Part shown: positions 1-64,000 of the stretch, one piece after another
How positions within the stretch are numbered: position 1 is the first letter of the stretch
How the letters are laid out: every line of letters starts with the position of its first letter
Assembly (NCBI RefSeq): GCF_900167905.1
Contig: NZ_FUYZ01000003.1
Location: 124,001-188,000, forward strand
Direction: 5' to 3'
DNA from: Soonwooa buanensis
GTDB lineage: Bacteria > Bacteroidota > Bacteroidia > Flavobacteriales > Weeksellaceae
Length of the DNA stretch: 64,000 bases
Position numbers and translations under genes: made by a program
The notes under the pieces: generated by a model
What the model was told of the DNA's origin: nothing
The model's input: only the letters and a program-made list of their open reading frames with translations
Database searches by the model: none

Positions 1-17
1 AAAAATAGAAGTAAGAA

Positions 18-1352
18 ATGTATAGTTTTTCACCTAAGTTAAGATTATATTCCATTATACTGATTGTTGTAGGATTAGTGTTATTTGCTGCAGGTTTTGC
101 TTTGAATAAAGGAATTGACGATACTACTATTACCCACTGGATGGAAGCTGTTCATTCAGGAGGTCACGATAACCCATCACACTCTAGCGAGTTGGTAGGT
201 CCTCAAGATCACGCTGCACATTTAGAACATGCAAAAATGCAAGTTGGTAACCAACCTTTGGCTGCTTTACACGTTGCTGCAGTGTTTTTATTTGGTGTTA
301 GTTGTGCTGCTTTATTCTTCTATAGTATTCAGCATGCTGCACACGCAGGTTGGTCAATTATTGTAACAAGAGTTATGGAAGCTGTTGCTTCTTTCATTCC
401 TTATGGAGGAGCAATTCTTTTAATCATTGTATTATTAAATGCTTTCCACATGGGACATTTGTTCCACTGGATGGATCCATCTCTTACAGATCCTAAAGAC
501 CCTAACTTTGACGTAATTATTTACGAAAAAAGTAAATTCTTGAATGTACCTTTCTATGTTGTTAGAACATTTATCTATGTTATTGGTGCTAGTTTCTTCG
601 CTTGGAAGCTTAAGCAAGTTTCTAAGAAAGTTGACGATACCAATGGCGACAGAAAAGTATATGCTAGCCTATATAACTGGAGTGTTGGTTATATCGCATT
701 CTTCGGTTTTGCTTCAGCAGCATGGGCTTGGGATTGGTTAATGTCAATTGACCCGCACTGGTATTCTACATTGTATATTTGGTATTCTATGGTGAGTTGT
801 TTATCAACTGCTGTAGCATCAATTATCTTGGTAGCAGTTTATTTAAAGAAAAAAGGATTCTATCCTCAATTTAACGATAACCACTTACACGATTTAGGTA
901 AGTTTTTATTCGCAACAAGTATGCTTTGGACGTACTTATGGTTCTGTCAATTCATGCTTTATTGGTATGCGAACGTACCTGAAGAGGTTAATTACTTCTT
1001 TGGTAGATTCGAATATTACGCACCAACATTCTTACCAATGTTGATCGTTAACTTCCTACTTCCTTTGTTAATCTTAGTAAGTAGTAGCATCAAACGTAAC
1101 TATAAAGTAGTTACTACGATGGCAGTTATTGTAATTTTCGGTCACTGGTTAGACTATTTCAACATGGTAATGCCAGGAACAGTTGGTCCTTATTGGAATA
1201 ACCTTCCGACATTATTATTAACAGTTGGATCGTTTGCGGCAGTTGTAGGTTTATTTGTTTTCGTAGTATTTACTGCATTAACTAAATTAAAACTAATGCC
1301 AACTGGTAACCCATTCTTCCACGAATCAGAGATTTACGAATATCCTTTCTAA
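18..1352 (+). CDS. actF: Alternative complex III membrane subunit ActF (quinol:cytochrome c oxidoreductase)
   Basis: The 444-residue polytopic protein matches ActF, an integral subunit of alternative complex III, which oxidises menaquinol and passes electrons to cytochrome c or directly to a terminal oxidase in the inner membrane. About ten hydrophobic segments are visible, starting at residues 9-30, with a His-rich loop (residues 45-75) and conserved aromatic motifs such as WAWDWLMSIDPHW near residue 240. The length is normal for the family. It is the last gene before a strong terminator, so the other act genes should lie to the left, outside the window. In many relatives cytochrome oxidase subunit genes follow actF directly; here they do not. 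Family assignment is firm; function is from family knowledge. Confidence 0.9.
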   Translation: MYSFSPKLRLYSIILIVVGLVLFAAGFALNKGIDDTTITHWMEAVHSGGHDNPSHSSELVGPQDHAAHLEHAKMQVGNQPLAALHVAAVFLFGVSCAALFFYSIQHAAHAGWSIIVTRVMEAVASFIPYGGAILLIIVLLNAFHMGHLFHWMDPSLTDPKDPNFDVIIYEKSKFLNVPFYVVRTFIYVIGASFFAWKLKQVSKKVDDTNGDRKVYASLYNWSVGYIAFFGFASAAWAWDWLMSIDPHWYSTLYIWYSMVSCLSTAVASIILVAVYLKKKGFYPQFNDNHLHDLGKFLFATSMLWTYLWFCQFMLYWYANVPEEVNYFFGRFEYYAPTFLPMLIVNFLLPLLILVSSSIKRNYKVVTTMAVIVIFGHWLDYFNMVMPGTVGPYWNNLPTLLLTVGSFAAVVGLFVFVVFTALTKLKLMPTGNPFFHESEIYEYPF

Positions 1353-1374
1353 GAGATATTGTTATTTAGAATTT

Positions 1375-1407
1375 GAAACCCGGCTATTTTGTCGGGTTTC
1401 TTTTTTT
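1375..1407 (+). terminator. Rho-independent terminator after actF
   Basis: A 10-base stem (GAAACCCGGC at 1375-1384 with GTCGGGTTTC at 1391-1400, one G-T pair, loop TATTTT) is followed by a run of seven T. It closes the actF transcript and separates it from the exonuclease gene. Confidence 0.85.
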
Positions 1408-1434
1408 ATTTAAATTAGAATTAAATTCACAATC

Positions 1435-2130
1435 ATGATTAAAAATATACCGATTGAAAAAATTATGTTTCTTGATATTGAGACAGTTCCTCAATCTGAA
1501 GCTTGGTCACAACTAGATGAGCAAACGCAATATCTTTGGGATAAGAAAACCAAATCTCAGCGGAAAGAAGATATTAGTGCTGATGTTTTTTTTGAAGAAA
1601 GAGCTGGTATTATGGCAGAATTTGGGAAGATAATTTGTATTTCAATTGGGATGATTGACGGTCATGATCAACTTAAAATTAAATCTTTCTATGGTGATGA
1701 TGAAAAGGCTTTACTTTTAGAATTTTGTGAAATTTTCAATAGCCCAAGATTACGTGACGTAATTCTTTGTGCTCATAACGGGAAGGAATTTGACTTTCCA
1801 TACATTGCACGACGTCTTTTAATAAACGGAATTAATCCGCCTAATGTTTTCCAAATGTTTGGTAAAAAACCTTGGGAAATTCCGCATCTTGACACGATGG
1901 AGTTGTGGAAATTCGGCGATTGGAAGTCTTATGTTTCTTTAGAATTGTTAGCGCATATTTTCAAGGTTCCTACACCAAAAGACGATATCGATGGTTCTCA
2001 AGTTGCTCAAGTTTATTACCAAGACAAAGACTTATTAAGAATAGTTAAATATTGTGAAAAAGATGTCTTAACTTTGTGCAATATTTTTAGACGTATGCGT
2101 CAGGAAGATATTGTTAAACGTTTAGACTAA
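1435..2130 (+). CDS. DEDDy-type 3'-5' exonuclease (PolB-exonuclease-like)
   Basis: This 231-residue protein is a stand-alone RNase H-fold 3'-5' exonuclease of the DnaQ/PolB-exo group. Motif Exo I is DIE (D14, E16), Exo II lies in HNGKEFD (D120), and Exo III is YCEKD (Y206, D210), so all four acidic metal ligands and the Tyr of the DEDDy subclass are present. There is no polymerase domain and no signal peptide, so it should act in the cytoplasm on DNA or RNA ends. It is followed one base later by the SufT-like gene, implying cotranscription. The natural substrate cannot be told from sequence. Confidence 0.85.
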   Translation: MIKNIPIEKIMFLDIETVPQSEAWSQLDEQTQYLWDKKTKSQRKEDISADVFFEERAGIMAEFGKIICISIGMIDGHDQLKIKSFYGDDEKALLLEFCEIFNSPRLRDVILCAHNGKEFDFPYIARRLLINGINPPNVFQMFGKKPWEIPHLDTMELWKFGDWKSYVSLELLAHIFKVPTPKDDIDGSQVAQVYYQDKDLLRIVKYCEKDVLTLCNIFRRMRQEDIVKRLD

Positions 2131-2131
2131 A

Positions 2132-2458
2132 ATGAAATATACAGACGAGCAAATTGCAGACATTGGCGATAATATCATCAGAGAATTAAAAACTATTTTC
2201 GATCCCGAAATTCCGGTTGATATTTATGAGTTAGGATTGGTGTATGATGTGCAGATTTCGGATGATGGAGATGTTGTTGTGGTAATGACATTAACGTCGC
2301 CCAATTGTCCTGTTGCAGAATCTTTGCCCATGGAAGTTGAAGAGAAAGTTAAGTCTGTAGAAGGCGTTAATTCTGCCAAAATTAACCTTACTTTCGAACC
2401 TACATGGACAAAGGATATGATGAGCGAAGAAGCACGCTTCGAGCTCGGAATGTTGTAA
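2132..2458 (+). CDS. SufT-like MIP18 family (DUF59) Fe-S assembly protein
   Basis: The 108-residue protein is a single DUF59/MIP18 domain. It carries the family motif around PNCPVAESLP, with the conserved Cys at about residue 58, and the C-terminal motif WTKDMMSEEARFELGML typical of Bacteroidota SUF-associated members. Members help maturation or transfer of Fe-S clusters in the cytosol. The start is one base after the exonuclease stop. The rest of the SUF system is not adjacent, although a SufE-type gene lies 2.8 kb downstream. Assignment to the family is firm; the exact step in cluster transfer is inferred from relatives. Confidence 0.87.
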   Translation: MKYTDEQIADIGDNIIRELKTIFDPEIPVDIYELGLVYDVQISDDGDVVVVMTLTSPNCPVAESLPMEVEEKVKSVEGVNSAKINLTFEPTWTKDMMSEEARFELGML

Positions 2459-2863
2459 TTAATCTTTAAATTCAAACAACATAATCACTTTAATATCTGG
2501 GTTTAGGCTCAGATATACTGGGGAATTATGCGCCGTATCTTCTATAAATTTCTTTTCGTCCGCTGTATAAGCGTGTGGAAATTTGAATACACAGAAGATT
2601 TCTCCAATTCTTCTTGGTTGGAAGTACATTGTCTTTTTCAATTCGCAAGTTGCTCCCGAAATATCGATGTTTCTATCTTTTCCTAAAACGCTAATTGCAG
2701 CAAAAATACTTTGTGCTAAAGACGTTGCAAATAGATCAGTAGGCGAGAAGTTTTCTCTTTTATTAAAAGCATCTTGTGGGATTGCAATATGCATCATATT
2801 GCCAGAATCGTTGTGTAAAGATTCCATAGCATTGTCACCTAAATAAGTAGTTTTTGAAGTCAT
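2459..2863 (-). CDS. OsmC-family protein lacking both catalytic cysteines
   Basis: The 134-residue protein has the OsmC/YhfA fold pattern: SPTDLFATSLA, GATCELKKTM and a C-terminal NPDIKVIMLFEF strand. In active OsmC/Ohr peroxidases one Cys lies in LASC and a second in a CPV motif. Here both positions read Ser: S52 in LAQSIF (codon AGT) and S114 in HNSPVYLSL (codon TCC). The two Cys that are present (C73, C91) are at other places. The reading frame is intact, so the loss looks like functional divergence and not decay. A thiol peroxidase role is therefore unlikely; ligand binding or a structural role is possible. The gene converges with the SufT-like gene with no gap. Confidence 0.8.
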   Translation of the reverse strand: MTSKTTYLGDNAMESLHNDSGNMMHIAIPQDAFNKRENFSPTDLFATSLAQSIFAAISVLGKDRNIDISGATCELKKTMYFQPRRIGEIFCVFKFPHAYTADEKKFIEDTAHNSPVYLSLNPDIKVIMLFEFKD

Positions 2864-2945
2864 AGTTTTCGATTTTTATTCTATATAAATTTAATAAAAT
2901 ATCTACAAATTAAATAACAATAGTGTCTGATATTTTTCAGATTTA

Positions 2946-3803
2946 TTAAAAATGAAATATATCTTTTGCTTTATTGTAAGCACTTTCGAAATTCAACATG
3001 TTTTGATGAATGTCGATTTTTTCTACTGCCATAAAGTTGAAAACCTGTTCTGTAGGCATGTTTCCTACCAAATCATCTTTCGCCATTGGGCAACCGCCAA
3101 TGCCTTTAATAGCACTATCAAATCGAGTACAACCTTGGTCGTAAGCGGCTTTTAGTTTCTTATAAGAATCTTCATAACGATTATGTAGATGCGCTCCAAA
3201 GTTAATATTTGGATATTTTGATGGGATTTTGTTAAATAATAAACTTATTCTGTCAACATCGCCAACACCTGTGGTATCAGACAAAAGAATCTCTTTAATC
3301 CCAACTTCATCAAAACGTTTTGCCCAAAAATCAACATCTTCCCAAGACCAGTTTTCACCATACGGATTTCCAAAAGCCATCGAAAAATATAGATTAAGTT
3401 GGCGACCTTCTTTCTTAGTCAATTCAAAAATTTGAAGAATCTCTTCGAAAGCATCTTCTCGACTTTTATTGGTATTACGATGTTGGAAGGTCTCCGAGAT
3501 AGAAAACGGAAATCCCAGAATATCAACTTTATCGTGTTCTAATGCTTTTTCCGCACCACGAAGATTAGCAACAATAACCGAAAGTTTTGTATTTGAAAGC
3601 GATTTGTCAATTTCGTCAACCATCGTCCCAGAATCTGCCATTTGCGGCATCGTACGAGGATTAACAAAGCTGGCACAATCTAACACGTCGAAGCCAACTT
3701 CCATTAAAGAATTAATGTAATTTATTTTTTTTTCGGTAGGGATAAACTCGCCCCAGCCTTGCATAGCGTCTCTTGGACATTCTGTTAAAAACAGTTTTTT
3801 CAC
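2946..3803 (-). CDS. Hydroxymethylglutaryl-CoA lyase
   Basis: The 285-residue TIM-barrel protein fits HMG-CoA lyase, which splits HMG-CoA into acetyl-CoA and acetoacetate in leucine and ketone metabolism. Visible signature residues are ECPRDAMQ (catalytic Arg11, metal ligand Asp12), the metal-binding HLH pair (H205, H207) and the GIGGCPMA loop with the active-site Cys238. The length is near 300, as in bacterial MvaB-type enzymes. It stands alone, transcribed toward the OsmC-family gene with an 82-base gap and divergent from pepT. Related DRE-TIM metallolyases share the fold, but the Cys loop favours HMG-CoA lyase. Confidence 0.88.
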   Translation of the reverse strand: MKKLFLTECPRDAMQGWGEFIPTEKKINYINSLMEVGFDVLDCASFVNPRTMPQMADSGTMVDEIDKSLSNTKLSVIVANLRGAEKALEHDKVDILGFPFSISETFQHRNTNKSREDAFEEILQIFELTKKEGRQLNLYFSMAFGNPYGENWSWEDVDFWAKRFDEVGIKEILLSDTTGVGDVDRISLLFNKIPSKYPNINFGAHLHNRYEDSYKKLKAAYDQGCTRFDSAIKGIGGCPMAKDDLVGNMPTEQVFNFMAVEKIDIHQNMLNFESAYNKAKDIFHF

Positions 3804-3907
3804 AATAAGGATTTTTAATCAACCAAATTCTTAGATGGCAATGCGTTTTTTGACTTTTTAAATTAGAAATTCTATAGAAAATCTCTATTTAGAAAAGCCT
3901 GTTTGCA

Positions 3908-3939
3908 TTTGCCATTCCATGCATAAATATATAACTTTG
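3908..3939 (+). promoter_or_regulatory. Bacteroidota-type promoter of pepT
   Basis: TTTG at 3908-3911 and TAACTTTG at 3932-3939, 20 bases apart, match the TTTG / TAnnTTTG promoter pattern of Bacteroidota. The pepT start lies 20 bases downstream, giving a short leader. Confidence 0.6.
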
Positions 3940-3959
3940 CTTTAATATACCCAAAAAGG

Positions 3960-5210
3960 ATGATAGCAATAGATTTTACATCAGATTGGCGCAAAAAATT
4001 GGTCGATCGATTTATTACATACGTTAAAATATTTTCAACAAGTGATCCAGAAAGCGATACGACGCCGTCAACACCACAACAATGGGACATGGCGAAATAT
4101 CTTTTCAATGAGTTGCAAGAGCTAGGTTTGGAGGACGTAAGCATGGATGAGCATGGTTATGTTTTCGGATTTATTCCTTCAAATATTGACGTGACAGTTC
4201 CACAAGTTGGTTTCATCGCGCATTACGACAGTACACCTGACTTTAATGGCGTTGACGTTAAACCTCAAATTTGGGAAAACTATGACGGAAAAGATTTGTT
4301 ATTAAATAAAGAAACAGGTTTTGTTTTATCACCAGATAAGTTTACAGATCTTAAAAAATATATTGGTCAAACAATTATTACAACAGACGGTACGACTTTA
4401 TTAAGTGCTGATGATAAAGCTGGTATTGCAGAAATTGTTACTGCTGCTGAATATCTTATCGCACATCCAGAAGTTAAACATGGTCGCATTTCGGTAGGAT
4501 TTAATCCAGATGAAGAGATTGGTCGTGGCGCTCACAAATTTAATGTAGAAAAATTTGGGGCAGAATGGGCTTATACAATGGACGGTGGTGAAATTGGCGA
4601 GTTGGAGTACGAGAACTTTAACGCTGCGGGAGCTGTTATTAAATTCACAGGTGTTTCTGTACATCCAGGTTATTCTTTCGGAAAAATGCTTAATGCAGGT
4701 TTGGTGGCTTCGGAATTTATTCAATCACTTCCAGCTAACGAAACGCCGGCAACAACTAAAGGTTTTGATGGTTTTTTCCATTTAACAGATTTTACTGGTG
4801 ACGTTGCAGAAGCTAAATTGCAATATATTATTCGTGATCATGATGATGCTAAATTTGAAGCGCGTAAACAATTAATGGCTGAAAAAGTGGAAGCTATTAA
4901 TGCTAAATACGGTGCGAATACAGCGGTTTTAGAAATTAAGCCTCAGTACCTTAACATGAAAAAGCAATTCGAGGGCAAAATGCACATCATCGATATTGCA
5001 GAACAAGCGATGAAAGATGCTGGTGTTGAACCTAAAATAAAAGCTATTCGTGGTGGTACAGATGGTGCACAATTGTCGTACATGGGATTGCCTTGTCCTA
5101 ACATTTTTGCAGGTGGGCATTACTTCCATGGACCTTACGAATTTGTTCCGATAGAAAATATGGAAGCTGCTGTTAAAGTGATTGTTAATATTGCGCAGTC
5201 TATCAAATAA
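3960..5210 (+). CDS. pepT: Peptidase T (tripeptide aminopeptidase)
   Basis: The 416-residue M20B metallopeptidase removes N-terminal residues from tripeptides in the cytoplasm and uses two zinc ions. Zinc and catalytic residues are visible: AHYDSTPDF (H88, D90), LLSADDKAG (D151), PDEEIGRG (catalytic and ligand Glu185/186), YTMDGGE (D208) and a C-terminal GGHYFHGPYE His. Length matches the family (about 410). The ATG at 3960 follows AAAAGG and a good promoter. The sufE-like gene begins 11 bases after the stop, so the two are probably cotranscribed. Identification is firm. Confidence 0.93.
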   Translation: MIAIDFTSDWRKKLVDRFITYVKIFSTSDPESDTTPSTPQQWDMAKYLFNELQELGLEDVSMDEHGYVFGFIPSNIDVTVPQVGFIAHYDSTPDFNGVDVKPQIWENYDGKDLLLNKETGFVLSPDKFTDLKKYIGQTIITTDGTTLLSADDKAGIAEIVTAAEYLIAHPEVKHGRISVGFNPDEEIGRGAHKFNVEKFGAEWAYTMDGGEIGELEYENFNAAGAVIKFTGVSVHPGYSFGKMLNAGLVASEFIQSLPANETPATTKGFDGFFHLTDFTGDVAEAKLQYIIRDHDDAKFEARKQLMAEKVEAINAKYGANTAVLEIKPQYLNMKKQFEGKMHIIDIAEQAMKDAGVEPKIKAIRGGTDGAQLSYMGLPCPNIFAGGHYFHGPYEFVPIENMEAAVKVIVNIAQSIK

Positions 5211-5221
5211 TTTTTTTGAAT

Positions 5222-5641
5222 ATGACTATTAAAGAAAAACAACAAGAATTGGTGGATGAGTTCGCTTTTTTGGGCGACTGGGAAGATAAGTATGAGTATA
5301 TTATCGACCTTGGAAAATCTTTGAAACCAATTTCTGATGATAAAAAAACTGATGAAAACCTTATCAAAGGTTGTCAGTCAAAAGTGTGGATTGATGCACG
5401 TTTTGAAGATGGAAAACTATTCTTCGATGCAGATTCTGACGGGATTCTTCCCAAAGGAATTATGTCGATGTTAGTGAGTATCTACAGCGGACATTCAACA
5501 CAAGAAATAATGGATTCTGACTTTGATTTTATTTCTGAAATCGGTCTTCAAGAATTTTTGTCACCATCTAGAGCTAATGGCTTGATGGCGATGACCAAAC
5601 AAATTAAATTTTACGCAGTCGCTTATCAACTCAAAAAGTGA
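5222..5641 (+). CDS. sufE: SufE family Fe-S assembly sulfur acceptor
   Basis: This 139-residue protein matches SufE, the sulfur-accepting partner of cysteine desulfurase SufS in the cytoplasm. The motif LIKGCQSKVWI carries the sulfur-accepting Cys, and SPSRANGLMAM is the conserved C-terminal helix. I chose the ATG at 5222 over an in-frame TTG two codons upstream because it gives MTIKEKQ, the usual N-terminus. The next gene starts with GTG inside the sufE stop (GTGA overlap), so translational coupling with the glycosyltransferase is likely, an odd pairing of functions but compact. Confidence 0.9.
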   Translation: MTIKEKQQELVDEFAFLGDWEDKYEYIIDLGKSLKPISDDKKTDENLIKGCQSKVWIDARFEDGKLFFDADSDGILPKGIMSMLVSIYSGHSTQEIMDSDFDFISEIGLQEFLSPSRANGLMAMTKQIKFYAVAYQLKK

Positions 5642-6603
5642 AAAGAATCCTAGCATATCGATTCTCGGCATTCGGTGATGTGGCGATGACTGTTCCTGTT
5701 TTTAGAGAATTTCTAGAGCAGAATAAAGATGTGGAAGTTATTTTCGTTAGCCGTAAAAACTTTGCAGATTTATTTGATGATGTCCCGAATCTTAAATTTC
5801 ATGGGGTTGATTTTGACCAATATAAAGGACTTATCGGGATTCGCAGGTTGGGACGCGAAATTTTAAATCTTTACAAGCCCGATTACGTCGCAGATTTTCA
5901 TGATGTTATTAGGACTAAATTAATTGATTCAATCGCAAAACGTCATGGTTATAACGTTTTTAGAATCAATAAAGGAAAAGAAGAAAAGGAACATCTAACC
6001 GATGTTTGGAATCTTGATAAATCCCAACTTAAAAGAACCGTTGAGCGCTACGCTGATATTCTCAGAAGTATGGGTTATCAACTGATTCTTTCGCAGGAAT
6101 TGCGCAGTCGCGTGACGGAAAGACAAGGCATTGGATTTGCGCCTTTTGCTCAACACAAAGGGAAAATGTTGCCAATTGAAAAATCTTACGAACTTGTCAA
6201 GCATCTTGCAAAACAAGATAAAGTGTATTTTTTTGGAGGAGGAAAAGAGGAATCCGAAATTCTTCTACGCTGGGAAACAGAAATCCCGAACACGCAAAGT
6301 CTTGCGGGTAAGTTATCTTTAAAAGAAGAATTGGACGTCATTGCTAGGCTGAAACTAATGATTTGTATGGATTCTGCCAATATGCATTTGGCGAGTCTTA
6401 TGGGCACGCGCTGTGTTTCTATTTGGGGGGCAACGCATCCTTATGCTGGTTTTTTAGGTTACGGACAATCTCTAGATGATGTTGTTCAGGTAAAAGATTT
6501 GACCTGTCGACCATGCTCTGTTTTTGGAGATAAAGAATGTTATCGAGGTGATTACGCTTGTTTGGAAGAGCTTCATGTTCAACAGATTCTAGATAAAATA
6601 TGA
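5638..6603 (+). CDS. Glycosyltransferase family 9 (heptosyltransferase-like)
   Basis: The 321-residue protein has the two-domain GT-B shape of GT9 enzymes, which add heptose or related sugars to the LPS inner core on the cytoplasmic face. Visible hallmarks are the N-terminal RFSAFGDVAMTVPVFREF (residues 8-25), the C-domain start IGFAPFAQHKGKMLP and the nucleotide-sugar site CMDSANMHLASLMGTRCVSIWGATHP near residue 245. The start is a GTG overlapping the sufE stop; it overlaps the next glycosyltransferase by ATGA. The acceptor and sugar are unknown; flavobacteria often lack heptose, so the donor may differ from E. coli. Confidence 0.85.
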   Translation: MKRILAYRFSAFGDVAMTVPVFREFLEQNKDVEVIFVSRKNFADLFDDVPNLKFHGVDFDQYKGLIGIRRLGREILNLYKPDYVADFHDVIRTKLIDSIAKRHGYNVFRINKGKEEKEHLTDVWNLDKSQLKRTVERYADILRSMGYQLILSQELRSRVTERQGIGFAPFAQHKGKMLPIEKSYELVKHLAKQDKVYFFGGGKEESEILLRWETEIPNTQSLAGKLSLKEELDVIARLKLMICMDSANMHLASLMGTRCVSIWGATHPYAGFLGYGQSLDDVVQVKDLTCRPCSVFGDKECYRGDYACLEELHVQQILDKI

Positions 6604-7496
6604 AGCTTTCGATTTGTATACCGATCTATAATTTTGATGTTAATGCTTTAGTTTCGTCACTTAAAAATGAGATTGAAACCAAAAATCTTGATGCAGAAAT
6701 TTTACTTTTGGACGATGCTTCCGATATTGAGTTTCAAAAGATAAATTCAAAAGTTAAGGTTGATACTTTTGAGATTTTAAAACAAAATATTGGACGATCT
6801 GCCATTAGAAATTCGTTTTTAGATTTGGCGAAAGGCGATTATCTTCTGTTCTTAGATTGCGATGGTAAAATAATTTCCCCAAATTTTATCAGTGATTATC
6901 TTGATGATATAAATGTAAATCATTCTGATGTTATTTACGGTGGGCGAGTGGTAGATTCTCATATTCCTGAAAAAAAATATCAACTTCGTTGGAATTACGC
7001 CCAAAAAAGAGAAAATTTAAGTTTAAAAAAACGACGTCAGAAGCCCTATCTAGGATTCCAAACCAATAATTTTGTTATTAAAAAATCAGTTTTTCAAGAT
7101 TTTAGATTTGATGAAAAACTAAAAAATTATGGTTACGAAGATTTGCTTTTTGCAATGGAATTAAAAGCCGCTGGTGTCAAAATTCAACATATCGATAATC
7201 CTATTTTTAATAATGACATCGAAACTAATCAGGTTTTTACAGGAAAAGCTGCAGAAGCTGCAGAAAGTCTAGCTTTAATTTTAAAAGATGTCAAAACGAA
7301 AGATAAAGTTTCTGATCTTAAAGTAACAAAAGCTTATAAAAAGCTCCGAGATTATAGATTACAAGGAGTTTTTAATCTAAGCTTTTATCTTTTAGAACCA
7401 TTTTTAAAAACACGATTAAATATGGGAAATGCTCACCTACGTATTTTAGATTTTTACAAATTGGGTGTTTTATCACGCACAATGTCTAAGAACTAA
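6600..7496 (+). CDS. Glycosyltransferase family 2
   Basis: A 298-residue GT-A glycosyltransferase. The N-terminus MKLSICIPIYNF is a typical GT2 start, followed by LLLDDASD (about residues 35-42), a LFLDCDGK motif in place of the usual DSDD metal-binding motif (about residue 88) and a downstream YEDLLF acidic motif that fits the catalytic base. The ATG overlaps the stop of the GT9 gene (ATGA), so both are translated from one message and probably act on the same lipooligosaccharide core. No membrane helices are evident. Donor and acceptor cannot be deduced. Confidence 0.85.
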   Translation: MKLSICIPIYNFDVNALVSSLKNEIETKNLDAEILLLDDASDIEFQKINSKVKVDTFEILKQNIGRSAIRNSFLDLAKGDYLLFLDCDGKIISPNFISDYLDDINVNHSDVIYGGRVVDSHIPEKKYQLRWNYAQKRENLSLKKRRQKPYLGFQTNNFVIKKSVFQDFRFDEKLKNYGYEDLLFAMELKAAGVKIQHIDNPIFNNDIETNQVFTGKAAEAAESLALILKDVKTKDKVSDLKVTKAYKKLRDYRLQGVFNLSFYLLEPFLKTRLNMGNAHLRILDFYKLGVLSRTMSKN

Positions 7497-7939
7497 GCGT
7501 ATTCCATCGTAGATTCTCTTTCGAACATCCAATCTTCGTAAAAATATTTTACCAAGCTGTAAAATAAGTAACCAAGAATCATCCCAACAGTATTCAGGAA
7601 AAGATCATCAATGTCGGCTGTTCCTCGATGTGACCAGTATTGTGTTAATTCGATTATTGCAATAGCAATAGGAAAACCAATTAGAAGTTTTGGAAACGAA
7701 AAATATTTTTGTGATAGTAGACCTAACCACCCAAATGGCATGAAAACCACAATGTTTCCTATGATATTTACTGCAAAATGTTGGGCAGCAACGTTAGACG
7801 AAAAAAACATATTTATCGTTCGGAAAGGATGTAATTGTAGGTAGCCAATTGGCCCCGGTAAGCGTCCACATCCATAAAACATCATATACAATAAAAATAC
7901 GGTATAAAAACCAAGCAAAGGGCCATAATATCTCTTCAT
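7493..7939 (-). CDS. VanZ-like integral membrane protein
   Basis: The 148-residue protein has four or five hydrophobic segments and the VanZ-family pattern VNIIGNIVVFMPFGWLG (about residues 57-73) and SHRGTADIDDLFLNTVGMILGY (about residues 105-128). VanZ domains occur widely in membrane proteins of unknown role; in enterococci one member gives low teicoplanin resistance. No van cluster is present, so a resistance role is not implied. It converges with the upstream GT2 gene with a 4-base overlap of stop regions. Family call is firm, function unknown. Confidence 0.85.
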   Translation of the reverse strand: MKRYYGPLLGFYTVFLLYMMFYGCGRLPGPIGYLQLHPFRTINMFFSSNVAAQHFAVNIIGNIVVFMPFGWLGLLSQKYFSFPKLLIGFPIAIAIIELTQYWSHRGTADIDDLFLNTVGMILGYLFYSLVKYFYEDWMFERESTMEYA

Positions 7940-8092
7940 AATCTCTCTTTTTTGCAGTCTTTATATCGACTTTAAATTCTCGGGTAGATTTTTTATTTGT
8001 TTGCGTGTTAATTTGAACGCAAAAACGATTCCTTTGTTTAGTTTTGAAGATAAAAAATCTTGTTTTTAAGATTTTTTAATATTATGATAAAT

Positions 8093-8117
8093 AAAAAAGC
8101 CTCGATAGATTCGAGGC
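8093..8117 (-). terminator. Rho-independent terminator of the T9SS-exported protein gene
   Basis: Read on the minus strand, the stem GCCTCGA/TCGAGGC (8099-8117, loop of five) is followed by six T. It lies 25 bases after the stop of the leftward gene that begins at 9431. Confidence 0.8.
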
Positions 8118-8141
8118 CAAACAATAAGTTTATGTTATTCT

Positions 8142-9431
8142 TTATTTTTTAATTAACTGATTTACAGTTGTTTTGTGGTTGCTACTAATTTTAATTAAAT
8201 AAGCTCCTGCTGGTAGATTAGAAATATCGTATTTTTCTAAAGAAGTGTTAAAATTTTGAACCAAACGCCCATCAATACTATATATTTCTACGGCATCGAT
8301 TTTTGATTTTAAACCTTTTATAGAGAAAAATTCACTTGTTGGGTTCGGGAATAATTGTAATTCAGTTGTTTTTATGTCGTTGGTTGGTAAGGTGTTTTCA
8401 TCTAATTGTACTGTCCAGCCTTTTGCAGTAGCGCCACCATTGTAAAATCCTCCAATGTATTTTCCATCATCAGAAATAGAACTAGCTGTTCCCATCAAAC
8501 TTTCTGTAACTTGAATGTTATGAGCAGCAAGTACATCTTTTATTCGCTTTGGTTTTTCCCATCCTGGTCTGTAGATGATAGCATCATAAGTTCCTGGACT
8601 TACAACGCCGTAACCGACTGCGGTACCATTTTCTGCAACACCTAAAAAGAAGGACATTATTAAACCATCTGGAAGTGCCGTCATAACTTCTTCCTTAGTG
8701 TTAATGTTATAAGTGAAAGCAAATCCCTCTTTGTATCCAGCAATTATATTATTATTGTTAATTGCGTAGGCGATATTATTAATGTTTTGGCTTCCATTGA
8801 TGCTTATTTCATGGATAACCATGTCAGCTTTATCCATATAGATAGGCGTTCTAACACCTGTAGAATTATTTTCTTTATAATCAACCCATCCACTCATTAT
8901 TCCATTGTCATTAACGCCCATAATACGAATGTAGCGATATGGCGAGTTAGCATCAAGAATTATCGGAGTAAATTCTTGCGTTGTTGTATCATAAAGAAAT
9001 GCCCCAAAAATAGTTGATGCTTCCGACATGTTTCCCACAACGTATTGTCCAGAAGGTGATATTTTGTAAGTTTCGAAAGTTGAGTTAGCAGGGTTGGAAG
9101 TACTAAACCACGGGATTCTGTCCCATCTGTTAGTAGAAGCTAATTTTACACCTGGCTGCTTCAGAGTTGTAGAATTTTCCATGTAGATAGCACCAGCAAT
9201 ATCACCTTTGTTGTTGATGCTATTGTAATTAACTGTAGTCGTTTCCTTTGGTGTAAAGCTGTTATTAGCGTAGTTATACGTTCTCGTATTGGTAACAGCA
9301 TTACCATTGTTGTTAATCGATACTATACCAGAAGCCAATTGCGAAAAGGTTCTGAATTCTGTTTGAGCAAAACTTAAATTCGTTATTGTAAGAGTTGCCA
9401 AAGCTAAACTAAGTTTATAGATCTTCTTCAT
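8142..9431 (-). CDS. T9SS-exported HAF-repeat protein with Por sorting domain
   Basis: The 429-residue protein begins with a Sec signal peptide (MKKIYKLSLALATLTITNLSFA, cut near residue 22). The middle (residues 30-340) has repeating units of the type INNNGNAV, INNKGDIAGA, VNDNGIMSGW, AENGTAVGYG and ISDDGKYIGG, which resemble HAF/beta-propeller-like extracellular repeats. The last 75 residues form a type A T9SS C-terminal domain: LQLFPNPTSEFFSIKG, VEIYSIDGRLV, YDISNLPAGAYLIKI and a basic end KK. The domain directs export across the outer membrane by PorSS and usual anchoring through A-LPS. The gene is monocistronic, with a TATTTTTG promoter element and a terminator. Its ligand or activity is unknown. 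Confidence 0.87.
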   Translation of the reverse strand: MKKIYKLSLALATLTITNLSFAQTEFRTFSQLASGIVSINNNGNAVTNTRTYNYANNSFTPKETTTVNYNSINNKGDIAGAIYMENSTTLKQPGVKLASTNRWDRIPWFSTSNPANSTFETYKISPSGQYVVGNMSEASTIFGAFLYDTTTQEFTPIILDANSPYRYIRIMGVNDNGIMSGWVDYKENNSTGVRTPIYMDKADMVIHEISINGSQNINNIAYAINNNNIIAGYKEGFAFTYNINTKEEVMTALPDGLIMSFFLGVAENGTAVGYGVVSPGTYDAIIYRPGWEKPKRIKDVLAAHNIQVTESLMGTASSISDDGKYIGGFYNGGATAKGWTVQLDENTLPTNDIKTTELQLFPNPTSEFFSIKGLKSKIDAVEIYSIDGRLVQNFNTSLEKYDISNLPAGAYLIKISSNHKTTVNQLIKK

Positions 9432-9457
9432 ATTATTTTTGGATTAAATTAGTAATG

Positions 9458-9465
9458 CAAAAATA
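9458..9465 (-). promoter_or_regulatory. TAnnTTTG promoter element before the T9SS-exported protein
   Basis: Minus-strand TATTTTTG, 26 bases upstream of the ATG at 9431. A clear TTTG partner at the right spacing was not seen. Confidence 0.45.
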
Positions 9466-9664
9466 TACTCGATTAGTCTATAGTCCTAAGGTTTGATTTT
9501 TAAAATGGATGAATTTTGAAACAACTCAAATCTTCATACTAACTTTTATCACATTATTATTATTTTGTTTTATAAACCTTGAATGATTTTAATGCTTTAA
9601 GATTTTTCTGAAGCGAGGTTTTTTATTGCATAATATTTGCTAGACTTTACAAAATCACAATATT

Positions 9665-10015
9665 ATGACATTCGACTATCCAATGACAACACTGAGCGAA
9701 CTTATGACACAACTTGCCCAAAACGGCATTAACAAAGAAGTCCGCATGAACGATGATAAAGTTTTTGAATTGCAAGGTGCAGGGAAAATTTACCAAAAAC
9801 CTGACGAATTATTAATTATTCGTGCTTACAGATTCGAAGGAGAAAGCAATCCTTCAGACAGCGCTGCTTTGTATGTTATGAAAGATAAAGATGGTGAAAT
9901 CGCTTACCTTATCGAAGCTTATGGTGCCGAAAGTAATTATGACGGACCAGAATTCGACGATTTTCTAAAGGCAATTCCGTTTGATGAAGATTCACAGTTT
10001 AAACTATCAAAATAA
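9665..10015 (+). CDS. Small conserved Bacteroidota protein of unknown function
   Basis: The 116-residue acidic protein has no signal peptide and no membrane segment. The core YRFEGESNPSDSAALYVMK followed by YLIEAYGAES resembles a family of about 100-residue Bacteroidota proteins often labelled phosphoribosylpyrophosphate synthetase in databases, but none of the PRPP-binding motifs of real PRPP synthetase can be seen, so that name should not be used. It is flanked by its own 230-base upstream region and a strong terminator, so it is probably monocistronic. An alternative ATG lies six codons downstream. Function unknown. Confidence 0.75.
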   Translation: MTFDYPMTTLSELMTQLAQNGINKEVRMNDDKVFELQGAGKIYQKPDELLIIRAYRFEGESNPSDSAALYVMKDKDGEIAYLIEAYGAESNYDGPEFDDFLKAIPFDEDSQFKLSK

Positions 10016-10048
10016 AAAAAGGCGCTCAGATTATTGAGCGCCTTTTTT
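10014..10048. terminator. Bidirectional terminator between convergent genes
   Basis: A perfect 8-base stem, GGCGCTCA (10021-10028) with TGAGCGCC (10035-10042), loop GATTAT, has seven A before it and six T after it. It can end both the small-protein gene on the left and the DUF2797 gene on the right; the latter's stop overlaps the T run. Confidence 0.9.
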
Positions 10049-10841
10049 ACTTTATCTCAAGCTCTATCACGTAACCTTCATGTCCACGAACATTGATGAA
10101 ATAGTCACCTTCGAATTGTAGATATTGTCCTTTAATACCTTTAAGTATTCCAGTGAATTCTGGTTGCTTATCCAAAGTGAAAACATTGACTTTTCCTGGC
10201 GCTGTGTATGGATAATCTAGTTTTACAATATCTTCTTCATCGCTTGCAAATTGCTTGAAATCCTTCGGAAAATACTCCGAAATTTTATCACGAAATTCTT
10301 TTAAATCCAAATCAGACTCAAATTCCGACATCAACATTTTTTTATAGTTGGTTTTGTCCGCAATATGTTGTTTTAGTTCGACCTCGATCATTCCCGCTTC
10401 ATAACGATTTTCGGTTCTCGCAATTGGTAAAGCGAATGTTGCACCTTGGTCGATCCAACGTGTTGGCACTTGCGTCTCGCGCGTCACACCTACTTTAACG
10501 TCGCCCGTGTACGAAAGATACACAACATGAGGAACTAACTGGATAGATTTTTCAACCTCTAAATCGCGCTCTGCAATACCAAGATGTGCCGTTGACAACT
10601 CTGGACGAATGATAGTATCGCTCGCATATGGACTTTCGAAAAAGCATTTTTTGCAAAATCCCATTCTGTAGATTTTTTCATCACTACCACAATTCACACA
10701 TTGATAACCAATATGTTTGATGCGAAGTTCTTTCCCGAAAATTTGATTCATCGAAATCAAATCATCATTTAGATTTAAAAAATATTGAATAGGTTCTGCC
10801 AATTGCGAACTCATCTTTAGAATTTGTCCAGAAAATATCAT
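10047..10841 (-). CDS. DUF2797 protein with zinc ribbon
   Basis: The 264-residue protein matches DUF2797. A four-Cys zinc ribbon is visible near the N-terminus (C48, C51, C63, C66; CVNCG and CKKCF). The following VVYLSYTGDVKVGVTRETQ (about residues 107-125), RWIDQGA and an EAGMIE motif resemble the layout of GIY-YIG nucleases, in which Tyr, Arg and Glu are catalytic; this likeness is known for the family but activity is unproven. Starts at MIFSGQILKM, the family's usual N-terminus. Single gene, convergent with the preceding small gene and divergent from the epimerase gene. Confidence 0.82.
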   Translation of the reverse strand: MIFSGQILKMSSQLAEPIQYFLNLNDDLISMNQIFGKELRIKHIGYQCVNCGSDEKIYRMGFCKKCFFESPYASDTIIRPELSTAHLGIAERDLEVEKSIQLVPHVVYLSYTGDVKVGVTRETQVPTRWIDQGATFALPIARTENRYEAGMIEVELKQHIADKTNYKKMLMSEFESDLDLKEFRDKISEYFPKDFKQFASDEEDIVKLDYPYTAPGKVNVFTLDKQPEFTGILKGIKGQYLQFEGDYFINVRGHEGYVIELEIK

Positions 10842-10929
10842 CTCAAAAATTTAAGACTATAAAATTAGTCTTTTCTATTGTATCATTATTAAAATATGTG
10901 CGAAAAACTGCAACTTGTTACAAAAGCTT

Positions 10930-10962
10930 TTTGTCAAAAATCTCTTTATTTTATTACATTTG
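10930..10962 (+). promoter_or_regulatory. Promoter of the UDP-glucuronate epimerase-like gene
   Basis: TTTG at 10930-10933 and TACATTTG at 10955-10962, 21 bases apart. It lies inside a longer open frame that begins at 10896, and so argues that translation really starts at 10983. Confidence 0.6.
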
Positions 10963-10982
10963 CGAATCAAGAAAACACAAGT

Positions 10983-12008
10983 ATGCAATATCTGGTTACA
11001 GGTGGTTCGGGCTTTATCGGCTCTCACCTTGTCGAACATCTTCTCAAAAATGGACATTCTGTCATTAACATCGATAATTTTGATGATTTTTACGATTATA
11101 AAATCAAAATTGAAAACACTTTAGACAGTATTGGACTTTCTCCTGATTTTAGTTTTAAAACAAAAGAAGAAGACATTGCAAAGCTTGAAAGTTTGACTAA
11201 AAGCGATAAGTATCAGCTTTACTATCAAGACATTCGTGATCTCGACGGTTTAGAAAGAATCTTTGACAAACACAAAATTGATTTAGTGATTCACTTGGCG
11301 GCTTTGGCAGGTGTTAGACCTTCTATCGAAAGACCTTTGGACTACGAATCTGTCAACATCCGTGGCACGATGAATCTTTGGGAACTTTGCAAAAAACACA
11401 ATATTAAAAAATTTGTTTGTGCATCTTCTTCAAGTGTTTATGGCAATAATGAGAAAATTCCGTTTTCTGAAACTGACAATGTTGACAGACCGATTTCGCC
11501 TTACGCAGCAACTAAAAAATGTGGTGAAATAATGGGACACGTTTATCATCATCTTTATAATATAGATATGATACAGTTGCGTTTCTTCACGGTTTATGGT
11601 CCGAAACAGCGTCCAGACTTGGCAATTCATAAATTTACGAAATTAATTTCTGAAGAAAAAGAACTTCCTTTCTATGGTGATGGCAGCACGGCAAGAGATT
11701 ATACCTTTATTGATGATATTATTGATGGCATCCTGAAATCGATTAATTATCTTGAAAAGAATGATAACGTCTACGAAATCTTGAATCTTGGCGAAAGCGA
11801 AGTCATCAACCTCAACGAAATGTTGTCAACCATAGAAACAGAAATGTCACAAAAAGCACATCTCAAAAAACTGCCAATGCAACCTGGCGATGTGACAAAA
11901 ACGAACGCTGATATTACAAAAGCTATGACAATAATTGACTATAAACCAACGACCAACTTCCAAAATGGCATAAAAAAATTTGTGGAATGGTTTTTGAGAA
12001 AAGCTTAG
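10983..12008 (+). CDS. UDP-glucuronate 4-epimerase-like extended SDR
   Basis: The 341-residue protein is an extended short-chain dehydrogenase/reductase. It has the NAD-binding TGGSGFIGSHL near the N-terminus, a catalytic SSSSVYG serine, YAATKK (Tyr-x-x-x-Lys) and the RFFTVYGPKQRPDLAIHKF motif typical of UDP-glucuronate 4-epimerases (CapI/LpsL type), which make UDP-galacturonate for surface glycans. The frame is open 29 codons further up, but the promoter at 10930-10962 and the standard MQYLVTGG start place the ATG at 10983. It stands about 20 kb from the polysaccharide locus but could supply a uronic acid donor to it. The exact sugar is inferred. Confidence 0.85.
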   Translation: MQYLVTGGSGFIGSHLVEHLLKNGHSVINIDNFDDFYDYKIKIENTLDSIGLSPDFSFKTKEEDIAKLESLTKSDKYQLYYQDIRDLDGLERIFDKHKIDLVIHLAALAGVRPSIERPLDYESVNIRGTMNLWELCKKHNIKKFVCASSSSVYGNNEKIPFSETDNVDRPISPYAATKKCGEIMGHVYHHLYNIDMIQLRFFTVYGPKQRPDLAIHKFTKLISEEKELPFYGDGSTARDYTFIDDIIDGILKSINYLEKNDNVYEILNLGESEVINLNEMLSTIETEMSQKAHLKKLPMQPGDVTKTNADITKAMTIIDYKPTTNFQNGIKKFVEWFLRKA

Positions 12009-12142
12009 CAAGTCTCGCGAAACAATGTTAAATACAGCACTTCGCAAGCTTTTTATTAAATTAAACTTAAAAATAAATTTAAAAAGTTTTTAAATTTATT
12101 TGAAAATTGAGAATAAAATTTATATTATATAACCTATTTTTT

Positions 12143-12150
12143 TACTTTTG
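12143..12150 (+). promoter_or_regulatory. TAnnTTTG promoter element before the DUF2795 gene
   Basis: TACTTTTG ends 14 bases before the ATG at 12165, a fitting distance for a very short leader. The upstream TTTG is weak (TTTA at 12118-12121). Confidence 0.5.
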
Positions 12151-12164
12151 CAAAAAATTAAATT

Positions 12165-12386
12165 ATGTACTGGACTTTAGAATTAGCTTCATATCTGAGC
12201 GACGCACCTTGGCCAATGACTAAGGCAGAACTTATCGACTATGCCATCAGAACTGGTGCGCCAATGGAAGTTGTAGAAAACTTACAAGCCATCGAAGACG
12301 AAGGTGAAGTCTACGAAAGCATCGAAGAAGTATGGTCTGACTACCCGTCTGACGAAGACTTCTTGTGGAACGAAGACGAATATTAA
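12165..12386 (+). CDS. DUF2795 small protein
   Basis: The 73-residue, strongly acidic protein (MYWTLELASYLSDAPWPMTKAEL at its start, an acidic tail ending NEDEY) matches DUF2795, a small conserved family in Bacteroidota with no assigned role. The pattern ASYLSDAPWPMTKAELIDYA looks like a small helical bundle. It is cytoplasmic. It sits 114 bases upstream of secA on the same strand, with a hairpin between, so cotranscription is possible but may be partial. Confidence 0.85.
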   Translation: MYWTLELASYLSDAPWPMTKAELIDYAIRTGAPMEVVENLQAIEDEGEVYESIEEVWSDYPSDEDFLWNEDEY

Positions 12387-12398
12387 CATTATAATAAT

Positions 12399-12421
12399 GC
12401 CTTTGGACAACCTCCAAAGGC
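12399..12421 (+). terminator. Hairpin between the DUF2795 gene and secA
   Basis: The 8-base stem GCCTTTGG (12399-12406) / CCAAAGGC (12414-12421) with a 7-base loop lacks a good T run (followed by TTCACTG). It may be a weak terminator or a processing site that lowers or separates secA expression. Confidence 0.5.
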
Positions 12422-12500
12422 TTCACTGAATTATTAACGAAGAAGACATATGGTTTTCTTCAAAACTAAGGATGATTCCTGACGAAAAAATCAATAGATA

Positions 12501-15500
12501 ATGAGTTTTTTAAATAGTGTTCTTAAAAGTTTTTTGGGTGATAAAAACGCAAAGGACTTAAAAGAAGTAAAAAAAGTTGTTAACAAGATCAAAGCTGTAG
12601 AGCCTAACATTCAGCAACTAACAGATGATGGACTGAGAGAGAAGACAGAAGAGTTTAGATCAAAGATCAAAACAGCTACAGCTTCTATTACAGAGCAGAT
12701 TAACTCTGTACAAGAGCAATTAAAAACTACAGAAAATGTTGATGAGAAGGAAGCTCTTTTCGGTAAAATAGAAGCTCTTAAAAAAGATTCTTACCAAATC
12801 GAAGAGAAAGTTCTTGGAGAAATACTTCCAGAAGCTTTCGCATTAGTAAAAGAAACTTCTAGACGTCTAGCTCAGAATGGATCAATCCGTGTGAAAGCAT
12901 CAGATTGGGACAGAGAGTTGGCTGTAACTAGAGACTTTGTAGAGTTAGAAGGCGATACTGCCGTTTGGAAAAACCAATGGGATGCCGCTGGTACAGCTGT
13001 AACTTGGGATATGGTACATTATGACACTCAGTTTATTGGTGGTATTGTACTACACTCTGGTAAGATTGCGGAGATGGCAACTGGTGAAGGTAAAACTTTA
13101 GTAGGGACACTTCCAATTTTCTTAAACGCACTTCCAGGACGTGGTGTACACGTTGTAACGGTTAACGACTATCTTGCAAAACGTGACTCGGCTTGGATGG
13201 GACCACTTTATATGTTCCACGGGATGAGCATCGATTGTATCGATAATCACCAACCTAACTCGGATGCTAGAAGAAAAGCTTACCAATCGAGCATTACATA
13301 CGGAACAAACAACGAATTCGGTTTCGATTACTTAAGAGATAACATGGTGTCTTCACCAACCGAATTGGTACAAGGCGAACTTAACTTTGCAATTGTCGAT
13401 GAAGTTGACTCGGTTTTAATTGATGATGCAAGAACGCCATTAATTATTTCAGGTCCAGTTCCTCAAGGTGATAGACAAGAGTTTGATGTTTTAAAACCAT
13501 CTATCGACCGTATCGTTGATATCCAAAAAAGAACCATCACAGGTATTTTTAATGAAGCAAAAAAATTAATTGCTAACGGAAATACTAAAGAAGGTGGTTT
13601 CAAATTATTACAAGCTTACAGAGGACTTCCAAAATCTCGTCCTTTAATTAAATTCTTATCAGAAAGCGGAAATCGTGCATTACTTCAAAAAGTTGAAGCG
13701 CAATATATGCAAGACAACAACCGCGATATGCCAATTGTAGATAAAGATCTTTATTTTGTGATTGATGAAAAAAACAATCAAATCGATCTTACTGACAAAG
13801 GTGTAGAATATATGTCTGCTGGTAACGAAGATCCTAACTTCTTCGTATTACAAGATATCGGGACAGAAGTAGCAGAATTAGAAAAACAAGGTTTAACAAA
13901 AGAAGAAGAATTCGCTAGAAAAGATGAATTGTTCAGAGATTTCGCTGTTAAATCTGAGCGTATCCATACCCTTAACCAACTTCTTAAAGCTTACACGCTT
14001 TTCGAAAAAGATGACGAGTACGTTGTTATCGATGGCGAAGTAAAAATCGTTGATGAGCAAACTGGTCGTATTATGGACGGTCGTCGTTATTCTGACGGTC
14101 TTCACCAAGCGATTGAAGCTAAAGAAAATGTAAAAATCGAAGCGGCGACTCAGACTTTCGCAACGGTAACTTTACAGAACTATTTCCGTATGTACAACAA
14201 GTTAGCAGGTATGACTGGTACAGCGGAAACTGAAGCTGGAGAATTCTGGCAGATTTACAAATTGGATGTTGTAGTTATCCCAACCAACAGACCAATCCAA
14301 AGACATGACAGACACGATTTGGTATACAAAACGAATCGTGAAAAATATAATGCTGTAATCGAAGAAATTGAAAAATTAACAGCTGCTGGAAGACCAGTTC
14401 TTGTAGGGACAACTTCGGTAGAGATTTCTCAATTGTTATCGAGAGCATTACAACTTAGAAAAATTAATCACCAAGTTCTTAACGCGAAACTTCACAAGAA
14501 AGAAGCAGAAATCGTTGCTGGAGCTGGTCAGCCAGGTGTTGTAACGATTGCAACTAACATGGCAGGTCGTGGTACGGATATCAAGCTTTTATCAGAAGTT
14601 AAAGATGCTGGAGGTTTAGCAATTATTGGTACAGAAAGACATGACTCAAGACGTGTTGACAGACAGTTGAGAGGTCGTGCTGGTCGTCAAGGAGATCCAG
14701 GATCATCTCAATTCTATGTGTCTTTGGAAGATAACTTGATGCGTCTTTTCGGTTCAGAAAGAATTGCGAAAATGATGGACAGAATGGGCCATAAAGATGG
14801 TGAAGTTATTCAACACTCAATGATTTCTAAATCTATTGAAAGAGCGCAGAAAAAAGTTGAAGAAAATAACTTTGGTATCCGTAAAAAACTTCTAGAATAC
14901 GATGACGTAATGAACAAGCAACGTGACGTAATCTACAAAAGAAGAAAGAATGCATTGTTCGGTGATCACCTTAAGTATGACATCGTTAACATGATCTATG
15001 ACACGTCTGCGTCTATTGTTGCGGCGGCAAAAGCTAACGGAAACTTCAAAGATTTCGAATTTGATTTAATTAAATATTTCACAATGGAATCTCCAGTTAC
15101 TGAGCAAGAATTCAGCAACTTACAAGAGAAACAATTGGTGGACAAAGTTTTTGCAAGCGCACAAGAAGATTACAAAATGAAGTTGCAACTTCTTAAAGAA
15201 AAAGCAAACCCAATCATCGAGAATGTATTCCTTAACCAAGGTAGCATGTTCAAAATGATCCAAGTTCCTTTCTCTGACGGTGTTAAAACAACAACTATTG
15301 TAACAGATCTTCAACAAGCTTACGAAACTAAGTGTGAGAGTCTTATCACAGATTTTGAAAAGAATATATGTCTTGCAATCATCGATGAAAACTGGAAAAC
15401 TCACCTTCGTGAGATGGACGACTTGAGAAGATCATCGCAAGGTGCTGTTTACGAGCAAAAGGATCCGCTAGTAATCTACAAGCAAGAATCTTTCTTCCTA

Positions 15501-15572
15501 TTCAGCGAGATGGTTGACAAGGTTAATAAAGAAATCATTTCATTCTTATACAAAGGCGAAATTCCTGCATAA
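12501..15572 (+). CDS. secA: Preprotein translocase ATPase SecA
   Basis: The 1023-residue motor drives proteins through SecYEG at the inner membrane. Walker A is ATGEGKT (residues 193-199), Walker B is DEVDS (300-304), and helicase motif [13 protein letters not shown] followed by [13 protein letters not shown] is clear. Compared with the roughly 900-residue E. coli protein it carries extra sequence between about residues 340 and 470, usual for Bacteroidota. It ends at GEIPA and lacks the C-terminal zinc motif CxCGSGKK that binds SecB in many species. Monocistronic or weakly coupled to the DUF2795 gene; followed by a strong terminator. Confidence 0.97.
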
Positions 15573-15590
15573 GAATATTAAATATTATAA

Positions 15591-15624
15591 AACCGAAGAT
15601 TTTTCTACAATCTTCGGTTTTTTT
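15591..15624 (+). terminator. Rho-independent terminator after secA
   Basis: An 11-base stem (15591-15601 with 15609-15619; AACCGAAGATT / AATCTTCGGTT) with a 7-base loop ends in a T run to 15624, 19 bases after the secA stop. Confidence 0.9.
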
Positions 15625-15764
15625 GTTTTTAAAATTAGAATACTAACGAGCTGTAGATTGATAAAAACTTTAAAATAAAACTTTTATTATCTTTTGAAAC
15701 TTTTGCGCTTATCATGTTTAAGCTCTAAGATTTTCACTAAATTTATCTTTCGATAAAATACAAG

Positions 15765-16730
15765 ATGGCATTACTAGATTTATCCAACGAAGTCGCAATC
15801 GGCATCGATATTGGCGGCACTAATACTAAATTCGGACTCGTTAATCACCGTGGCGAAATCCTCCAAAAAGGAAGCCTAAAAACAACGGGTTACGACAAAG
15901 TCGAAGACTTTATAGATGAGCTTTACAACAAAATAAAAACCTTGGTTGACATGCATCCCGAAGTATCGGTGCGTGGCGTTGGCGTTGGCGCTCCCAACGC
16001 GAATTATTATAAAGGAACGATAGAGCACGCTCCCAATCTTAGCTGGAAAGGCGTTGTTCCGTTCGCAAAATTAATCACAGAAAAATTTGAAAAACCTTGC
16101 TCCATCACCAATGATGCTAATGCGGCAGCTTTGGGCGAAATGATGTACGGTGCGGCGCGCGGTATGCGAGATTTTATCATGATAACTTTGGGAACTGGCG
16201 TTGGTAGCGGTATTATTTCTAATGGTCAATTAATCTACGGTCACGACGGTTTTGCTGGTGAACTTGGTCACACAATTGTGAAACCTGGTGGAAGAAGACA
16301 TTGGAGCACAGATTCCGAAGGTTCATTAGAAGCTTATGCATCGGCGTCTGGCATTAGCATTACAGCAAAAAAATTGCGCGCAGAATTTCCGAGTTCGATA
16401 TTAAATGATTTCCCAGAAGATGAAATCAATTCGCAAACCGTATTTGAGTGCGCGGAAAAAGGCGATGATATTGCGAAAGAAGTTTTCCGATATACAGGTC
16501 AAATTTTGGGTGAAGCTTTAGCCAATTTTGTGATGTTCTCGTCGCCTGAAGCGATTTTGTTATTTGGAGGTGTTATCAAAGCGGGCGATTATATTTTGAA
16601 ACCAACCAAACTCCACATGGAGAAAAATTTGTTACCGATTTTCCGTAATAAAGTGAAATTAGTCACCAGCGAATTGGATGAAGCCGATGCTGCCATTCTT
16701 GGTGCAAGTGCTTTGGTCTGGGAAAAATAA
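15765..16730 (+). CDS. ROK family sugar kinase with altered zinc motif
   Basis: The 321-residue protein has the ROK ATP-phosphate loop GIDIGGTNTKFG (residues 13-24), the catalytic base in TNDANAAALGE (Asp117), TLGTGVGSGI and the sugar-binding GELGH (E166, H169). It should phosphorylate glucose or a related hexose or N-acyl sugar in the cytoplasm. The usual CxCGxxGCxE zinc motif after GELGH is absent: residues 177-190 read RRHWSTDSEGSLEA, with no Cys. The His and Glu around it remain. Upstream TATCTTTC (15745 region) is close to a promoter element. Glucokinase is the likeliest role, but ROK specificity cannot be read from sequence. Confidence 0.82.
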   Translation: MALLDLSNEVAIGIDIGGTNTKFGLVNHRGEILQKGSLKTTGYDKVEDFIDELYNKIKTLVDMHPEVSVRGVGVGAPNANYYKGTIEHAPNLSWKGVVPFAKLITEKFEKPCSITNDANAAALGEMMYGAARGMRDFIMITLGTGVGSGIISNGQLIYGHDGFAGELGHTIVKPGGRRHWSTDSEGSLEAYASASGISITAKKLRAEFPSSILNDFPEDEINSQTVFECAEKGDDIAKEVFRYTGQILGEALANFVMFSSPEAILLFGGVIKAGDYILKPTKLHMEKNLLPIFRNKVKLVTSELDEADAAILGASALVWEK

Positions 16731-16752
16731 TTTTATTTAAACTTTTTTAAAA

Positions 16753-17400
16753 ATGAAAAATCTTGCATTATTTATATTGACTTTGTTAGTATTTGTCGGT
16801 TGTAATGGACAAGATTCTAAACCTAAATCAATAAATATTAAACCTAAAAATAATCGTAAAATGGAATTAGCAACAATAGGAGGAGGCTGTTTTTGGTGTG
16901 TCGAAAGCTGTTTCAATATGTTAAAAGGTGTCGAAAGTGTAACCTCGGGATATTCTGGTGGACATAAAGACAATCCCACTTACGAAGAAGTTTGTACGGG
17001 AGAAACTGGGCATGCAGAAGTCGTGCAAATTAAATTTGATCCAAGCATCATTTCGTTTTCAAAACTCTTGGAAGTTTTTTGGTTTTTGCACAATCCAACA
17101 ACGCTTAACCGACAGGGCAATGATATTGGAACACAATATCGTTCGGTGATTTTTTATCATTCTGAACAACAAAAACAAGACGCTGAAATTTCTCTTAAAA
17201 ACTCGGAAGCGAAGCAAGAATGGGAAGGGAAATATGTGACAGAAATTGTTCCTTTCGAAAAATTTTGGGCTGCTGAAACTTATCATCAAGGTTATTACAA
17301 CGCCAATCCGACGCAACCTTATTGTAGCGCGGTGGTTGGTCCAAAAATTCAGAAGTTTAAAAAACACTTTGGTGCGTTAGACATGTTGAAGTCTGAATAA
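16753..17400 (+). CDS. msrA: Lipoprotein peptide-methionine (S)-S-oxide reductase MsrA
   Basis: The 215-residue protein reduces methionine-S-sulfoxide in damaged proteins. The catalytic motif GGGCFWC holds the nucleophile Cys46 (and Cys49), followed by [26 protein letters not shown], all typical of MsrA. The N-terminus is a type II signal peptide, [17 protein letters not shown], with lipobox Cys17, so the mature enzyme is probably a lipoprotein outside the cytoplasm, repairing periplasmic or surface proteins. The internal MELATIGGG is where cytoplasmic MsrA proteins normally start; an internal start at residue 37 cannot be excluded. It follows the ROK gene by 22 bases. Confidence 0.92.
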
Positions 17401-17690
17401 AGTATTTTGCGGTTCTGATGTATTCCGTTGGGGTTCCGAAATAAAGTCACGGCCTTGTTTACATCTGTTTTGAGATTCTTGACGTCAAATTTTATCTTCA
17501 TTTAGGTCAATTTTGATATTGTTAAACCCAATTACTAGGTCTTGAACGACACTTTTGATGTTCTGTAAGGTCAACGGAATATTGTAGAACGTTAATGAAG
17601 ATGTTTTTTGATGCATCAGATGTATTAATCAATTCATCGAGATGCTTTTTTACAGCGTCATTGCACTATTAGACATCATTGTACTGATAA

Positions 17691-17734
17691 AAATCCAGAG
17701 GCGGCGAAGCTTTAGCTTCGCCGCCTCTGGATTT
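17691..17734. repeat. Perfect 20-21 bp GC-rich palindrome
   Basis: The arms 17691-17711 and 17714-17734 are exact inverted copies, beginning AAATCCAGAGGCGGCGAAG, with only TT between. Ordinary terminators in this window have 8-11 bp stems. T-rich bases flank both sides (TTTATT on plus, TTTTTATC on minus), so it could end both convergent transcripts; its length and high GC in an AT-rich gap also fit a REP or MITE-like element. Confidence 0.85.
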
Positions 17735-17751
17735 ATTAACCTAAGCTCGTG

Positions 17752-17868
17752 ATAAGAAAATTAACATCAGTTTGAGTGGTTTTCGAAGAAAACTGTATCG
17801 AAAACAAGCTAATTTTCTTATTATTAAAAACTTCTCGATACAAAATCTTGCAGATTTTTGCTCGAAGT
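17752..17868. repeat. Inverted pair of flavobacterial-type intergenic repeat units
   Basis: Unit 1 (17771-17805) reads TTTGAG, a hairpin GTTTTCGAAGAAAAC, then TGTATCGAAAAC. Unit 2 (17830-17868) is on the opposite strand and, read on minus, is ACTTCGAGC, hairpin AAAATCTGCAAGATTTT, then GTATCGAGAAGT. Both share the layout (T/C)TCGAG - hairpin - GTATCGA(A/G)AA. In addition, 12-base inverted arms ATAAGAAAATTA (17752-17763) and TAATTTTCTTAT (17810-17821) enclose unit 1. The layout suggests a small non-coding repeat family; the number of genomic copies is unknown. Confidence 0.65.
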
Positions 17869-17905
17869 CACCTTAACCAAGTAAGATTTTATTTAACAAT
17901 AAAAA

Positions 17906-18817
17906 CTATTTCCAAGTTTGGTTATCTTTTCTATCAGAACGTTTAACACCGTTATCGATGTTATACGCAAGACCGATTCCCAAAGTTTGTTTAAGCTGAG
18001 TTTTCTTAATTTGATTATGGTCGTAGATAAGATCTAGAGTGATTAACGAAGAAATATATTTATTAATTTTCATGTTAAGCACACCGCCGTAAGAAAGCAC
18101 CAAACGCTCAGGATGATCTAGATAGTTCGAAAATACCGAAGCCGAGTTCATCAAGCTGATGTTCTCCATAATTTGCAATTTGTATTGTGCAGTTCCCAAG
18201 AAACCGAACTGGAACAATGACGAATCGCCATCATGTTTAAGTCCGTAATTTCCTGCCAATTGTAAATCTTTATCACCAACAAAAGTCCATCTTGCATTGG
18301 CTGGACGTAGTGACATTGTAAAATTATCATTCGGCTTGTATGTGAAACCCGCACCAACATTAACATAACCTGGCGCCATAAAGTTTGAAATCTTTTTAGC
18401 ATCTGGATTATTACCATCCTCATAACCTGCAGAAAATTGCGTTAACAAGCTTGCACCAACTGACGCGTACCAATGTCCCGAAATCTGTCTACCATAGTTA
18501 GTAGAAAGGTTGATGATATCTTGTGTTTTACGATTTCCTAGACCTTTTGTATTGTTCATCCCGTAACCTAAAATCACGATGTTTTCCCAAAGGTCTTTAT
18601 CTTTTTCGTAAGTCATATTGTAGTTAACACCCGCGATCCAGCCAACGTTGTTAGCTCCACCACCAACCCAGTTGGAGAAAGCCGCTTGGTTTAGCATTAA
18701 CGTATTTTGACCAACGATAGACCATGCTTTTGTAGAGTCTGCAACCGCAACTTCTTTGTTATCTTGCGCCTTTGCAAGAACTGTCAAAAACAAAGAGGCG
18801 AATAAAAGTTTTTTCAT
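17906..18817 (-). CDS. DUF3078 exported protein (paralogue 2)
   Basis: The 303-residue protein starts with a Sec signal peptide (MKKLLFASLFLTVLAKAQ) and matches DUF3078, a Bacteroidota family of predicted outer-membrane beta-barrel-like proteins. Alternating hydrophobic strands run through residues 40-290, with family motifs NQAAFSNWVGGG, FMAPGYVNVGAGFTYKPNDNF and YDHNQIKKTQLKQTLGIGLAYN. It begins 7 bases after its paralogue, so the two form one leftward operon. The shared motifs show tandem duplication. The function of the family is not known. Confidence 0.85.
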   Translation of the reverse strand: MKKLLFASLFLTVLAKAQDNKEVAVADSTKAWSIVGQNTLMLNQAAFSNWVGGGANNVGWIAGVNYNMTYEKDKDLWENIVILGYGMNNTKGLGNRKTQDIINLSTNYGRQISGHWYASVGASLLTQFSAGYEDGNNPDAKKISNFMAPGYVNVGAGFTYKPNDNFTMSLRPANARWTFVGDKDLQLAGNYGLKHDGDSSLFQFGFLGTAQYKLQIMENISLMNSASVFSNYLDHPERLVLSYGGVLNMKINKYISSLITLDLIYDHNQIKKTQLKQTLGIGLAYNIDNGVKRSDRKDNQTWK

Positions 18818-18824
18818 GTTTGTA

Positions 18825-19931
18825 TTATTTAATAAAAGGATTAATTATTTTATTGTTTTTATCGCGTTCAAGTTTGAATCCAAAATTATAGGTTAAACCA
18901 ACACCCAAAGTCTGTTTAGTTTGTAAACCCGCAATTTGGTCATGATCGTACACCATGTCAAATGTAACAACAGTCGTTATAAATCTATTGAACTTCATAT
19001 TTAAAGCTGCTGAATAAGCTACATCAACACGTTCAAAATGTTCTAAATAATTGGAAAAGAGATTCAGTTTGTTGAGGAGCGTCATATCTTTCATAATATT
19101 AATACGATAGGTCGCATTAACCATCGCCCCAAGCTCTGTTCTCATACTTTGTCCATCTCTTTCGAGACCGAATTTGCCAGCTTGTTGTAGATGTGGATCC
19201 AGAACGAATGTAAATTTACCATTGATAGGACGCATCACCAATTGGAAATTATCATTAGGATTGTACGAAATACCAAGACCTAAGTTAAGATAACCTGGCG
19301 CCATAAATTTGGAAACGCGATCATCATAGGTCGGATCAGGTGTTAAAGAATAATTATATCCAGCCCCAAACTGCGATGCAAATTGGAAACCTGTTGACAA
19401 ATAATAATTAGAGCCTAACTCATAACCATAATTAGAAGAAAGGTTGATATAATCTTCGGTTTTTCTGGTCGATTGTCCTGTTGATGACACAAAACCATAA
19501 CCTAGCTGCACATTATTTTCAAGAAAATGTTTTCCAGTTTTGTAATTAAAATTATAGTTCACTTTTCCGATAACGCCGATGTTATCGTTACCCCCAGCAT
19601 ACCAATTCGAAAACGATGATTGGTTAAATACGAGGCTATTTTGTCCAAAAATAAACCAACGTTGTGCTTCAACAGTGTTAAACATACTATAAGGCGTTAT
19701 TGGCATATCTTGTAATGACAATTGTGGTCGATCTTTGAAGATAATTGTATCACCTTTTTTAATAACCTTTATATTGGATAGCGTTTCTGTATCAATACTA
19801 TCCAAAACCGTATTAGCAGTCTTCCAATTAGCTTGCGCTATCGAGTCAATGATTTTGCTAAGATCAGGTCTTTTCTGAGAAAATAATATTAAATTTAATC
19901 CTATAAATACTACCGAAAATAATTTCTTCAT
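18825..19931 (-). CDS. DUF3078 exported protein (paralogue 1)
   Basis: The 368-residue protein has a signal peptide (MKKLFSVVFIGLNLILFSQ) and an N-terminal extension of about 75 residues that its neighbour lacks (TVLDSIDTETLSNIKVIKKGD region). The remaining DUF3078 domain repeats the neighbour's motifs: NQSSFSNWYAGGNDN, FMAPGYLNLGLGISYNPNDNF and YDHDQIAGLQTKQTLGVGLTYN. It probably forms a beta-barrel in the outer membrane. It is first in a two-gene leftward operon behind a TAATTTTG element at 19956-19963. Role unknown. Confidence 0.85.
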   Translation of the reverse strand: MKKLFSVVFIGLNLILFSQKRPDLSKIIDSIAQANWKTANTVLDSIDTETLSNIKVIKKGDTIIFKDRPQLSLQDMPITPYSMFNTVEAQRWFIFGQNSLVFNQSSFSNWYAGGNDNIGVIGKVNYNFNYKTGKHFLENNVQLGYGFVSSTGQSTRKTEDYINLSSNYGYELGSNYYLSTGFQFASQFGAGYNYSLTPDPTYDDRVSKFMAPGYLNLGLGISYNPNDNFQLVMRPINGKFTFVLDPHLQQAGKFGLERDGQSMRTELGAMVNATYRINIMKDMTLLNKLNLFSNYLEHFERVDVAYSAALNMKFNRFITTVVTFDMVYDHDQIAGLQTKQTLGVGLTYNFGFKLERDKNNKIINPFIK

Positions 19932-19955
19932 CGTTTAATTCAATCTTACAATCTG

Positions 19956-19963
19956 CAAAATTA
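19956..19963 (-). promoter_or_regulatory. TAnnTTTG promoter element of the DUF3078 pair
   Basis: Minus-strand TAATTTTG, 24 bases before the ATG at 19931. No convincing TTTG partner at about 20 bases was seen. Confidence 0.45.
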
Positions 19964-20040
19964 AGACAAAATAAATAATTTCACTTTTTTTAAAAGTTAA
20001 AAACCTGCAACACAAAAATCTGGACAGAATTTCCTAATTC

Positions 20041-20048
20041 TATTTTTG
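20041..20048 (+). promoter_or_regulatory. TAnnTTTG promoter element of the rhomboid-dprA unit
   Basis: TATTTTTG ends 25 bases before the rhomboid ATG at 20074. The TTTG partner is weak. Confidence 0.45.
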
Positions 20049-20073
20049 GCAACCAATTTGACAATCCAAAAGC

Positions 20074-20850
20074 ATGTTTATAAAAAGTATCAACCGCAAA
20101 GCACTTGTTGCTCCTATCATAATGCTTGCATTAATGTGGATTGGCTATGCATTACAAAACTTAGGTTTTTTCAGCAATTGTACAGGTGCCATTATTCCGT
20201 TGATGCCGGACGGACTACTAGGGATTATCACGTCTCCATTTTTACATGGAAGCCTCGAACATATTTTCGGAAATAGCGTTCCGATTGCTGTACTTTTATT
20301 TTTGTTGTATACGTTTTATCCAACAATTGCCGACAAAGTTTTAATAACAGGTTGGATTAGCACAGGACTTTTGGTATGGTTACTTCCGCCTATCGATATT
20401 TTTACAGGACAATGGAACTACGCTTGCATCATCGGCGCCAGCGGCCTAGTCTATGTTTTAGCATTTTTCTTGTTCTTTAGCGGACTTTTTCGTTGGGACA
20501 TGAAGTTGTTAACAATCTCTTTGTTAGTCGCTTTATATTACGGAAGTTTGGTTTGGGGTATGTTACCAGAAGAATTATTTAGTAACTTACAAGAGCCAAG
20601 CAGGATCTCTTGGCAGTCACACCTTGCTGGCGGATTGGTTGGGATAATTCTCGCATTTTTGTTCAGAAAAATCGGCGAGAAGAAAAAAAAATTTATTTGG
20701 GAATTCCCGAATTATTACAGCGAGAAAGATGACAAAATGTGGCAAGAATATAAAGAGAAATTTCCAGATGACTTTTTGGAGCTTCCTCACAAACCAAAAG
20801 ATAATATTTGGGATCATCTTGACGAGATAAGACGTCGCGAATCTAACTAA
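20074..20850 (+). CDS. Rhomboid family intramembrane serine protease
   Basis: The 258-residue membrane protein has six hydrophobic helices. The catalytic Ser is S123 in GASGLVY and the His is H183 in SHLAGGLVG; the HGSLEHIFGNSVPI segment (residues 58-71) replaces the common HxxxHLxxNM motif. These residues support an active rhomboid that cuts single-pass membrane proteins within the bilayer. A soluble, charged C-terminal tail of about 60 residues (from about 198) is rich in Lys, Asp and Glu and faces the cytoplasm in a six-helix model. Its stop lies 20 bases before dprA. Substrate unknown. Confidence 0.88.
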   Translation: MFIKSINRKALVAPIIMLALMWIGYALQNLGFFSNCTGAIIPLMPDGLLGIITSPFLHGSLEHIFGNSVPIAVLLFLLYTFYPTIADKVLITGWISTGLLVWLLPPIDIFTGQWNYACIIGASGLVYVLAFFLFFSGLFRWDMKLLTISLLVALYYGSLVWGMLPEELFSNLQEPSRISWQSHLAGGLVGIILAFLFRKIGEKKKKFIWEFPNYYSEKDDKMWQEYKEKFPDDFLELPHKPKDNIWDHLDEIRRRESN

Positions 20851-20870
20851 CCATTCTAAACCCCAAACTG

Positions 20871-21977
20871 ATGAACACTGAGCATCTATACGCTATTGCA
20901 TTACGAAGTTGCCATCAACTTGGGAATCTCAATTATAAAAAACTGATTGACGAATTTGGATCTGCCGAGCAAGTTTGGAATCTTCCAAAATCTTCTCTCA
21001 AACAGATTTTTGGTATTGGTGATAAACGCTCGGAGGAAATCGGTTCCGAAAAACATTTGGATTTTGCGACTTCGGAGTTACAGTTTTGTGAAAAAAACGA
21101 TATTAAAATCATTTCTTTCCAAGACAAAGATTATCCGCAACTTCTCCGAGAATGTCCAGATGCGCCAGTTTTATTGTTTGTAAAAGGGCAAATTCCTGAT
21201 GATACGCATAATGTCAGTATTGTTGGCACCAGAAACATTACAAGCTATGGAAAGCAATTTATCGATGATTTTTTATCTGAATTAAAATCTAAAAAAGTGT
21301 CAACCATCAGTGGTTTGGCTTATGGTGTTGATGCCCAAGTTCATGAAAAATCTTTACAACTCAACATCCCTACTGTTGCAGTTTTGGCGCATGGTTTACA
21401 CATGATTTATCCTTCAAAACATCATCGTTTATCACATCAAATTATTGACAACGGTGGCGCACTTATTTCAGAATATACTTCGAAATCAAAACCTGACCGC
21501 GAACATTTTCTCCAACGCAATCGCATTATTGCAGGGTTTTCTCAACAATGCATCATCGTAGAATCGGCATTTGGAGGCGGATCGATGAACACCGCCAATT
21601 TCGCCAACGACTACAACCGCGATGTTTTTGCACTTCCTGGAAAGTTATCGGACAAATACAGCCAAGGTTGTAATCTACTCATTTCGCAGAACAAAGCGCA
21701 GATTATCCACTCTGTATCAGATTTGGTGCAAACTTGCTTCACCAATCAAGCAGAAGTTGGAAATCTTTTTTCAGAGTTTGAAATTCCAACTATTGACAAT
21801 CCAATACAATCGGAAATCTATCGTTTAATACAAGAAAAGATTAGCATTTCTTTTGACGAATTATTAAACAAAATCGATAAAAATCCACAAGAACTTCTTA
21901 ATATTTTATTAGAAATGGAACTTTTGGGATGCATAAAATCGCAATCTGGCAAGAATTACACTTGTTCTAATTATTAA
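20871..21977 (+). CDS. dprA: DNA-processing protein DprA
   Basis: The 368-residue protein loads RecA onto incoming single-stranded DNA during transformation. The Rossmann-like core holds VSIVGTRNITSYG, TISGLAYGVDAQVHEKSL, VLAHGLHMIYPSKHHRL and FLQRNRIIAGFSQQ, with GGGSMNTANFA and DVFALPG, all signature DprA motifs (about residues 110-275). A helix-hairpin-helix-like start (about 1-60) and a C-terminal winged-helix region (about 300-368) complete the usual layout. It probably shares a transcript with the rhomboid gene. DprA is widespread, so it does not by itself prove natural competence. Confidence 0.95.
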   Translation: MNTEHLYAIALRSCHQLGNLNYKKLIDEFGSAEQVWNLPKSSLKQIFGIGDKRSEEIGSEKHLDFATSELQFCEKNDIKIISFQDKDYPQLLRECPDAPVLLFVKGQIPDDTHNVSIVGTRNITSYGKQFIDDFLSELKSKKVSTISGLAYGVDAQVHEKSLQLNIPTVAVLAHGLHMIYPSKHHRLSHQIIDNGGALISEYTSKSKPDREHFLQRNRIIAGFSQQCIIVESAFGGGSMNTANFANDYNRDVFALPGKLSDKYSQGCNLLISQNKAQIIHSVSDLVQTCFTNQAEVGNLFSEFEIPTIDNPIQSEIYRLIQEKISISFDELLNKIDKNPQELLNILLEMELLGCIKSQSGKNYTCSNY

Positions 21978-22104
21978 TATATTGTTAACTTGATAAGAAA
22001 ATTTTATTTTTAGTTCTAAATTTTCAAAAAGAAAAGCATTTTATGAAAACATTAAGAAAAATCTTTGTTTAAGCTAAAAAGCATTAAAAAAACTCAATAA
22101 TTGT

Positions 22105-22134
22105 TTTGCTTTTTTGAAAATAAAATTAAATTTG
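22105..22134 (+). promoter_or_regulatory. Promoter of gdhA
   Basis: TTTG at 22105-22108 and TAAATTTG at 22127-22134, 18 bases apart; the ATG follows 20 bases later. Upstream 21978-22104 is AT-rich with no other clear signal. Confidence 0.6.
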
Positions 22135-22154
22135 TCACATAACATTAAAGCTTT

Positions 22155-23513
22155 ATGGAGCAACACGAAATCGATCAAAAGATTAAAGATTTTATCGCCA
22201 ATATCGAAGCGAAAAATCCAAACGAACCAGAATTTATCCAAGCGGTGAAAGAAGTTGCTGTGACGGTTATCCCTTTTATTGCAACAAGGCCAGAGTACGA
22301 TGGCATGAAGTTGCTAGAAAGAATGGCTGAGCCAGAACGTGCAATTATCTTCCGTGTGCCATGGGTAGATGACAAAGGCGAAATCCAAGTTAATCGCGGA
22401 TTCCGTATCCAGATGAACTCTGCAATTGGCCCGTACAAAGGCGGTATCAGATTTCACCCGACTGTTAACCTAAGTGTTCTTAAGTTTTTGGCTTTCGAAC
22501 AAGTTTTCAAAAACTCTTTGACAACGCTTCCGATGGGTGGTGGTAAAGGCGGTTCAGATTTCGATCCACAAGGCAAGTCCGATATGGAAGTGATGCGTTT
22601 CTGCCAATCCTTCATGACAGAATTGTGCAAGCATATCGGTCCAGAAACTGACGTCCCAGCTGGTGACATTGGTGTTGGTGCTCGAGAAATTGGATATCTT
22701 TTCGGACAGTATAAACGTATCCGTAACGAGTTCACGGGTGTATTGACTGGTAAAGGTTTGGCTTATGGTGGATCTTTGATTCGTCCAGAGGCAACAGGAT
22801 TCGGTGTTGTGTATTTCACAGAGCAAATGCTAAAAACGATTAATCAAGATATTAAAGGAAAAATTGTCACAGTTTCTGGTTTCGGAAATGTGTCTTGGGG
22901 TGTTATCAAAAAGATTGAACAACTTGGAGGCAAGACAGTTACAATCTCTGGTCCTGACGGCTATATCTATGATGAAGAAGGGATTTCTGGTGAAAAAATT
23001 GACTATTTACTAGAGTTAAGAGCAACTGGAAATAACCGCGCTGAAGATTATGTTAAAAAATATCCAAACGCAAAATTCTTTGCTGGGAAACGCCCTTGGG
23101 AAGTGAAATGTGACATTGCAATTCCGTCTGCTACTCAAAATGAATTAGATCTAGATGATGCTAAAAAGTTGGTTGCTAATGGTTGTATCTGTGTGACAGA
23201 AGCGGCTAATATGCCTTCAACTTTGGAGGCGATCAATTATTTCTTAGAAAATAAAGTTTTATTCTCTCCAGGAAAAGCATCTAATGCTGGTGGTGTAGCA
23301 ACTTCTGGTCTAGAAATGACGCAAAATTCTATTCGTCTTAACTGGACATCCGAAGAAGTTGATGCTCGTCTTAAAGAAATTATGATTGGCATCCACAAAG
23401 CTTGTCGCGATTATGGTAAAGAAGAAGATGGTTATGTTAACTATGTAAAAGGTGCAAACATTGCAGGTTTCGTTAAAGTTGCCGAAGCGATGTTAGCGCA
23501 AGGTGTGGTTTAG
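22155..23513 (+). CDS. gdhA: NADP-type glutamate dehydrogenase
   Basis: The 452-residue enzyme interconverts 2-oxoglutarate plus ammonium and glutamate, a main entry of nitrogen into metabolism. Visible motifs are GPYKGGIRFHP, the catalytic LPMGGGKGGSDFDP (substrate Lys), PAGDIGVGAREIGYLFGQY with the catalytic Asp, and the nucleotide-binding VSGFGNVSWG. Length is typical of the hexameric 450-residue class, which usually prefers NADPH; cofactor use is inferred from that. It has its own promoter and is followed by mfd behind a separate promoter. Confidence 0.95.
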   Translation: MEQHEIDQKIKDFIANIEAKNPNEPEFIQAVKEVAVTVIPFIATRPEYDGMKLLERMAEPERAIIFRVPWVDDKGEIQVNRGFRIQMNSAIGPYKGGIRFHPTVNLSVLKFLAFEQVFKNSLTTLPMGGGKGGSDFDPQGKSDMEVMRFCQSFMTELCKHIGPETDVPAGDIGVGAREIGYLFGQYKRIRNEFTGVLTGKGLAYGGSLIRPEATGFGVVYFTEQMLKTINQDIKGKIVTVSGFGNVSWGVIKKIEQLGGKTVTISGPDGYIYDEEGISGEKIDYLLELRATGNNRAEDYVKKYPNAKFFAGKRPWEVKCDIAIPSATQNELDLDDAKKLVANGCICVTEAANMPSTLEAINYFLENKVLFSPGKASNAGGVATSGLEMTQNSIRLNWTSEEVDARLKEIMIGIHKACRDYGKEEDGYVNYVKGANIAGFVKVAEAMLAQGVV

Positions 23514-23531
23514 AAAAATTTTAGAAATTCT

Positions 23532-23539
23532 TATATTTG
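23532..23539 (+). promoter_or_regulatory. Promoter element of mfd
   Basis: TATATTTG at 23532-23539 with TTTA at 23509-23512, 19 bases apart. It lies just after the gdhA stop and 63 bases before mfd, which implies a leader RNA of about 55 bases. Confidence 0.5.
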
Positions 23540-23550
23540 CATAATAAATA

Positions 23551-23575
23551 CGATTCCGGAAAACTTTCGGAATCG
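23551..23575 (+). promoter_or_regulatory. Hairpin in the mfd leader
   Basis: The stem CGATTCCG (23551-23558) / CGGAATCG (23568-23575) lies between the TATATTTG element and the mfd ATG and lacks a T run. It could protect the mRNA, act as an attenuator or be a remnant terminator of gdhA. Confidence 0.5.
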
Positions 23576-23602
23576 TTATGTCGTTTATAGACTTTAGAAT
23601 TT

Positions 23603-26600
23603 ATGTCACTAAAAACCATTCAACAATATCTTCTTCCAGACCTTTTGAAAAACGAATTTGGAAAATCCATTTTCGAGGCTTTGGAGCAATATCAACATAT
23701 TTCTGTTAAAGGTTCGGCGGGATCGTCTGCTTCTATTTTTGCAGCGGAACTATTTGTTACTCAGAAGAAAAGCGTTCTTTTTGTTTTTAATGATAAAGAA
23801 GAGGCTTTATACGCAAATGCGGAAATCGAAGATCTTGTCGGGAAAGAAAATGTTCTGTATTTTCCGGCGACGCATCTTGATCCGTATCAAATCGAAAAGA
23901 CGCAAAATGCCAATCTTGTACTTCGGACAGAGGTTCTTAACAAATTGAATTCCAGTAAAAAAGCTAAAATAATTGTAGCTTATGCTGGCGCGCTTTCGGA
24001 GAAGGTTTTAAAAAAGGAAGATTTCAAAGCTATTTCACATCACATCAAAGTTGGTGATCAATTGGATTTTGATTTTGTTGATGAATTATTAAACCATTAT
24101 CAATTTAATCAAACCGATTTTGTGTCCGAGCCTGGCGAATTTTCTGTGCGTGGTGGAATTGTCGATGTGTTTTCATTTGCCAACGAAAAACCTTTCAGAA
24201 TAACCTTTTTTGGAAATGAAGTTGAAAGCATAAAAACTTTTGATATCGAAACGCAACTTTCTGTTGGTAAAGTAGCAGATTTTCAATTGGTTTCGAACAT
24301 GAATTATAGCGTTACTGGAAATAAGGTTTCGTTGTTCGAATTGTTGCCAAAGGATTGTTTTGTCTTAGCGAAGAACGCTTTTATGTCATTAATTCAGGTT
24401 AAGAATTTTTACGAAAAAGCAGAAACGAAATTTGAAAGTCTTAATAAAGATATTAAACATCAAAGTCCAAAAGAGCTCTTTGTTTCAGAAGATGATTTTG
24501 TTAATTCTCTGAAAGATAAAGTTTTAGTTGATTTTACTCTGGACACACTCAAATTACATGATATTAAATTTCATCAAGTTGATGCGTTCCAAACACAGCA
24601 ACCATCTTTCCATAAAAACTTTGAACTTCTGATTGAAGATTTAATGGAGAAACAAGCGGAAGGTTATGATACTTGGATTTCATTTTCAACAGAAAAGCAA
24701 AAAGAAAGACTCGAATCTATTTTTGAAGAACTGGAAAAAGAAGTGCCTTACAAAGGTTTTCTTTCAGAGCTTCATGAAGGTTTTGTAGATAGTAAAAATA
24801 AAATTTCAGTTTACACAGATCATCAGATTTTTGATCGTTACCAACGCTTTAAAGCAAAGAATTCGTTCGCAAAGAGTGAGCAGTTGACACTCAAGGATTT
24901 AACATCTTTAAAAATTGGTGATTACATTACCCATATTGACCACGGAATTGGAAAGTTTATGGGACTTGTAAAAGTTACCAATGATGGCAAAGTTCAGGAA
25001 TGTTTTAAGCTAAGTTATAAGAATGGCGACTTACTTTATGTGAGTATTCATTCGCTTCATAAAATTTCAAAATACAATGGACCAGATGGTCGCGAGATTG
25101 TTTTAAGCAAGTTAGGATCTCCAGCTTGGAAGACTTTAAAACAGAAAACTAAAGCTAAAGTTAAACAGATTGCATTTGATCTGATTAAGCTTTATGCCCA
25201 ACGAAAAATGGCGCGAGGATTTGCTTTTTCACCAGATTCTTATTTACAAAATGAATTGGAAGCGAGTTTCTTGTACGAGGATACACCAGATCAAGAGAAA
25301 GCAACTATTGATGTTAAACATGATATGGAAGCCGAAACCGTGATGGATCGTTTGATTTGTGGTGACGTTGGATTCGGTAAAACGGAGGTTGCAATTCGTG
25401 CTGCTTTTAAAGCGGCAACAGATGGGAAGCAAGTTGCGATTTTAGTGCCGACTACAATTTTGGCATTTCAGCATTATCGAAGCTTTAAAGAAAGACTTAA
25501 AGACTTTCCAGTTAACGTGTCGTACCTCAATAGGTTCCGTACTGCAAAACAAAAATCTGAAACCATACAAGGACTTGAAGAAGGAAAAGTTGATATTGTC
25601 ATCGGTACGCATCAATTGGTTAGCAAAAATGTTAAATTCAAAGATCTGGGACTTTTAATTATTGATGAAGAGCACAAGTTCGGGGTTTCTGTAAAAGATA
25701 AACTTAAAACATTGAAAAACGATATCGATACGTTGACCTTAACTGCGACGCCAATTCCGAGAACATTACAGTTTTCGTTAATGGCCGCTCGAGATTTATC
25801 GGTTATTAAAACACCACCGCCCAATCGTCAACCTGTTGATACACAGTTAATCGGGTTTGATGAAGAATTGATTCGAGATGCGGTTTCTTACGAATTGCAA
25901 CGTGATGGCCAAGTTTATTTCATTAATAATAGAATTGAAAATCTTAAAGACATTGCGGGGCTAATCCAAAGATTGGTTCCAGATGCTCGAGTAATTACTG
26001 GACATGGACAAATGGATGGCAAAAAGCTTGAAGAAAATGTCCTCGACTTTATGGAAGGTAAATATGACGTTTTGGTGTCGACAACCATTGTGGAAAGTGG
26101 AGTAGACGTGCCCAATGCGAATACTATTTTCATTAACGATGCGCACCGATTTGGGATGGCAGATTTGCACCAGATGCGTGGTCGTGTTGGTCGTAGTAAC
26201 AGAAAAGCTTTTTGTTATCTTCTAACGCCGCCGATGGATATGATGACATCGGATGCTAGAAAACGTCTTGAAGCCATCGAACAGTTTTCGGATTTGGGAA
26301 GTGGTTTTCAGATTGCGATGAAGGATTTAGAAATTCGTGGTGCTGGAGATTTGTTGGGTGGAGAGCAAAGTGGTTTCATTAACGAAATGGGTTTTGAGGC
26401 TTATCAAAAAATTATGCAAGAAGCTTTAGAAGAATTAAAAGATGATGAAGAATTTGAGAAATTGTTTGATAATGAAGAAGAGCGTCAAAAATTAATTAAA
26501 TCTACCAAAGAAGTTAATGTTGAAACCGATTTGGATTTGATGTTGCCAGACGATTATGTATCGAGTACCGAAGAGCGACTTTTGTTGTATCAAAAATTAG

Positions 26601-26971
26601 CGGATATCGATAACGAAAAAGATTTGCAAAAATTTGAAAATGAATTGGTTGATAGATTTGGTGCGTTACCAAAAGAAGCTATTAATTTATTAAAAAGTGT
26701 TAGTCTTAAATGGCTTGCGGCTGATATCGGTTTTGATAAAATTGTTATGAAAAATCGTGTCTTTTTAGGTTATTTCCCAAGCAATCCACAAGATAAGTTT
26801 TATCAAACAGAAAAGTTTAGAAAGATCATATCCTATCTTCAACTTAATCCAGCAGAAGCACAACTAAAGGAGAAAGCTGGTAAGGAGGGAAGTCAGCTGA
26901 TGATGCGTATCGACAATATTAATGACGTGGATGCCGTTAATATTTTATTGCAGAAGATTTTAGCAAGTTAG
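23603..26971 (+). CDS. mfd: Transcription-repair coupling factor Mfd
   Basis: The 1122-residue translocase removes RNA polymerase stalled at DNA damage and recruits UvrA. Domain order is standard: UvrB-like N-terminal region (about 1-340), RNA polymerase interaction domain with IGDYITHIDHGIGKFMG (about 435-450), a helicase core with GDVGFGKTEVA, IIDEEHKFGVS and TATPIPRT, the RGRVGRSNRKAF motif, and the C-terminal TRCF domain (about 990-1100). Length is normal (1110-1150). Own promoter with hairpin leader. Followed by a lipoprotein gene with its own promoter element. Confidence 0.96.
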   Translation: MSLKTIQQYLLPDLLKNEFGKSIFEALEQYQHISVKGSAGSSASIFAAELFVTQKKSVLFVFNDKEEALYANAEIEDLVGKENVLYFPATHLDPYQIEKTQNANLVLRTEVLNKLNSSKKAKIIVAYAGALSEKVLKKEDFKAISHHIKVGDQLDFDFVDELLNHYQFNQTDFVSEPGEFSVRGGIVDVFSFANEKPFRITFFGNEVESIKTFDIETQLSVGKVADFQLVSNMNYSVTGNKVSLFELLPKDCFVLAKNAFMSLIQVKNFYEKAETKFESLNKDIKHQSPKELFVSEDDFVNSLKDKVLVDFTLDTLKLHDIKFHQVDAFQTQQPSFHKNFELLIEDLMEKQAEGYDTWISFSTEKQKERLESIFEELEKEVPYKGFLSELHEGFVDSKNKISVYTDHQIFDRYQRFKAKNSFAKSEQLTLKDLTSLKIGDYITHIDHGIGKFMGLVKVTNDGKVQECFKLSYKNGDLLYVSIHSLHKISKYNGPDGREIVLSKLGSPAWKTLKQKTKAKVKQIAFDLIKLYAQRKMARGFAFSPDSYLQNELEASFLYEDTPDQEKATIDVKHDMEAETVMDRLICGDVGFGKTEVAIRAAFKAATDGKQVAILVPTTILAFQHYRSFKERLKDFPVNVSYLNRFRTAKQKSETIQGLEEGKVDIVIGTHQLVSKNVKFKDLGLLIIDEEHKFGVSVKDKLKTLKNDIDTLTLTATPIPRTLQFSLMAARDLSVIKTPPPNRQPVDTQLIGFDEELIRDAVSYELQRDGQVYFINNRIENLKDIAGLIQRLVPDARVITGHGQMDGKKLEENVLDFMEGKYDVLVSTTIVESGVDVPNANTIFINDAHRFGMADLHQMRGRVGRSNRKAFCYLLTPPMDMMTSDARKRLEAIEQFSDLGSGFQIAMKDLEIRGAGDLLGGEQSGFINEMGFEAYQKIMQEALEELKDDEEFEKLFDNEEERQKLIKSTKEVNVETDLDLMLPDDYVSSTEERLLLYQKLADIDNEKDLQKFENELVDRFGALPKEAINLLKSVSLKWLAADIGFDKIVMKNRVFLGYFPSNPQDKFYQTEKFRKIISYLQLNPAEAQLKEKAGKEGSQLMMRIDNINDVDAVNILLQKILAS

Positions 26972-26988
26972 GATTAATTGAAATATAG

Positions 26989-26996
26989 TATTTTTG
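26989..26996 (+). promoter_or_regulatory. TAnnTTTG promoter element of the lipoprotein-pth unit
   Basis: TATTTTTG ends 14 bases before the ATG at 27011. The TTTG partner upstream is not clear. Confidence 0.45.
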
Positions 26997-27010
26997 TAAA
27001 AATTTAAAAG

Positions 27011-27874
27011 ATGAAATTAAGTTTCAAAGCTCTATTTTTGGCAGGTGCCATTTTCGCATTTAATGCGTGTGACTCTACGAGAGATGCAAATGGCGACTCA
27101 TTAGTTGGGATTGATTATGGCGATATAGATATGCCAGACGGCGATGGCGATACAAATACTTCGGTCAAAAAGCTTAAAAAAATTGAAGATACGAATGGAG
27201 ACGGGGATGTTTTAACAACAACTTATACATACGACGCAGATAAGCTTACCAAAGTCTATTCGAAATCTAGTCTTGGAGATGAGTATACGTATGTTCTTGT
27301 TTATAATGGAACAGAGATATCGCAAATAAAGCAAACTCAAAAAGAAGAGGGCGAGTCGCAAGTGGATACAACTTATGATTTGGTATACACTGGAGGAAAG
27401 GTGACTTCTATGAAAGCTGTCGCGAAATCTAGTGATGTTGAGGTTTATAAAATTGATACTCAGTTTAGATATTCGCCAAGTAATATTTCTGGTGCTAAAT
27501 CTACCTTCGTAATGGGCACGACCGAGATGGGCAGTTTGGATAGCGCATTAGGTTTTACAGGACCAAATCTTACTTCGTTTAAGTTGACTTCTACTGTTCC
27601 GTTTTTCCCAGAAGTGGAAATGTTGATGTCTAATTTTGATGATAAAAAGAATCCGTTTGCAAATTTTCCTGAAGCTTTTAAAGCTTTTTCTATGAATTTT
27701 ATGTTAGGTTCATCTTCGCCTGTCGCTATGTTTTCTCAAAACAACTATAAAACTATTAAAGTGGTTGGTGATAGTGTTTCTTATGATATGACATACACCT
27801 ACAACACTGATAATTATCCAGTTGCTGGTACAAGAAGTGATAATGGTGGAAAAATTACTTTCGAATATTATTAA
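27011..27874 (+). CDS. Predicted lipoprotein with YD-like strand repeats
   Basis: The 287-residue protein has a lipoprotein signal (MKLSFKALFLAGAIFAFNAC, lipid Cys20). After an acidic, Asp/Gly-rich linker (residues 33-62, DGDGDTN and DTNGDGD, resembling EF-hand-like calcium loops) comes a beta-rich domain with repeated short strands (LTTTYTYDADKLTKVYS, YTYVLVYNGTEISQIKQ) like those of Bacteroidota DUF4595-type or YD-repeat lipoproteins. It is probably anchored in an outer or inner membrane facing outward. It ends 3 bases before pth. Function unknown; I do not recognise a named family with certainty. Confidence 0.75.
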   Translation: MKLSFKALFLAGAIFAFNACDSTRDANGDSLVGIDYGDIDMPDGDGDTNTSVKKLKKIEDTNGDGDVLTTTYTYDADKLTKVYSKSSLGDEYTYVLVYNGTEISQIKQTQKEEGESQVDTTYDLVYTGGKVTSMKAVAKSSDVEVYKIDTQFRYSPSNISGAKSTFVMGTTEMGSLDSALGFTGPNLTSFKLTSTVPFFPEVEMLMSNFDDKKNPFANFPEAFKAFSMNFMLGSSSPVAMFSQNNYKTIKVVGDSVSYDMTYTYNTDNYPVAGTRSDNGGKITFEYY

Positions 27875-27877
27875 ACT

Positions 27878-28441
27878 ATGAAATATCTTATTGTTGGCTT
27901 AGGCAACAAAGGTGACGAATATACTGAGACCCGGCATAATGTCGGGTTTAAAGTTGCTGAAAAAATCGCTGAAAAAATTGATGCACCGTTCAAATCTAGT
28001 AATTTTGGATTGTTGGCAGAAGGAAAGCACAAAGGCCGAAGAGTTTTTGTTCTTAAACCTGATACTTACATGAATCTTAGCGGAAATGCAGTTAGATTTT
28101 GGATGCAAAAAGAGAATATTCCGTTGGAAAATGTTTTAGTGATTACCGATGATTTGGCCTTACCTTTCGGAACTTTAAGAATGAAAATGAAAGGCGGCGC
28201 AGGTGGTCATAACGGACTTAGAAATATTGAAGAAGTTCTTAATACGGGAAATTATACGAGACTTCGCTTTGGGATTTCTGCTGAGTTTAAAGATGGACAA
28301 CAAGTCGATTATGTGCTCGGAAAATGGTCCGACGAAGAAAATGAAAAACTACCAGAACGATTGGATAGGTTTGCGAATGCTAGTTTATCTTTTGTGTTCG
28401 CTGGTGTTGGTAATACGATGACAGCTTTTAATGGTAAATAA
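27878..28441 (+). CDS. pth: Peptidyl-tRNA hydrolase
   Basis: The 187-residue enzyme recycles peptidyl-tRNA released by stalled ribosomes. The family start KYLIVGLGNKGDEYTETRHNVGF shows Asn10 and the catalytic His20; KPDTYMNLSG and ITDDLALPFG (general-acid Asp region) and GGAGGHNGLRNI follow. The length is normal. It begins 3 bases after the lipoprotein stop, so the two are translated from one message; the pairing seems to be chance and not functional. A strong terminator follows. Confidence 0.95.
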   Translation: MKYLIVGLGNKGDEYTETRHNVGFKVAEKIAEKIDAPFKSSNFGLLAEGKHKGRRVFVLKPDTYMNLSGNAVRFWMQKENIPLENVLVITDDLALPFGTLRMKMKGGAGGHNGLRNIEEVLNTGNYTRLRFGISAEFKDGQQVDYVLGKWSDEENEKLPERLDRFANASLSFVFAGVGNTMTAFNGK

Positions 28442-28446
28442 AATCG

Positions 28447-28480
28447 AAAAGCGAACCAAATTTTGGTTCGCTTTTCTTTG
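28447..28480. terminator. Bidirectional terminator between pth and the SulP gene
   Basis: The 11-base stem AAAAGCGAACC (28447-28457) / GGTTCGCTTTT (28465-28475), loop AAATTTT, ends in T-rich sequence on both strands and lies between convergent genes. Confidence 0.85.
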
Positions 28481-28511
28481 ATAGAATATAAGTGAAAAAA
28501 GAGTTTTATTA

Positions 28512-30104
28512 TTAAATCGCGCGTCGATGCTCAATAATTACATGAGAATCTTCGTCGATTGCATAATCTTTATAAGAGGTTTTAAAACCAATTAATCGTA
28601 CTTCGATATCTTCTTCTCCAGCTCTTACATTCGCGAAATCTTGTATCATTTCCAAAACATCGGTCGCAATGTAAGATGTTCCTCTAGCATCTATGGTTAC
28701 GATAGAATTTGCTTTGATGTTTTTCAGCGTTTTCTTAATCGCAGCTTTATTTAAAAACGAAACTTCTTCCGCAAGTTTAATGTTAATTTCATCGGCAGCG
28801 TTAAGTTTTTCTCGACTTAAATAATAAGCACGTTTCATATTACCCTGAAGAACATAGATAATCGAAATCGCCAAACCAATCGCCACACCTTTTAATAAAT
28901 CTGTTGCTACAATTGCGATAATCGTTGCTATAAAAGGGATAAACTGGTATTTTCCTTTGTGCCAAAAATGCATGATGTTTTTAGGACTTGCTAGTTTGTA
29001 ACCAATTAAGATTAAAACGGCAGCCAAAGTCGCTAGTGGAATCATATTCAACAAAAATGGAATACTCAGCGCACAGACAAGTAGCAAAACACCATGTATC
29101 ATCGTTGAGATTTTATTGGTTGCACCTGCGTTAGCATTTGCAGAACTTCGCACGACAACCGAAGTCATCGGAAGTCCACCAATGAAAGAACTCAAAATGT
29201 TACCAATACCTTGCGCACGCAACTCTAGATTGGTGTCCGTAATTCTTCTTTTGGAATCGAGTCTGTCCGAAGCTTCGATACACAAAAGCGTTTCAATAGA
29301 GGCTACAATCGCAATCGTTGCGCCAACAATCCAAACTTTATAGTTTAAAAAACCTTCGAAAGCTGGGAAAGTAATCATTGCTTTAAAATCATCTGCCGTT
29401 TTTGGAACAGGAAGATTTACCAAATGCTCTTTTGAAATCGCTAAAGAACTTCCACTCGCTAAAAAGATTTGATTTAAAACAATACCTGCAATAACAGCTA
29501 CCAAAGCGCCTGGCAGAAGTTTTAGTTTCTTTAAAGCTTTAACTTTATCCCACATGAGTAGAATTGTTATCGAAACTAAAGTTACCACAATCGCTCCTGG
29601 ATGTATCGCTGAAAGTAAATTAGTAAAAAAGGCTGGATTAATTCCGTTATCAAAAATTGATTCGCTTGCAATATTGCTGTTATAGCCTAATGCCAACGGA
29701 ATTTGTTTAATAATGATAATAATACCAATACCTGCCAACATACCTTCGATAACATTGTTTGGGAAATAGTTGGAAATACTCCCAGCACGAATAAAACCTA
29801 ATATTAACTGTATAACACCAGCGATAATACCAGCTGCTAAAAACAATTCAAAAGAGCCTAGATCTGTGATGGCAGCGATAATAATGGCTGTAAGTCCCGC
29901 TGCTGGCCCCGATACCGAAATGTGCGAGTTACTAATAAATCCGACAACCAAGCCCCCGATAATACCTGAGATAATTCCTGCTAATGGTGGTGCGCCAGAT
30001 GCTAATGCGATACCAAGACAAAGTGGTAAGGCAACTAAAAAGACGACAAGTCCTGATGGGAAATTCTCCTTGAATAAGCCCATGAAGTTTTTTGCTTTTT
30101 TCAT
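28512..30104 (-). CDS. SulP family anion (probable bicarbonate/sulfate) transporter
   Basis: The 530-residue inner-membrane transporter has about 12 hydrophobic segments and a C-terminal STAS domain (last 110 residues, with TIDARGTSYIATDVLEMIQ). Early motif NFPSGLVVFLVALPLCLGIALASGAPPLAG and PVAA-like GPAAGLTAI are typical of SulP proteins. I start at ATG 30104 (MKKAKNFMG); an in-frame ATG ten codons upstream at 30134 would add MRLYTYTFSD. The gene lies next to a beta-carbonic anhydrase with a small exported protein between, a pairing that in other bacteria points to bicarbonate uptake; sulfate or another anion stays possible. Confidence 0.85.
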   Translation of the reverse strand: MKKAKNFMGLFKENFPSGLVVFLVALPLCLGIALASGAPPLAGIISGIIGGLVVGFISNSHISVSGPAAGLTAIIIAAITDLGSFELFLAAGIIAGVIQLILGFIRAGSISNYFPNNVIEGMLAGIGIIIIIKQIPLALGYNSNIASESIFDNGINPAFFTNLLSAIHPGAIVVTLVSITILLMWDKVKALKKLKLLPGALVAVIAGIVLNQIFLASGSSLAISKEHLVNLPVPKTADDFKAMITFPAFEGFLNYKVWIVGATIAIVASIETLLCIEASDRLDSKRRITDTNLELRAQGIGNILSSFIGGLPMTSVVVRSSANANAGATNKISTMIHGVLLLVCALSIPFLLNMIPLATLAAVLILIGYKLASPKNIMHFWHKGKYQFIPFIATIIAIVATDLLKGVAIGLAISIIYVLQGNMKRAYYLSREKLNAADEINIKLAEEVSFLNKAAIKKTLKNIKANSIVTIDARGTSYIATDVLEMIQDFANVRAGEEDIEVRLIGFKTSYKDYAIDEDSHVIIEHRRAI

Positions 30105-30232
30105 ATCCGAAAAAGTATAAGTATATAACCTCATTACTGACGTAACTGAAGTTTTCTACGTTGAAAATTTAATTTTAATTAATTGAATAATAGGAGTTTC
30201 CCGATAGTTGATAAAGGGAAGCTTGATTAAAA

Positions 30233-30529
30233 TTAAATCTGATTCGGAGGTGGCGAAAAAATAGGGATATACGGCGAGATACTCGCATTGTCATCAATAA
30301 GTGTGAAAGATTTTTTGCCAAGATCAGATTCGAAAAACTTAATAAAGTCGTGTATCGAAAGTGGATTAGGCGTTACCTTTTCATTAAAAGATGACGTGCT
30401 AGTTTTTACTTCTTCTTCTGCAATTGAGACATTAGTCGTAGGCAAATCCCATCCGAAAACCGCAGCCACACTAGGTAAGGCTGTGAAATTCATAAAGATT
30501 GCTAAAACTAAAATGCTCAAATACTTCAT
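30233..30529 (-). CDS. Small exported protein between SulP and carbonic anhydrase genes
   Basis: The 98-residue protein has a Sec signal peptide (MKYLSILVLAIFMNFTALPSVAA, cut near residue 23). The mature part is about 75 residues with conserved-looking blocks FGWDLPTTNVS, PLSIHDFIKFFESD and the end SPYIPIFSPPPNQI. No known domain is recognised. It lies 30 bases after the carbonic anhydrase stop and 128 bases before SulP, all leftward, so it probably belongs to the same unit. The frame and signal peptide support a real gene. Function unknown. Confidence 0.72.
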   Translation of the reverse strand: MKYLSILVLAIFMNFTALPSVAAVFGWDLPTTNVSIAEEEVKTSTSSFNEKVTPNPLSIHDFIKFFESDLGKKSFTLIDDNASISPYIPIFSPPPNQI

Positions 30530-30559
30530 AAGATTGCTTTAATAACAGTTTTTACAAGG

Positions 30560-31228
30560 TTATTTTTCCATTTTTGGAACAGACCAAGTAGATTCTGTCA
30601 AATCATAAATTTTCTGAATATGATGAAGAATGCCTTCAAAATCAATATTCAAATCCTTTAATGTTCCGGTTTTCAAATCGAAAACCCATCCGTGCACAAC
30701 GGGATAACCATTTTGGACAAAGCCTTTCTGTACTGCTGCAGCTTTCACTACGTTGATACATTGCTCTTGTACGTTAAGTTCTACCAATCTGTCGAACTTT
30801 TGGTGTTGGTCTGTGATTGCGTCTAACTCCTCTTGGTGCATACGATAGACGTCGCGAATACTTCTTAACCAAGGGTTAAGTAGACCAAGGTCTGTAGATT
30901 GCATCGCTGCGTTAATACCGCCGCATCCGTAATGTCCACATACAACGATGTGTTTTACTTTTAGGTGGCTCACCGCATACTCAATAACCGAATTAACATT
31001 CATGTCGATATTGTTAACCATGTTAGCAATATTTCTGTGAACGAAAATTTCACCAGGTTTCAATCCCATCAAGTCTTCTGCCGGAACTCTACTGTCGGAA
31101 CATCCGATGTATAAAAATTCTGGGGTTTGACCTTCTGCTAAGTTTTTAAAAAAGTCTGCATTGGTAGATTTCATTTCTTCTACCCATTGACGGTTGTTTT
31201 CAAAAACTTTGTTGTACGAATCTTGCAT
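30560..31228 (-). CDS. Beta-class carbonic anhydrase
   Basis: The 222-residue enzyme interconverts CO2 and bicarbonate. The zinc ligands are visible: CSDSRV (Cys43, Asp45, Arg47) and HYGCGG (His99, Cys102). No signal peptide is present, so it works in the cytoplasm. It is the first gene of a leftward unit with the small exported protein and the SulP transporter, which fits trapping or supplying bicarbonate for carboxylases. A TACTTTTG promoter element lies at 31304-31311, giving a leader of about 70 bases. Confidence 0.93.
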   Translation of the reverse strand: MQDSYNKVFENNRQWVEEMKSTNADFFKNLAEGQTPEFLYIGCSDSRVPAEDLMGLKPGEIFVHRNIANMVNNIDMNVNSVIEYAVSHLKVKHIVVCGHYGCGGINAAMQSTDLGLLNPWLRSIRDVYRMHQEELDAITDQHQKFDRLVELNVQEQCINVVKAAAVQKGFVQNGYPVVHGWVFDLKTGTLKDLNIDFEGILHHIQKIYDLTESTWSVPKMEK

Positions 31229-31303
31229 AAAAATATATATTTAAGGTTAAAATTACTTTAACTATTAAATACGCTGTTTTGATAGATTGAATCAATAATG
31301 ATG

Positions 31304-31311
31304 CAAAAGTA
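31304..31311 (-). promoter_or_regulatory. TAnnTTTG promoter element of the carbonic anhydrase unit
   Basis: Minus-strand TACTTTTG, 75 bases upstream of the ATG at 31228. It also marks the border between this unit and the end of the polysaccharide locus. Confidence 0.45.
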
Positions 31312-31349
31312 ATTTATTTTGACTAAAAAATTAAAAATATTAACAAAGT

Positions 31350-31907
31350 TTAATATTTTACTTTATTATTAATATAGCCTTCTGTGGCCATATTATTGGG
31401 TGTAATCTGCGCTGGATTGCCGATGACTATAGAGTTTTCTGGCACGTCCGTACTTACATAAGCATTTGGTGCGATAAGAACATTATTCCCAATTGTGATG
31501 CCTCCAACAATAACAGCGTTGGGACCAATCCAGACTTCGTCACCAATTACAGGCACACCTTCTCGCCTTCCACGATTGGCTTGTGCAATGGTTACACCTT
31601 GTGCAATATTGCAATTGCGACCGATAATTGCTTTTGGATTAATCACCAATTGTCCCCAATGCCCAAGATACAATCCGTCTCCTATTTGAGTTTCCGCATA
31701 GATTTGGAAACCATATTTAATCTGATAATGACGAAGAATTAATCTGTAGATTTTCCCTGTTAAAGAAGATTTTGGATGTTTTTGCGCATTTCGGAACCAA
31801 TAGATATAATGCAGATTTGGACTAAAACATTTTTTTAGTATCTGAAAATGTGACAAATATTGTCCACTTTCTCTGTAAAAATCTTTTTGAATGGTCGTGT
31901 AACTCAT
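31350..31907 (-). CDS. Serine acetyltransferase-like hexapeptide acyltransferase
   Basis: The 185-residue protein has a helical N-terminus (1-70) and a left-handed beta-helix of hexapeptide repeats (IGDGLYLGHWGQLVINPKA, IGRNCNIAQGVTIAQ, IGDEVWIGPNAVIVGGITIG, IAPNAYVSTDVPENSIVIG). It resembles CysE-type O-acetyltransferases of polysaccharide clusters (WcaB/EpsC type), which use acetyl-CoA in the cytoplasm. The position at the end of the glycan locus, overlapping the acyltransferase gene by 4 bases, favours sugar O-acetylation over cysteine synthesis. Confidence 0.82.
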   Translation of the reverse strand: MSYTTIQKDFYRESGQYLSHFQILKKCFSPNLHYIYWFRNAQKHPKSSLTGKIYRLILRHYQIKYGFQIYAETQIGDGLYLGHWGQLVINPKAIIGRNCNIAQGVTIAQANRGRREGVPVIGDEVWIGPNAVIVGGITIGNNVLIAPNAYVSTDVPENSIVIGNPAQITPNNMATEGYINNKVKY

Positions 31908-32983
31908 TTTATTTTTTCAAAAATCTTGTTATAAATGAAGTATAAAAGGTAACAAGTTGGCAGTAGCAAAATTAGGTATAAAAAAATTCTTTCTGCTCTA
32001 ATATCCATATTTTCTATATCAAAAAGTGGCAATATTCTAAAAATACCATTAGTTACAAAAATGATCATTGAGATTTTGCCAATGCTAACGAAGATTTTTT
32101 TCCAAGATGAACCTAGAACGATGTATAAGTTTTCAAATATATATAACAGAACAAGTGTAAAAGCTAGAAAACTGAACGGAAACAAAAACTCGTAAACTTG
32201 TGAAAGCGAAAACACGACCAAACTTGAAATAAATACTATTGCTGACGGTTTTTTTAATTTATTTTGAGCAAAATATATTCCTAAGAATACTTCTGGTAAA
32301 TGACCAATTAAGCTTGGGAGAATATTAAAATTCGTTTGTTTGTCAACCGTATAGTATAGAACAGTTATCAATACATAAGTTGTTGCAAGAATTAATGCTA
32401 GCTTGTATTTTTTTAAAATTTTAAATAAAAAAGGAAAAGCAACATATAGTTGAACCATTAATCCAAAAAACCAAAATGGACCACTCAACATATTGTAAGT
32501 CCATGGCTTGTAAAAATTGGAAATTGAAGAACTCAGCAAAATACTTTTGACAGCTGTTTTTTTCAATGAATAAACTTCTCCAAAGCCGATGTAGAAAAAG
32601 ATGTGATAAACAATAAAGCCAAAGATCAATAGAACGTATAATTTCTTGAGTCGCGTTTTTAAATATTTAAAATAATTTAATCTGCTATTTTCGTTTTTAA
32701 TAAACTGAATACTAAGTCCATAGGCGCTAAAGAATACAAAGAGTTGGACACCATAATGACCTAGAAACGAAAAAATTGAAACAAAAAAATTAGGCCATTG
32801 CACAGGATAAAGATTCTCCAAAAAAATCTGCGCATTATTAGCAGTAAAATCCGATTCGTTTTCAATACTAAATCCAACTTGCCAATGCAAATAATTGTGA
32901 AGAACAATTAACAAAATGGCAATGCCTTTGAAGTAGTTGGTGTCATCTAAAGTAAAGCTTCCTCTGGATTGCATGCTTGTCAT
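31904..32983 (-). CDS. Acyltransferase family 3 membrane protein
   Basis: The 359-residue polytopic protein has about ten hydrophobic helices. The N-terminal pattern LDDTNYFKGIAILLIVLHNYLHW holds the essential His of acyltransferase-3 proteins, and the GVQLFVFFSAYGLSIQF helix follows. Such proteins move acetyl or other acyl groups to extracytoplasmic sugars at the inner membrane. It overlaps the hexapeptide acyltransferase gene by 4 bases, so the glycan is probably O-acylated at one or more places. The start could be the Met at residue 4. Confidence 0.83.
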   Translation of the reverse strand: MTSMQSRGSFTLDDTNYFKGIAILLIVLHNYLHWQVGFSIENESDFTANNAQIFLENLYPVQWPNFFVSIFSFLGHYGVQLFVFFSAYGLSIQFIKNENSRLNYFKYLKTRLKKLYVLLIFGFIVYHIFFYIGFGEVYSLKKTAVKSILLSSSISNFYKPWTYNMLSGPFWFFGLMVQLYVAFPFLFKILKKYKLALILATTYVLITVLYYTVDKQTNFNILPSLIGHLPEVFLGIYFAQNKLKKPSAIVFISSLVVFSLSQVYEFLFPFSFLAFTLVLLYIFENLYIVLGSSWKKIFVSIGKISMIIFVTNGIFRILPLFDIENMDIRAERIFLYLILLLPTCYLLYFIYNKIFEKIK

Positions 32984-33019
32984 TTTGAGACAACAATTTA
33001 TAATAAAAAAATTAAATTT

Positions 33020-34165
33020 CTACAGCTTATCGATAATATTAGTAATACCCTTCACCGAATTTTTTAGGTTAAATGGCATTTCGTAAGCTTGAAGTTTAGT
33101 CTGATAATTTTCAAAAGTTTGAGGATGTAGTAAAGCTTTCTTCATACCTTCATAAATACCTTCTTCAGAATTTTCTATTATTAAACCCAAGTCGCCATCA
33201 TTTAACATTTCACGAACGCCAGAAACATCGGTTGCAATAATGTTTTTGTTAAGCGTCATAGCTTCGAATAGAACGGTCGGGAAACCTTCATAACGAGAAC
33301 TTAAAATATAAAAATCTGCTTTCTTAAAATAAGGATAAGGATTATCTGTAAAACCCAACATTGTCGCTGTGTTGTCAACGCCAAGTTCGGTTTTTAGTTT
33401 TTTGATATTTTCAAAATCGTAACCATCACCAACAATTAGAAGTCGGTGATCTAATCCTTCATTTATTAATTTTTTATGAGCTTTAAGAAGTCGGTCAAAT
33501 CCTTTTTGTGGGAAAACGGTCCCAACCGAAATGAAAGTCGGAAGTTTGTCATTAAATTTATAATTTTCGACAGTTTTTTCCGCTTTTGCTAAAATCTCTT
33601 CTGTATCCAAAGGGTTGAAAATTCTAACAATTTTAGATTTTTCAGTTTCGGAAATAGCAAGGTCTTCAAAAGTCTTTTTAATCTTTTCTGAAATGACCAT
33701 CACTTTATCGTATTTAAAAAAGCGTCTGATTTTTTCTTTGGTATAACCTTCAACTTGCGTTAAATCATTATGGATCCACATCAGTTTTTTTGAGGATGTC
33801 AAAGGACTATTAAGCACTTCGTCCATAAAACCATGGATTGCAGCAAACTCGATGTCATACTTTTTGTTTTTGAGTTTTCGCTTATAAAGAATTTTCGGAT
33901 ATTTTTTCAATAAACGTTGATAGACAACGCGATAGGCTTTTTTAGGAATGTCTTGCGGGCGATTGGTCGTAATCATTTCGCCTTTGTTGAGGTACATCAC
34001 ATTAACCCAATTCGGAACTTCGGTAAGATATTTCCCCGAATATAGGTTAAGCAAAAGGTCCACTTCGTATTTGTCAGACGGCAAATTTTTGAGAAAAGTC
34101 ACCAAAACTTTCTCTGCACCACCATGTCTTAACGAACCAATACGAATAAGGATTTTCTTTTTCAA
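33020..34165 (-). CDS. Glycosyltransferase family 4
   Basis: The 381-residue GT-B enzyme opens with KKKILIRIGSLRHGGAEKVLVTFL (N-terminal Rossmann domain with the glycine-rich loop). The C-domain has ISVGTVFPQKGFDRLLKAH and the donor-binding EX7E motif in RYEGFPTVLFEAM (about residue 285). It is soluble and adds a sugar to the growing glycan at the inner face of the membrane. It resembles the gene at 36225-37397 in its NTxxLLxxxTNPYPYxK segment, pointing to gene duplication inside the locus. Donor sugar unknown. Confidence 0.85.
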   Translation of the reverse strand: MKKKILIRIGSLRHGGAEKVLVTFLKNLPSDKYEVDLLLNLYSGKYLTEVPNWVNVMYLNKGEMITTNRPQDIPKKAYRVVYQRLLKKYPKILYKRKLKNKKYDIEFAAIHGFMDEVLNSPLTSSKKLMWIHNDLTQVEGYTKEKIRRFFKYDKVMVISEKIKKTFEDLAISETEKSKIVRIFNPLDTEEILAKAEKTVENYKFNDKLPTFISVGTVFPQKGFDRLLKAHKKLINEGLDHRLLIVGDGYDFENIKKLKTELGVDNTATMLGFTDNPYPYFKKADFYILSSRYEGFPTVLFEAMTLNKNIIATDVSGVREMLNDGDLGLIIENSEEGIYEGMKKALLHPQTFENYQTKLQAYEMPFNLKNSVKGITNIIDKL

Positions 34166-34188
34166 AATGTATTTTTTACGAAGTTAAA

Positions 34189-35331
34189 TTAATTATCGAT
34201 TAAGTTTTTCCATTGTTGGATGATTTTATCTTTTCTCCATTTTGCAGACTCTCGATAACTTGACTTGTTAAGCTCTTCTAAGACATAAGGATTATCGATT
34301 AGATATTGAAGTTTTTCTGCAAACATTTCTTTGTCGTGCATTGGGATGAGGTATCCGTTTTGCTGGTTAACAATATCAGACGGTCCATATTTGCAATCAT
34401 AGGAAATTAGTGCGTTTGCAGTGAGGTTTGCTTCAATCAATACAGTTGGTAAGCATTCAGTTTTACTTGTAAACAAGAATGCTTTGCTGTTGCTTAAAGC
34501 TTCATATATTTCATCTAGATTTTTTGCGCCAAGAAGTTCTACTTTATTTTTTAGATCAGTATTGTCTTCTAAATATTTTTCTAATTTGGATTTTGTGGGA
34601 CCATCACCAATAATTTTGAATTTAAAATTTTTTAGATTAACATTCTTTAGTATTTCCAAACTTTCTTGGACATTTTTATCACTGTCCAATCGCCCAACAA
34701 ATATTAGGTCATTTTTCTTATTCTCAATTTTTTCTGAGACAAAATTTTCGAAAGGAAAACCTATTAAGTTTGCAATTAGAAAAGACTGATTATTAATTTG
34801 TTTGTAATGTGCAAGGGAAGGAGAATTAAGACAAACAACAGCTTTGAAGTTTTTATAGTTTTTTCTTAGTAAGTCCTTCCAAAGTTTACCACCTACTTCA
34901 AAATTAGCGTGTTCCCATGCTATTGTTTTGGCAGCAATAGCTTTGTTTTGAGCGATTTGAGCGGATAGTTTGTACCAAGACGAAATAACTAAGTCATAAT
35001 TTAGATGATTTTGCTTTAACCATTTTGATAGCATTTCCCATTGTCCAAAGTCGTATACATAATTTTTGATATTTTGTCTAGCGGGAAGTTTACGAAAATA
35101 TTTGTCGATGCCAACATTTATTTTTGTAAATCCCCAGTGTGAAAAAGAGTCTATATGCACAATTTTTACACGGGAATCAAGAGGGTAAAAGCAATCTGTG
35201 TTGGACATCATTAATAATATACTAACATCATAACCTTGTTCTACTAGCTGGTTCGCAAGAGATACTAATACTCTCGCAACGCCTCCTGGTTTAAAGAGTT
35301 TGTAATAGATGAAAAGTATTTTCTTAGACAT
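34189..35331 (-). CDS. Glycosyltransferase family 4
   Basis: The 380-residue GT-B protein has an N-terminal LFIYYKLFKPGGVARVLVSLA loop and a C-domain with LIFVGRLDSDKNVQESLEIL and SKTECLPTVLIEANL (EX7E motif). It most resembles CapM/RfaG-like retaining transferases of capsule clusters. Its start overlaps the stop of the upstream GT2 gene by 8 bases, so translation is coupled. Donor and linkage unknown. Confidence 0.85.
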   Translation of the reverse strand: MSKKILFIYYKLFKPGGVARVLVSLANQLVEQGYDVSILLMMSNTDCFYPLDSRVKIVHIDSFSHWGFTKINVGIDKYFRKLPARQNIKNYVYDFGQWEMLSKWLKQNHLNYDLVISSWYKLSAQIAQNKAIAAKTIAWEHANFEVGGKLWKDLLRKNYKNFKAVVCLNSPSLAHYKQINNQSFLIANLIGFPFENFVSEKIENKKNDLIFVGRLDSDKNVQESLEILKNVNLKNFKFKIIGDGPTKSKLEKYLEDNTDLKNKVELLGAKNLDEIYEALSNSKAFLFTSKTECLPTVLIEANLTANALISYDCKYGPSDIVNQQNGYLIPMHDKEMFAEKLQYLIDNPYVLEELNKSSYRESAKWRKDKIIQQWKNLIDN

Positions 35332-36238
35332 TTTTTCGCTTTTTGTAAATCAACGTTAATGGAAAGATTAATGTTGACAGAACTTTAAAATTAGTGATTC
35401 CGTTGTTAATTTCACTGAGATTTTTATTATTTATTAATGAATAAGTTTGATAACCTACAAGATTCCTTATTAAAGTACTTGGATAGTTTTTAAGTTGCTT
35501 GTGGTAACAATTTAGGAAAGAACGGTATCCTTCCATTAATCCATAAGTATTTTTACCTGTCCATCTTGTATTAGAAACAGATTGTTGATCGTCTTCATCA
35601 AAGTGATAATTACGGACAATTTTATTGATAAAGCGCGTTTTGATACCCTCAGAATCGTAGATATTGAAAAATACGGTCTGCGGGATATAACCCTTGCCTT
35701 TGTATTTTTCGTAATCGAATTTATCTAAATAACGGTGATATGTTTTGGTAAAAAAGATACCATTCTTGTCACCTCTCACCTTGTATTTATAACGCATATC
35801 GAAGATAGAACCGTCAAACTCTATAGGAAACTTATCCCCCACAATTTGCCCATTTTCATCTGCAGAATGTCCAATAATACCAATATAGTCCTCTTGATTT
35901 TGTATTTTATCTGATTCTTCAACAAGAATTTCCATAGAGTTCTTTGGATAAGTGTCGTCCGAATCTAATATCATAAAATAAGGACTTGTTACTTTTTTAA
36001 TACCCTCAAAAACAGTTATGAATTTGTGCTGATTTTCATTCCAAAAATAGTCGATATCGATGATGTTTTCGTTTTTAAACAGTTCTACCAATTCTTTAGT
36101 TCCATCAGTTGATCCATCATCCATAATAATCCATTTGAAGTCCTTAAAGCTTTGTTGTTTTAAAGATTCATAAGTTCTAGTAATGGTGTGCGCACGATTG
36201 TATGTTGGCGTAACAACCGTAATTTTAGGACTGTTCAT
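35324..36238 (-). CDS. Glycosyltransferase family 2
   Basis: A 304-residue GT-A enzyme. KITVVTPTYNRAHTITRTYESL and IIMDDGSTDGT form the nucleotide-binding half; YFMILDSDDTYP (about residue 92) carries the DSDD metal motif. The middle and C-terminal parts match GT2 enzymes of the type found in capsule loci, with DEDDQQSVSN near residue 215. It overlaps the upstream GT4 by 14 bases and the downstream GT4 by 8 bases, showing a tight operon. Sugar unknown. Confidence 0.85.
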   Translation of the reverse strand: MNSPKITVVTPTYNRAHTITRTYESLKQQSFKDFKWIIMDDGSTDGTKELVELFKNENIIDIDYFWNENQHKFITVFEGIKKVTSPYFMILDSDDTYPKNSMEILVEESDKIQNQEDYIGIIGHSADENGQIVGDKFPIEFDGSIFDMRYKYKVRGDKNGIFFTKTYHRYLDKFDYEKYKGKGYIPQTVFFNIYDSEGIKTRFINKIVRNYHFDEDDQQSVSNTRWTGKNTYGLMEGYRSFLNCYHKQLKNYPSTLIRNLVGYQTYSLINNKNLSEINNGITNFKVLSTLIFPLTLIYKKRKNV

Positions 36239-37397
36239 TTTGTAGTTTCAATTGGTATTGCTGTTCAAAAACTTCGCTTACTTGTCGATAGATTTCTTTT
36301 TCATCGAATTTTTCATATGCTTTTTCAGTAGCATCATAGATTTTGTCAACTAAATCAGGATTTGTCATAAAATCTTTCATAGCATTGTACATATCCTTTT
36401 CATCATAGTTGATCAAAATGCCATCTATGCCGTCATCTATCATTTCTGAAATACCACCAACATTGGTTGATATTATTGGTTTTCTCATAGCCATTACTTC
36501 GCCAATCACAAGTGGGTAAGATTCTGATTGTGAGGGAAGAATGAAGAAGTCCGAAGCTTTGATATATGGGTATGGATTAGTCTGCGAGTCAAGCAACAAA
36601 AATGTGTTGTCAACACCGAGTTCTTTACGCTGACTGATGAGATTTTCCATTTCGTTGCCACCACCAATGACAGCGATAACATGTGGAAAGCCGTCTTCTA
36701 ATAATTGTTTGTGCACTTTCATCAAAGCATGATAACCTTTGCGATGGTGTAGCCTTCCCATTGATGAAAACACAGGATAATCTGTGTTAAAAGAATGATT
36801 AAATAAAGTCGCTTTTTTAAGAACTTCATCCACTTTTATCACGTTATAAATAACAGTGCTTTTTGAATATTTAACTTGATAAAGATCATCGATAACTTGT
36901 CTGGTTTGTTTGGAGCCGAAAATCATGAAATCAAATTTTTTCATTTTTTCGATTCTGCTCATAACGCGTTGTTGGTCTTTGTCATAGCCAACGTCGGTGT
37001 GGAACCAGCCTATTTTTCTAGATTTTTTGTTAGGCGAATTTAATACCATGTCAAATTCTGTGTAACCTGGTGCAACTTCGATATCGTAGTTCTCTAGACC
37101 TTTTACTTTATATAAAAAAGCAGGAAATTTATCATAAATCTCCAACTTCAAACGACGGAAAGCCAATTGCAATTTTTGGATAAAGGGATTGGAACTCATT
37201 TGTTCTTTCCCTTTTTCCACAACGATAAGTTTGATATTTTTGGGAATATCTTTCACCAATTCGCCTTGATACAAATTAAGCATCAAAGTAAAATCAAATT
37301 TATCATTAGGAAGGTTTCTAAGCAAGTCTAAAACCACACGTGGGACACCTCCCATCTCAAGCGATCTTAGCCTAAAGAGTATTTTTATTTTTTTCAT
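36225..37397 (-). CDS. Glycosyltransferase family 4
   Basis: The 390-residue GT-B protein begins KIKILFRLRSLEMGGVPRVVLDLL and contains VFSSMGRLHHRKGYHALMKVH and a donor-binding EX7E motif in SQSESYPLVIGEVMA. The segment GVDNTFLLLDSQTNPYPYIKASDFFILPS is close to the equivalent part of the GT4 at 33020-34165, so these two are probably paralogues. It is the third GT4 in this part of the locus. Donor unknown. Confidence 0.85.
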   Translation of the reverse strand: MKKIKILFRLRSLEMGGVPRVVLDLLRNLPNDKFDFTLMLNLYQGELVKDIPKNIKLIVVEKGKEQMSSNPFIQKLQLAFRRLKLEIYDKFPAFLYKVKGLENYDIEVAPGYTEFDMVLNSPNKKSRKIGWFHTDVGYDKDQQRVMSRIEKMKKFDFMIFGSKQTRQVIDDLYQVKYSKSTVIYNVIKVDEVLKKATLFNHSFNTDYPVFSSMGRLHHRKGYHALMKVHKQLLEDGFPHVIAVIGGGNEMENLISQRKELGVDNTFLLLDSQTNPYPYIKASDFFILPSQSESYPLVIGEVMAMRKPIISTNVGGISEMIDDGIDGILINYDEKDMYNAMKDFMTNPDLVDKIYDATEKAYEKFDEKEIYRQVSEVFEQQYQLKLQNEQS

Positions 37398-37413
37398 GTT
37401 GTGTTTTATGTTC

Positions 37414-38436
37414 TCAGTTATCGACTTCAGCCCCTAGATTTCGATATTGTGTTTTAAATTTTTCTGACCATTTTTTCCATTCCGAATATTGGGCGTCGGG
37501 ATGATTGGCTTGGTCTAAAAATGTTTTGATATAATCGTCAGAAAAATCTTTTGGATAATTTTCCATGGCGTTAAACTTATCTGTGTACCAAGCTTCATTA
37601 ATGATAAAATTCATTCGGTTAACATCAAAATTGTTTCCATATTCGTGATAAGATCCTGTTGCCGAAGATTTGAAAGTCGTTTTTAAAACCTCTTGTTTCG
37701 TTCGTGCAAAGATGGCTTTTTTATTGTTGTGATACCAAGCTGCGGCGTTTCGCAATTGTTGTTTTTCGTCAACTTTGCCTCTGGCATCTTTCCAGATTTG
37801 TAACCAATAATCTTTCTGATACAGTCCCATCAGGATAGAATTAAGTGCCCAATATTTTCTTTTTGTTGTGTTGTCTGCGATACCTAATTTGTACAAAATC
37901 GTAAAAAATTTGTACTTGTTGTACATGAAAAGATCCATAACAAATTGACTCGACGTAAACATTTTTTTAGGAATTACTGAGTCAAAAATGCCAAAATTAT
38001 TAACCTCACAATTTTTATCATCCGAATAATTCCCAAGCCAACCTAGCTTTAACAAAGGAATTTTGCTTTTTTGCATTTCGGAAGTCAGTGTGTCAAAGTT
38101 AATCGGCTTTGTCATCCAGACATCGTCTTCGGTTACCAGAACATAATCCGAAGCCTTTTTAACTTGATTATACCAAAGGTCTGTGGGAATCGTAAAGCCA
38201 TCAATTTTTTTTCCTGATGTAATATTCTGCTCAATAGCTTTAATCTTTTTAGGATATTGTTTTGATTTTAAAATAGAAATCGAAGGATATTTTTGTTGAA
38301 TCTTTTCTAAATATTGTGTGGGCGTACCATCATCCAAAACAAAAATTTTGAAATCTCCTTTAGTATTTTCCAAAATAGAAGCAATGCAACGATCGAGATA
38401 AAAAGGCCTATTAAAAGATTTTATGATGATATCCAT
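37414..38436 (-). CDS. Glycosyltransferase-like protein (GT-A fold)
   Basis: The 340-residue protein has a GT-A-like start (MDIIIKSFNRPFYLDRCIASIL, VLDDGTP) and an acidic motif YVLVTEDDVWM near residue 100 in place of the usual DxD. The remaining 230 residues, rich in Trp, Tyr and Lys, do not match a common GT2 C-terminus (for example YHNNKKAIFARTKQEVLKT). It is likely a sugar transferase of the locus; the acceptor may be unusual. The stop of one and start of the next gene share one base with the upstream GT2. Moderate certainty on activity. Confidence 0.7.
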   Translation of the reverse strand: MDIIIKSFNRPFYLDRCIASILENTKGDFKIFVLDDGTPTQYLEKIQQKYPSISILKSKQYPKKIKAIEQNITSGKKIDGFTIPTDLWYNQVKKASDYVLVTEDDVWMTKPINFDTLTSEMQKSKIPLLKLGWLGNYSDDKNCEVNNFGIFDSVIPKKMFTSSQFVMDLFMYNKYKFFTILYKLGIADNTTKRKYWALNSILMGLYQKDYWLQIWKDARGKVDEKQQLRNAAAWYHNNKKAIFARTKQEVLKTTFKSSATGSYHEYGNNFDVNRMNFIINEAWYTDKFNAMENYPKDFSDDYIKTFLDQANHPDAQYSEWKKWSEKFKTQYRNLGAEVDN

Positions 38437-39242
38437 TAGCTTAGTTTTCGTAAAAGTTTTTTAAAAAAGCTGTTTTCTTTTTCAAAAATATATTTTGGCA
38501 AGTCAGTTATTTCTGCCACATTCTTGCCATAAAGTTTGTTGATTTTTCTTCTGTGGCAAGTTGCAAGGATGACTTTATGCCAATTTTCATTTAGTTTTGC
38601 TTTTTTCGATTTGTCTTGTGATACCCCTTTGTCATGCAGTCTATAAAGATACTGGAAAGAATTAATAAACTTGAAATTACCTTTTTCGTATAGTTTTAAA
38701 TACAAATCTTGGTCGACAGCCGATGTTAATGCTGGGTCTATCCCTTCTGTCTGGCTGTATGTAGATTTTTTAAAAGTAAAAAAGTGAGCAACTTCAAAAT
38801 TAATGTTAAAGAACAAATTTTTATGTTGAGGTATTTCTCGAGAATATTTGAAATCGCCTACAGCTTTCCCTTTGTCATTGACCAATTTAATTTTTGAATA
38901 AGTTGCAATACAGTTTTCGCCTTTATATGCTAAGGCCGATTCTTCGACTGCGGTATTCGTTAAAAAATCGTCTGGATCTAGGAAACCGCATATTTCTCCA
39001 TTCGCTTCTTCGATACATCTCCTTTTAGTAAATCCAACTTTAGAATTGACATTGTTTCTAAAAAGTTGAATGCGAGAATCGGCTTTCGCCAATTCTTGTA
39101 ATTTTTCGTACGAACCATCTGTAGAACAATCATCAACAATGATAATTTCTAAATTTTGATAAGTCTGATTTTTTATAGAATTATAACAATCTTGAAAGTA
39201 ATCCCAGTTGTTATAATGAGCAACTAATATAGAGAATAGCAT
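38436..39242 (-). CDS. Glycosyltransferase family 2
   Basis: A 268-residue GT-A transferase with SILVAHYNNWDYFQDCYNSI, IIVDDCSTDGSYE and CGFLDPDDFLT (DPDD metal motif near residue 92). Its short C-terminus ends in a basic stretch (FFKKLLRKLS), which may touch the membrane. Located between the hexapeptide acyltransferase and the previous GT-like gene, with almost no gap. Donor unknown. Confidence 0.85.
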   Translation of the reverse strand: MLFSILVAHYNNWDYFQDCYNSIKNQTYQNLEIIIVDDCSTDGSYEKLQELAKADSRIQLFRNNVNSKVGFTKRRCIEEANGEICGFLDPDDFLTNTAVEESALAYKGENCIATYSKIKLVNDKGKAVGDFKYSREIPQHKNLFFNINFEVAHFFTFKKSTYSQTEGIDPALTSAVDQDLYLKLYEKGNFKFINSFQYLYRLHDKGVSQDKSKKAKLNENWHKVILATCHRRKINKLYGKNVAEITDLPKYIFEKENSFFKKLLRKLS

Positions 39243-39244
39243 AA

Positions 39245-39787
39245 TTAGATTGATTTTACAATTTGCTCCTGCTTGTTAATAAGAACTGAATTAGCTGGCA
39301 CATCTTTGTGGATAATACAACCAGCACCAATAATGGTATTATCGCCTATTGTTACGCCTTTTAGTACAACAACATTGCTGCCAAGCCAGCAGTTTTTGCC
39401 GATTTTGACAGGAGCAGTTGTGAATTTTTGGTGTTCAACTTTAAAGTTGGGTGATGAGGTATATTCGTGATTATGATCGTAGAGTTTGACCGATTCTCCG
39501 AATAATGTGTTTTCCCCAATCTCGATACTGTCAAGACAGTTTACTGAACAATTATTATTGAAAAATACATTGTTTTCAATTTTTAAACTAGCATTTTTTC
39601 CGACCAAAAAATGACAATTATCCCTAACATTAATGTCCTTACCAAAGCTAATTCTTTTGTAACCATTGTAGAATTTGAAATCACAAAAATTTCCAATCTT
39701 TATGTTGGTATTTTGGTGTTTCGAAAGTTCTTTAAGGTTAGCGTTTTTTAAAATTTTGAGAATTAATTTTCCTAGAAAACTCATCAT
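39245..39787 (-). CDS. Hexapeptide-repeat O-acyltransferase
   Basis: The 180-residue protein is a LbH (left-handed beta-helix) acyltransferase with repeats such as INVRDNCHFLVGKNASLKI, IGENTLFGESVKLYDHNH, IGKNCWLGSNVVVLKGVTIG and IIGAGCIIHKDVP, typical of WcaF/NodL/VatD-like sugar O-acetyltransferases. The conserved His in DHNHEY is the likely base. An open frame extends 21 codons further, but the TATCTTTG element at 39805-39812 lies inside it, so I place the start at the ATG pair 39787/39784. The upstream neighbour is the divergent GT gene. Confidence 0.82.
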   Translation of the reverse strand: MMSFLGKLILKILKNANLKELSKHQNTNIKIGNFCDFKFYNGYKRISFGKDINVRDNCHFLVGKNASLKIENNVFFNNNCSVNCLDSIEIGENTLFGESVKLYDHNHEYTSSPNFKVEHQKFTTAPVKIGKNCWLGSNVVVLKGVTIGDNTIIGAGCIIHKDVPANSVLINKQEQIVKSI

Positions 39788-39804
39788 CTTTTGTTTGTGT
39801 TGTT

Positions 39805-39812
39805 CAAAGATA
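39805..39812 (-). promoter_or_regulatory. Promoter element for the leftward acyltransferase-glycosyltransferase unit
   Basis: Minus-strand TATCTTTG, 17 bases upstream of ATG 39787. It is only 21 bases from a plus-strand TAATTTTG, forming a compact divergent control region. Confidence 0.5.
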
Positions 39813-39833
39813 CAGCTTTCCAAAATAAAATGA

Positions 39834-39841
39834 TAATTTTG
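39834..39841 (+). promoter_or_regulatory. Promoter element of the rightward glycosyltransferase
   Basis: TAATTTTG at 39834-39841. Transcription about seven bases later would begin close to ATG 39851, which makes the second ATG at 39860 the more usable start. Confidence 0.45.
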
Positions 39842-39859
39842 TAAACGCAAATGAAATAC

Positions 39860-40855
39860 ATGAATCCTTTAGTTAGCATTATTATTCCCGTTTTTAAAGT
39901 TGAAGAATTTATAAGACGGTGTATTTTGTCGGTTATTAACCAGACTTATCAAAATATAGAATGTCTTGTCGTTGATGATCAATCGCCAGATAACTCGATA
40001 AATATTGTCAAAGACATTATTTCAGAATTCTCGGATTTTGAAATTAAAATTATTACACAACCCCAAAATATGGGACTGTCGATGGCGAGAAATGCAGGGA
40101 TTGATGTTGCAAAAGGAAAGTATATGTACTTCCTTGATAGCGATGATGAAATTACGCCTAATGCAATTAAGCAGCTTGTTGACCTTGCTGAAAAAACAAA
40201 TGCAGAATTAACGCTTGGACATTGTCTTTGTATTAACGAAGCAGAAAACTGGACTAGAGATTATTTTCCAATTAAGTCACAAAAAGATTTTTTAAAAGGG
40301 AACACCGAAATTCTTAATGAGTTTATCAATGGTGAGTATCCTGTTATGGCTTGTGATAAGCTGGTTAGGAGAGATTTTGTGTTAAAGAATCAATTGTATT
40401 TTGTACAAGATCTTTTTTCGCAAGATGTATTATGGAGTTTCCAATCTGCATTAAAGTTGGAAAGTGTGGCATTTTTGAGAGAAGATACGTATTTGTATTA
40501 TTTTCATTCAGCGTCAATTATTCATAATCGAGGTGAAAAGCATTTTGGTAACTGGATAACAATTGCGAATTATATGAATCAAGCTTATCTTAATGAGAAT
40601 AATGAAGATCGAAAACAGTTAATTTTGCGTTACTTAGTTGATTTTAAAGTAATGACTTTACAAATGAATTGGAAGGCTCAAAAAAATAAAGCTCTTTGGA
40701 AACGTAGTTATGATGCCTATTCAAGACTAAAAGGTCTCAGTATTTTCGATTACTTTTCTTCGAAATATTCCACAAAGCTAAAAAAAGAAAATTTTTACAT
40801 TTCTCTTCCAACAAACCTTGGATATAAATTATTCCGAAAACGTTTTGGAGACTAA
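39860..40855 (+). CDS. Glycosyltransferase family 2 (rightward gene inside the locus)
   Basis: The 331-residue GT-A enzyme has PLVSIIIPVFKVEEFIRRCI, LVVDDQSPDNS and YFLDSDDEITP (DSDD). It is one of only two locus genes on the plus strand. An in-frame ATG at 39851 would add MKY, but the promoter position favours 39860. It is followed by a bidirectional terminator and stands as its own transcription unit, so its sugar may be added under separate control. Donor unknown. Confidence 0.85.
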   Translation: MNPLVSIIIPVFKVEEFIRRCILSVINQTYQNIECLVVDDQSPDNSINIVKDIISEFSDFEIKIITQPQNMGLSMARNAGIDVAKGKYMYFLDSDDEITPNAIKQLVDLAEKTNAELTLGHCLCINEAENWTRDYFPIKSQKDFLKGNTEILNEFINGEYPVMACDKLVRRDFVLKNQLYFVQDLFSQDVLWSFQSALKLESVAFLREDTYLYYFHSASIIHNRGEKHFGNWITIANYMNQAYLNENNEDRKQLILRYLVDFKVMTLQMNWKAQKNKALWKRSYDAYSRLKGLSIFDYFSSKYSTKLKKENFYISLPTNLGYKLFRKRFGD

Positions 40856-40861
40856 AATAAG

Positions 40862-40893
40862 AAAAGGCATCAAATTCATTTGATGCCTTTTTT
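40862..40893. terminator. Bidirectional terminator between convergent locus genes
   Basis: The 9-base stem GGCATCAAA (40866-40874) / TTTGATGCC (40879-40887), loop TTCA, is flanked by A4 and T6. It ends the rightward GT2 and the leftward dehydrogenase transcript. Confidence 0.9.
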
Positions 40894-40894
40894 C

Positions 40895-42181
40895 TTACAA
40901 TCTTTTTATATTTTGCTCGAGAGCAAGCTTTCCTTTGACGTCGTAGATGACACCATTTTCTTTAAGAAGATTATTTAAATCTAGATTTTCAAATTCGTTA
41001 TGAGAAACGGCTACGACGATTGCGTCAAATTTTTCTTGGGGAAGTTGGTTAGAAGTGTTGAGATTATACTCATGTTTAACATCACTTGGGTTAGCCCAAG
41101 GATCATAAACATTAACTTTGATATTGTAATCTTCTAGGTTTTTGATAACATCGACAACCTTCGTGTTTCTAACATCTGGACAGTTTTCTTTAAATGTGAA
41201 ACCTAATACTAAAACATTTGACTGATTGACTTTAATATCATTTTTCAACATTTGTTTAACAACTTCACTTGCCACGTAATGTCCCATAGAATCGTTCATG
41301 CGGCGACCAGCCAAGATGATTTCTGGATGATAACCATATTCTTGCGCTTTTTGGGCAAGGTAATAAGGATCTACGCCTATACAGTGCCCTCCAACCAATC
41401 CAGGTTTGAAGGGCAGGAAGTTCCATTTTGTGCCAGCTGCAGCAAGAACATCATGCGTATCGATGTCCATTAGATTAAATATTTTTGCTAATTCATTAAC
41501 GAAAGCTATATTAATGTCACGTTGCGAGTTTTCGATAACTTTAGCCGCTTCAGCAACTTTAATAGTTGGCGCAAGATGTGTCCCTGCGGTAATTACCGAT
41601 TTGTAAATGTCATCGACGATTTTTCCGATTTCGGGGTTAGAGCCAGAAGTTACTTTTAAGATTTTTTCAACAGTATGTTCTTTATCTCCAGGATTGATAC
41701 GCTCTGGCGAATAACCAGCGAAGAAATCTTCATTAAATTTCAATCCTGAATTTTTTTCTAAAACAGGAATACATTCTTCCTCAGTAACACCTGGATAAAC
41801 TGTGGATTCGTAAATTACGATATCGCCTTTCTTTAGAACTTTAGCAACCGTTTCGCTTGCTTTGTAAAGCGGTGTTAAATCTGGACGATTATTCTTGTCA
41901 ACAGGCGTTGGTACCGTAACAATATAGATATTAGAATCCGCAATGTCATTAAGCTCGTTAGAACAATAAAGACCTTTGTCTGCTGAGGTTGGATTGTGGT
42001 CAACAATCGCACTTTTTAGAACATCATTTTCGACTTCCAAGGTTGAATCGATACCTTGACGAAGTTCTGAGATTCTTGCTTGATTAATATCAAAACCAAC
42101 CACAGGATATTTGGTTGCAAAAAGTCTTGCTAAAGGCAGACCTACATAACCAAGTCCAATAATAGATATTTTGTGAGTCAT
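40895..42181 (-). CDS. UDP-N-acetylhexosamine 6-dehydrogenase (TviB/WbpO-like)
   Basis: The 428-residue nucleotide-sugar dehydrogenase makes a uronic acid donor by oxidising C6 with two NAD. The N-terminal GLGYVGLPLARLFA binds NAD; VPTPVDKNNRPDLTPL and YESTVYPGVTEE are typical of the Vi-antigen TviB / WbpO group (UDP-GalNAc or UDP-GlcNAc as substrate) and not of the Ugd group; the catalytic Cys is in GLVGGHCIGVDPYYL. Together with the neighbouring TviC-like epimerase it should give UDP-N-acetylgalactosaminuronate or the gluco form. Substrate choice is inferred. Confidence 0.87.
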   Translation of the reverse strand: MTHKISIIGLGYVGLPLARLFATKYPVVGFDINQARISELRQGIDSTLEVENDVLKSAIVDHNPTSADKGLYCSNELNDIADSNIYIVTVPTPVDKNNRPDLTPLYKASETVAKVLKKGDIVIYESTVYPGVTEEECIPVLEKNSGLKFNEDFFAGYSPERINPGDKEHTVEKILKVTSGSNPEIGKIVDDIYKSVITAGTHLAPTIKVAEAAKVIENSQRDINIAFVNELAKIFNLMDIDTHDVLAAAGTKWNFLPFKPGLVGGHCIGVDPYYLAQKAQEYGYHPEIILAGRRMNDSMGHYVASEVVKQMLKNDIKVNQSNVLVLGFTFKENCPDVRNTKVVDVIKNLEDYNIKVNVYDPWANPSDVKHEYNLNTSNQLPQEKFDAIVVAVSHNEFENLDLNNLLKENGVIYDVKGKLALEQNIKRL

Positions 42182-42185
42182 TGTG

Positions 42186-43178
42186 TTATTTTAGATTTTC
42201 CCAATACCATTTAACAGCTTCTTTTAGGCCATCTTTCATAGAAAATTGAGGTTGGTAATTTAATAAATTTTTTGCTTTATCAATACTAGCTAATGAATGC
42301 GGAACATCGCCTTTTCGGTAATCTCCGTAAATGATGTCTACGTCCGAAATTTTTGAATCAAACTCTGACAGGTATTCCTTCAAATATTTAACCAAATCAT
42401 TAAGCGTTGTTCTTTCACCAAAAGCTGTGTTATAGACTTGATTGTAAGCATCTTTGTTATCAGAAGTTATTGCCAAAAGATTCATTTGGATAACGTTGTC
42501 AATATATGTGAAGTCACGAGAATATTCGCCACCGCCATTGATGGTTGGAGACTCATGATTCATAAATTGCATCACAAATTTTGGAATAACAGCTGCGTAT
42601 GCACCGCCAGGGTTTTGTTTTCTTCCAAATACGTTGAAATATCTTAGGCCAATAGTATCGAAATCATAAGTTTTTTTGAAAACATCAGCATAAAGTTCAT
42701 TAACATATTTTGTAATGGCGTAAGGAGAAAGAGGTTTCCCGATACGATCTTCAACTTTGGGAAGCGCTTCCGAATCTCCATAAGTTGAAGAGCTCGCCGC
42801 ATAAACCATACGCTTAACACTAGCATCTCGTGCAGCAACAAGCATATTTAGAAATCCTCCGACATTAACATCGTTACTTGTTATCGGATCGTTGATGGAT
42901 CTTGGTACCGAGCCTAAAGCTGCTTGGTGAAGAACAAAGTCTTTGTTTTCGCAAGCTTTTTTACAAGTTTCTAGATCGCGGATATCGCCTTCTATTAATG
43001 TGAAATTAGGATGATTTTTGATAGCTTCAAGGTTCTCACGACGCCCAGTAGAAAAATTGTCAAGACAAGTTACATTAACATTGTTTTCTAGTAAAACTTC
43101 GCAAAGGTTAGAGCCAATAAAACCTGCGCCACCAGTTACTAGGATATTTTTATTTTGGAGTTGATTTTTGAAATTCAT
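42186..43178 (-). CDS. UDP-N-acetylglucosamine 4-epimerase (TviC/WbpP-like)
   Basis: The 330-residue extended SDR has NILVTGGAGFIGSNLCEVLL, LDNFSTGRRENL, ASSSTYGDS and YAITKY (Tyr-x-x-x-Lys). The RYFNVFGRKQNPGGAYAAVIPKF segment is typical of WbpP/TviC epimerases, which swap GlcNAc and GalNAc (or the matching uronic acids) on UDP. It is 4 bases upstream of the TviB-like dehydrogenase, the same pairing as in Vi capsule synthesis. Direction of the reaction in the cell is not known. Confidence 0.87.
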   Translation of the reverse strand: MNFKNQLQNKNILVTGGAGFIGSNLCEVLLENNVNVTCLDNFSTGRRENLEAIKNHPNFTLIEGDIRDLETCKKACENKDFVLHQAALGSVPRSINDPITSNDVNVGGFLNMLVAARDASVKRMVYAASSSTYGDSEALPKVEDRIGKPLSPYAITKYVNELYADVFKKTYDFDTIGLRYFNVFGRKQNPGGAYAAVIPKFVMQFMNHESPTINGGGEYSRDFTYIDNVIQMNLLAITSDNKDAYNQVYNTAFGERTTLNDLVKYLKEYLSEFDSKISDVDIIYGDYRKGDVPHSLASIDKAKNLLNYQPQFSMKDGLKEAVKWYWENLK

Positions 43179-43206
43179 TAGTAATTCTGTATTTAATGTA
43201 TGAATT

Positions 43207-44115
43207 TTATGATGATTTTTTTTGAAAGTTTTTTTTCAATAAGTATTTTGAAAGTCCTATAATGCCACCGAATTTAAAAAATAAGGTGCTAAAGTTTTGT
43301 TTTAATAGATTGTTCTCTTTGTTGTAATAGTGATATATTTTTAAGAAATGCAAATTTTGATTTTTATTAAATGATTTTTCATATTCATTCAATAAGTCGA
43401 AATAACATTGTTTCATTGCATGTCTTTTGTATTGATTAACGTCATTACGTCTTGTTAACTGATTTTCACTTCTTCTTATGGCTACAAAAGCTCCATTAAC
43501 TCCTAGAACATCGCCATCAGTTGTAAAATCTAAATACATCATATATGGGACTCTCCATGCAAGTGGATAATTTCGAAATCCGACTTTGTTATAAACAGAA
43601 CGTCGGAAAACGTTTTCGGATATGGAAATAAACCTTTCATGAGTTTCATCTTCCCATAGGTAGTTGGCTCCTTTATGTATTAGGGGTTGCTCATGATCAA
43701 CCAAAAAATTATTATCATGAGTTATTCTTCTCATTTTGAATCTTAATAGATTGATGGATTTTTCGTTTGCAATAAGTATACTTTTATAAAATTGTTCAAC
43801 AAAATTATGACTTATATAATCATCATCTGCTAAAATCATGATCCATTCTTCTTCTGTCGATAGTGCAATACATCTATCCCATTGTTGAACTAATTCTCCT
43901 TTTCCTCCTAAATTTTCTTTAAATTTCGTATATTCATAATCGAATTTGTTTTGATAAGTAAGCAATAAGTCTTGTGGTGAGTTAGGACCATTATCATTGC
44001 CAATGTAAACGTTAAAGTCTTTGTTGGTTTGATTAGCTAAAGAGTCTAAAGTATCTTTAAAATAGTCAATTTTATAATAAGGAATTACGATTGCAAGTTT
44101 TTTTTGATTACTCAT
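43207..44115 (-). CDS. Glycosyltransferase family 2
   Basis: A 302-residue GT-A enzyme with LAIVIPYYKIDYFKDTLDSLA and WIMILADDDYISHNF (DDD motif near residue 99). The C-terminal part ends in a hydrophobic and basic helix (GGIIGLSKYLLKKNF). Codon use is AT-rich, like the next three genes. It lies just upstream of the epimerase gene. Donor unknown; a GalNAcA transferase is a fair guess from the neighbours only. Confidence 0.83.
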   Translation of the reverse strand: MSNQKKLAIVIPYYKIDYFKDTLDSLANQTNKDFNVYIGNDNGPNSPQDLLLTYQNKFDYEYTKFKENLGGKGELVQQWDRCIALSTEEEWIMILADDDYISHNFVEQFYKSILIANEKSINLLRFKMRRITHDNNFLVDHEQPLIHKGANYLWEDETHERFISISENVFRRSVYNKVGFRNYPLAWRVPYMMYLDFTTDGDVLGVNGAFVAIRRSENQLTRRNDVNQYKRHAMKQCYFDLLNEYEKSFNKNQNLHFLKIYHYYNKENNLLKQNFSTLFFKFGGIIGLSKYLLKKNFQKKSS

Positions 44116-44117
44116 TT

Positions 44118-45089
44118 CTATTTAATAATATTTTTAAAAAGAATGTCGAAAGTTAAATAGGTTCTTTTATTAAAAAAAATAAAAATACTATTTATCTTTT
44201 TTGATTGTATACTCTTCACTGGAAATATCTTTAAGACAATTATTTGTTTTAAGTAGTGCAAACGTTTTGAGTAGGAGTAGTTCTCTTTATACAATCGATA
44301 TATTGAAGTTACTAAAATATGGTTATAATCTTTATTTATAAAACTATTTTCTAAATTAATGTTTTGTGAGATAAAGAATGTCGTTAAAAATTTTTTATAA
44401 TATTCTAAATACGTCTTATAAGAAACAAAAGAATGTTTTTTTGATACCGCGGATCCTTCTCTATAAAAATAATTATAGTTTGAAGTCTTTAAAAATTTAA
44501 TTGTATTTATTTTTTCTAAGTATTTATAAAAAAATACACGATCTTCTCTTATTGTTAATTTTTCATCAAAAGAAAGGGAATTTTTTTTTATAATACTCAG
44601 ATCAAAAAATTTATTTACCGGATGACCATCTAGATACTTTTCATTTGATAATATTTTAGAAAAATCATTTAAGTTAATTTCTTCATCATTATAATTTAAA
44701 AAATTTGAAATAGCACCACTGCTAGTTATTCTATTAATATCTTGAACTAACAAATAGTTGCTCGCTTTAAAATTATCAACAAAGTCTTTTAAATAGCTTT
44801 CTTCTACTGTATCGTCAGAATCTATAAAAACGACCCATTTACCAGTTGCTTTTTCTATACCAAAATTTCTTGCACTAGAGACACCTTCATTTTCTTTATA
44901 AAAATATTTGTAACGATAATCATTTTTTACAAAATCTAAACAAATTTCTTCGCTGTTATCTGGGGATCCATCATTAATTAGCAACACTTCGAAGTTACTA
45001 AAGCGTTGTCTCTGAATACTAACTAAACAGTCTCGTAGATAAGTTTCCACTTTATAAATAGGAATAATTATGGATATCAGATCATTCAT
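44118..45089 (-). CDS. Glycosyltransferase family 2
   Basis: A 323-residue GT-A transferase with ISIIIPIYKVETYLRDCLVSI, LLINDGSPDNSEEI and VFIDSDDTVEESY. The catalytic ED pair may be in TIREDRVFF near residue 185. The DNA is notably AT-rich. It overlaps the stop of the small epimerase gene by 8 bases and continues the leftward operon. Donor unknown. Confidence 0.85.
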   Translation of the reverse strand: MNDLISIIIPIYKVETYLRDCLVSIQRQRFSNFEVLLINDGSPDNSEEICLDFVKNDYRYKYFYKENEGVSSARNFGIEKATGKWVVFIDSDDTVEESYLKDFVDNFKASNYLLVQDINRITSSGAISNFLNYNDEEINLNDFSKILSNEKYLDGHPVNKFFDLSIIKKNSLSFDEKLTIREDRVFFYKYLEKINTIKFLKTSNYNYFYREGSAVSKKHSFVSYKTYLEYYKKFLTTFFISQNINLENSFINKDYNHILVTSIYRLYKENYSYSKRLHYLKQIIVLKIFPVKSIQSKKINSIFIFFNKRTYLTFDILFKNIIK

Positions 45090-45753
45090 AATATTTCTTA
45101 ATTAGGTTATCTAAATAATCCATCTTATTAGTAATATTAAAATGGTAGTCTAGCTCATCTATATCTATTGAGTAATGCTCTCCTTTTTGCTCAATTCTTT
45201 TTTGAGCTTGTATTTTAAGTTTTTTTTCGAATGCTTCGATAATTTCGGGGATTAAAAAATTTTCTAAGTATGCAACATTTACAATTTTATTCCAATTTTT
45301 AGATTGAATATATTGCAAAGTTATGTTTTTAACATCTTCAACGTCTATCAAATTTCTAGTGGCATGTTGATGTATTGTAAGTTGTTGGTCTGTTGTTATT
45401 TGGTGGGACAAATAGTTCATCAAAAGATTAGGATTTCCTCCTCTTCCAACAGCATTACTTACGCGGAGAATTAGAAAATGTGTTGCTTGACGTTTGATTA
45501 GCTCTTCAATATGTAGCTTGTGCAAAACATACTGACTGTTGTATTTTGAAGAATCATATATAGAACACGTACTGAAATAAATAAACAATTTTTCTGGAAA
45601 TTGAGCTAATGTTTTCTCCACAAGATCTTCTTCTCGTATGAATTCTTCCCATCTTGTCTCGGAAGAGTTAGAGACGCCAGATGCAAAGAAAACGATCTCG
45701 TCAGAATCATTTTCTGTAAATAGATTTGCGATAAGACCTTTGCCTATTATCAT
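45082..45753 (-). CDS. Short NAD-dependent epimerase/dehydratase-like SDR
   Basis: The 223-residue protein is an SDR shorter than the usual 300-340. It begins at MIIGKGLIANLF, a variant of GxxGxxG, so the normal first strand and turn are shortened. STCSIYD (catalytic Ser) and YVLHK (Tyr-x-x-x-Lys) are intact, followed by LRVSNAVGRGGNPNL and RNLIDVEDVKN, which match extended SDRs. The substrate-binding half is small. It overlaps both neighbours (4 and 8 bases). It may reduce or epimerise a nucleotide sugar; activity cannot be assumed given the trimmed Rossmann fold. Confidence 0.75.
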   Translation of the reverse strand: MIIGKGLIANLFTENDSDEIVFFASGVSNSSETRWEEFIREEDLVEKTLAQFPEKLFIYFSTCSIYDSSKYNSQYVLHKLHIEELIKRQATHFLILRVSNAVGRGGNPNLLMNYLSHQITTDQQLTIHQHATRNLIDVEDVKNITLQYIQSKNWNKIVNVAYLENFLIPEIIEAFEKKLKIQAQKRIEQKGEHYSIDIDELDYHFNITNKMDYLDNLIKKYYE

Positions 45754-46802
45754 ACGTTAAATTTATCAAATATATTTTTTAGTTTTTGAAAATTTGAAAT
45801 TAAATCAAATTCTTTTTCTATTAGTTTTCTGCCCGCATTTCCTGCTTCTAGTTGCAAGTTTTTATTTTCATAAAATTTATAAAAACTATCTGACCATTCT
45901 TTGGCAGAATTAGCCCCAAAACCACAATTTGTCTGTTCTAATATTTCATTATTCATCCCTAGTGGAGATACAACAACAGGGACATGGGCAGCCATGTATT
46001 GTAGCATTTTGAAGCTACATTTACCTTTTACCCATTCTTCGTTAGGTAAAGGCATAAGACCGATATTGAAATTTGCTACTTCATCTATAAAGGTCGATTC
46101 GTCCCAGTTGATAATTTTGGTATTCTTAGGGAAATGTTCTTTTAGAAAATCGTGTTTTGATGAGATAATATGAAATTCAGACTTAGTATTTTCTAAAAAT
46201 TCATTTAACGGTTTTTGAATTAATAATAAATACTCATTTGTAAAATGCGAACCTAACCAACCTATAATAAATTTATCATCGTTAATGTGTTTTTTTTGTT
46301 TTGGATAAGATTTTACATCAATCGTTGTAGGAATGATTTCGGTTTCTAATTTATATTGTGTTCTGGCATAGTTCGCCAAATAATTATTACCTGCGATAGC
46401 CTGGGTTGCTATTTCTAAAGTTTTATTAAACAAGTACGTTGATGACAACCATTCGGCATCGTCAAAATCTACGACCAATACTTTACCTGAAGCTTTTACT
46501 ATATTGATAAGTTCTGTATCTCTTAATAATTTATTTACCCATATAATGTCGGCCTGTTCTACCTGCTTCTTAAATTTATTTAGATAATATTTTTTGTTGA
46601 TATTTTTATATCCAACTCTTCTTAGCAATCCTCTTACTCCTATAATATTAGGGTAGTTAGGAATTGATACCCGCTTTGAATTAAATTCTGTTACCTCGTA
46701 GCCATTTTGTTCTAGCAAAGGATAGTATTGTCTTAATCTAAAATTTGAAGAAGGATATTCTGTGCCTCCTAAAGTAACAGCTAATATTTTTTTTGGACTC
46801 AT
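45750..46802 (-). CDS. Glycosyltransferase, GT-B fold (GT4-like)
   Basis: The 350-residue protein begins KKILAVTLGGTEYPSSNFRLRQYYPLL, a start seen in GT4-like proteins of capsule loci, with FIIGWLGSHFTNEYLLLI at the start of the C-domain and KMLQYMAAHVPVVVSPLG in the donor site (the first Glu of EX7E is not obvious). It is likely a sugar transferase. Last gene before the intergenic region holding the promoter of the rightward gene. Donor unknown. Confidence 0.78.
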   Translation of the reverse strand: MSPKKILAVTLGGTEYPSSNFRLRQYYPLLEQNGYEVTEFNSKRVSIPNYPNIIGVRGLLRRVGYKNINKKYYLNKFKKQVEQADIIWVNKLLRDTELINIVKASGKVLVVDFDDAEWLSSTYLFNKTLEIATQAIAGNNYLANYARTQYKLETEIIPTTIDVKSYPKQKKHINDDKFIIGWLGSHFTNEYLLLIQKPLNEFLENTKSEFHIISSKHDFLKEHFPKNTKIINWDESTFIDEVANFNIGLMPLPNEEWVKGKCSFKMLQYMAAHVPVVVSPLGMNNEILEQTNCGFGANSAKEWSDSFYKFYENKNLQLEAGNAGRKLIEKEFDLISNFQKLKNIFDKFNV

Positions 46803-46855
46803 AGATTAATTTGTAAAATCTTTTTTTAAAAACTCTGTACATTTTAGATCTTTGT

Positions 46856-46885
46856 TTTGGAGCAGAAATGTTTTCTTTAACTTTG
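46856..46885 (+). promoter_or_regulatory. Promoter of the rightward glycosyltransferase-like gene at 46.9 kb
   Basis: TTTG at 46856-46859 and TAACTTTG at 46878-46885, 18 bases apart; the ATG at 46908 is 22 bases downstream. One of the clearest promoter matches in the locus. Confidence 0.6.
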
Positions 46886-46907
46886 CTTTATAATAATAGA
46901 TAACTCA

Positions 46908-47906
46908 ATGGATAAAAATATACTAATTGTATTGCAAACTCATAATAATATTGTGAAAAATTTTAAATATAATTTAGAAAAAAATTCTTTTGCTCCTTAT
47001 TTTTATCCTAGTTCTCAACTTCCAAAATATCAACCTAATATAGTTGATAAAATAATAAATTTTGCTTTAAAAAAAATTTACCCCAATTTTAGTTTTTTCG
47101 ACTATCGAAAACAAAAAAGAGAGCAAAAGTACAATTTTCAACAAAAAAACAATCTAGAAAATTATTCGGAAAATTTTTTTGATTACTGTATTGTTTTTCG
47201 AGCAGATAGTCTTGAGGATCAATTGCTTTCGAAACTTCGAAGTAAATCAAAAAAACTAATAGGTTATCAATGGGATGGGATGAATCGATATCCTAATGTT
47301 TTTTCAAAACTTAGTTTTTTTGATCGTTTTTTTTGTTTTGATCCTAATGATAGCAATGAGCAAATTGACTTTATCACAAATTTTTACTTTGATAAATTAC
47401 CGAGTGCATTATCGTCCGAAATATTATGGGACATAACCTACATTGGACATTATACAGACGAAAGATTTGATCTACTTGAAAAAATCGCTAAAAGCTTACC
47501 GCATCTAAAACTTAATTTTAAACTCAATACTGCAAATTATAAGAATATTCTTAAAATTAAAGCCTCCAAATATGTTAAATATCTCGATGATGTCTATGAC
47601 TATTCAACTCTATTAGAAATTCATAATCAGTCAAAAGCTATTCTAGATATAAAGGCTGATGAGCATTCTGGTTTGTCTTTTCGTATTTTCGAAGCAATGC
47701 AATTTGATAAAAAATTAATAACAACTAATTCTGAAATAATAAATTATGATCTGTATAATGAGAGTAATATATTGATTTTAAATACTCATAATTGCAATGA
47801 GATTGAGAGGTTTATTAACAGCCCATATCAAAGTATATTACCTGCAATAAAAGAGAAATATTCTTTCACTAATTGGTTGAATAATATTATATCTTTCGAA
47901 AAATAA
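46908..47906 (+). CDS. GT-B glycosyltransferase-like protein (CgeB-like), rightward
   Basis: The 332-residue protein has weak but clear GT-B traits: an N-terminal ILIVLQTHNNIVKNF strand, LIGYQWDGMNRYPN, ITYIGHYTDERFDLLEKI in the middle and LSFRIFEAMQFDKKLITTN in the donor site, which resemble CgeB/DUF3880-type transferases. The DNA is among the most AT-rich in the window. It is read against its neighbours from its own promoter and ends 8 bases from a convergent GT2. Donor unknown; family placement is tentative. Confidence 0.7.
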   Translation: MDKNILIVLQTHNNIVKNFKYNLEKNSFAPYFYPSSQLPKYQPNIVDKIINFALKKIYPNFSFFDYRKQKREQKYNFQQKNNLENYSENFFDYCIVFRADSLEDQLLSKLRSKSKKLIGYQWDGMNRYPNVFSKLSFFDRFFCFDPNDSNEQIDFITNFYFDKLPSALSSEILWDITYIGHYTDERFDLLEKIAKSLPHLKLNFKLNTANYKNILKIKASKYVKYLDDVYDYSTLLEIHNQSKAILDIKADEHSGLSFRIFEAMQFDKKLITTNSEIINYDLYNESNILILNTHNCNEIERFINSPYQSILPAIKEKYSFTNWLNNIISFEK

Positions 47907-47913
47907 TATAACA

Positions 47914-48750
47914 CTAAGTAGACTTGCTAAATGCTTGGATTACACGAAACAAAACTTTGGTGATAATATTTTTCTTTAGTTTTGAGTTAATTTCATCATG
48001 GTTCTTTAGTTTTTGATTTATTATTTTAAAATTTATAATTGCATTTTTACTAAATTGTAAATATTTGTCAAGATGCTTTGTATAAATGTAATTGTACGAT
48101 TTGTCCTTTTTAGTAACATCTTTATTAATAAGTATATCTCTTGACTCTAGTTTTCTTCTATAATAAAACCCTAGATAATCTAACTTTATTACTTTAGAAT
48201 TTTCATTTAAGATTGATATCCAAAACTCCCAATCTTCATATCCATATATTAGTTTAGGATCATATCCACTAGCTTTTTGCCAACTCGTCTTTCTAAAAAA
48301 TGCTGAGCAAAAAATCATATTTGATTGTAGTAAATTGAAGTAATTATAGTTTTCTAAGTTCCACACTCCAGTTACCTCTCCAAAAAATTCGGAATTAGAA
48401 TAGATCAAATCTATATCTTTAGTAAAAAATGTTTGTGCTTTACTCAAATATTCTATATTAATTTTATCATCACCATCCAAGGGAAGTATCCATTCTCCTT
48501 TACACTTACTAATACCATAGTTCCGCGCAGAAGCAACACCTCCATTTTCTTTTGAAATATATTTAAAGCGATTATCTTTTACTATCCATTTTAATGCAAT
48601 TTCTTCCGTATCATCTTTTGAGCCATCATTAACAATAATACACTCCCAATTTTGATAAGTTTGATCTAAGACTGATTGTAAGCATTCGTCTAAATATTGG
48701 CTTTGATTATAACAAGGAACGATAATTGATATCAATTGATTAGGAGTCAT
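47914..48750 (-). CDS. Glycosyltransferase family 2
   Basis: A 278-residue GT-A enzyme with ISIIVPCYNQSQYLDECLQSV, IIVNDGSKDDTEEI and WILPLDGDDKI (DGDD metal motif) and a GYEDWEFWI catalytic-region motif near residue 168. It overlaps the next upstream gene by 11 bases. Last gene of the leftward run that starts at ugd before the strand switch at 46.9 kb. Donor unknown. Confidence 0.86.
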   Translation of the reverse strand: MTPNQLISIIVPCYNQSQYLDECLQSVLDQTYQNWECIIVNDGSKDDTEEIALKWIVKDNRFKYISKENGGVASARNYGISKCKGEWILPLDGDDKINIEYLSKAQTFFTKDIDLIYSNSEFFGEVTGVWNLENYNYFNLLQSNMIFCSAFFRKTSWQKASGYDPKLIYGYEDWEFWISILNENSKVIKLDYLGFYYRRKLESRDILINKDVTKKDKSYNYIYTKHLDKYLQFSKNAIINFKIINQKLKNHDEINSKLKKNIITKVLFRVIQAFSKST

Positions 48751-49630
48751 TTTTTGCTGGTTTATATAGACCTGTATACCTCAAAAAGCTTTCCATTTTT
48801 AAAGCTAATTTTATTGCTGTTTTTCGTTTGTTAATTGGTATGAAAGATACAAATTTATTAAAATTAAGAATCGGAACTTTATTATATAATAAGAACTTGT
48901 TAAGTCCGTAGAGATACTGTTTATTCGCTTTGTTTTGAAAGGATGTTGATTGCGGATTATAATGATTTTGATGTAAAACTATGACATCATCTAAAAACTT
49001 TATTTTAACAATTTTTTTCACTCGTTGGATTAGCTCGTCATCGTCATAGGCTATTCCTAGTGCAAATCTCTCGTCAAAACCTCCTAATTTATTTATGTTT
49101 TTCTTTGTGATTGCTGTGCAAAAGTGATAAGCATGAGGACGGAGTTTTGAATGGTTATACCATCCAGCATCTCCATCTGTGGTAGGAGCATTGTTATGTT
49201 GAATAATTAGATTTTTAAAATATTCAGAATTAAATACTTCTCCAAAATTATCGGTTGTGTATTTATCTAACGAAAAACAAGCGAAACTTAAATAGTCTTT
49301 ATCTGTTAATTCTTCTTCTGTTTTTAGAAGAATATCTCCATAATGGTAACATTCTGGATTTTGTAAAATTATTTTATCTCCTTTGGCGGCTCTAATACCA
49401 ATGTTAAATGGAATACAAGAATTATTATACCATTTTTTAGTAGGATCCAGATAGATTATTTTTAGGAAGGGAAAGTCTTTTTTTAAGTCTTCTAATCTCT
49501 CCTCATTTCTACTACCATCATCTACAGCTATAACCTCAAAGTCACCATCGTATTTTGTTTTTGCGATACTTTCAAGAGTTCTTAAAAATAATTCTCGCCG
49601 ATTATAATAGGCTGTTACTATGGAAATCAT
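48740..49630 (-). CDS. Glycosyltransferase family 2 (galactosyltransferase-like C-terminus)
   Basis: The 296-residue protein has ISIVTAYYNRRELFLRTLESI and VIAVDDGSRNEERL; the DxD motif is not the usual one, the matching region reads IILQNPECYHYG. LGGFDERFALGIAYDDDELIQRV (about residues 186-208) is the pattern seen in galactosyltransferase-type C-termini. It is encoded upstream of another GT2 with an 11-base overlap. Sugar unknown. Confidence 0.82.
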   Translation of the reverse strand: MISIVTAYYNRRELFLRTLESIAKTKYDGDFEVIAVDDGSRNEERLEDLKKDFPFLKIIYLDPTKKWYNNSCIPFNIGIRAAKGDKIILQNPECYHYGDILLKTEEELTDKDYLSFACFSLDKYTTDNFGEVFNSEYFKNLIIQHNNAPTTDGDAGWYNHSKLRPHAYHFCTAITKKNINKLGGFDERFALGIAYDDDELIQRVKKIVKIKFLDDVIVLHQNHYNPQSTSFQNKANKQYLYGLNKFLLYNKVPILNFNKFVSFIPINKRKTAIKLALKMESFLRYTGLYKPAKNDS

Positions 49631-49632
49631 AT

Positions 49633-50880
49633 CTAAAAAGAATTTCTAATCATTAATATTACTAAAGATATCTTATTGATTATTAAAAAAGCACTTGTTG
49701 TTTTTACGTATTGCAATAAATTCCAAGAATATGCTGGAATTCCTAAAATAAATAATAACAAATAATTATTATTAGAAAAAATAAATTTGTCACAAATAAA
49801 CTTAATCTTTCCCATACTTATTTTATGTTTATCTACAATGTACTCAACTATTTGAATGTCGCTATTAAAAACTAATATCATAGTAGAAGCTGTCCATAAA
49901 AAAAACCAACGTGCATAATCCCAGCCCAATAGAAACAAAGGCAAAACAGCTAAAAACTGAACGATAGAATAAACCATAATAGCCTGTCTCTTTCTTTCTG
50001 ATTTATTATTCCTTAACGGAATACTATACAACAATAAAAATACTACCAAAATGGTTATTAATATCACTAAAGGTGCATATATTCCATTGTCAAAATTCAA
50101 TAAAGTCTTAAAAGTATATCTTAATCCTGTCATCAAATCCCATCCTATAGCATCTACAGCATCAATGCTTTCATCTACTCTCGTATCATATGGAAAATAC
50201 ACTCCATTCCAAGAGTTCTTAATTTTACTTACAATTAATTCGTTTCCTTTATTAAGGGTATTAAAGAGAAGTAAAAATATAGCTAACGATAGATTTATTC
50301 CAGAATCAAATAATAGTGCCCTATTTTTTAATTTGATTAATGAAGTTGTTTTCACAAACAAGTAAGGAATTAATAAAAAAATTATTGACTCATGTATCAA
50401 TGCTCCTATAATTATTAATAAATATTTAAATAGTTGAAGTATTACATTTCTTTTTTTATCTAAGAATACTATTAAAATAAAGACATTAAGTATAATAATA
50501 TCTTTTCTTACCCAAAAATCATTGACAATGACATTAGAAAAAAATAAAATTGAAGCTAAATATATAATTGGAAAATTATTCTTTTGGAAGTTTAGAAAAA
50601 AATAAATAATTAAAAAAAACAATGATAAAAAACAAATACAAATTATTAAATAATAAGGGACTACACCTAAATAATTAAATAACCATAATAATAATTGCCC
50701 TAGTAATCCTCTTCTAACATACCCTCCTTCGTAATTAATTAAAAACTCTGAAATATTCCAAGTTTTTTTTTCGTAACCGAATAATAAATTTCTTATTAAC
50801 TGACCAAATAAGATAACAACTAATAAAAATGTGAAATAGTTAGATACTTTAATATCTTTTAAATTCTTAATCATTTTCAA
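49633..50880 (-). CDS. Polytopic membrane protein of the glycan locus (Wzy/EpsG-like candidate)
   Basis: The 415-residue protein has roughly ten hydrophobic segments and a conserved-looking N-terminal motif INYEGGYVRRGLLGQLL between helices 1 and 2. A large periplasmic loop (about residues 195-255, with NSWNGVYFPYDTRVDES) follows. Such layout occurs in polysaccharide polymerases and in membrane proteins of unknown role in glycan loci. A polymerase would be unexpected beside an ABC exporter, which normally carries a finished chain. No catalytic motif can be assigned. Next to the Wzt gene (11-base gap). Confidence 0.65.
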   Translation of the reverse strand: MKMIKNLKDIKVSNYFTFLLVVILFGQLIRNLLFGYEKKTWNISEFLINYEGGYVRRGLLGQLLLWLFNYLGVVPYYLIICICFLSLFFLIIYFFLNFQKNNFPIIYLASILFFSNVIVNDFWVRKDIIILNVFILIVFLDKKRNVILQLFKYLLIIIGALIHESIIFLLIPYLFVKTTSLIKLKNRALLFDSGINLSLAIFLLLFNTLNKGNELIVSKIKNSWNGVYFPYDTRVDESIDAVDAIGWDLMTGLRYTFKTLLNFDNGIYAPLVILITILVVFLLLYSIPLRNNKSERKRQAIMVYSIVQFLAVLPLFLLGWDYARWFFLWTASTMILVFNSDIQIVEYIVDKHKISMGKIKFICDKFIFSNNNYLLLFILGIPAYSWNLLQYVKTTSAFLIINKISLVILMIRNSF

Positions 50881-50891
50881 TTACAATATAC

Positions 50892-52178
50892 TTACCTGTT
50901 ACTATCCACAACCAGCCAATTACTATCCAGGGCAACCTTTCCAGGATGTTTAACATTGAATTTTTGTAAAAAAGTATTTTCATTTTCTTCAATTTCAAAG
51001 TTAATCATGTACTTCGGATTATAATCTACAACTCCTTCTGTTAAAGAGAAAATTGCAAATTGAGCCATATAATTTCCCGCTGTTAATAATTTAATTGGAC
51101 AAGAGCAAGTTATTTTCATTTTCCCTTTCAGATCACTATTATACCTAGGACTTGTATAGTCAGATGTCCAATAGATTAGTTCTTCATTACTATCTTTTAT
51201 ATCAATGGTTATATAGGCATTAGGTATATTTTCTCTTACATCAATTTCAAAAGTAAATAATAGTTGATCTTCAATAAAAATTATAGTCGAATCAGTGTAA
51301 GGTTTCTTTAACTCGACACTTAATATTTGCATTGGTGAGTTATTAATCGGATAATCAATTCTGAAATTTTTATCAGCAGCATTAAATTCTAGATCATATC
51401 TGTCCAAAACTTTATCAGTTTTATCATCCATTATAAGACCTCCATTCTTCAGCAATATGCCTCTGTCGCATAATTTTCGGACAGCTAGCATATTATGACT
51501 CACAAAAAGGATTGTGCGACCTTCACCTTTTGTGACATCGCCCATTTTTCCAAGACATTTCTTTTGAAATTCTGCATCACCAACGGCAAGTACTTCATCT
51601 ACAATTAAAATTTCAGATTCTAGATGTGCTGCAACGGCAAAGGCTAAACGTACATACATCCCTGATGAATAACGTTTGACAGGGGTGTCAATATAACGTT
51701 CAACGCCTGCGAAAGCTACTATTTCATCAAATTTTCTTGCAATTTCTTTTCTCGTCATCCCAAGAATCGCACCATTTAGATAGATGTTTTCACGACCTGT
51801 CATCTCTGGATGGAAGCCAGTACCGACTTCAAGCAGTGACGCGATACGTCCTTTGTATTTTATTGACCCGGTTGTTGGTTTTGTAACACGAGAAAGGAGT
51901 TTTAATAATGTTGACTTACCAGCTCCATTTCGTCCAATTATCCCTACTGCTTGTCCTTGCTCTACTTGGAAATTGATATCTTTAAGCGCCCAGACGTAAT
52001 CGGAGTCCCCTTTTGATGTTCTGTCGTTTGTTTCTCCGATTTTAAGATAAGGATCTTCTTTTCCTAGTAGATTGGCCCACCAACGTTTTACATCATGTTG
52101 TAATGTTCCTGTACCAACCTCTCCAAGACGATATTGTTTTGAAACATTTTCAATGTCAAGAATTATATTTTTATTCAT
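50892..52178 (-). CDS. wzt: Polysaccharide ABC exporter ATPase with C-terminal domain (Wzt)
   Basis: The 428-residue protein energises glycan export with its partner permease. Walker A GRNGAGKST (about residue 85), signature YSSGMYVRLAFAVAAH and Walker B ILIVDEVLAVGDAEFQKKC are clear; the family's N-terminal YRLGEVGTGTL precedes them. Residues from about 270 to 428 form an extra beta-rich domain (KMKITCSCPIKLLTAGNYMAQFAIF) like the Wzt C-terminal domain that binds the chain end in O8/O9-type O-antigen systems. It follows the permease gene by 21 bases. This tail suggests a modified non-reducing end is read before export. Confidence 0.92.
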   Translation of the reverse strand: MNKNIILDIENVSKQYRLGEVGTGTLQHDVKRWWANLLGKEDPYLKIGETNDRTSKGDSDYVWALKDINFQVEQGQAVGIIGRNGAGKSTLLKLLSRVTKPTTGSIKYKGRIASLLEVGTGFHPEMTGRENIYLNGAILGMTRKEIARKFDEIVAFAGVERYIDTPVKRYSSGMYVRLAFAVAAHLESEILIVDEVLAVGDAEFQKKCLGKMGDVTKGEGRTILFVSHNMLAVRKLCDRGILLKNGGLIMDDKTDKVLDRYDLEFNAADKNFRIDYPINNSPMQILSVELKKPYTDSTIIFIEDQLLFTFEIDVRENIPNAYITIDIKDSNEELIYWTSDYTSPRYNSDLKGKMKITCSCPIKLLTAGNYMAQFAIFSLTEGVVDYNPKYMINFEIEENENTFLQKFNVKHPGKVALDSNWLVVDSNR

Positions 52179-52199
52179 TTAATCATCATTTTGTTTGGA

Positions 52200-53060
52200 T
52201 TAAACTGTATCCATAAAGGATTTTTCTACTTTGTTAAAAATAATTGTCCCTACAAGAAGAATTATAAAAATTACAATAGTAGAATATAGCAACATATTTA
52301 AGTTGAAATCCCCAACTCCTAAAAATGCATATTTGAAACATTCGAAAATTCCCGTTAAAGGGTTAATGTCAGCAATCCATCTATATTTTTCGGGCATTGA
52401 AGAAACAGGATATACTACTGGTGTTACATACATATATAAAGAGACCCCAAAGCTAAGCAACATTGATAAATCTTTATACTTGGTTGTCATTGAGGAAAAT
52501 ATCATCCCCATCCCCATTGCAAATGCTGCCATTAGGACGATTAGAAAAGGTGTTGCCAATATCCAAATATTAGGATGTATGTTGCCTTCAAAAAAATAAT
52601 AGTATGCTGTCACACATATAAATAACAAAAACTGTACGCCAAATTGCATAAGGTTAGAGCTTACAATTGCTAATGGCATAACAAGCCTAGGAAAATATAC
52701 TTTTCCAAATATTGATGCGTTTCCACGGAAAACATTAGAAGTGTTGTTAAGACAAGATGAAAAATAATTCCATAACGTTACCCCCGCAAGATAAAAGGCT
52801 AGTTTCGGCGCTCCATCAGTAGATAGATTTGCAATATTTCCGAAAACAATAACATACATTACTGTTGTGAAAATTGGATTAATAAAAAACCATAAAGGGC
52901 CTAAAATAGTTTGTTTAAAAGATGTAACAAAGTCACGCTTTACGAGCATATAGACTAAGTCACGATAATTCCAAACTTCTTTCAAGTTTAATGAAAAAAG
53001 AGAATGCCCAGACTCAATGACTTGAGTCCATTTTTTATTTTCATCAGATGTGTTGTTCAT
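52200..53060 (-). CDS. wzm: Polysaccharide ABC exporter permease (Wzm)
   Basis: The 286-residue ABC-2 type protein has six hydrophobic helices, the family start NLKEVWNYRDLVYMLVKRDFVTSFKQTILGPLWFFI and the TPVVYPVSSMPEKYRWIADINPLTGIFE loop typical of Wzm/KpsM/TagG permeases. It pairs with the ATPase encoded 21 bases downstream to export undecaprenyl-linked glycan across the inner membrane. Its start lies directly after the rfbA stop. Assignment is firm. Confidence 0.93.
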   Translation of the reverse strand: MNNTSDENKKWTQVIESGHSLFSLNLKEVWNYRDLVYMLVKRDFVTSFKQTILGPLWFFINPIFTTVMYVIVFGNIANLSTDGAPKLAFYLAGVTLWNYFSSCLNNTSNVFRGNASIFGKVYFPRLVMPLAIVSSNLMQFGVQFLLFICVTAYYYFFEGNIHPNIWILATPFLIVLMAAFAMGMGMIFSSMTTKYKDLSMLLSFGVSLYMYVTPVVYPVSSMPEKYRWIADINPLTGIFECFKYAFLGVGDFNLNMLLYSTIVIFIILLVGTIIFNKVEKSFMDTV

Positions 53061-53921
53061 TTATTTAATTAGTTTTTTTAGATAAGTTCCGTATCCGCTT
53101 TTACCATATTTTTCTGCTGATTTTAGAAGTTGCTCTTCATTGATAAAACCTTTGCGGTAAGCGATTTCTTCAATACAAGAAATTTTAAAACCTTGTCTTT
53201 TTTCAAGAACTCGAACAAATTCTGAAGCTTCGTGAAGTGAGTCAAAAGTCCCAGTGTCTAGCCATGCTGTTCCACGACTCATCACACCAACTTCTAATTC
53301 GCCATTTTCAAGATAAATTTTATTGATATCTGTAATCTCTAATTCGCCACGAGGAGATGGTTTCAAATTTTTTGCATATTCGACAACCGAGTTATCATAA
53401 AAATACAATCCAGGAACTGCAAAGTTTGATTTTGGTTCAGTTGGTTTTTCTTCAATAGAAAGAGCATTGTAATTTTCATCAAATTCTACCACACCATAAC
53501 GCTCTGGATCAGAAACTTGATAGGCGAAAACACAACCTCCTTTAACGCTAGTTTTACTTTCTAGGAGTTGAGGTAAGCCAGTGCCATAAAAAATGTTGTC
53601 ACCTAAAACTAAAGCAACAGAATCGTCTCCAATAAACTCCTCGCCAAGGATAAATGCTTGCGCTAGCCCATCTGGCGATGGCTGAACTTTATATTCAAAA
53701 CGACAACCAATTTGAGATCCATCACCTAAAAGTCGTTGGAAAGCCTCTTGATCATGTGGTGTTGTGATAATTAAAATTTCTTTAATCCCAGCAAGCAATA
53801 ATGTCGAAATGGGAAAATAGATCATCGGCTTATCATAAACGGGCATCAACTGCTTGCTTACGGCAATTGTTAACGGATATAATCTTGTGCCGGAACCTCC
53901 AGCTAAAATAATTCCTTTCAT
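53061..53921 (-). CDS. rfbA: Glucose-1-phosphate thymidylyltransferase
   Basis: The 286-residue enzyme makes dTDP-glucose from dTTP and glucose 1-phosphate. [16 protein letters not shown] is the nucleotide-binding signature, with [27 protein letters not shown] and [20 protein letters not shown] all as in RmlA. Length is typical. It lies between a small exported protein and the ABC permease. Together with rfbB it reaches dTDP-4-keto-6-deoxyglucose. Confidence 0.95.
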
Positions 53922-54367
53922 TTTGTTTTTAGAGTTTCAATTTCGTAATTGATTTTGTTTTTCAAGTTTAGATCAATGAGTGAGTCTATTAAAAACATTG
54001 TATTATGTTGTGCAAGATCACCATTTAAGCTTTTATAAAAAGTAACTAACTTTTTTAAATTTTCTTCAGAAATGAAGGAAAAAGAATTATAGATTGAAAA
54101 TTTATAATTGTTAAAATCAAATTCTTTTATAATCTTATCAACCTGTGTTTGGCTAAGTATTTCTTTTGGAGGTGTAACATTATAATCTGTTCTTATTGAC
54201 TCTAAATAGTTGGCAATGTATAACTTTAAAGCGTTTTCGTAGTTAGAAACAACGATGTACTCATCTATTATTTTTTTCTTAGTTGTATTAGCTAAGGTTT
54301 TCGGAGTAGCTTGTGAAAAACAAAATGCGCTAACTATAAAGCAACAAAAAAGAGCAGATTTTTTCAT
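53918..54367 (-). CDS. Small exported helical protein of unknown function (DUF2059-like)
   Basis: The 149-residue protein has a signal peptide ([20 protein letters not shown]). The mature part is alpha-helical, with a pattern [23 protein letters not shown] and [22 protein letters not shown] that resembles DUF2059 proteins of the periplasm. It sits between rfbA and rfbB, overlapping rfbA by 4 bases and 4 bases from rfbB, which is an odd place since these two are normally adjacent. It may be a periplasmic factor for glycan export or an inserted stranger; no function can be assigned. Confidence 0.72.
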
Positions 54368-54371
54368 GATA

Positions 54372-55451
54372 TTAATTATATTGCTTGTCGTAATATTTTT
54401 GATAATTTCCTGAAGTTACATTCTCTAACCATTCTTTGTTGGATAAAAACCAATCGATTGTTTTAGAAAGTCCTTCTTCAAAAGTTACAGAAGGTTTCCA
54501 TCCAAGATCTTTGTTAAGCTTTGTTGCATCAATTGCATAACGCTTGTCATGACCAGGTCTATCTTTAACGAAAGTAATTAACTTCTCTGAGTAACCTGCT
54601 TCTTTTCCCGTTTTTTCATCAACTTGTTTAATTAATTCCTTAACCAAATCGATGTTTTGCCATTCGTTCCAACCACCAATATTGTAAGTTTCTCCAGTTT
54701 TAGCTTCGTGGAAAATTTGGAAAATAGCTTTTGCATGGTCAATTACATACAACCAGTCTCTTGTATATTTTCCGTCGCCATAGATTGGAAGCGGTTTTTC
54801 ATTTAAAATATTGAAAAGACAAAGCGGAATCAATTTTTCAGGAAAGTGGTTTGGACCATAATTATTAGAACAATTAGAAACTATAAATGGCATCCCGTAA
54901 GTGTTTCCGTAAGCTCTTACCAAATGGTCAGACGCAGCTTTGCTCGCTGAGTAAGGTGATTTTGGATCATAAGAAGTTTCTTCTGTGAAGAAGCCTGTTT
55001 CTCCTAATGCACCATACACTTCGTCTGTTGAAACATGATAAAACAAATTAGTTCTTGGTCCATCAGGAAAGTTGCCATGTTGATGATCAGGATTAAGTGT
55101 CCAAAACTCTTTAGCTAAATTCAATAAGTTAGCTGTACCATTAACATTAGTATTGATAAATGCATTAGGATCTGTAATACTTCTATCAACATGAGATTCT
55201 GCAGCTAGATGTATAACAGCATCAGGATTATGTTTTTCAAAAACTTTTCTTAATTCCTCTGGCTTTGTAATGTCCGCTTTTTCGAAAATGTAATTTGGTT
55301 CATTTTCGATATCTTTTAGGTTTTCTAGATTGCCTGCATAAGTCAAGGCGTCTAGATTTATAATGTTGGTATTTGGTAAGTTTTTAACAAACTCTCTAAC
55401 AACGTGAGAACCGATAAAACCAGCGCCACCAGTAATGATGATGTTTTTCAT
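54372..55451 (-). CDS. rfbB: dTDP-glucose 4,6-dehydratase
   Basis: The 359-residue extended SDR converts dTDP-glucose to dTDP-4-keto-6-deoxyglucose. NIIITGGAGFIGSHVVREF binds NAD; FYHVSTDEVYGALGE contains the Thr-Asp-Glu triad of the family and YSASKAASDHLVRAY the Tyr-x-x-x-Lys. NNYGPNHFPEKLIPL is also diagnostic. It begins 8 bases after the ugd stop. The later enzymes for dTDP-rhamnose (RfbC, RfbD) are not found nearby. Confidence 0.95.
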   Translation of the reverse strand: MKNIIITGGAGFIGSHVVREFVKNLPNTNIINLDALTYAGNLENLKDIENEPNYIFEKADITKPEELRKVFEKHNPDAVIHLAAESHVDRSITDPNAFINTNVNGTANLLNLAKEFWTLNPDHQHGNFPDGPRTNLFYHVSTDEVYGALGETGFFTEETSYDPKSPYSASKAASDHLVRAYGNTYGMPFIVSNCSNNYGPNHFPEKLIPLCLFNILNEKPLPIYGDGKYTRDWLYVIDHAKAIFQIFHEAKTGETYNIGGWNEWQNIDLVKELIKQVDEKTGKEAGYSEKLITFVKDRPGHDKRYAIDATKLNKDLGWKPSVTFEEGLSKTIDWFLSNKEWLENVTSGNYQKYYDKQYN

Positions 55452-55459
55452 TCTAAAAA

Positions 55460-56770
55460 TTAGTTATTAATTGTTTTACGACCTATAGACTTATAGAAGA
55501 AGCCATGCTGTTCAGGAACTTCTAACGGGAACATATTACGTCCATCAAAAATAATTTTATTTTTCATTTTTGATGCCATTAAGTCAAAATTAGGGTTTTT
55601 AAACTCCGGCCATTCGGTTGCGATTAATAAGCAGTCCGCCTCTTCTAGCGCAGCATACATATCTTCTGCATATTCGATTTGGTCACCAATAACATTGCGA
55701 ACATTAGCTTCAGCAATTTTGTCGTAAGCTGTTACTTTTGCTCCTTTTTCTAACAATAATTTAATGTTGTCAAGCGATGAAGCTTCACGAATATCATCCG
55801 TATTCGCTTTAAAAGCTAAGCCCCAAAGTGCAATTTTTTTACCTTTTAAATCATTGAAATACTTTTCAATATCTTTTGTTAAGATTACTTTTTGCGCATT
55901 GTTAACTGCTTCTGTTGATTCCAAAATTTGGAATTTGAAATTTTCATCTTGTCCAGATTTAATCAAAGCTTTAACATCTTTCGGAAAGCAAGATCCACCA
56001 TATCCGATACCAGGGAATAAAAATCTATGTCCAATACGATCATCACTTCCCATACCCAATCTTACTTTGTCAACATCAGCACCAACCAATTCGCAATAGT
56101 TTGCGATTTCGTTCATGAAGGTGATTTTAACAGCAAGGAAGGAGTTGGCAGCATATTTTGTTAATTCCGAAGATTTTTCGTCCATGAAAATAATTGGGAC
56201 GCCCGTATTGGTGAATGGCTGATAGATTTGAGCCATAATGTTTTTTGCTTTGTCAGAGCTACAACCAACAACAACTCTTGCCGGATTCATAGAATCTTCT
56301 ACAGCAAAACCTTCTCTCAAGAATTCGGGATTCGATACAACATCAAAAGGTAAATCAGTTTTAGAAGTAATAACAGCAGTTACTTTGTCAGCAGTGCCAA
56401 CCGGAACAGTCGATTTATTAACAACAACTTTATATTCAGTCATCATTTCGCCAATGTCATTCGCAACTTTCAGTACGTAAGATAAATCTGCAGAACCATC
56501 TTCACCTGGAGGCGTTGGTAATGCAAGATAAATAACTTCGCTTTTGTCTAAAGCTTCTTTTAAATTGGTTGTAAAATGTAATCTGTTAGCATGGATGTTT
56601 CGAAGGAACATTTCTTCAAGATTAGGCTCGTAGATTGGTACGATGCCTTTCTTCATGCCTTCAACTTTTTTTTCATCTATGTCCACACAATATACAGAAT
56701 TGCCTAATTCTGCTAGTGTTGTACCAGTTACGAGACCTACATAACCAGTTCCTACAATAGTAATATTCAA
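55460..56770 (-). CDS. ugd: UDP-glucose 6-dehydrogenase
   Basis: The 436-residue enzyme oxidises UDP-glucose to UDP-glucuronate. GTGYVGLVTGTTLAELG is the NAD site, VVNKSTVPVGTAD and the catalytic Cys in GIGYGGSCFPKD are standard for Ugd. The only start in frame with the conserved N-terminus MNITIVGTGYVG is TTG at 56768-56770; no upstream in-frame ATG was seen before the promoter. It is the first gene of the long leftward locus, 23 bases from a TATCTTTG element. A TTG start may hold its translation low. Confidence 0.92.
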   Translation of the reverse strand: MNITIVGTGYVGLVTGTTLAELGNSVYCVDIDEKKVEGMKKGIVPIYEPNLEEMFLRNIHANRLHFTTNLKEALDKSEVIYLALPTPPGEDGSADLSYVLKVANDIGEMMTEYKVVVNKSTVPVGTADKVTAVITSKTDLPFDVVSNPEFLREGFAVEDSMNPARVVVGCSSDKAKNIMAQIYQPFTNTGVPIIFMDEKSSELTKYAANSFLAVKITFMNEIANYCELVGADVDKVRLGMGSDDRIGHRFLFPGIGYGGSCFPKDVKALIKSGQDENFKFQILESTEAVNNAQKVILTKDIEKYFNDLKGKKIALWGLAFKANTDDIREASSLDNIKLLLEKGAKVTAYDKIAEANVRNVIGDQIEYAEDMYAALEEADCLLIATEWPEFKNPNFDLMASKMKNKIIFDGRNMFPLEVPEQHGFFYKSIGRKTINN

Positions 56771-56793
56771 GATTTGAGTTTTTAAATTTTATA

Positions 56794-56801
56794 CAAAGAT
56801 A
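56794..56801 (-). promoter_or_regulatory. Promoter element of the polysaccharide locus (before ugd)
   Basis: Minus-strand TATCTTTG, 23 bases upstream of the TTG start of ugd. It is the only clear element seen before the run of overlapping genes from ugd down to 47.9 kb, so it may drive all of them. The upstream TTTG partner is weak. Confidence 0.5.
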
Positions 56802-56937
56802 AATTATTTTAACATATTATAGTATAATGTAGATTTTGCTTTTTATTAATGTTGGAAGAAATGATGCTTTTTTTTATAAATAATATTAAATTTAAATTTC
56901 CAAAATGGAGAGCGTAAAGTCTTAAAATTCAATATAA

Positions 56938-56969
56938 TTTGGATTTTTTGAAAAAAGTAGCTATATTTG
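56938..56969 (+). promoter_or_regulatory. Promoter of the rimP-nusA-infB operon
   Basis: TTTG at 56938-56941 and TATATTTG at 56962-56969, 20 bases apart. The transcript would have a leader of about 70 bases before rimP at 57045. Confidence 0.6.
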
Positions 56970-56992
56970 CAAAAGATTTACGGAACAGAATG

Positions 56993-57020
56993 AAAAGGCC
57001 TTCGAGAGAATGCCTTTTTT
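56993..57020 (+). promoter_or_regulatory. Terminator-like hairpin in the rimP leader
   Basis: The stem AAAAGGC (56993-56999) / GCCTTTT (57012-57018) with a 12-base loop and T6 run forms an intrinsic-terminator-like hairpin between the promoter and rimP. Since nusA is in this operon and NusA affects termination, attenuation by NusA is a plausible feedback loop, but it is inferred. Confidence 0.55.
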
Positions 57021-57044
57021 CGTAAACGTAATTCAGGGAAAAGT

Positions 57045-57512
57045 ATGAGTTTTAAAGAGCAAGTTGAAGCTTTGTTGGCTTCTTTTTTAGAAGAAAGAAA
57101 AGATTTGTTTTTGGTTGATCTTAAGATTTCTGCAGATGACCAGATTACAGTGACTTTGGATGGGGATAATGGCGTAACTTTACAAGATTGTCTAGATGCA
57201 AGTCGTGCTATAGAGTTTAATATGGATCGAGAAGAACATGATTTTGCGTTGCAGGTTATGTCTTATGGTTTGTCAGAGCCTTTAGCTCTTAATCGTCAAT
57301 ATCAAAAAAATATTGGCAGAGAACTAGATGTTGTTTTGACTTCTGGTGAAAAGATTGAAGGCGAGTTGGTGTCTGTGGATGAAGAGTCGATCACTCTTTT
57401 GTTGAGATATCGTCGTCCAAAACTTATCGGAAAAGGTAAGGAAGATGTCGAAGAAGAAAAAGTAATACGTCTTGATGAAATCAAAAAGGCGTTGGTGGTA
57501 ATTAAATTTTAA
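57045..57512 (+). CDS. rimP: Ribosome maturation factor RimP
   Basis: The 155-residue protein helps late assembly of the 30S subunit. The N-terminal domain has FLVDLKISADDQITVTLDGDNGVTLQDCLDASRAIE and the C-terminal SH3-like domain the pattern VVLTSGEKIEGELVSVDEESITLLL, as in RimP (YhbC). The order rimP-nusA-infB is conserved in bacteria. It is 17 bases ahead of nusA. Length normal. Confidence 0.93.
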   Translation: MSFKEQVEALLASFLEERKDLFLVDLKISADDQITVTLDGDNGVTLQDCLDASRAIEFNMDREEHDFALQVMSYGLSEPLALNRQYQKNIGRELDVVLTSGEKIEGELVSVDEESITLLLRYRRPKLIGKGKEDVEEEKVIRLDEIKKALVVIKF

Positions 57513-57529
57513 TAAGAAAAATATAATCA

Positions 57530-58765
57530 ATGGATAATTTAGCTTTAATTGAAGCTTTTGGCGATTTTAAAGAAGTAAAGAATATAAGCAAAATTGACCT
57601 AATGGCGATCATTGAAGATTCTCTTAAGACGCTTTTGAGAAAAAGATATGATTCTGATGATCATTTTGATGTTATTGTTAACCCTGACAAAGGGGATTTT
57701 CAGATTTTCTTAAACAAGGTTATTGTTGAAGACGAAATGTCGGAAGATGATGATTTAGAAATCGAAATCTCTGAAGTTAGAAAAATCGACTCTACGTTTG
57801 AAGTTGGTGAAGAATATACACAAGAAATTCCAGTTGCTAAATTGGGACGTAGAAACATTCTTACACTTAAGCAAATTCTTGCAACTAAAATACAAGAGCA
57901 CTTTAATGCGGCTTTGTATGAGCAATTCCGTGATAGAATTGGACAGTTGGTTGTAGGAGAAGTTCACCATATTCGTCATAAGCATGTTATTATGTTAGAT
58001 GATGAGGGTAACGAATTTATCTTGCCTAAAGAAAATCAGATTCCTTCAGATTTCTTCAAAAAAGGAGATAATGTAAGAGCGATTGTAGAAAGTGTTGACT
58101 TCCGTGGATCTAAGCCTCAGATTATGATTTCGAGAACTTCACCGAAGTTTTTAGAGCAATTGCTAGAGTTGGAGATTCCTGAAATTCAAGATGGTACTAT
58201 TATCCTTAAAAAGGTTGTAAGAATACCAGGGGAGAAAGCGAAAATCGCTGTAGATGCTTACGATGACAGAATTGATCCAGTTGGTGCGTGTGTGGGTGTT
58301 AAAGGATCAAGAATTCACGGTGTTGTAAGAGAGTTGAGAAATGAAAATATTGACGTTATCCAATGGTCTAAGAATCCGGAAATTTTGGTGAAAAGAGCAT
58401 TAGGTAATATCATTATTAATAAGGTGGAAGTAGACGAAGAGCATAACTATGCAATGGTCTACACGCCTATTGAGGAGATTTCGAAAGTTATTGGTAAACA
58501 AGGTCAAAATATTAAGTTGGCATCTTGGTTAACAGAATACGAAATTGATGTTTATAGAGAGAAACAAGAAGACGACGATGTTGAACTAAAAGAATTTAGC
58601 GACGAAATCGAATCTTGGATTATTGAAGAGTTCAAAAAAGTTGGCCTAGAAACTGCTAGAAGTGTATTAGATAAAGATACAGAAGCATTGCTTAACTTGG
58701 TTGACTTAGAAGAAGAAACAATCGAAGAAGTTAAAAATATTCTTAGAGAAGAATTAGAAGACTAA
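57530..58765 (+). CDS. nusA: Transcription termination/antitermination factor NusA
   Basis: The 411-residue protein controls RNA polymerase pausing, termination and antitermination. The N-terminal domain (1-125), S1 domain (VGEVHHIRHKHVIMLDDEGNEFILPKENQ, about 140-200) and KH1/KH2 domains (GACVGVKGSRIHGVVRELRNENIDVIQW and VIGKQGQNIKLASWLTEYEIDVY, about 250-345) are in the usual order. It lacks the C-terminal acidic repeats of E. coli NusA, as usual in Bacteroidota. It is in the middle of the operon. Confidence 0.95.
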   Translation: MDNLALIEAFGDFKEVKNISKIDLMAIIEDSLKTLLRKRYDSDDHFDVIVNPDKGDFQIFLNKVIVEDEMSEDDDLEIEISEVRKIDSTFEVGEEYTQEIPVAKLGRRNILTLKQILATKIQEHFNAALYEQFRDRIGQLVVGEVHHIRHKHVIMLDDEGNEFILPKENQIPSDFFKKGDNVRAIVESVDFRGSKPQIMISRTSPKFLEQLLELEIPEIQDGTIILKKVVRIPGEKAKIAVDAYDDRIDPVGACVGVKGSRIHGVVRELRNENIDVIQWSKNPEILVKRALGNIIINKVEVDEEHNYAMVYTPIEEISKVIGKQGQNIKLASWLTEYEIDVYREKQEDDDVELKEFSDEIESWIIEEFKKVGLETARSVLDKDTEALLNLVDLEEETIEEVKNILREELED

Positions 58766-58842
58766 TCGAGTTGTGACAATCTCTAATAAACAGTAAAAAG
58801 AAAATACTTTAATTTTAAAAATTAAAAACAGAACATTTATAA

Positions 58843-61776
58843 ATGCCAAAAATTAGATTAAATAAAGCAGTTAAGGAATTTAATATTTCGATGGGAAGGA
58901 TGGTAGAATTTCTACAATCTAAAGGCTTCGAAGTAGAGAGTAACCCTAACGCTCAACTAGAAGAAGCGGCATATTCTGCATTAGAAGCTGAGTTCAAAAA
59001 AGATGGAGAACAACGTAAAGCTTCTCATGAGGTTGTGATTTCTAAAGTTCCAGAAGAAAAACTGGAAATCGAAGAAAAAGCGCCTGAGGTTATAAGAGCC
59101 AAAGCAAACCTAAAACCTGAAACTAAAATTTTAGGTAAGATTGATCTTGATTCTAACAAACCAGTTGTGGAAGAGCCTGCTAGCGAGGTTAAAGCTGAGC
59201 CTGTGGTAGAACAACCAAAAGCTGAAGAAGTTAAGAAGGAAGATTCTAAACAAGAATTCAAAGTCTTAGATAAGATTGATCTGTCTCAGTTAGAAAACAG
59301 AAATCGACCTGCAAAAAAGGAAAAACCAGAACCTAAAACTGAAAAGCCAGAAGCACCTAAAAAAGTGGAAACACCAAAAGTAGTTGCCGAAACGCCTAAA
59401 GTTGAAGAAAAACCGGTTGCTCCTAAAGAAGAGGTTGTAGATAACAAACCAACTGAAACAACAGAAGATAGCGAGCCTCAAAAAATTGAAACAGTTTATC
59501 AAAAACTTGATGGACCTAAAATCCTTAAGCAAACGGTTGACTTATCTCAATTTGCTCCAAAACCAAAATCTTCAAATGCTGGTGGTCCTAATGCTGCTAA
59601 GAAGAAAAGAAAACGTATAGAAAAACCTGGACAACCAGGAGCTAGCAATAACCAACAAGGCGGTAACAATAATAACAACCAAGGCGGAGGTAATAATAAC
59701 CAAGGTCAAGGTGGTAACCGTTTCGGTAATAACAACAATCGCGGTGGTCAAGGTGGTAACAACCAAGGCGGAAATCGTCCTGGCGGTAATAACCAAGGTG
59801 GTAATCGTGGAGGTAACAATCGTGGAGGTAACAACCGAGGCGGCGGGCAAAGAGTTATGCCAGTTGAGTTAACGGATGAGCAAGTTAAAAATCAAATTAA
59901 AGAGACTTTAGAAAAGCTGACCAATAAAGGTGGTAAAAATAAAGGCGCTAAACACAGAAAAGATAAACGTAACTGGAGAAGAGAGCAAGACGAACTTCAA
60001 CAAGAACGTGATGCTCAAGATACAACACTTAAAGTAACAGAATTTATTACTGTTAATGAGTTAGCAAGTTTAATGAATGTTAGCCCGACTGAGGTTATCT
60101 CTGCTTGTTTCTCACTAGGTGTTATGGTAACGATGAACCAACGTCTAGAAGCGGATACTTTAACATTAGTTGCTGATGAATTCGGTTATAAAATTGAATT
60201 CTCTGATGCTGACTTGGAAGAAAACTTAGATGAGGAAACGCCAGATGCAGAAGAAGATCTTATTGCTAGAGCACCAATTGTAACTGTAATGGGACACGTT
60301 GACCACGGTAAAACGTCATTATTGGATTACATCCGTAAAGCCAATGTTATTGCAGGAGAATCTGGAGGTATTACACAGCATATCGGTGCTTACAATGTTA
60401 AGCTAGAAGGTGGACAACGTATCACATTCTTAGATACACCAGGTCACGAGGCCTTTACAGCGATGAGAGCACGTGGTGCGCAGGTTACCGATATTGTAAT
60501 TATCGTAATTGCAGCAGACGACGATGTGATGCCACAAACTAAAGAAGCTATTGCGCACGCACAAGCGGCTGGAGTACCAATGATTATCGCACTTAACAAA
60601 GTTGATAAACCAAATGCTAACCCAGATAACATTCGTCAACAATTATCAGGTATGAATATCTTGGTGGAAGAATGGGGTGGTAACATCCAGTCTCAAGAGA
60701 TTTCGGCTAAGTTTGGTAACAACGTAGATGCGTTATTGGAGAAAGTGTTATTGCAGGCAGAAATGCTTGAATTAAAAGCTAATCCAGATCGTGCAGCTAA
60801 TGGTGTTGTTATCGAAGCAGCATTAGATAAAGGTAGAGGTTATGTTTCTACGATATTAGTTCAGAATGGTACTCTTAAAGTTGGTGACTATATTCTTGCT
60901 GGTAAAAATCACGGTAAGGTTAAAGCGATGCTTGATGAAAGAGGAAAACCTATGCAAGCTGCTGGTCCGTCAATTCCTGTAACTATTTTAGGTTTAGATG
61001 GTGCGCCAACTGCAGGTGATAAATTTAGAATTTACGCTGACGAAAAAGAAGCGAAAACTATTGCTACGAAGAGAGAGCAGTTGCAAAGAGAGCAAACTTT
61101 ACGTACGAAAAAACATCTTACTTTGGATGAAATCGGAAGACGTATTGCACTTGGTGAATTTAAAGAACTTAACATTATCCTTAAAGGTGACGTGGATGGT
61201 TCGGTAGAGGCATTATCTGATCAGTTACAACAATTATCAACTGAGGAAATTCAGGTTAATATCTTACACTCTGGTGTTGGTCAAATCACAGAAAGTGATA
61301 TTCTACTAGCGGCGGCATCTGATGCTATTGTTATCGGATTCAACGTTAGAGCAAGTGTTAATGCTAAAGATATTGCGGATAAAGAAGAAGTTGAAATCAG
61401 AACTTATTCGATTATCTATGCTGCTATTGATGAGGTTAAAGAAGCGATGGAAGGTATGCTTTCACCAGAAATTAAAGAACAAGTTATCGGTAATGTAGAA
61501 ATCCGTGAGGTGTTCAAAATTTCTAAAGTTGGTACTATTGCAGGTTGTATGGTATTAACTGGTAAAGTAACTAGAAATTCGAAAATTAGATTACTTCGTG
61601 ATGGTATCGTGAAATTTGACGGAGAGCTAGAAAGCTTAAAACGTTTCAAAGACGATGTTAAAGAAGTAACTAAAGGCTACGAATGTGGTCTTAACTTAAA
61701 AGGTTATAATGATATTGAAGTTGGTGACATCTTAGAAGTCTACGAAGAAGTAGCAGTTAAGAAGAAACTGAAATAA
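58843..61776 (+). CDS. infB: Translation initiation factor IF-2
   Basis: The 977-residue GTPase brings initiator tRNA to the ribosome. A long N-terminal part (1-260) is rich in Lys, Glu, Pro and Val. Residues about 263-336 are an Asn/Gly/Gln/Arg-rich low-complexity linker. The GTPase domain begins near 475 with [15 protein letters not shown], then LDTPGHEAF and [10 protein letters not shown], followed by domains II-IV to the end. The conserved fold and the operon position make the call firm. The linker is unusual in composition but keeps the reading frame. A strong terminator follows. Confidence 0.97.
59631..59850 (+). repeat. Low-complexity GGN/AAC/CAA-rich tract inside infB
   Basis: An imperfect repeat of units such as GGTAATAACAACCAAGGCGG encodes the Asn/Gly/Gln/Arg-rich linker of IF-2. 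Codon use varies between units, so it is maintained as protein sequence and not a simple DNA satellite. Confidence 0.8.
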
Positions 61777-61798
61777 TTAATATTATGTATTGGATAAT

Positions 61799-61829
61799 AT
61801 GCCACTGAGGACTCTCAGTGGCATTTTTC
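61799..61829 (+). terminator. Rho-independent terminator after infB
   Basis: An 11-base stem ATGCCACTGAG (61799-61809) / CTCAGTGGCAT (61814-61824), loop GACT, is followed by five T. It closes the rimP-nusA-infB operon 23 bases after the stop. Confidence 0.9.
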
Positions 61830-61999
61830 TTATTTTAATAAACAACTGTTTGATTTAAGAGTAATGTATCAAAACTTTAACTTATAATCTATTATTTTTA
61901 TACTTAAATGTTAAAGTTTTAAGGGATTTTTAAATTTAATTTGGTGTATTAGGAAAAAATTAACATATTTGTAAACTATAATATCAAATTAGTGTTAAT

Positions 62000-64000
62000 A
62001 TGAACGTAAAACTACGAGTTTTAAGCGCTGGGGCAATTTTCTTTATGGGAGCCTCAATGTTTGCACAAAAAAAGAAATCTGATACAACTGAAACAAAGAT
62101 ACAAGAAGTTGTTTTGGTGGGTGGGGTTAAGTTAGATCCAGCTGTAAAGTTAGGATCTTATAGTGTGGTATCTAAAGCCAATTTTGAATCGACACCAGTG
62201 GCTTCTGTAGATGAGGTTTTGAATGGTCGCGTTGCTGGTCTGACCTTTTCTACTAATGGAGGAGATCCTGGATCAACATCAATGATTACCATCAGAGGAG
62301 TTGGGTCTTTAATTGGTACTCCTAATCCACTTTATGTAATAGATGGTGTTATTGTTGGTAAAGGTTCAGATAGCTCCCAGGTTATGGAATCTTGGAATCC
62401 GTTAGCAAGTATTGATCCTAATACTATTGAAAAGGTTGCTGTTTTAAAAGATGCTTCTGCTACGGCATTATACGGTGCTAGAGGTGCAAATGGTGTGATT
62501 GTAATTACAACTAAAAGGGGAAAGTTTAATCAAAAAACTCGTTTTAACTTCTCTAGTGATTTGTCAGTACAGAATATTGCTTATGATAAGCAAAAGTATA
62601 TGAATGCTTCCGAATATCTACAATGGGGAGGTATGATGTATGTCAATTCTGGTGTAGCAACAGATTTACAAGATGGTATTGCACAGTTTTCATACAATCA
62701 GGATTACGATGGGCATACTAATGAAAATTGGCAAAAAGCTGTACAACGAAATAATTCGACGGTAAATACTTACAACTTCTCTGCAACTGGAGGAGGGGAG
62801 AATACTTCTTTTAGAATAGGAGGATCGTATTATGAGAATGAACCTTTAGTTCTTAATTCGAAATTTAATCGTGTTAGTGTTAGTACTGCGATCGATCATA
62901 GAATTACAGATAAATTGAATATTAATTATATTGGAAACTTTACTAATGTTGAAAGAAATACTTATGATGATGGTGGAGCTTATCGAAATCCATGGTTGAC
63001 AAACTGGTACATTGCACCAATTTACCCTGTTTATGATAAGAATGGTAATTATAATCAGTCCAACCTAGGTAAGGGTAATGAAAACGCAAACTTCAATCCA
63101 GTTGCGATTCAGAATATGGACTTTATGACTGGGTCAATTAAGACCTTTGTTTCCTCTTTGGGTGCAGAATGGCAAATGGCTAAAGGCTTGTATTTAAATT
63201 CTTTATACGGAGTTCAATATCAAGCTCTAGATGAGAAGAAATATTGGGATCCTAGAATTGGTGATGGGTTGAATTATGGGGGATATATCTTACAGAGTAG
63301 AACAAGTACTTTTGACTGGAACTGGAATAGTTCAATCAGCTATAGAAAAATTTTCGGTGACAAGCATGATTTTCAAGTTTATGTAGGAACTGAGTATCAA
63401 GAGCATAAATATTATGCTATGGGTACACAAGTAGATCATTTGTCAAAGCCAATTCCTTATGTTGCATTTGCAACCAATTACCTACAGCCGTGGGAGGAAC
63501 GGCTAAAGTGGACTCAAATTTCATACTATTCAAGATTAAACTATACTTTCGATGGGAAGTATAATTTGGCGGGGCAGATTAGAAGAGATGGTAACTCGAC
63601 TTTAGGTAATACAAAATTTGGTAATTTCTGGTCTGTAGCGGGTTCATGGAGTGTTGCAAAAGAGTCATTTATTCCAGAGTCTATTAATGAATTAACCTTG
63701 AGAGCCAACTATGGAGAGCTAGGGAATATACCATATGCTGACCAATGGGGCCCGCAATATAACGCATATGCTTTGGTTTCACCAACAGGATTATATGCTA
63801 ATGATGCAGCTACCACAATCGCAACGCCAGGTAATGAGTTATTAAAATGGGAAGTATCAAAGCAATATAATGTCGGATTGGATTTTGGACTTTTAAATAA
63901 TAATATCAGTGGATCGGTTGATGTATATCAACGTAAAACTACAGATGCTATTTATTCAATGGTAACGGCAGCTACTTCTGGTGGTCCAGGGTCATATTTC
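62000..64000 (+). CDS. SusC/RagA TonB-dependent outer membrane receptor (3' end beyond the window)
   Basis: An open frame of 667 codons runs from ATG 62000 to the window edge with no stop. It has a signal peptide (MNVKLRVLSAGAIFFMGASMFA), then a short TonB-box-like IQEVVLVGG, a plug domain with VDEVLNGRVAGLTF, NPLYVIDGVIVG and LKDASATALYGARGANGVIVIT, and beta-barrel strands. It should import large nutrients or peptides through the outer membrane, normally with a SusD lipoprotein encoded next. The carboxypeptidase-like domain of about 80 residues common at the N-terminus of SusC proteins is absent; the TonB box follows the signal peptide almost at once. Substrate unknown. Confidence 0.92.
   Translation, partial: MNVKLRVLSAGAIFFMGASMFAQKKKSDTTETKIQEVVLVGGVKLDPAVKLGSYSVVSKANFESTPVASVDEVLNGRVAGLTFSTNGGDPGSTSMITIRGVGSLIGTPNPLYVIDGVIVGKGSDSSQVMESWNPLASIDPNTIEKVAVLKDASATALYGARGANGVIVITTKRGKFNQKTRFNFSSDLSVQNIAYDKQKYMNASEYLQWGGMMYVNSGVATDLQDGIAQFSYNQDYDGHTNENWQKAVQRNNSTVNTYNFSATGGGENTSFRIGGSYYENEPLVLNSKFNRVSVSTAIDHRITDKLNINYIGNFTNVERNTYDDGGAYRNPWLTNWYIAPIYPVYDKNGNYNQSNLGKGNENANFNPVAIQNMDFMTGSIKTFVSSLGAEWQMAKGLYLNSLYGVQYQALDEKKYWDPRIGDGLNYGGYILQSRTSTFDWNWNSSISYRKIFGDKHDFQVYVGTEYQEHKYYAMGTQVDHLSKPIPYVAFATNYLQPWEERLKWTQISYYSRLNYTFDGKYNLAGQIRRDGNSTLGNTKFGNFWSVAGSWSVAKESFIPESINELTLRANYGELGNIPYADQWGPQYNAYALVSPTGLYANDAATTIATPGNELLKWEVSKQYNVGLDFGLLNNNISGSVDVYQRKTTDAIYSMVTAATSGGPGSYF

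What the first reader, a model, noticed from the sequence alone, without database searches (positions are those of the whole stretch)
2459..2863. OsmC-family protein with both redox cysteines changed to serine
The positions that hold the peroxidatic and resolving cysteines in OsmC/Ohr proteins read Ser52 (AGT) and Ser114 (TCC), while the rest of the fold and the frame are intact. Two separate Cys-to-Ser changes in an otherwise sound gene suggest a peroxidase fold kept for a non-redox job, such as ligand binding.
Basis: partly seen in the sequence, partly recalled or inferred. Interest (0 to 1): 0.55.

Follow-up and report, generated by a model that had tools for sequence, protein, structure and literature searches.

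The report
Peroxidase-fold protein without its catalytic cysteine
A small bacterial protein with the fold of a peroxide-destroying enzyme has swapped its essential cysteine for serine, and close relatives have kept that serine under strong selection, so the fold has probably been put to another, still unknown, use.

Summary
Window 2459-2863, minus strand, encodes a 134-aa OsmC-family protein with Ser52 (AGT) and Ser114 (TCC) where the peroxidatic and resolving cysteines stand in its relatives. The two serines are not equivalent. Ser52 is old and fixed: 50 of 50 sequences in two Weeksellaceae clades have it (A: own genus + Epilithonimonas group, 24; B: Kaistella group + Cruoricaptor, 26), with silent codon changes but no amino-acid change. 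Position 114 drifts in clade A (Ser 16, Cys 4, Ala 4; Cys in the sister species) and is Cys in 26 of 26 of clade B. All 158 other relatives inspected keep Cys52. Purifying selection is strong (median dN/dS about 0.06, as in Cys-bearing homologues). The gene lies beside an HMG-CoA-lyase-like gene; 17 genomes also hold an adjacent Cys/Cys copy. It looks like a tandem duplicate that lost peroxidase chemistry and, in clade A, outlived its Cys-bearing twin. Loss of OsmC-type thiol-peroxidase activity is very likely; ligand binding in the retained pocket is the best guess, untested. Strict serine leaves open a working hydroxyl at position 52. New variant of a known kind, moderate interest.

The parts
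2459..2863 (-). OsmC-family (PF02566) gene without the peroxidatic Cys, 134 aa
2708..2710 (-). codon 52 (AGT, Ser) at the peroxidatic Cys position; Ser in 50 of 50 members of clades A and B
2522..2524 (-). codon 114 (TCC, Ser) at the resolving Cys position; Ser 16, Cys 4, Ala 4 of 24 in clade A
2813..2815 (-). codon of His17, invariant in the Ser52 and Cys52 rows inspected
2735..2737 (-). codon of Asp43, invariant in the Ser52 and Cys52 rows inspected, near the start of the helix (41-60) that carries Ser52
2633..2635 (-). codon of Lys77, invariant in the Ser52 and Cys52 rows inspected
2946..3803 (-). HMG-CoA-lyase-like gene, same strand, 82 bases upstream; usual neighbour in the family
2132..2458 (+). 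SUF-associated Fe-S assembly gene, convergent, stop codons abut; usual neighbour in the family

Best explanation
The gene is a diverged copy of a Cys/Cys OsmC-family protein (the 2pn2-like group with FSPTD, His17, Asp43 and Lys77), born by tandem duplication between an HMG-CoA-lyase-like gene and a SUF-associated gene in an ancestor of several Weeksellaceae genera. It lost the peroxidatic Cys52 to Ser and so cannot run the OsmC/Ohr thiol-peroxidase cycle. The protein is kept by purifying selection for a non-redox job, most likely binding a small molecule in the old active-site pocket at the dimer interface, using Ser52 and the conserved polar residues. Shown: Ser52 fixed, position 114 drifting in clade A only, selection, gene order, predicted monomer fold. 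Inferred: duplication and order of events, loss of activity, dimer, pocket use and ligand. The ligand is not known.
For: Ser52 in 24 of 24 clade A and 26 of 26 clade B sequences. Cys52 in 57 of 57 other family rows, 38 of 38 further family rows and 20 of 20 sampled rows from other families of the order, and 43 of 43 distant named loci: 158 of 158. Median NG86 dN/dS for pairs with dS 0.05-1.5: 0.063 (A, 81 pairs), 0.063 (B, 32), 0.053 (Cys/Cys, 110). Codon 52: at least 6 codon changes in A and 11 in B, no amino-acid change. A Cys/Cys copy adjacent in 17 genomes, the order HMGL-like, Cys/Cys, Ser52 seen in the 16 of them covered; in clade A one copy only was matched. Three other OsmC-family genes of the own genome keep both cysteines. 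AlphaFold2 pLDDT 93.8; 2pn2 Z 17.7, rmsd 1.7 over 131. In C. glutamicum Ohr, C60S abolishes activity on cumene hydroperoxide and H2O2 (PMC4486171, passages). Solved Ohr C60S and C60A mutants are titled as interacting with dihydrolipoamide (titles only), so the fold can hold a thiol ligand without the peroxidatic Cys.
Against: No ligand, assay or bound structure is known. 56 of 132 codons in clade A show no amino-acid change, so Ser52 is not exceptional in being invariant. The HMGL-like neighbour is matched in 301 of 320 family genomes but this protein's group in 131 of 320, so adjacency is weak evidence of a shared pathway. One origin of Ser52 is favoured but not proven.
Confidence: 0.5

Rival explanations
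1. Ser52 is itself a working residue: a serine nucleophile or essential hydroxyl, helped by His17 and Asp43, in a hydrolase- or thioesterase-like reaction.
For: Ser is strict in 50 of 50 although the codon changed at least 17 times, including AGY in clade A and Cruoricaptor against TCN in the Kaistella group, while position 114 drifts in clade A. His17 and Asp43 are invariant. A gene of a CoA-ester enzyme family is the neighbour.
Against: His17 and Asp43 are equally invariant in Cys52 relatives, so they did not arise with Ser52. Distances could not be measured. I recall no OsmC-fold serine hydrolase; this was not searched for.
Confidence: 0.17
2. It is a regulatory or structural partner that forms mixed dimers with Cys-bearing OsmC proteins.
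For: In 17 genomes it lies next to a Cys/Cys copy; OsmC and Ohr are active as homodimers (PMC8945050, a figure legend in the passages).
Against: No Cys/Cys twin was matched in the 24 clade A genomes or in 9 Kaistella-group genomes that keep the Ser52 gene. The other OsmC proteins of the own genome are only 15-19% identical to it.
Confidence: 0.1
3. It still does redox chemistry with other cysteines (Cys73, Cys91, or Cys114 where present).
For: Cys73 is in 24 of 24 (A) and 26 of 26 (B); Cys91 in 20 of 24 and 26 of 26. Clade B keeps Cys114 and has a new Cys27 in 26 of 26.
Against: Cys73 (29 of 53) and Cys91 (51 of 53) also occur in the Cys/Cys rows, so they are not replacements; Cys91 is Ala in 4 of 24 clade A members; Cys114 is absent from the query.
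Confidence: 0.08
4. The gene is decaying or the substitutions are sequencing errors.
For: One Epilithonimonas-group gene (L010) stops two codons early.
Against: The same Ser52 in 50 genomes, dN/dS about 0.06, and presence in both own-genus genomes and 22 of 23 g12 genomes; the exception is 73% complete and also lacks the HMGL match.
Confidence: 0.02

Closest known systems
PDB 2pn2 (Psyc_0566, Psychrobacter, putative osmotic stress protein)
   Same: same sequence group: phmmer E 1.8e-21, 37% identity, Z 17.7 over 131 residues, FSPTD motif
   Different: has both cysteines; function not determined in anything seen here
Ohr/OsmC thiol peroxidases
   Same: Pfam PF02566 and fold; Ohr and OsmC structures match at Z about 9 to 12.5
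   Different: both catalytic cysteines absent; the Glu ten residues before the peroxidatic Cys reads Thr42, as in its own Cys-bearing relatives
YhfA class
   Same: described as lacking the Arg/Glu pair and uncharacterised (PMC8945050, passages); 1ml8 (E. coli YhfA by recall) Z 13.7
   Different: YhfA proteins are described there as keeping the two cysteines
Ohr C60S / C60A laboratory mutants with dihydrolipoamide (6ebg, 6ebd)
   Same: Ser or Ala at the peroxidatic position in this fold, titled as interacting with a ligand (titles only)
   Different: engineered, not natural; distant in sequence (15-16% identity)
Francisella FTN_1133
   Same: a protein once linked to peroxide defence that showed no thiol-peroxidase activity (PMC4069020, abstract and outline seen)
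   Different: by that abstract all-alpha and not similar to Ohr/OsmC, so unrelated

Membership tests
Pfam OsmC superfamily (PF02566) | profile score over gathering cut-off | tested here: met
   29.6 against 27.5 bits. Of the 24 clade A genes, 15 reach the cut-off, 7 fall under it and 2 (G232, G233) are not matched at E 0.001.
Pfam OsmC superfamily (PF02566) | OsmC fold | tested here: met
   predicted monomer, pLDDT 93.8; 2pn2 Z 17.7, rmsd 1.7 over 131
OsmC/Ohr thiol peroxidase | peroxidatic Cys in the central helix | tested here: not met
   Ser52; 50 of 50 clade members
OsmC/Ohr thiol peroxidase | resolving Cys | tested here: not met
   Ser114 in the query; Cys in the sister species
OsmC/Ohr thiol peroxidase | catalytic Glu ten residues before the peroxidatic Cys | tested here: not met
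   Thr42; own-genome OsmC L003 has Glu there; Glu51 and Cys61 of the Ohr triad from PMC5962072 passages
OsmC/Ohr thiol peroxidase | catalytic Arg of the loop | tested here: inconclusive
   no alignment of the N-terminal strands with Ohr was made that could place it; Arg36 of clade A is Gly in 53 of 53 Cys/Cys rows
OsmC/Ohr thiol peroxidase | lipoyl- or DTT-dependent peroxidase activity | not testable with these tools
   needs a bench assay
YhfA class | two cysteines kept, Arg/Glu pair lost | tested here: not met
   cysteines lost; Glu position is Thr42; definition from PMC8945050 passages
2pn2-like group | FSP[TS]D, His17, Asp43, Lys77 (my own definition, from these alignments) | tested here: met
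   invariant in the Ser52 and Cys52 rows inspected

The most novel reading that the evidence does not exclude
A natural Cys-to-Ser swap turned a thiol-peroxidase fold into a protein whose serine hydroxyl at the old peroxidatic position does the work, as a nucleophile or as the essential contact for a CoA- or lipoyl-type ligand, together with the ancient His17 and Asp43.
Probability: 0.2. Interest if true: 0.65.

Novelty: new variant of a known kind. Interest (0 to 1): 0.42.

Why it matters
OsmC-family genes are usually annotated as peroxidases or stress proteins. A lineage that lost the peroxidatic cysteine yet stays under strong selection suggests that the fold has a second use, and the tandem Cys/Cys and Ser/Cys pairs of the Kaistella group give a natural side-by-side comparison. 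It also warns against calling peroxide resistance from PF02566 alone. What the uncharacterised 2pn2-like and YhfA-like proteins do is open; a member without the peroxidatic Cys separates binding from catalysis.

Tried and rejected
Two equal Cys-to-Ser changes: rejected, since position 114 is Cys in the sister species and Ser, Cys or Ala elsewhere in clade A.

Catalytic cysteines elsewhere: rejected. All 158 Cys-bearing rows inspected align at 52 and 157 at 114; the exception is L136 with Ser114.

Two independent losses of Cys52: not excluded. For one origin: 100/97 support with columns 13, 45, 52 and 114 removed; Glu18 and Val59 are the usual residues of both clades and occur in none of the 154 other rows counted (53 Cys/Cys, 43 distant, 58), and Lys76, Phe90 and Glu131 are rare there (Lys76 5 of 154; Phe90 1; Glu131 2 of those that reach it); Cruoricaptor, at the base of clade B, uses AGT like clade A. 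Against it: 25 of 26 in clade B use TCN, quick trees without one clade place the other beside different Cys/Cys groups with weak support, 76 and 78, AU tests do not reject separate placements (p 0.09 to 0.17), and the tree tool warned that two long branches meet.

Pathway link to the HMGL-like gene: kept only as a lead; a paper search for OsmC with hydroxymethylglutaryl-CoA lyase found no paper. NCBIfam gave no name for the protein. The first genome-contig scan with the single protein found no relative. Paper searches aimed at OsmC proteins without the cysteines or in these bacteria listed no report of this lineage in the held PMC library; only listings were seen, and subscription papers are not held.

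Rows dropped: L010 from the trees and; L072 and 23 other rows, mostly close relatives of rows kept, from the tree (90 rows left, 46 of them Ser52); L069-L072 from the Cys/Cys column and. Three weak family matches (G059, G114, G116) of 131 were not inspected; 20 of the 119 matches from other families of the order were inspected, chosen by me from the upper part of the list. The family and order searches cut their lists of matches.

Full report
The ORF at 2459-2863 on the minus strand is intact, starts with ATG and encodes 134 aa. It belongs to Pfam OsmC at 29.6 bits against a cut-off of 27.5; NCBIfam names nothing. Its best solved relative by sequence is 2pn2 from Psychrobacter, E 1.8e-21, and that alignment places Ser52 and Ser114 on the two cysteines. 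The codons are AGT and TCC.

Relatives were matched in 131 of 320 genomes of the same family at E 1e-5. I inspected 128 of the 131: 50 carry a Ser52 gene, 17 of them with an adjacent Cys/Cys copy, and 78 carry only Cys52 genes. The other three are weak matches (G059, G114, G116). A scan of a second collection, whose records bear names, kept the best 80 of 95 loci; 37 are Ser52 and 43 are Cys52. The Ser52 loci come from records titled Epilithonimonas, Kaistella, Cruoricaptor, Chryseobacterium sp. or unclassified Weeksellaceae and Flavobacteriia; the Cys52 loci from Bacteroidales, Saprospiraceae and other MAGs. That scan's patterns were made from Ser52 proteins and require Phe45 or the CELKK stretch, so it cannot show how common Cys52 is. 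Of 119 matches from other families of the order I inspected 20; all 20 are Cys52/Cys114.

Clade A (own genus, 2 of 2 genomes; g12, 22 of 23) has Ser52 in 24 of 24 and at position 114 Ser in 16, Cys in 4, Ala in 4. Clade B (25 of 36 g23 genomes and Cruoricaptor) has Ser52 in 26 of 26 and Cys114 in 26 of 26. The sister species of the window has Cys114. The g12 genome without a match is 73% complete and also lacks the HMGL match. The simplest reading is that Cys52 was lost first and position 114 then drifted, in clade A only.

The Ser52 rows form one group with 100/99 support and 100/97 with columns 13, 45, 52 and 114 removed and an outgroup added. Residues Glu18 and Val59, shared by both clades and seen in none of 154 other rows counted, and the AGT codon of Cruoricaptor agree with one origin. 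Against that, clade A uses AGY in 24 of 24 while 25 of 26 in clade B use TCN, the two clades go to different places when the other is left out (weak support), and AU tests do not reject separate placements, p 0.0935, 0.164 and 0.168. I favour one origin but do not regard it as proven.

Selection is strong. NG86 dN/dS, for pairs with dS between 0.05 and 1.5, has medians 0.063 in A (81 pairs), 0.063 in B (32 pairs) and 0.053 in the Cys/Cys set (110 pairs); pairs share ancestry and are not independent. The window against its sister lies outside that range, dN 0.105 and dS 1.80. By parsimony codon 52 changed at least 6 times in A (23 rows, L010 left out) and 11 times in B (26 rows) with no amino-acid change, while codon 114 in A had at least 6 amino-acid changes. 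If codon changes were neutral, six silent changes out of six from AGY would have a chance of about 2e-6 to 2e-4 for transition biases of 1 to 5, a rough figure. But 56 of 132 codons in A and 76 of 132 in B show no amino-acid change, so strictness at 52 shows constraint, not catalysis.

The place is conserved. The usual order in the family is PepT, HMGL-like gene, OsmC-type gene or genes, then convergent SUF-associated gene and exonuclease, with exceptions where genes lie between or the SUF gene is elsewhere. Of the 17 genomes with both copies, 16 were covered and all 16 have the order HMGL-like, Cys/Cys, Ser52. Of the 19 named clade A loci, 18 show the HMGL-like gene directly upstream of a single Ser52 gene; in L097 it does not lie in the stretch fetched. 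Nine Kaistella-group genomes also have the Ser52 gene alone. This reads as tandem duplication followed by loss of one or the other copy. The HMGL-like gene is matched in 301 of 320 genomes at E 1e-80, so it does not depend on this protein; the window's copy is below the NCBIfam cut-off for HMG-CoA lyase, 189 against 246 bits.

The predicted monomer is confident, mean pLDDT 93.8, pTM 0.86, though residues 31-40 average 70. 2pn2 aligns with Z 17.7 and rmsd 1.7 over 131 residues, and Ohr, OsmC and OsmC-like structures follow at Z about 9 to 14. His17, Asp43 and Lys77 are invariant in the Ser52 and Cys52 rows inspected, so they predate the cysteine loss.

Mechanism. In C. glutamicum Ohr the C60S change abolishes activity on both peroxides tested, and C124S abolishes it on cumene hydroperoxide but leaves some on H2O2 (PMC4486171, passages). 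The Ohr triad is Cys, Arg and Glu (PMC5962072, passages); here the Glu position reads Thr42, as it does in Cys-bearing relatives of this group, and YhfA proteins are described as lacking that Arg and Glu while keeping the cysteines (PMC8945050, passages). OsmC-type peroxidase chemistry is therefore very unlikely for this protein. Three other OsmC proteins of the genome keep both cysteines. A working serine hydroxyl is the bolder reading.

In the held PMC library I found no report of an OsmC lineage without the peroxidatic Cys (searches; listings, with passages, abstract or outline of five papers); this does not cover subscription journals.

Noticed in passing
clade B loci, e.g. L043:3317-3715 and L030:1486-1896: Kaistella-group and Cruoricaptor Ser52 proteins have a new Cys27 (26 of 26) and keep Cys114 (26 of 26), so they may have a rewired thiol pair.
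   Followed up: partly
window 2456-2461: Stop codons of the convergent SUF-associated gene and the OsmC-type gene abut with no base between; in the sister species (L006) one base separates them.
   Followed up: no
L010 (G236): The Ser52 gene of one Epilithonimonas-group genome stops two codons early.
   Followed up: no
window 2946-3803: The HMG-CoA-lyase-like gene starts with GTG and scores below the NCBIfam cut-off for HMG-CoA lyase, so its substrate is uncertain.
   Followed up: partly
family genomes, group g6: The Cys/Cys homologue is patchy in the Chryseobacterium group (44 of 173 genomes by my count), while the Ser52 form is in 24 of 25 genomes of own genus and g12.
   Followed up: partly
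L136:4001-4399: A Saccharicrinis MAG homologue has Cys52 but Ser114.
   Followed up: no
L257 (G005): A Cys/Cys homologue in group g3 is split by in-frame stops and looks broken.
   Followed up: no
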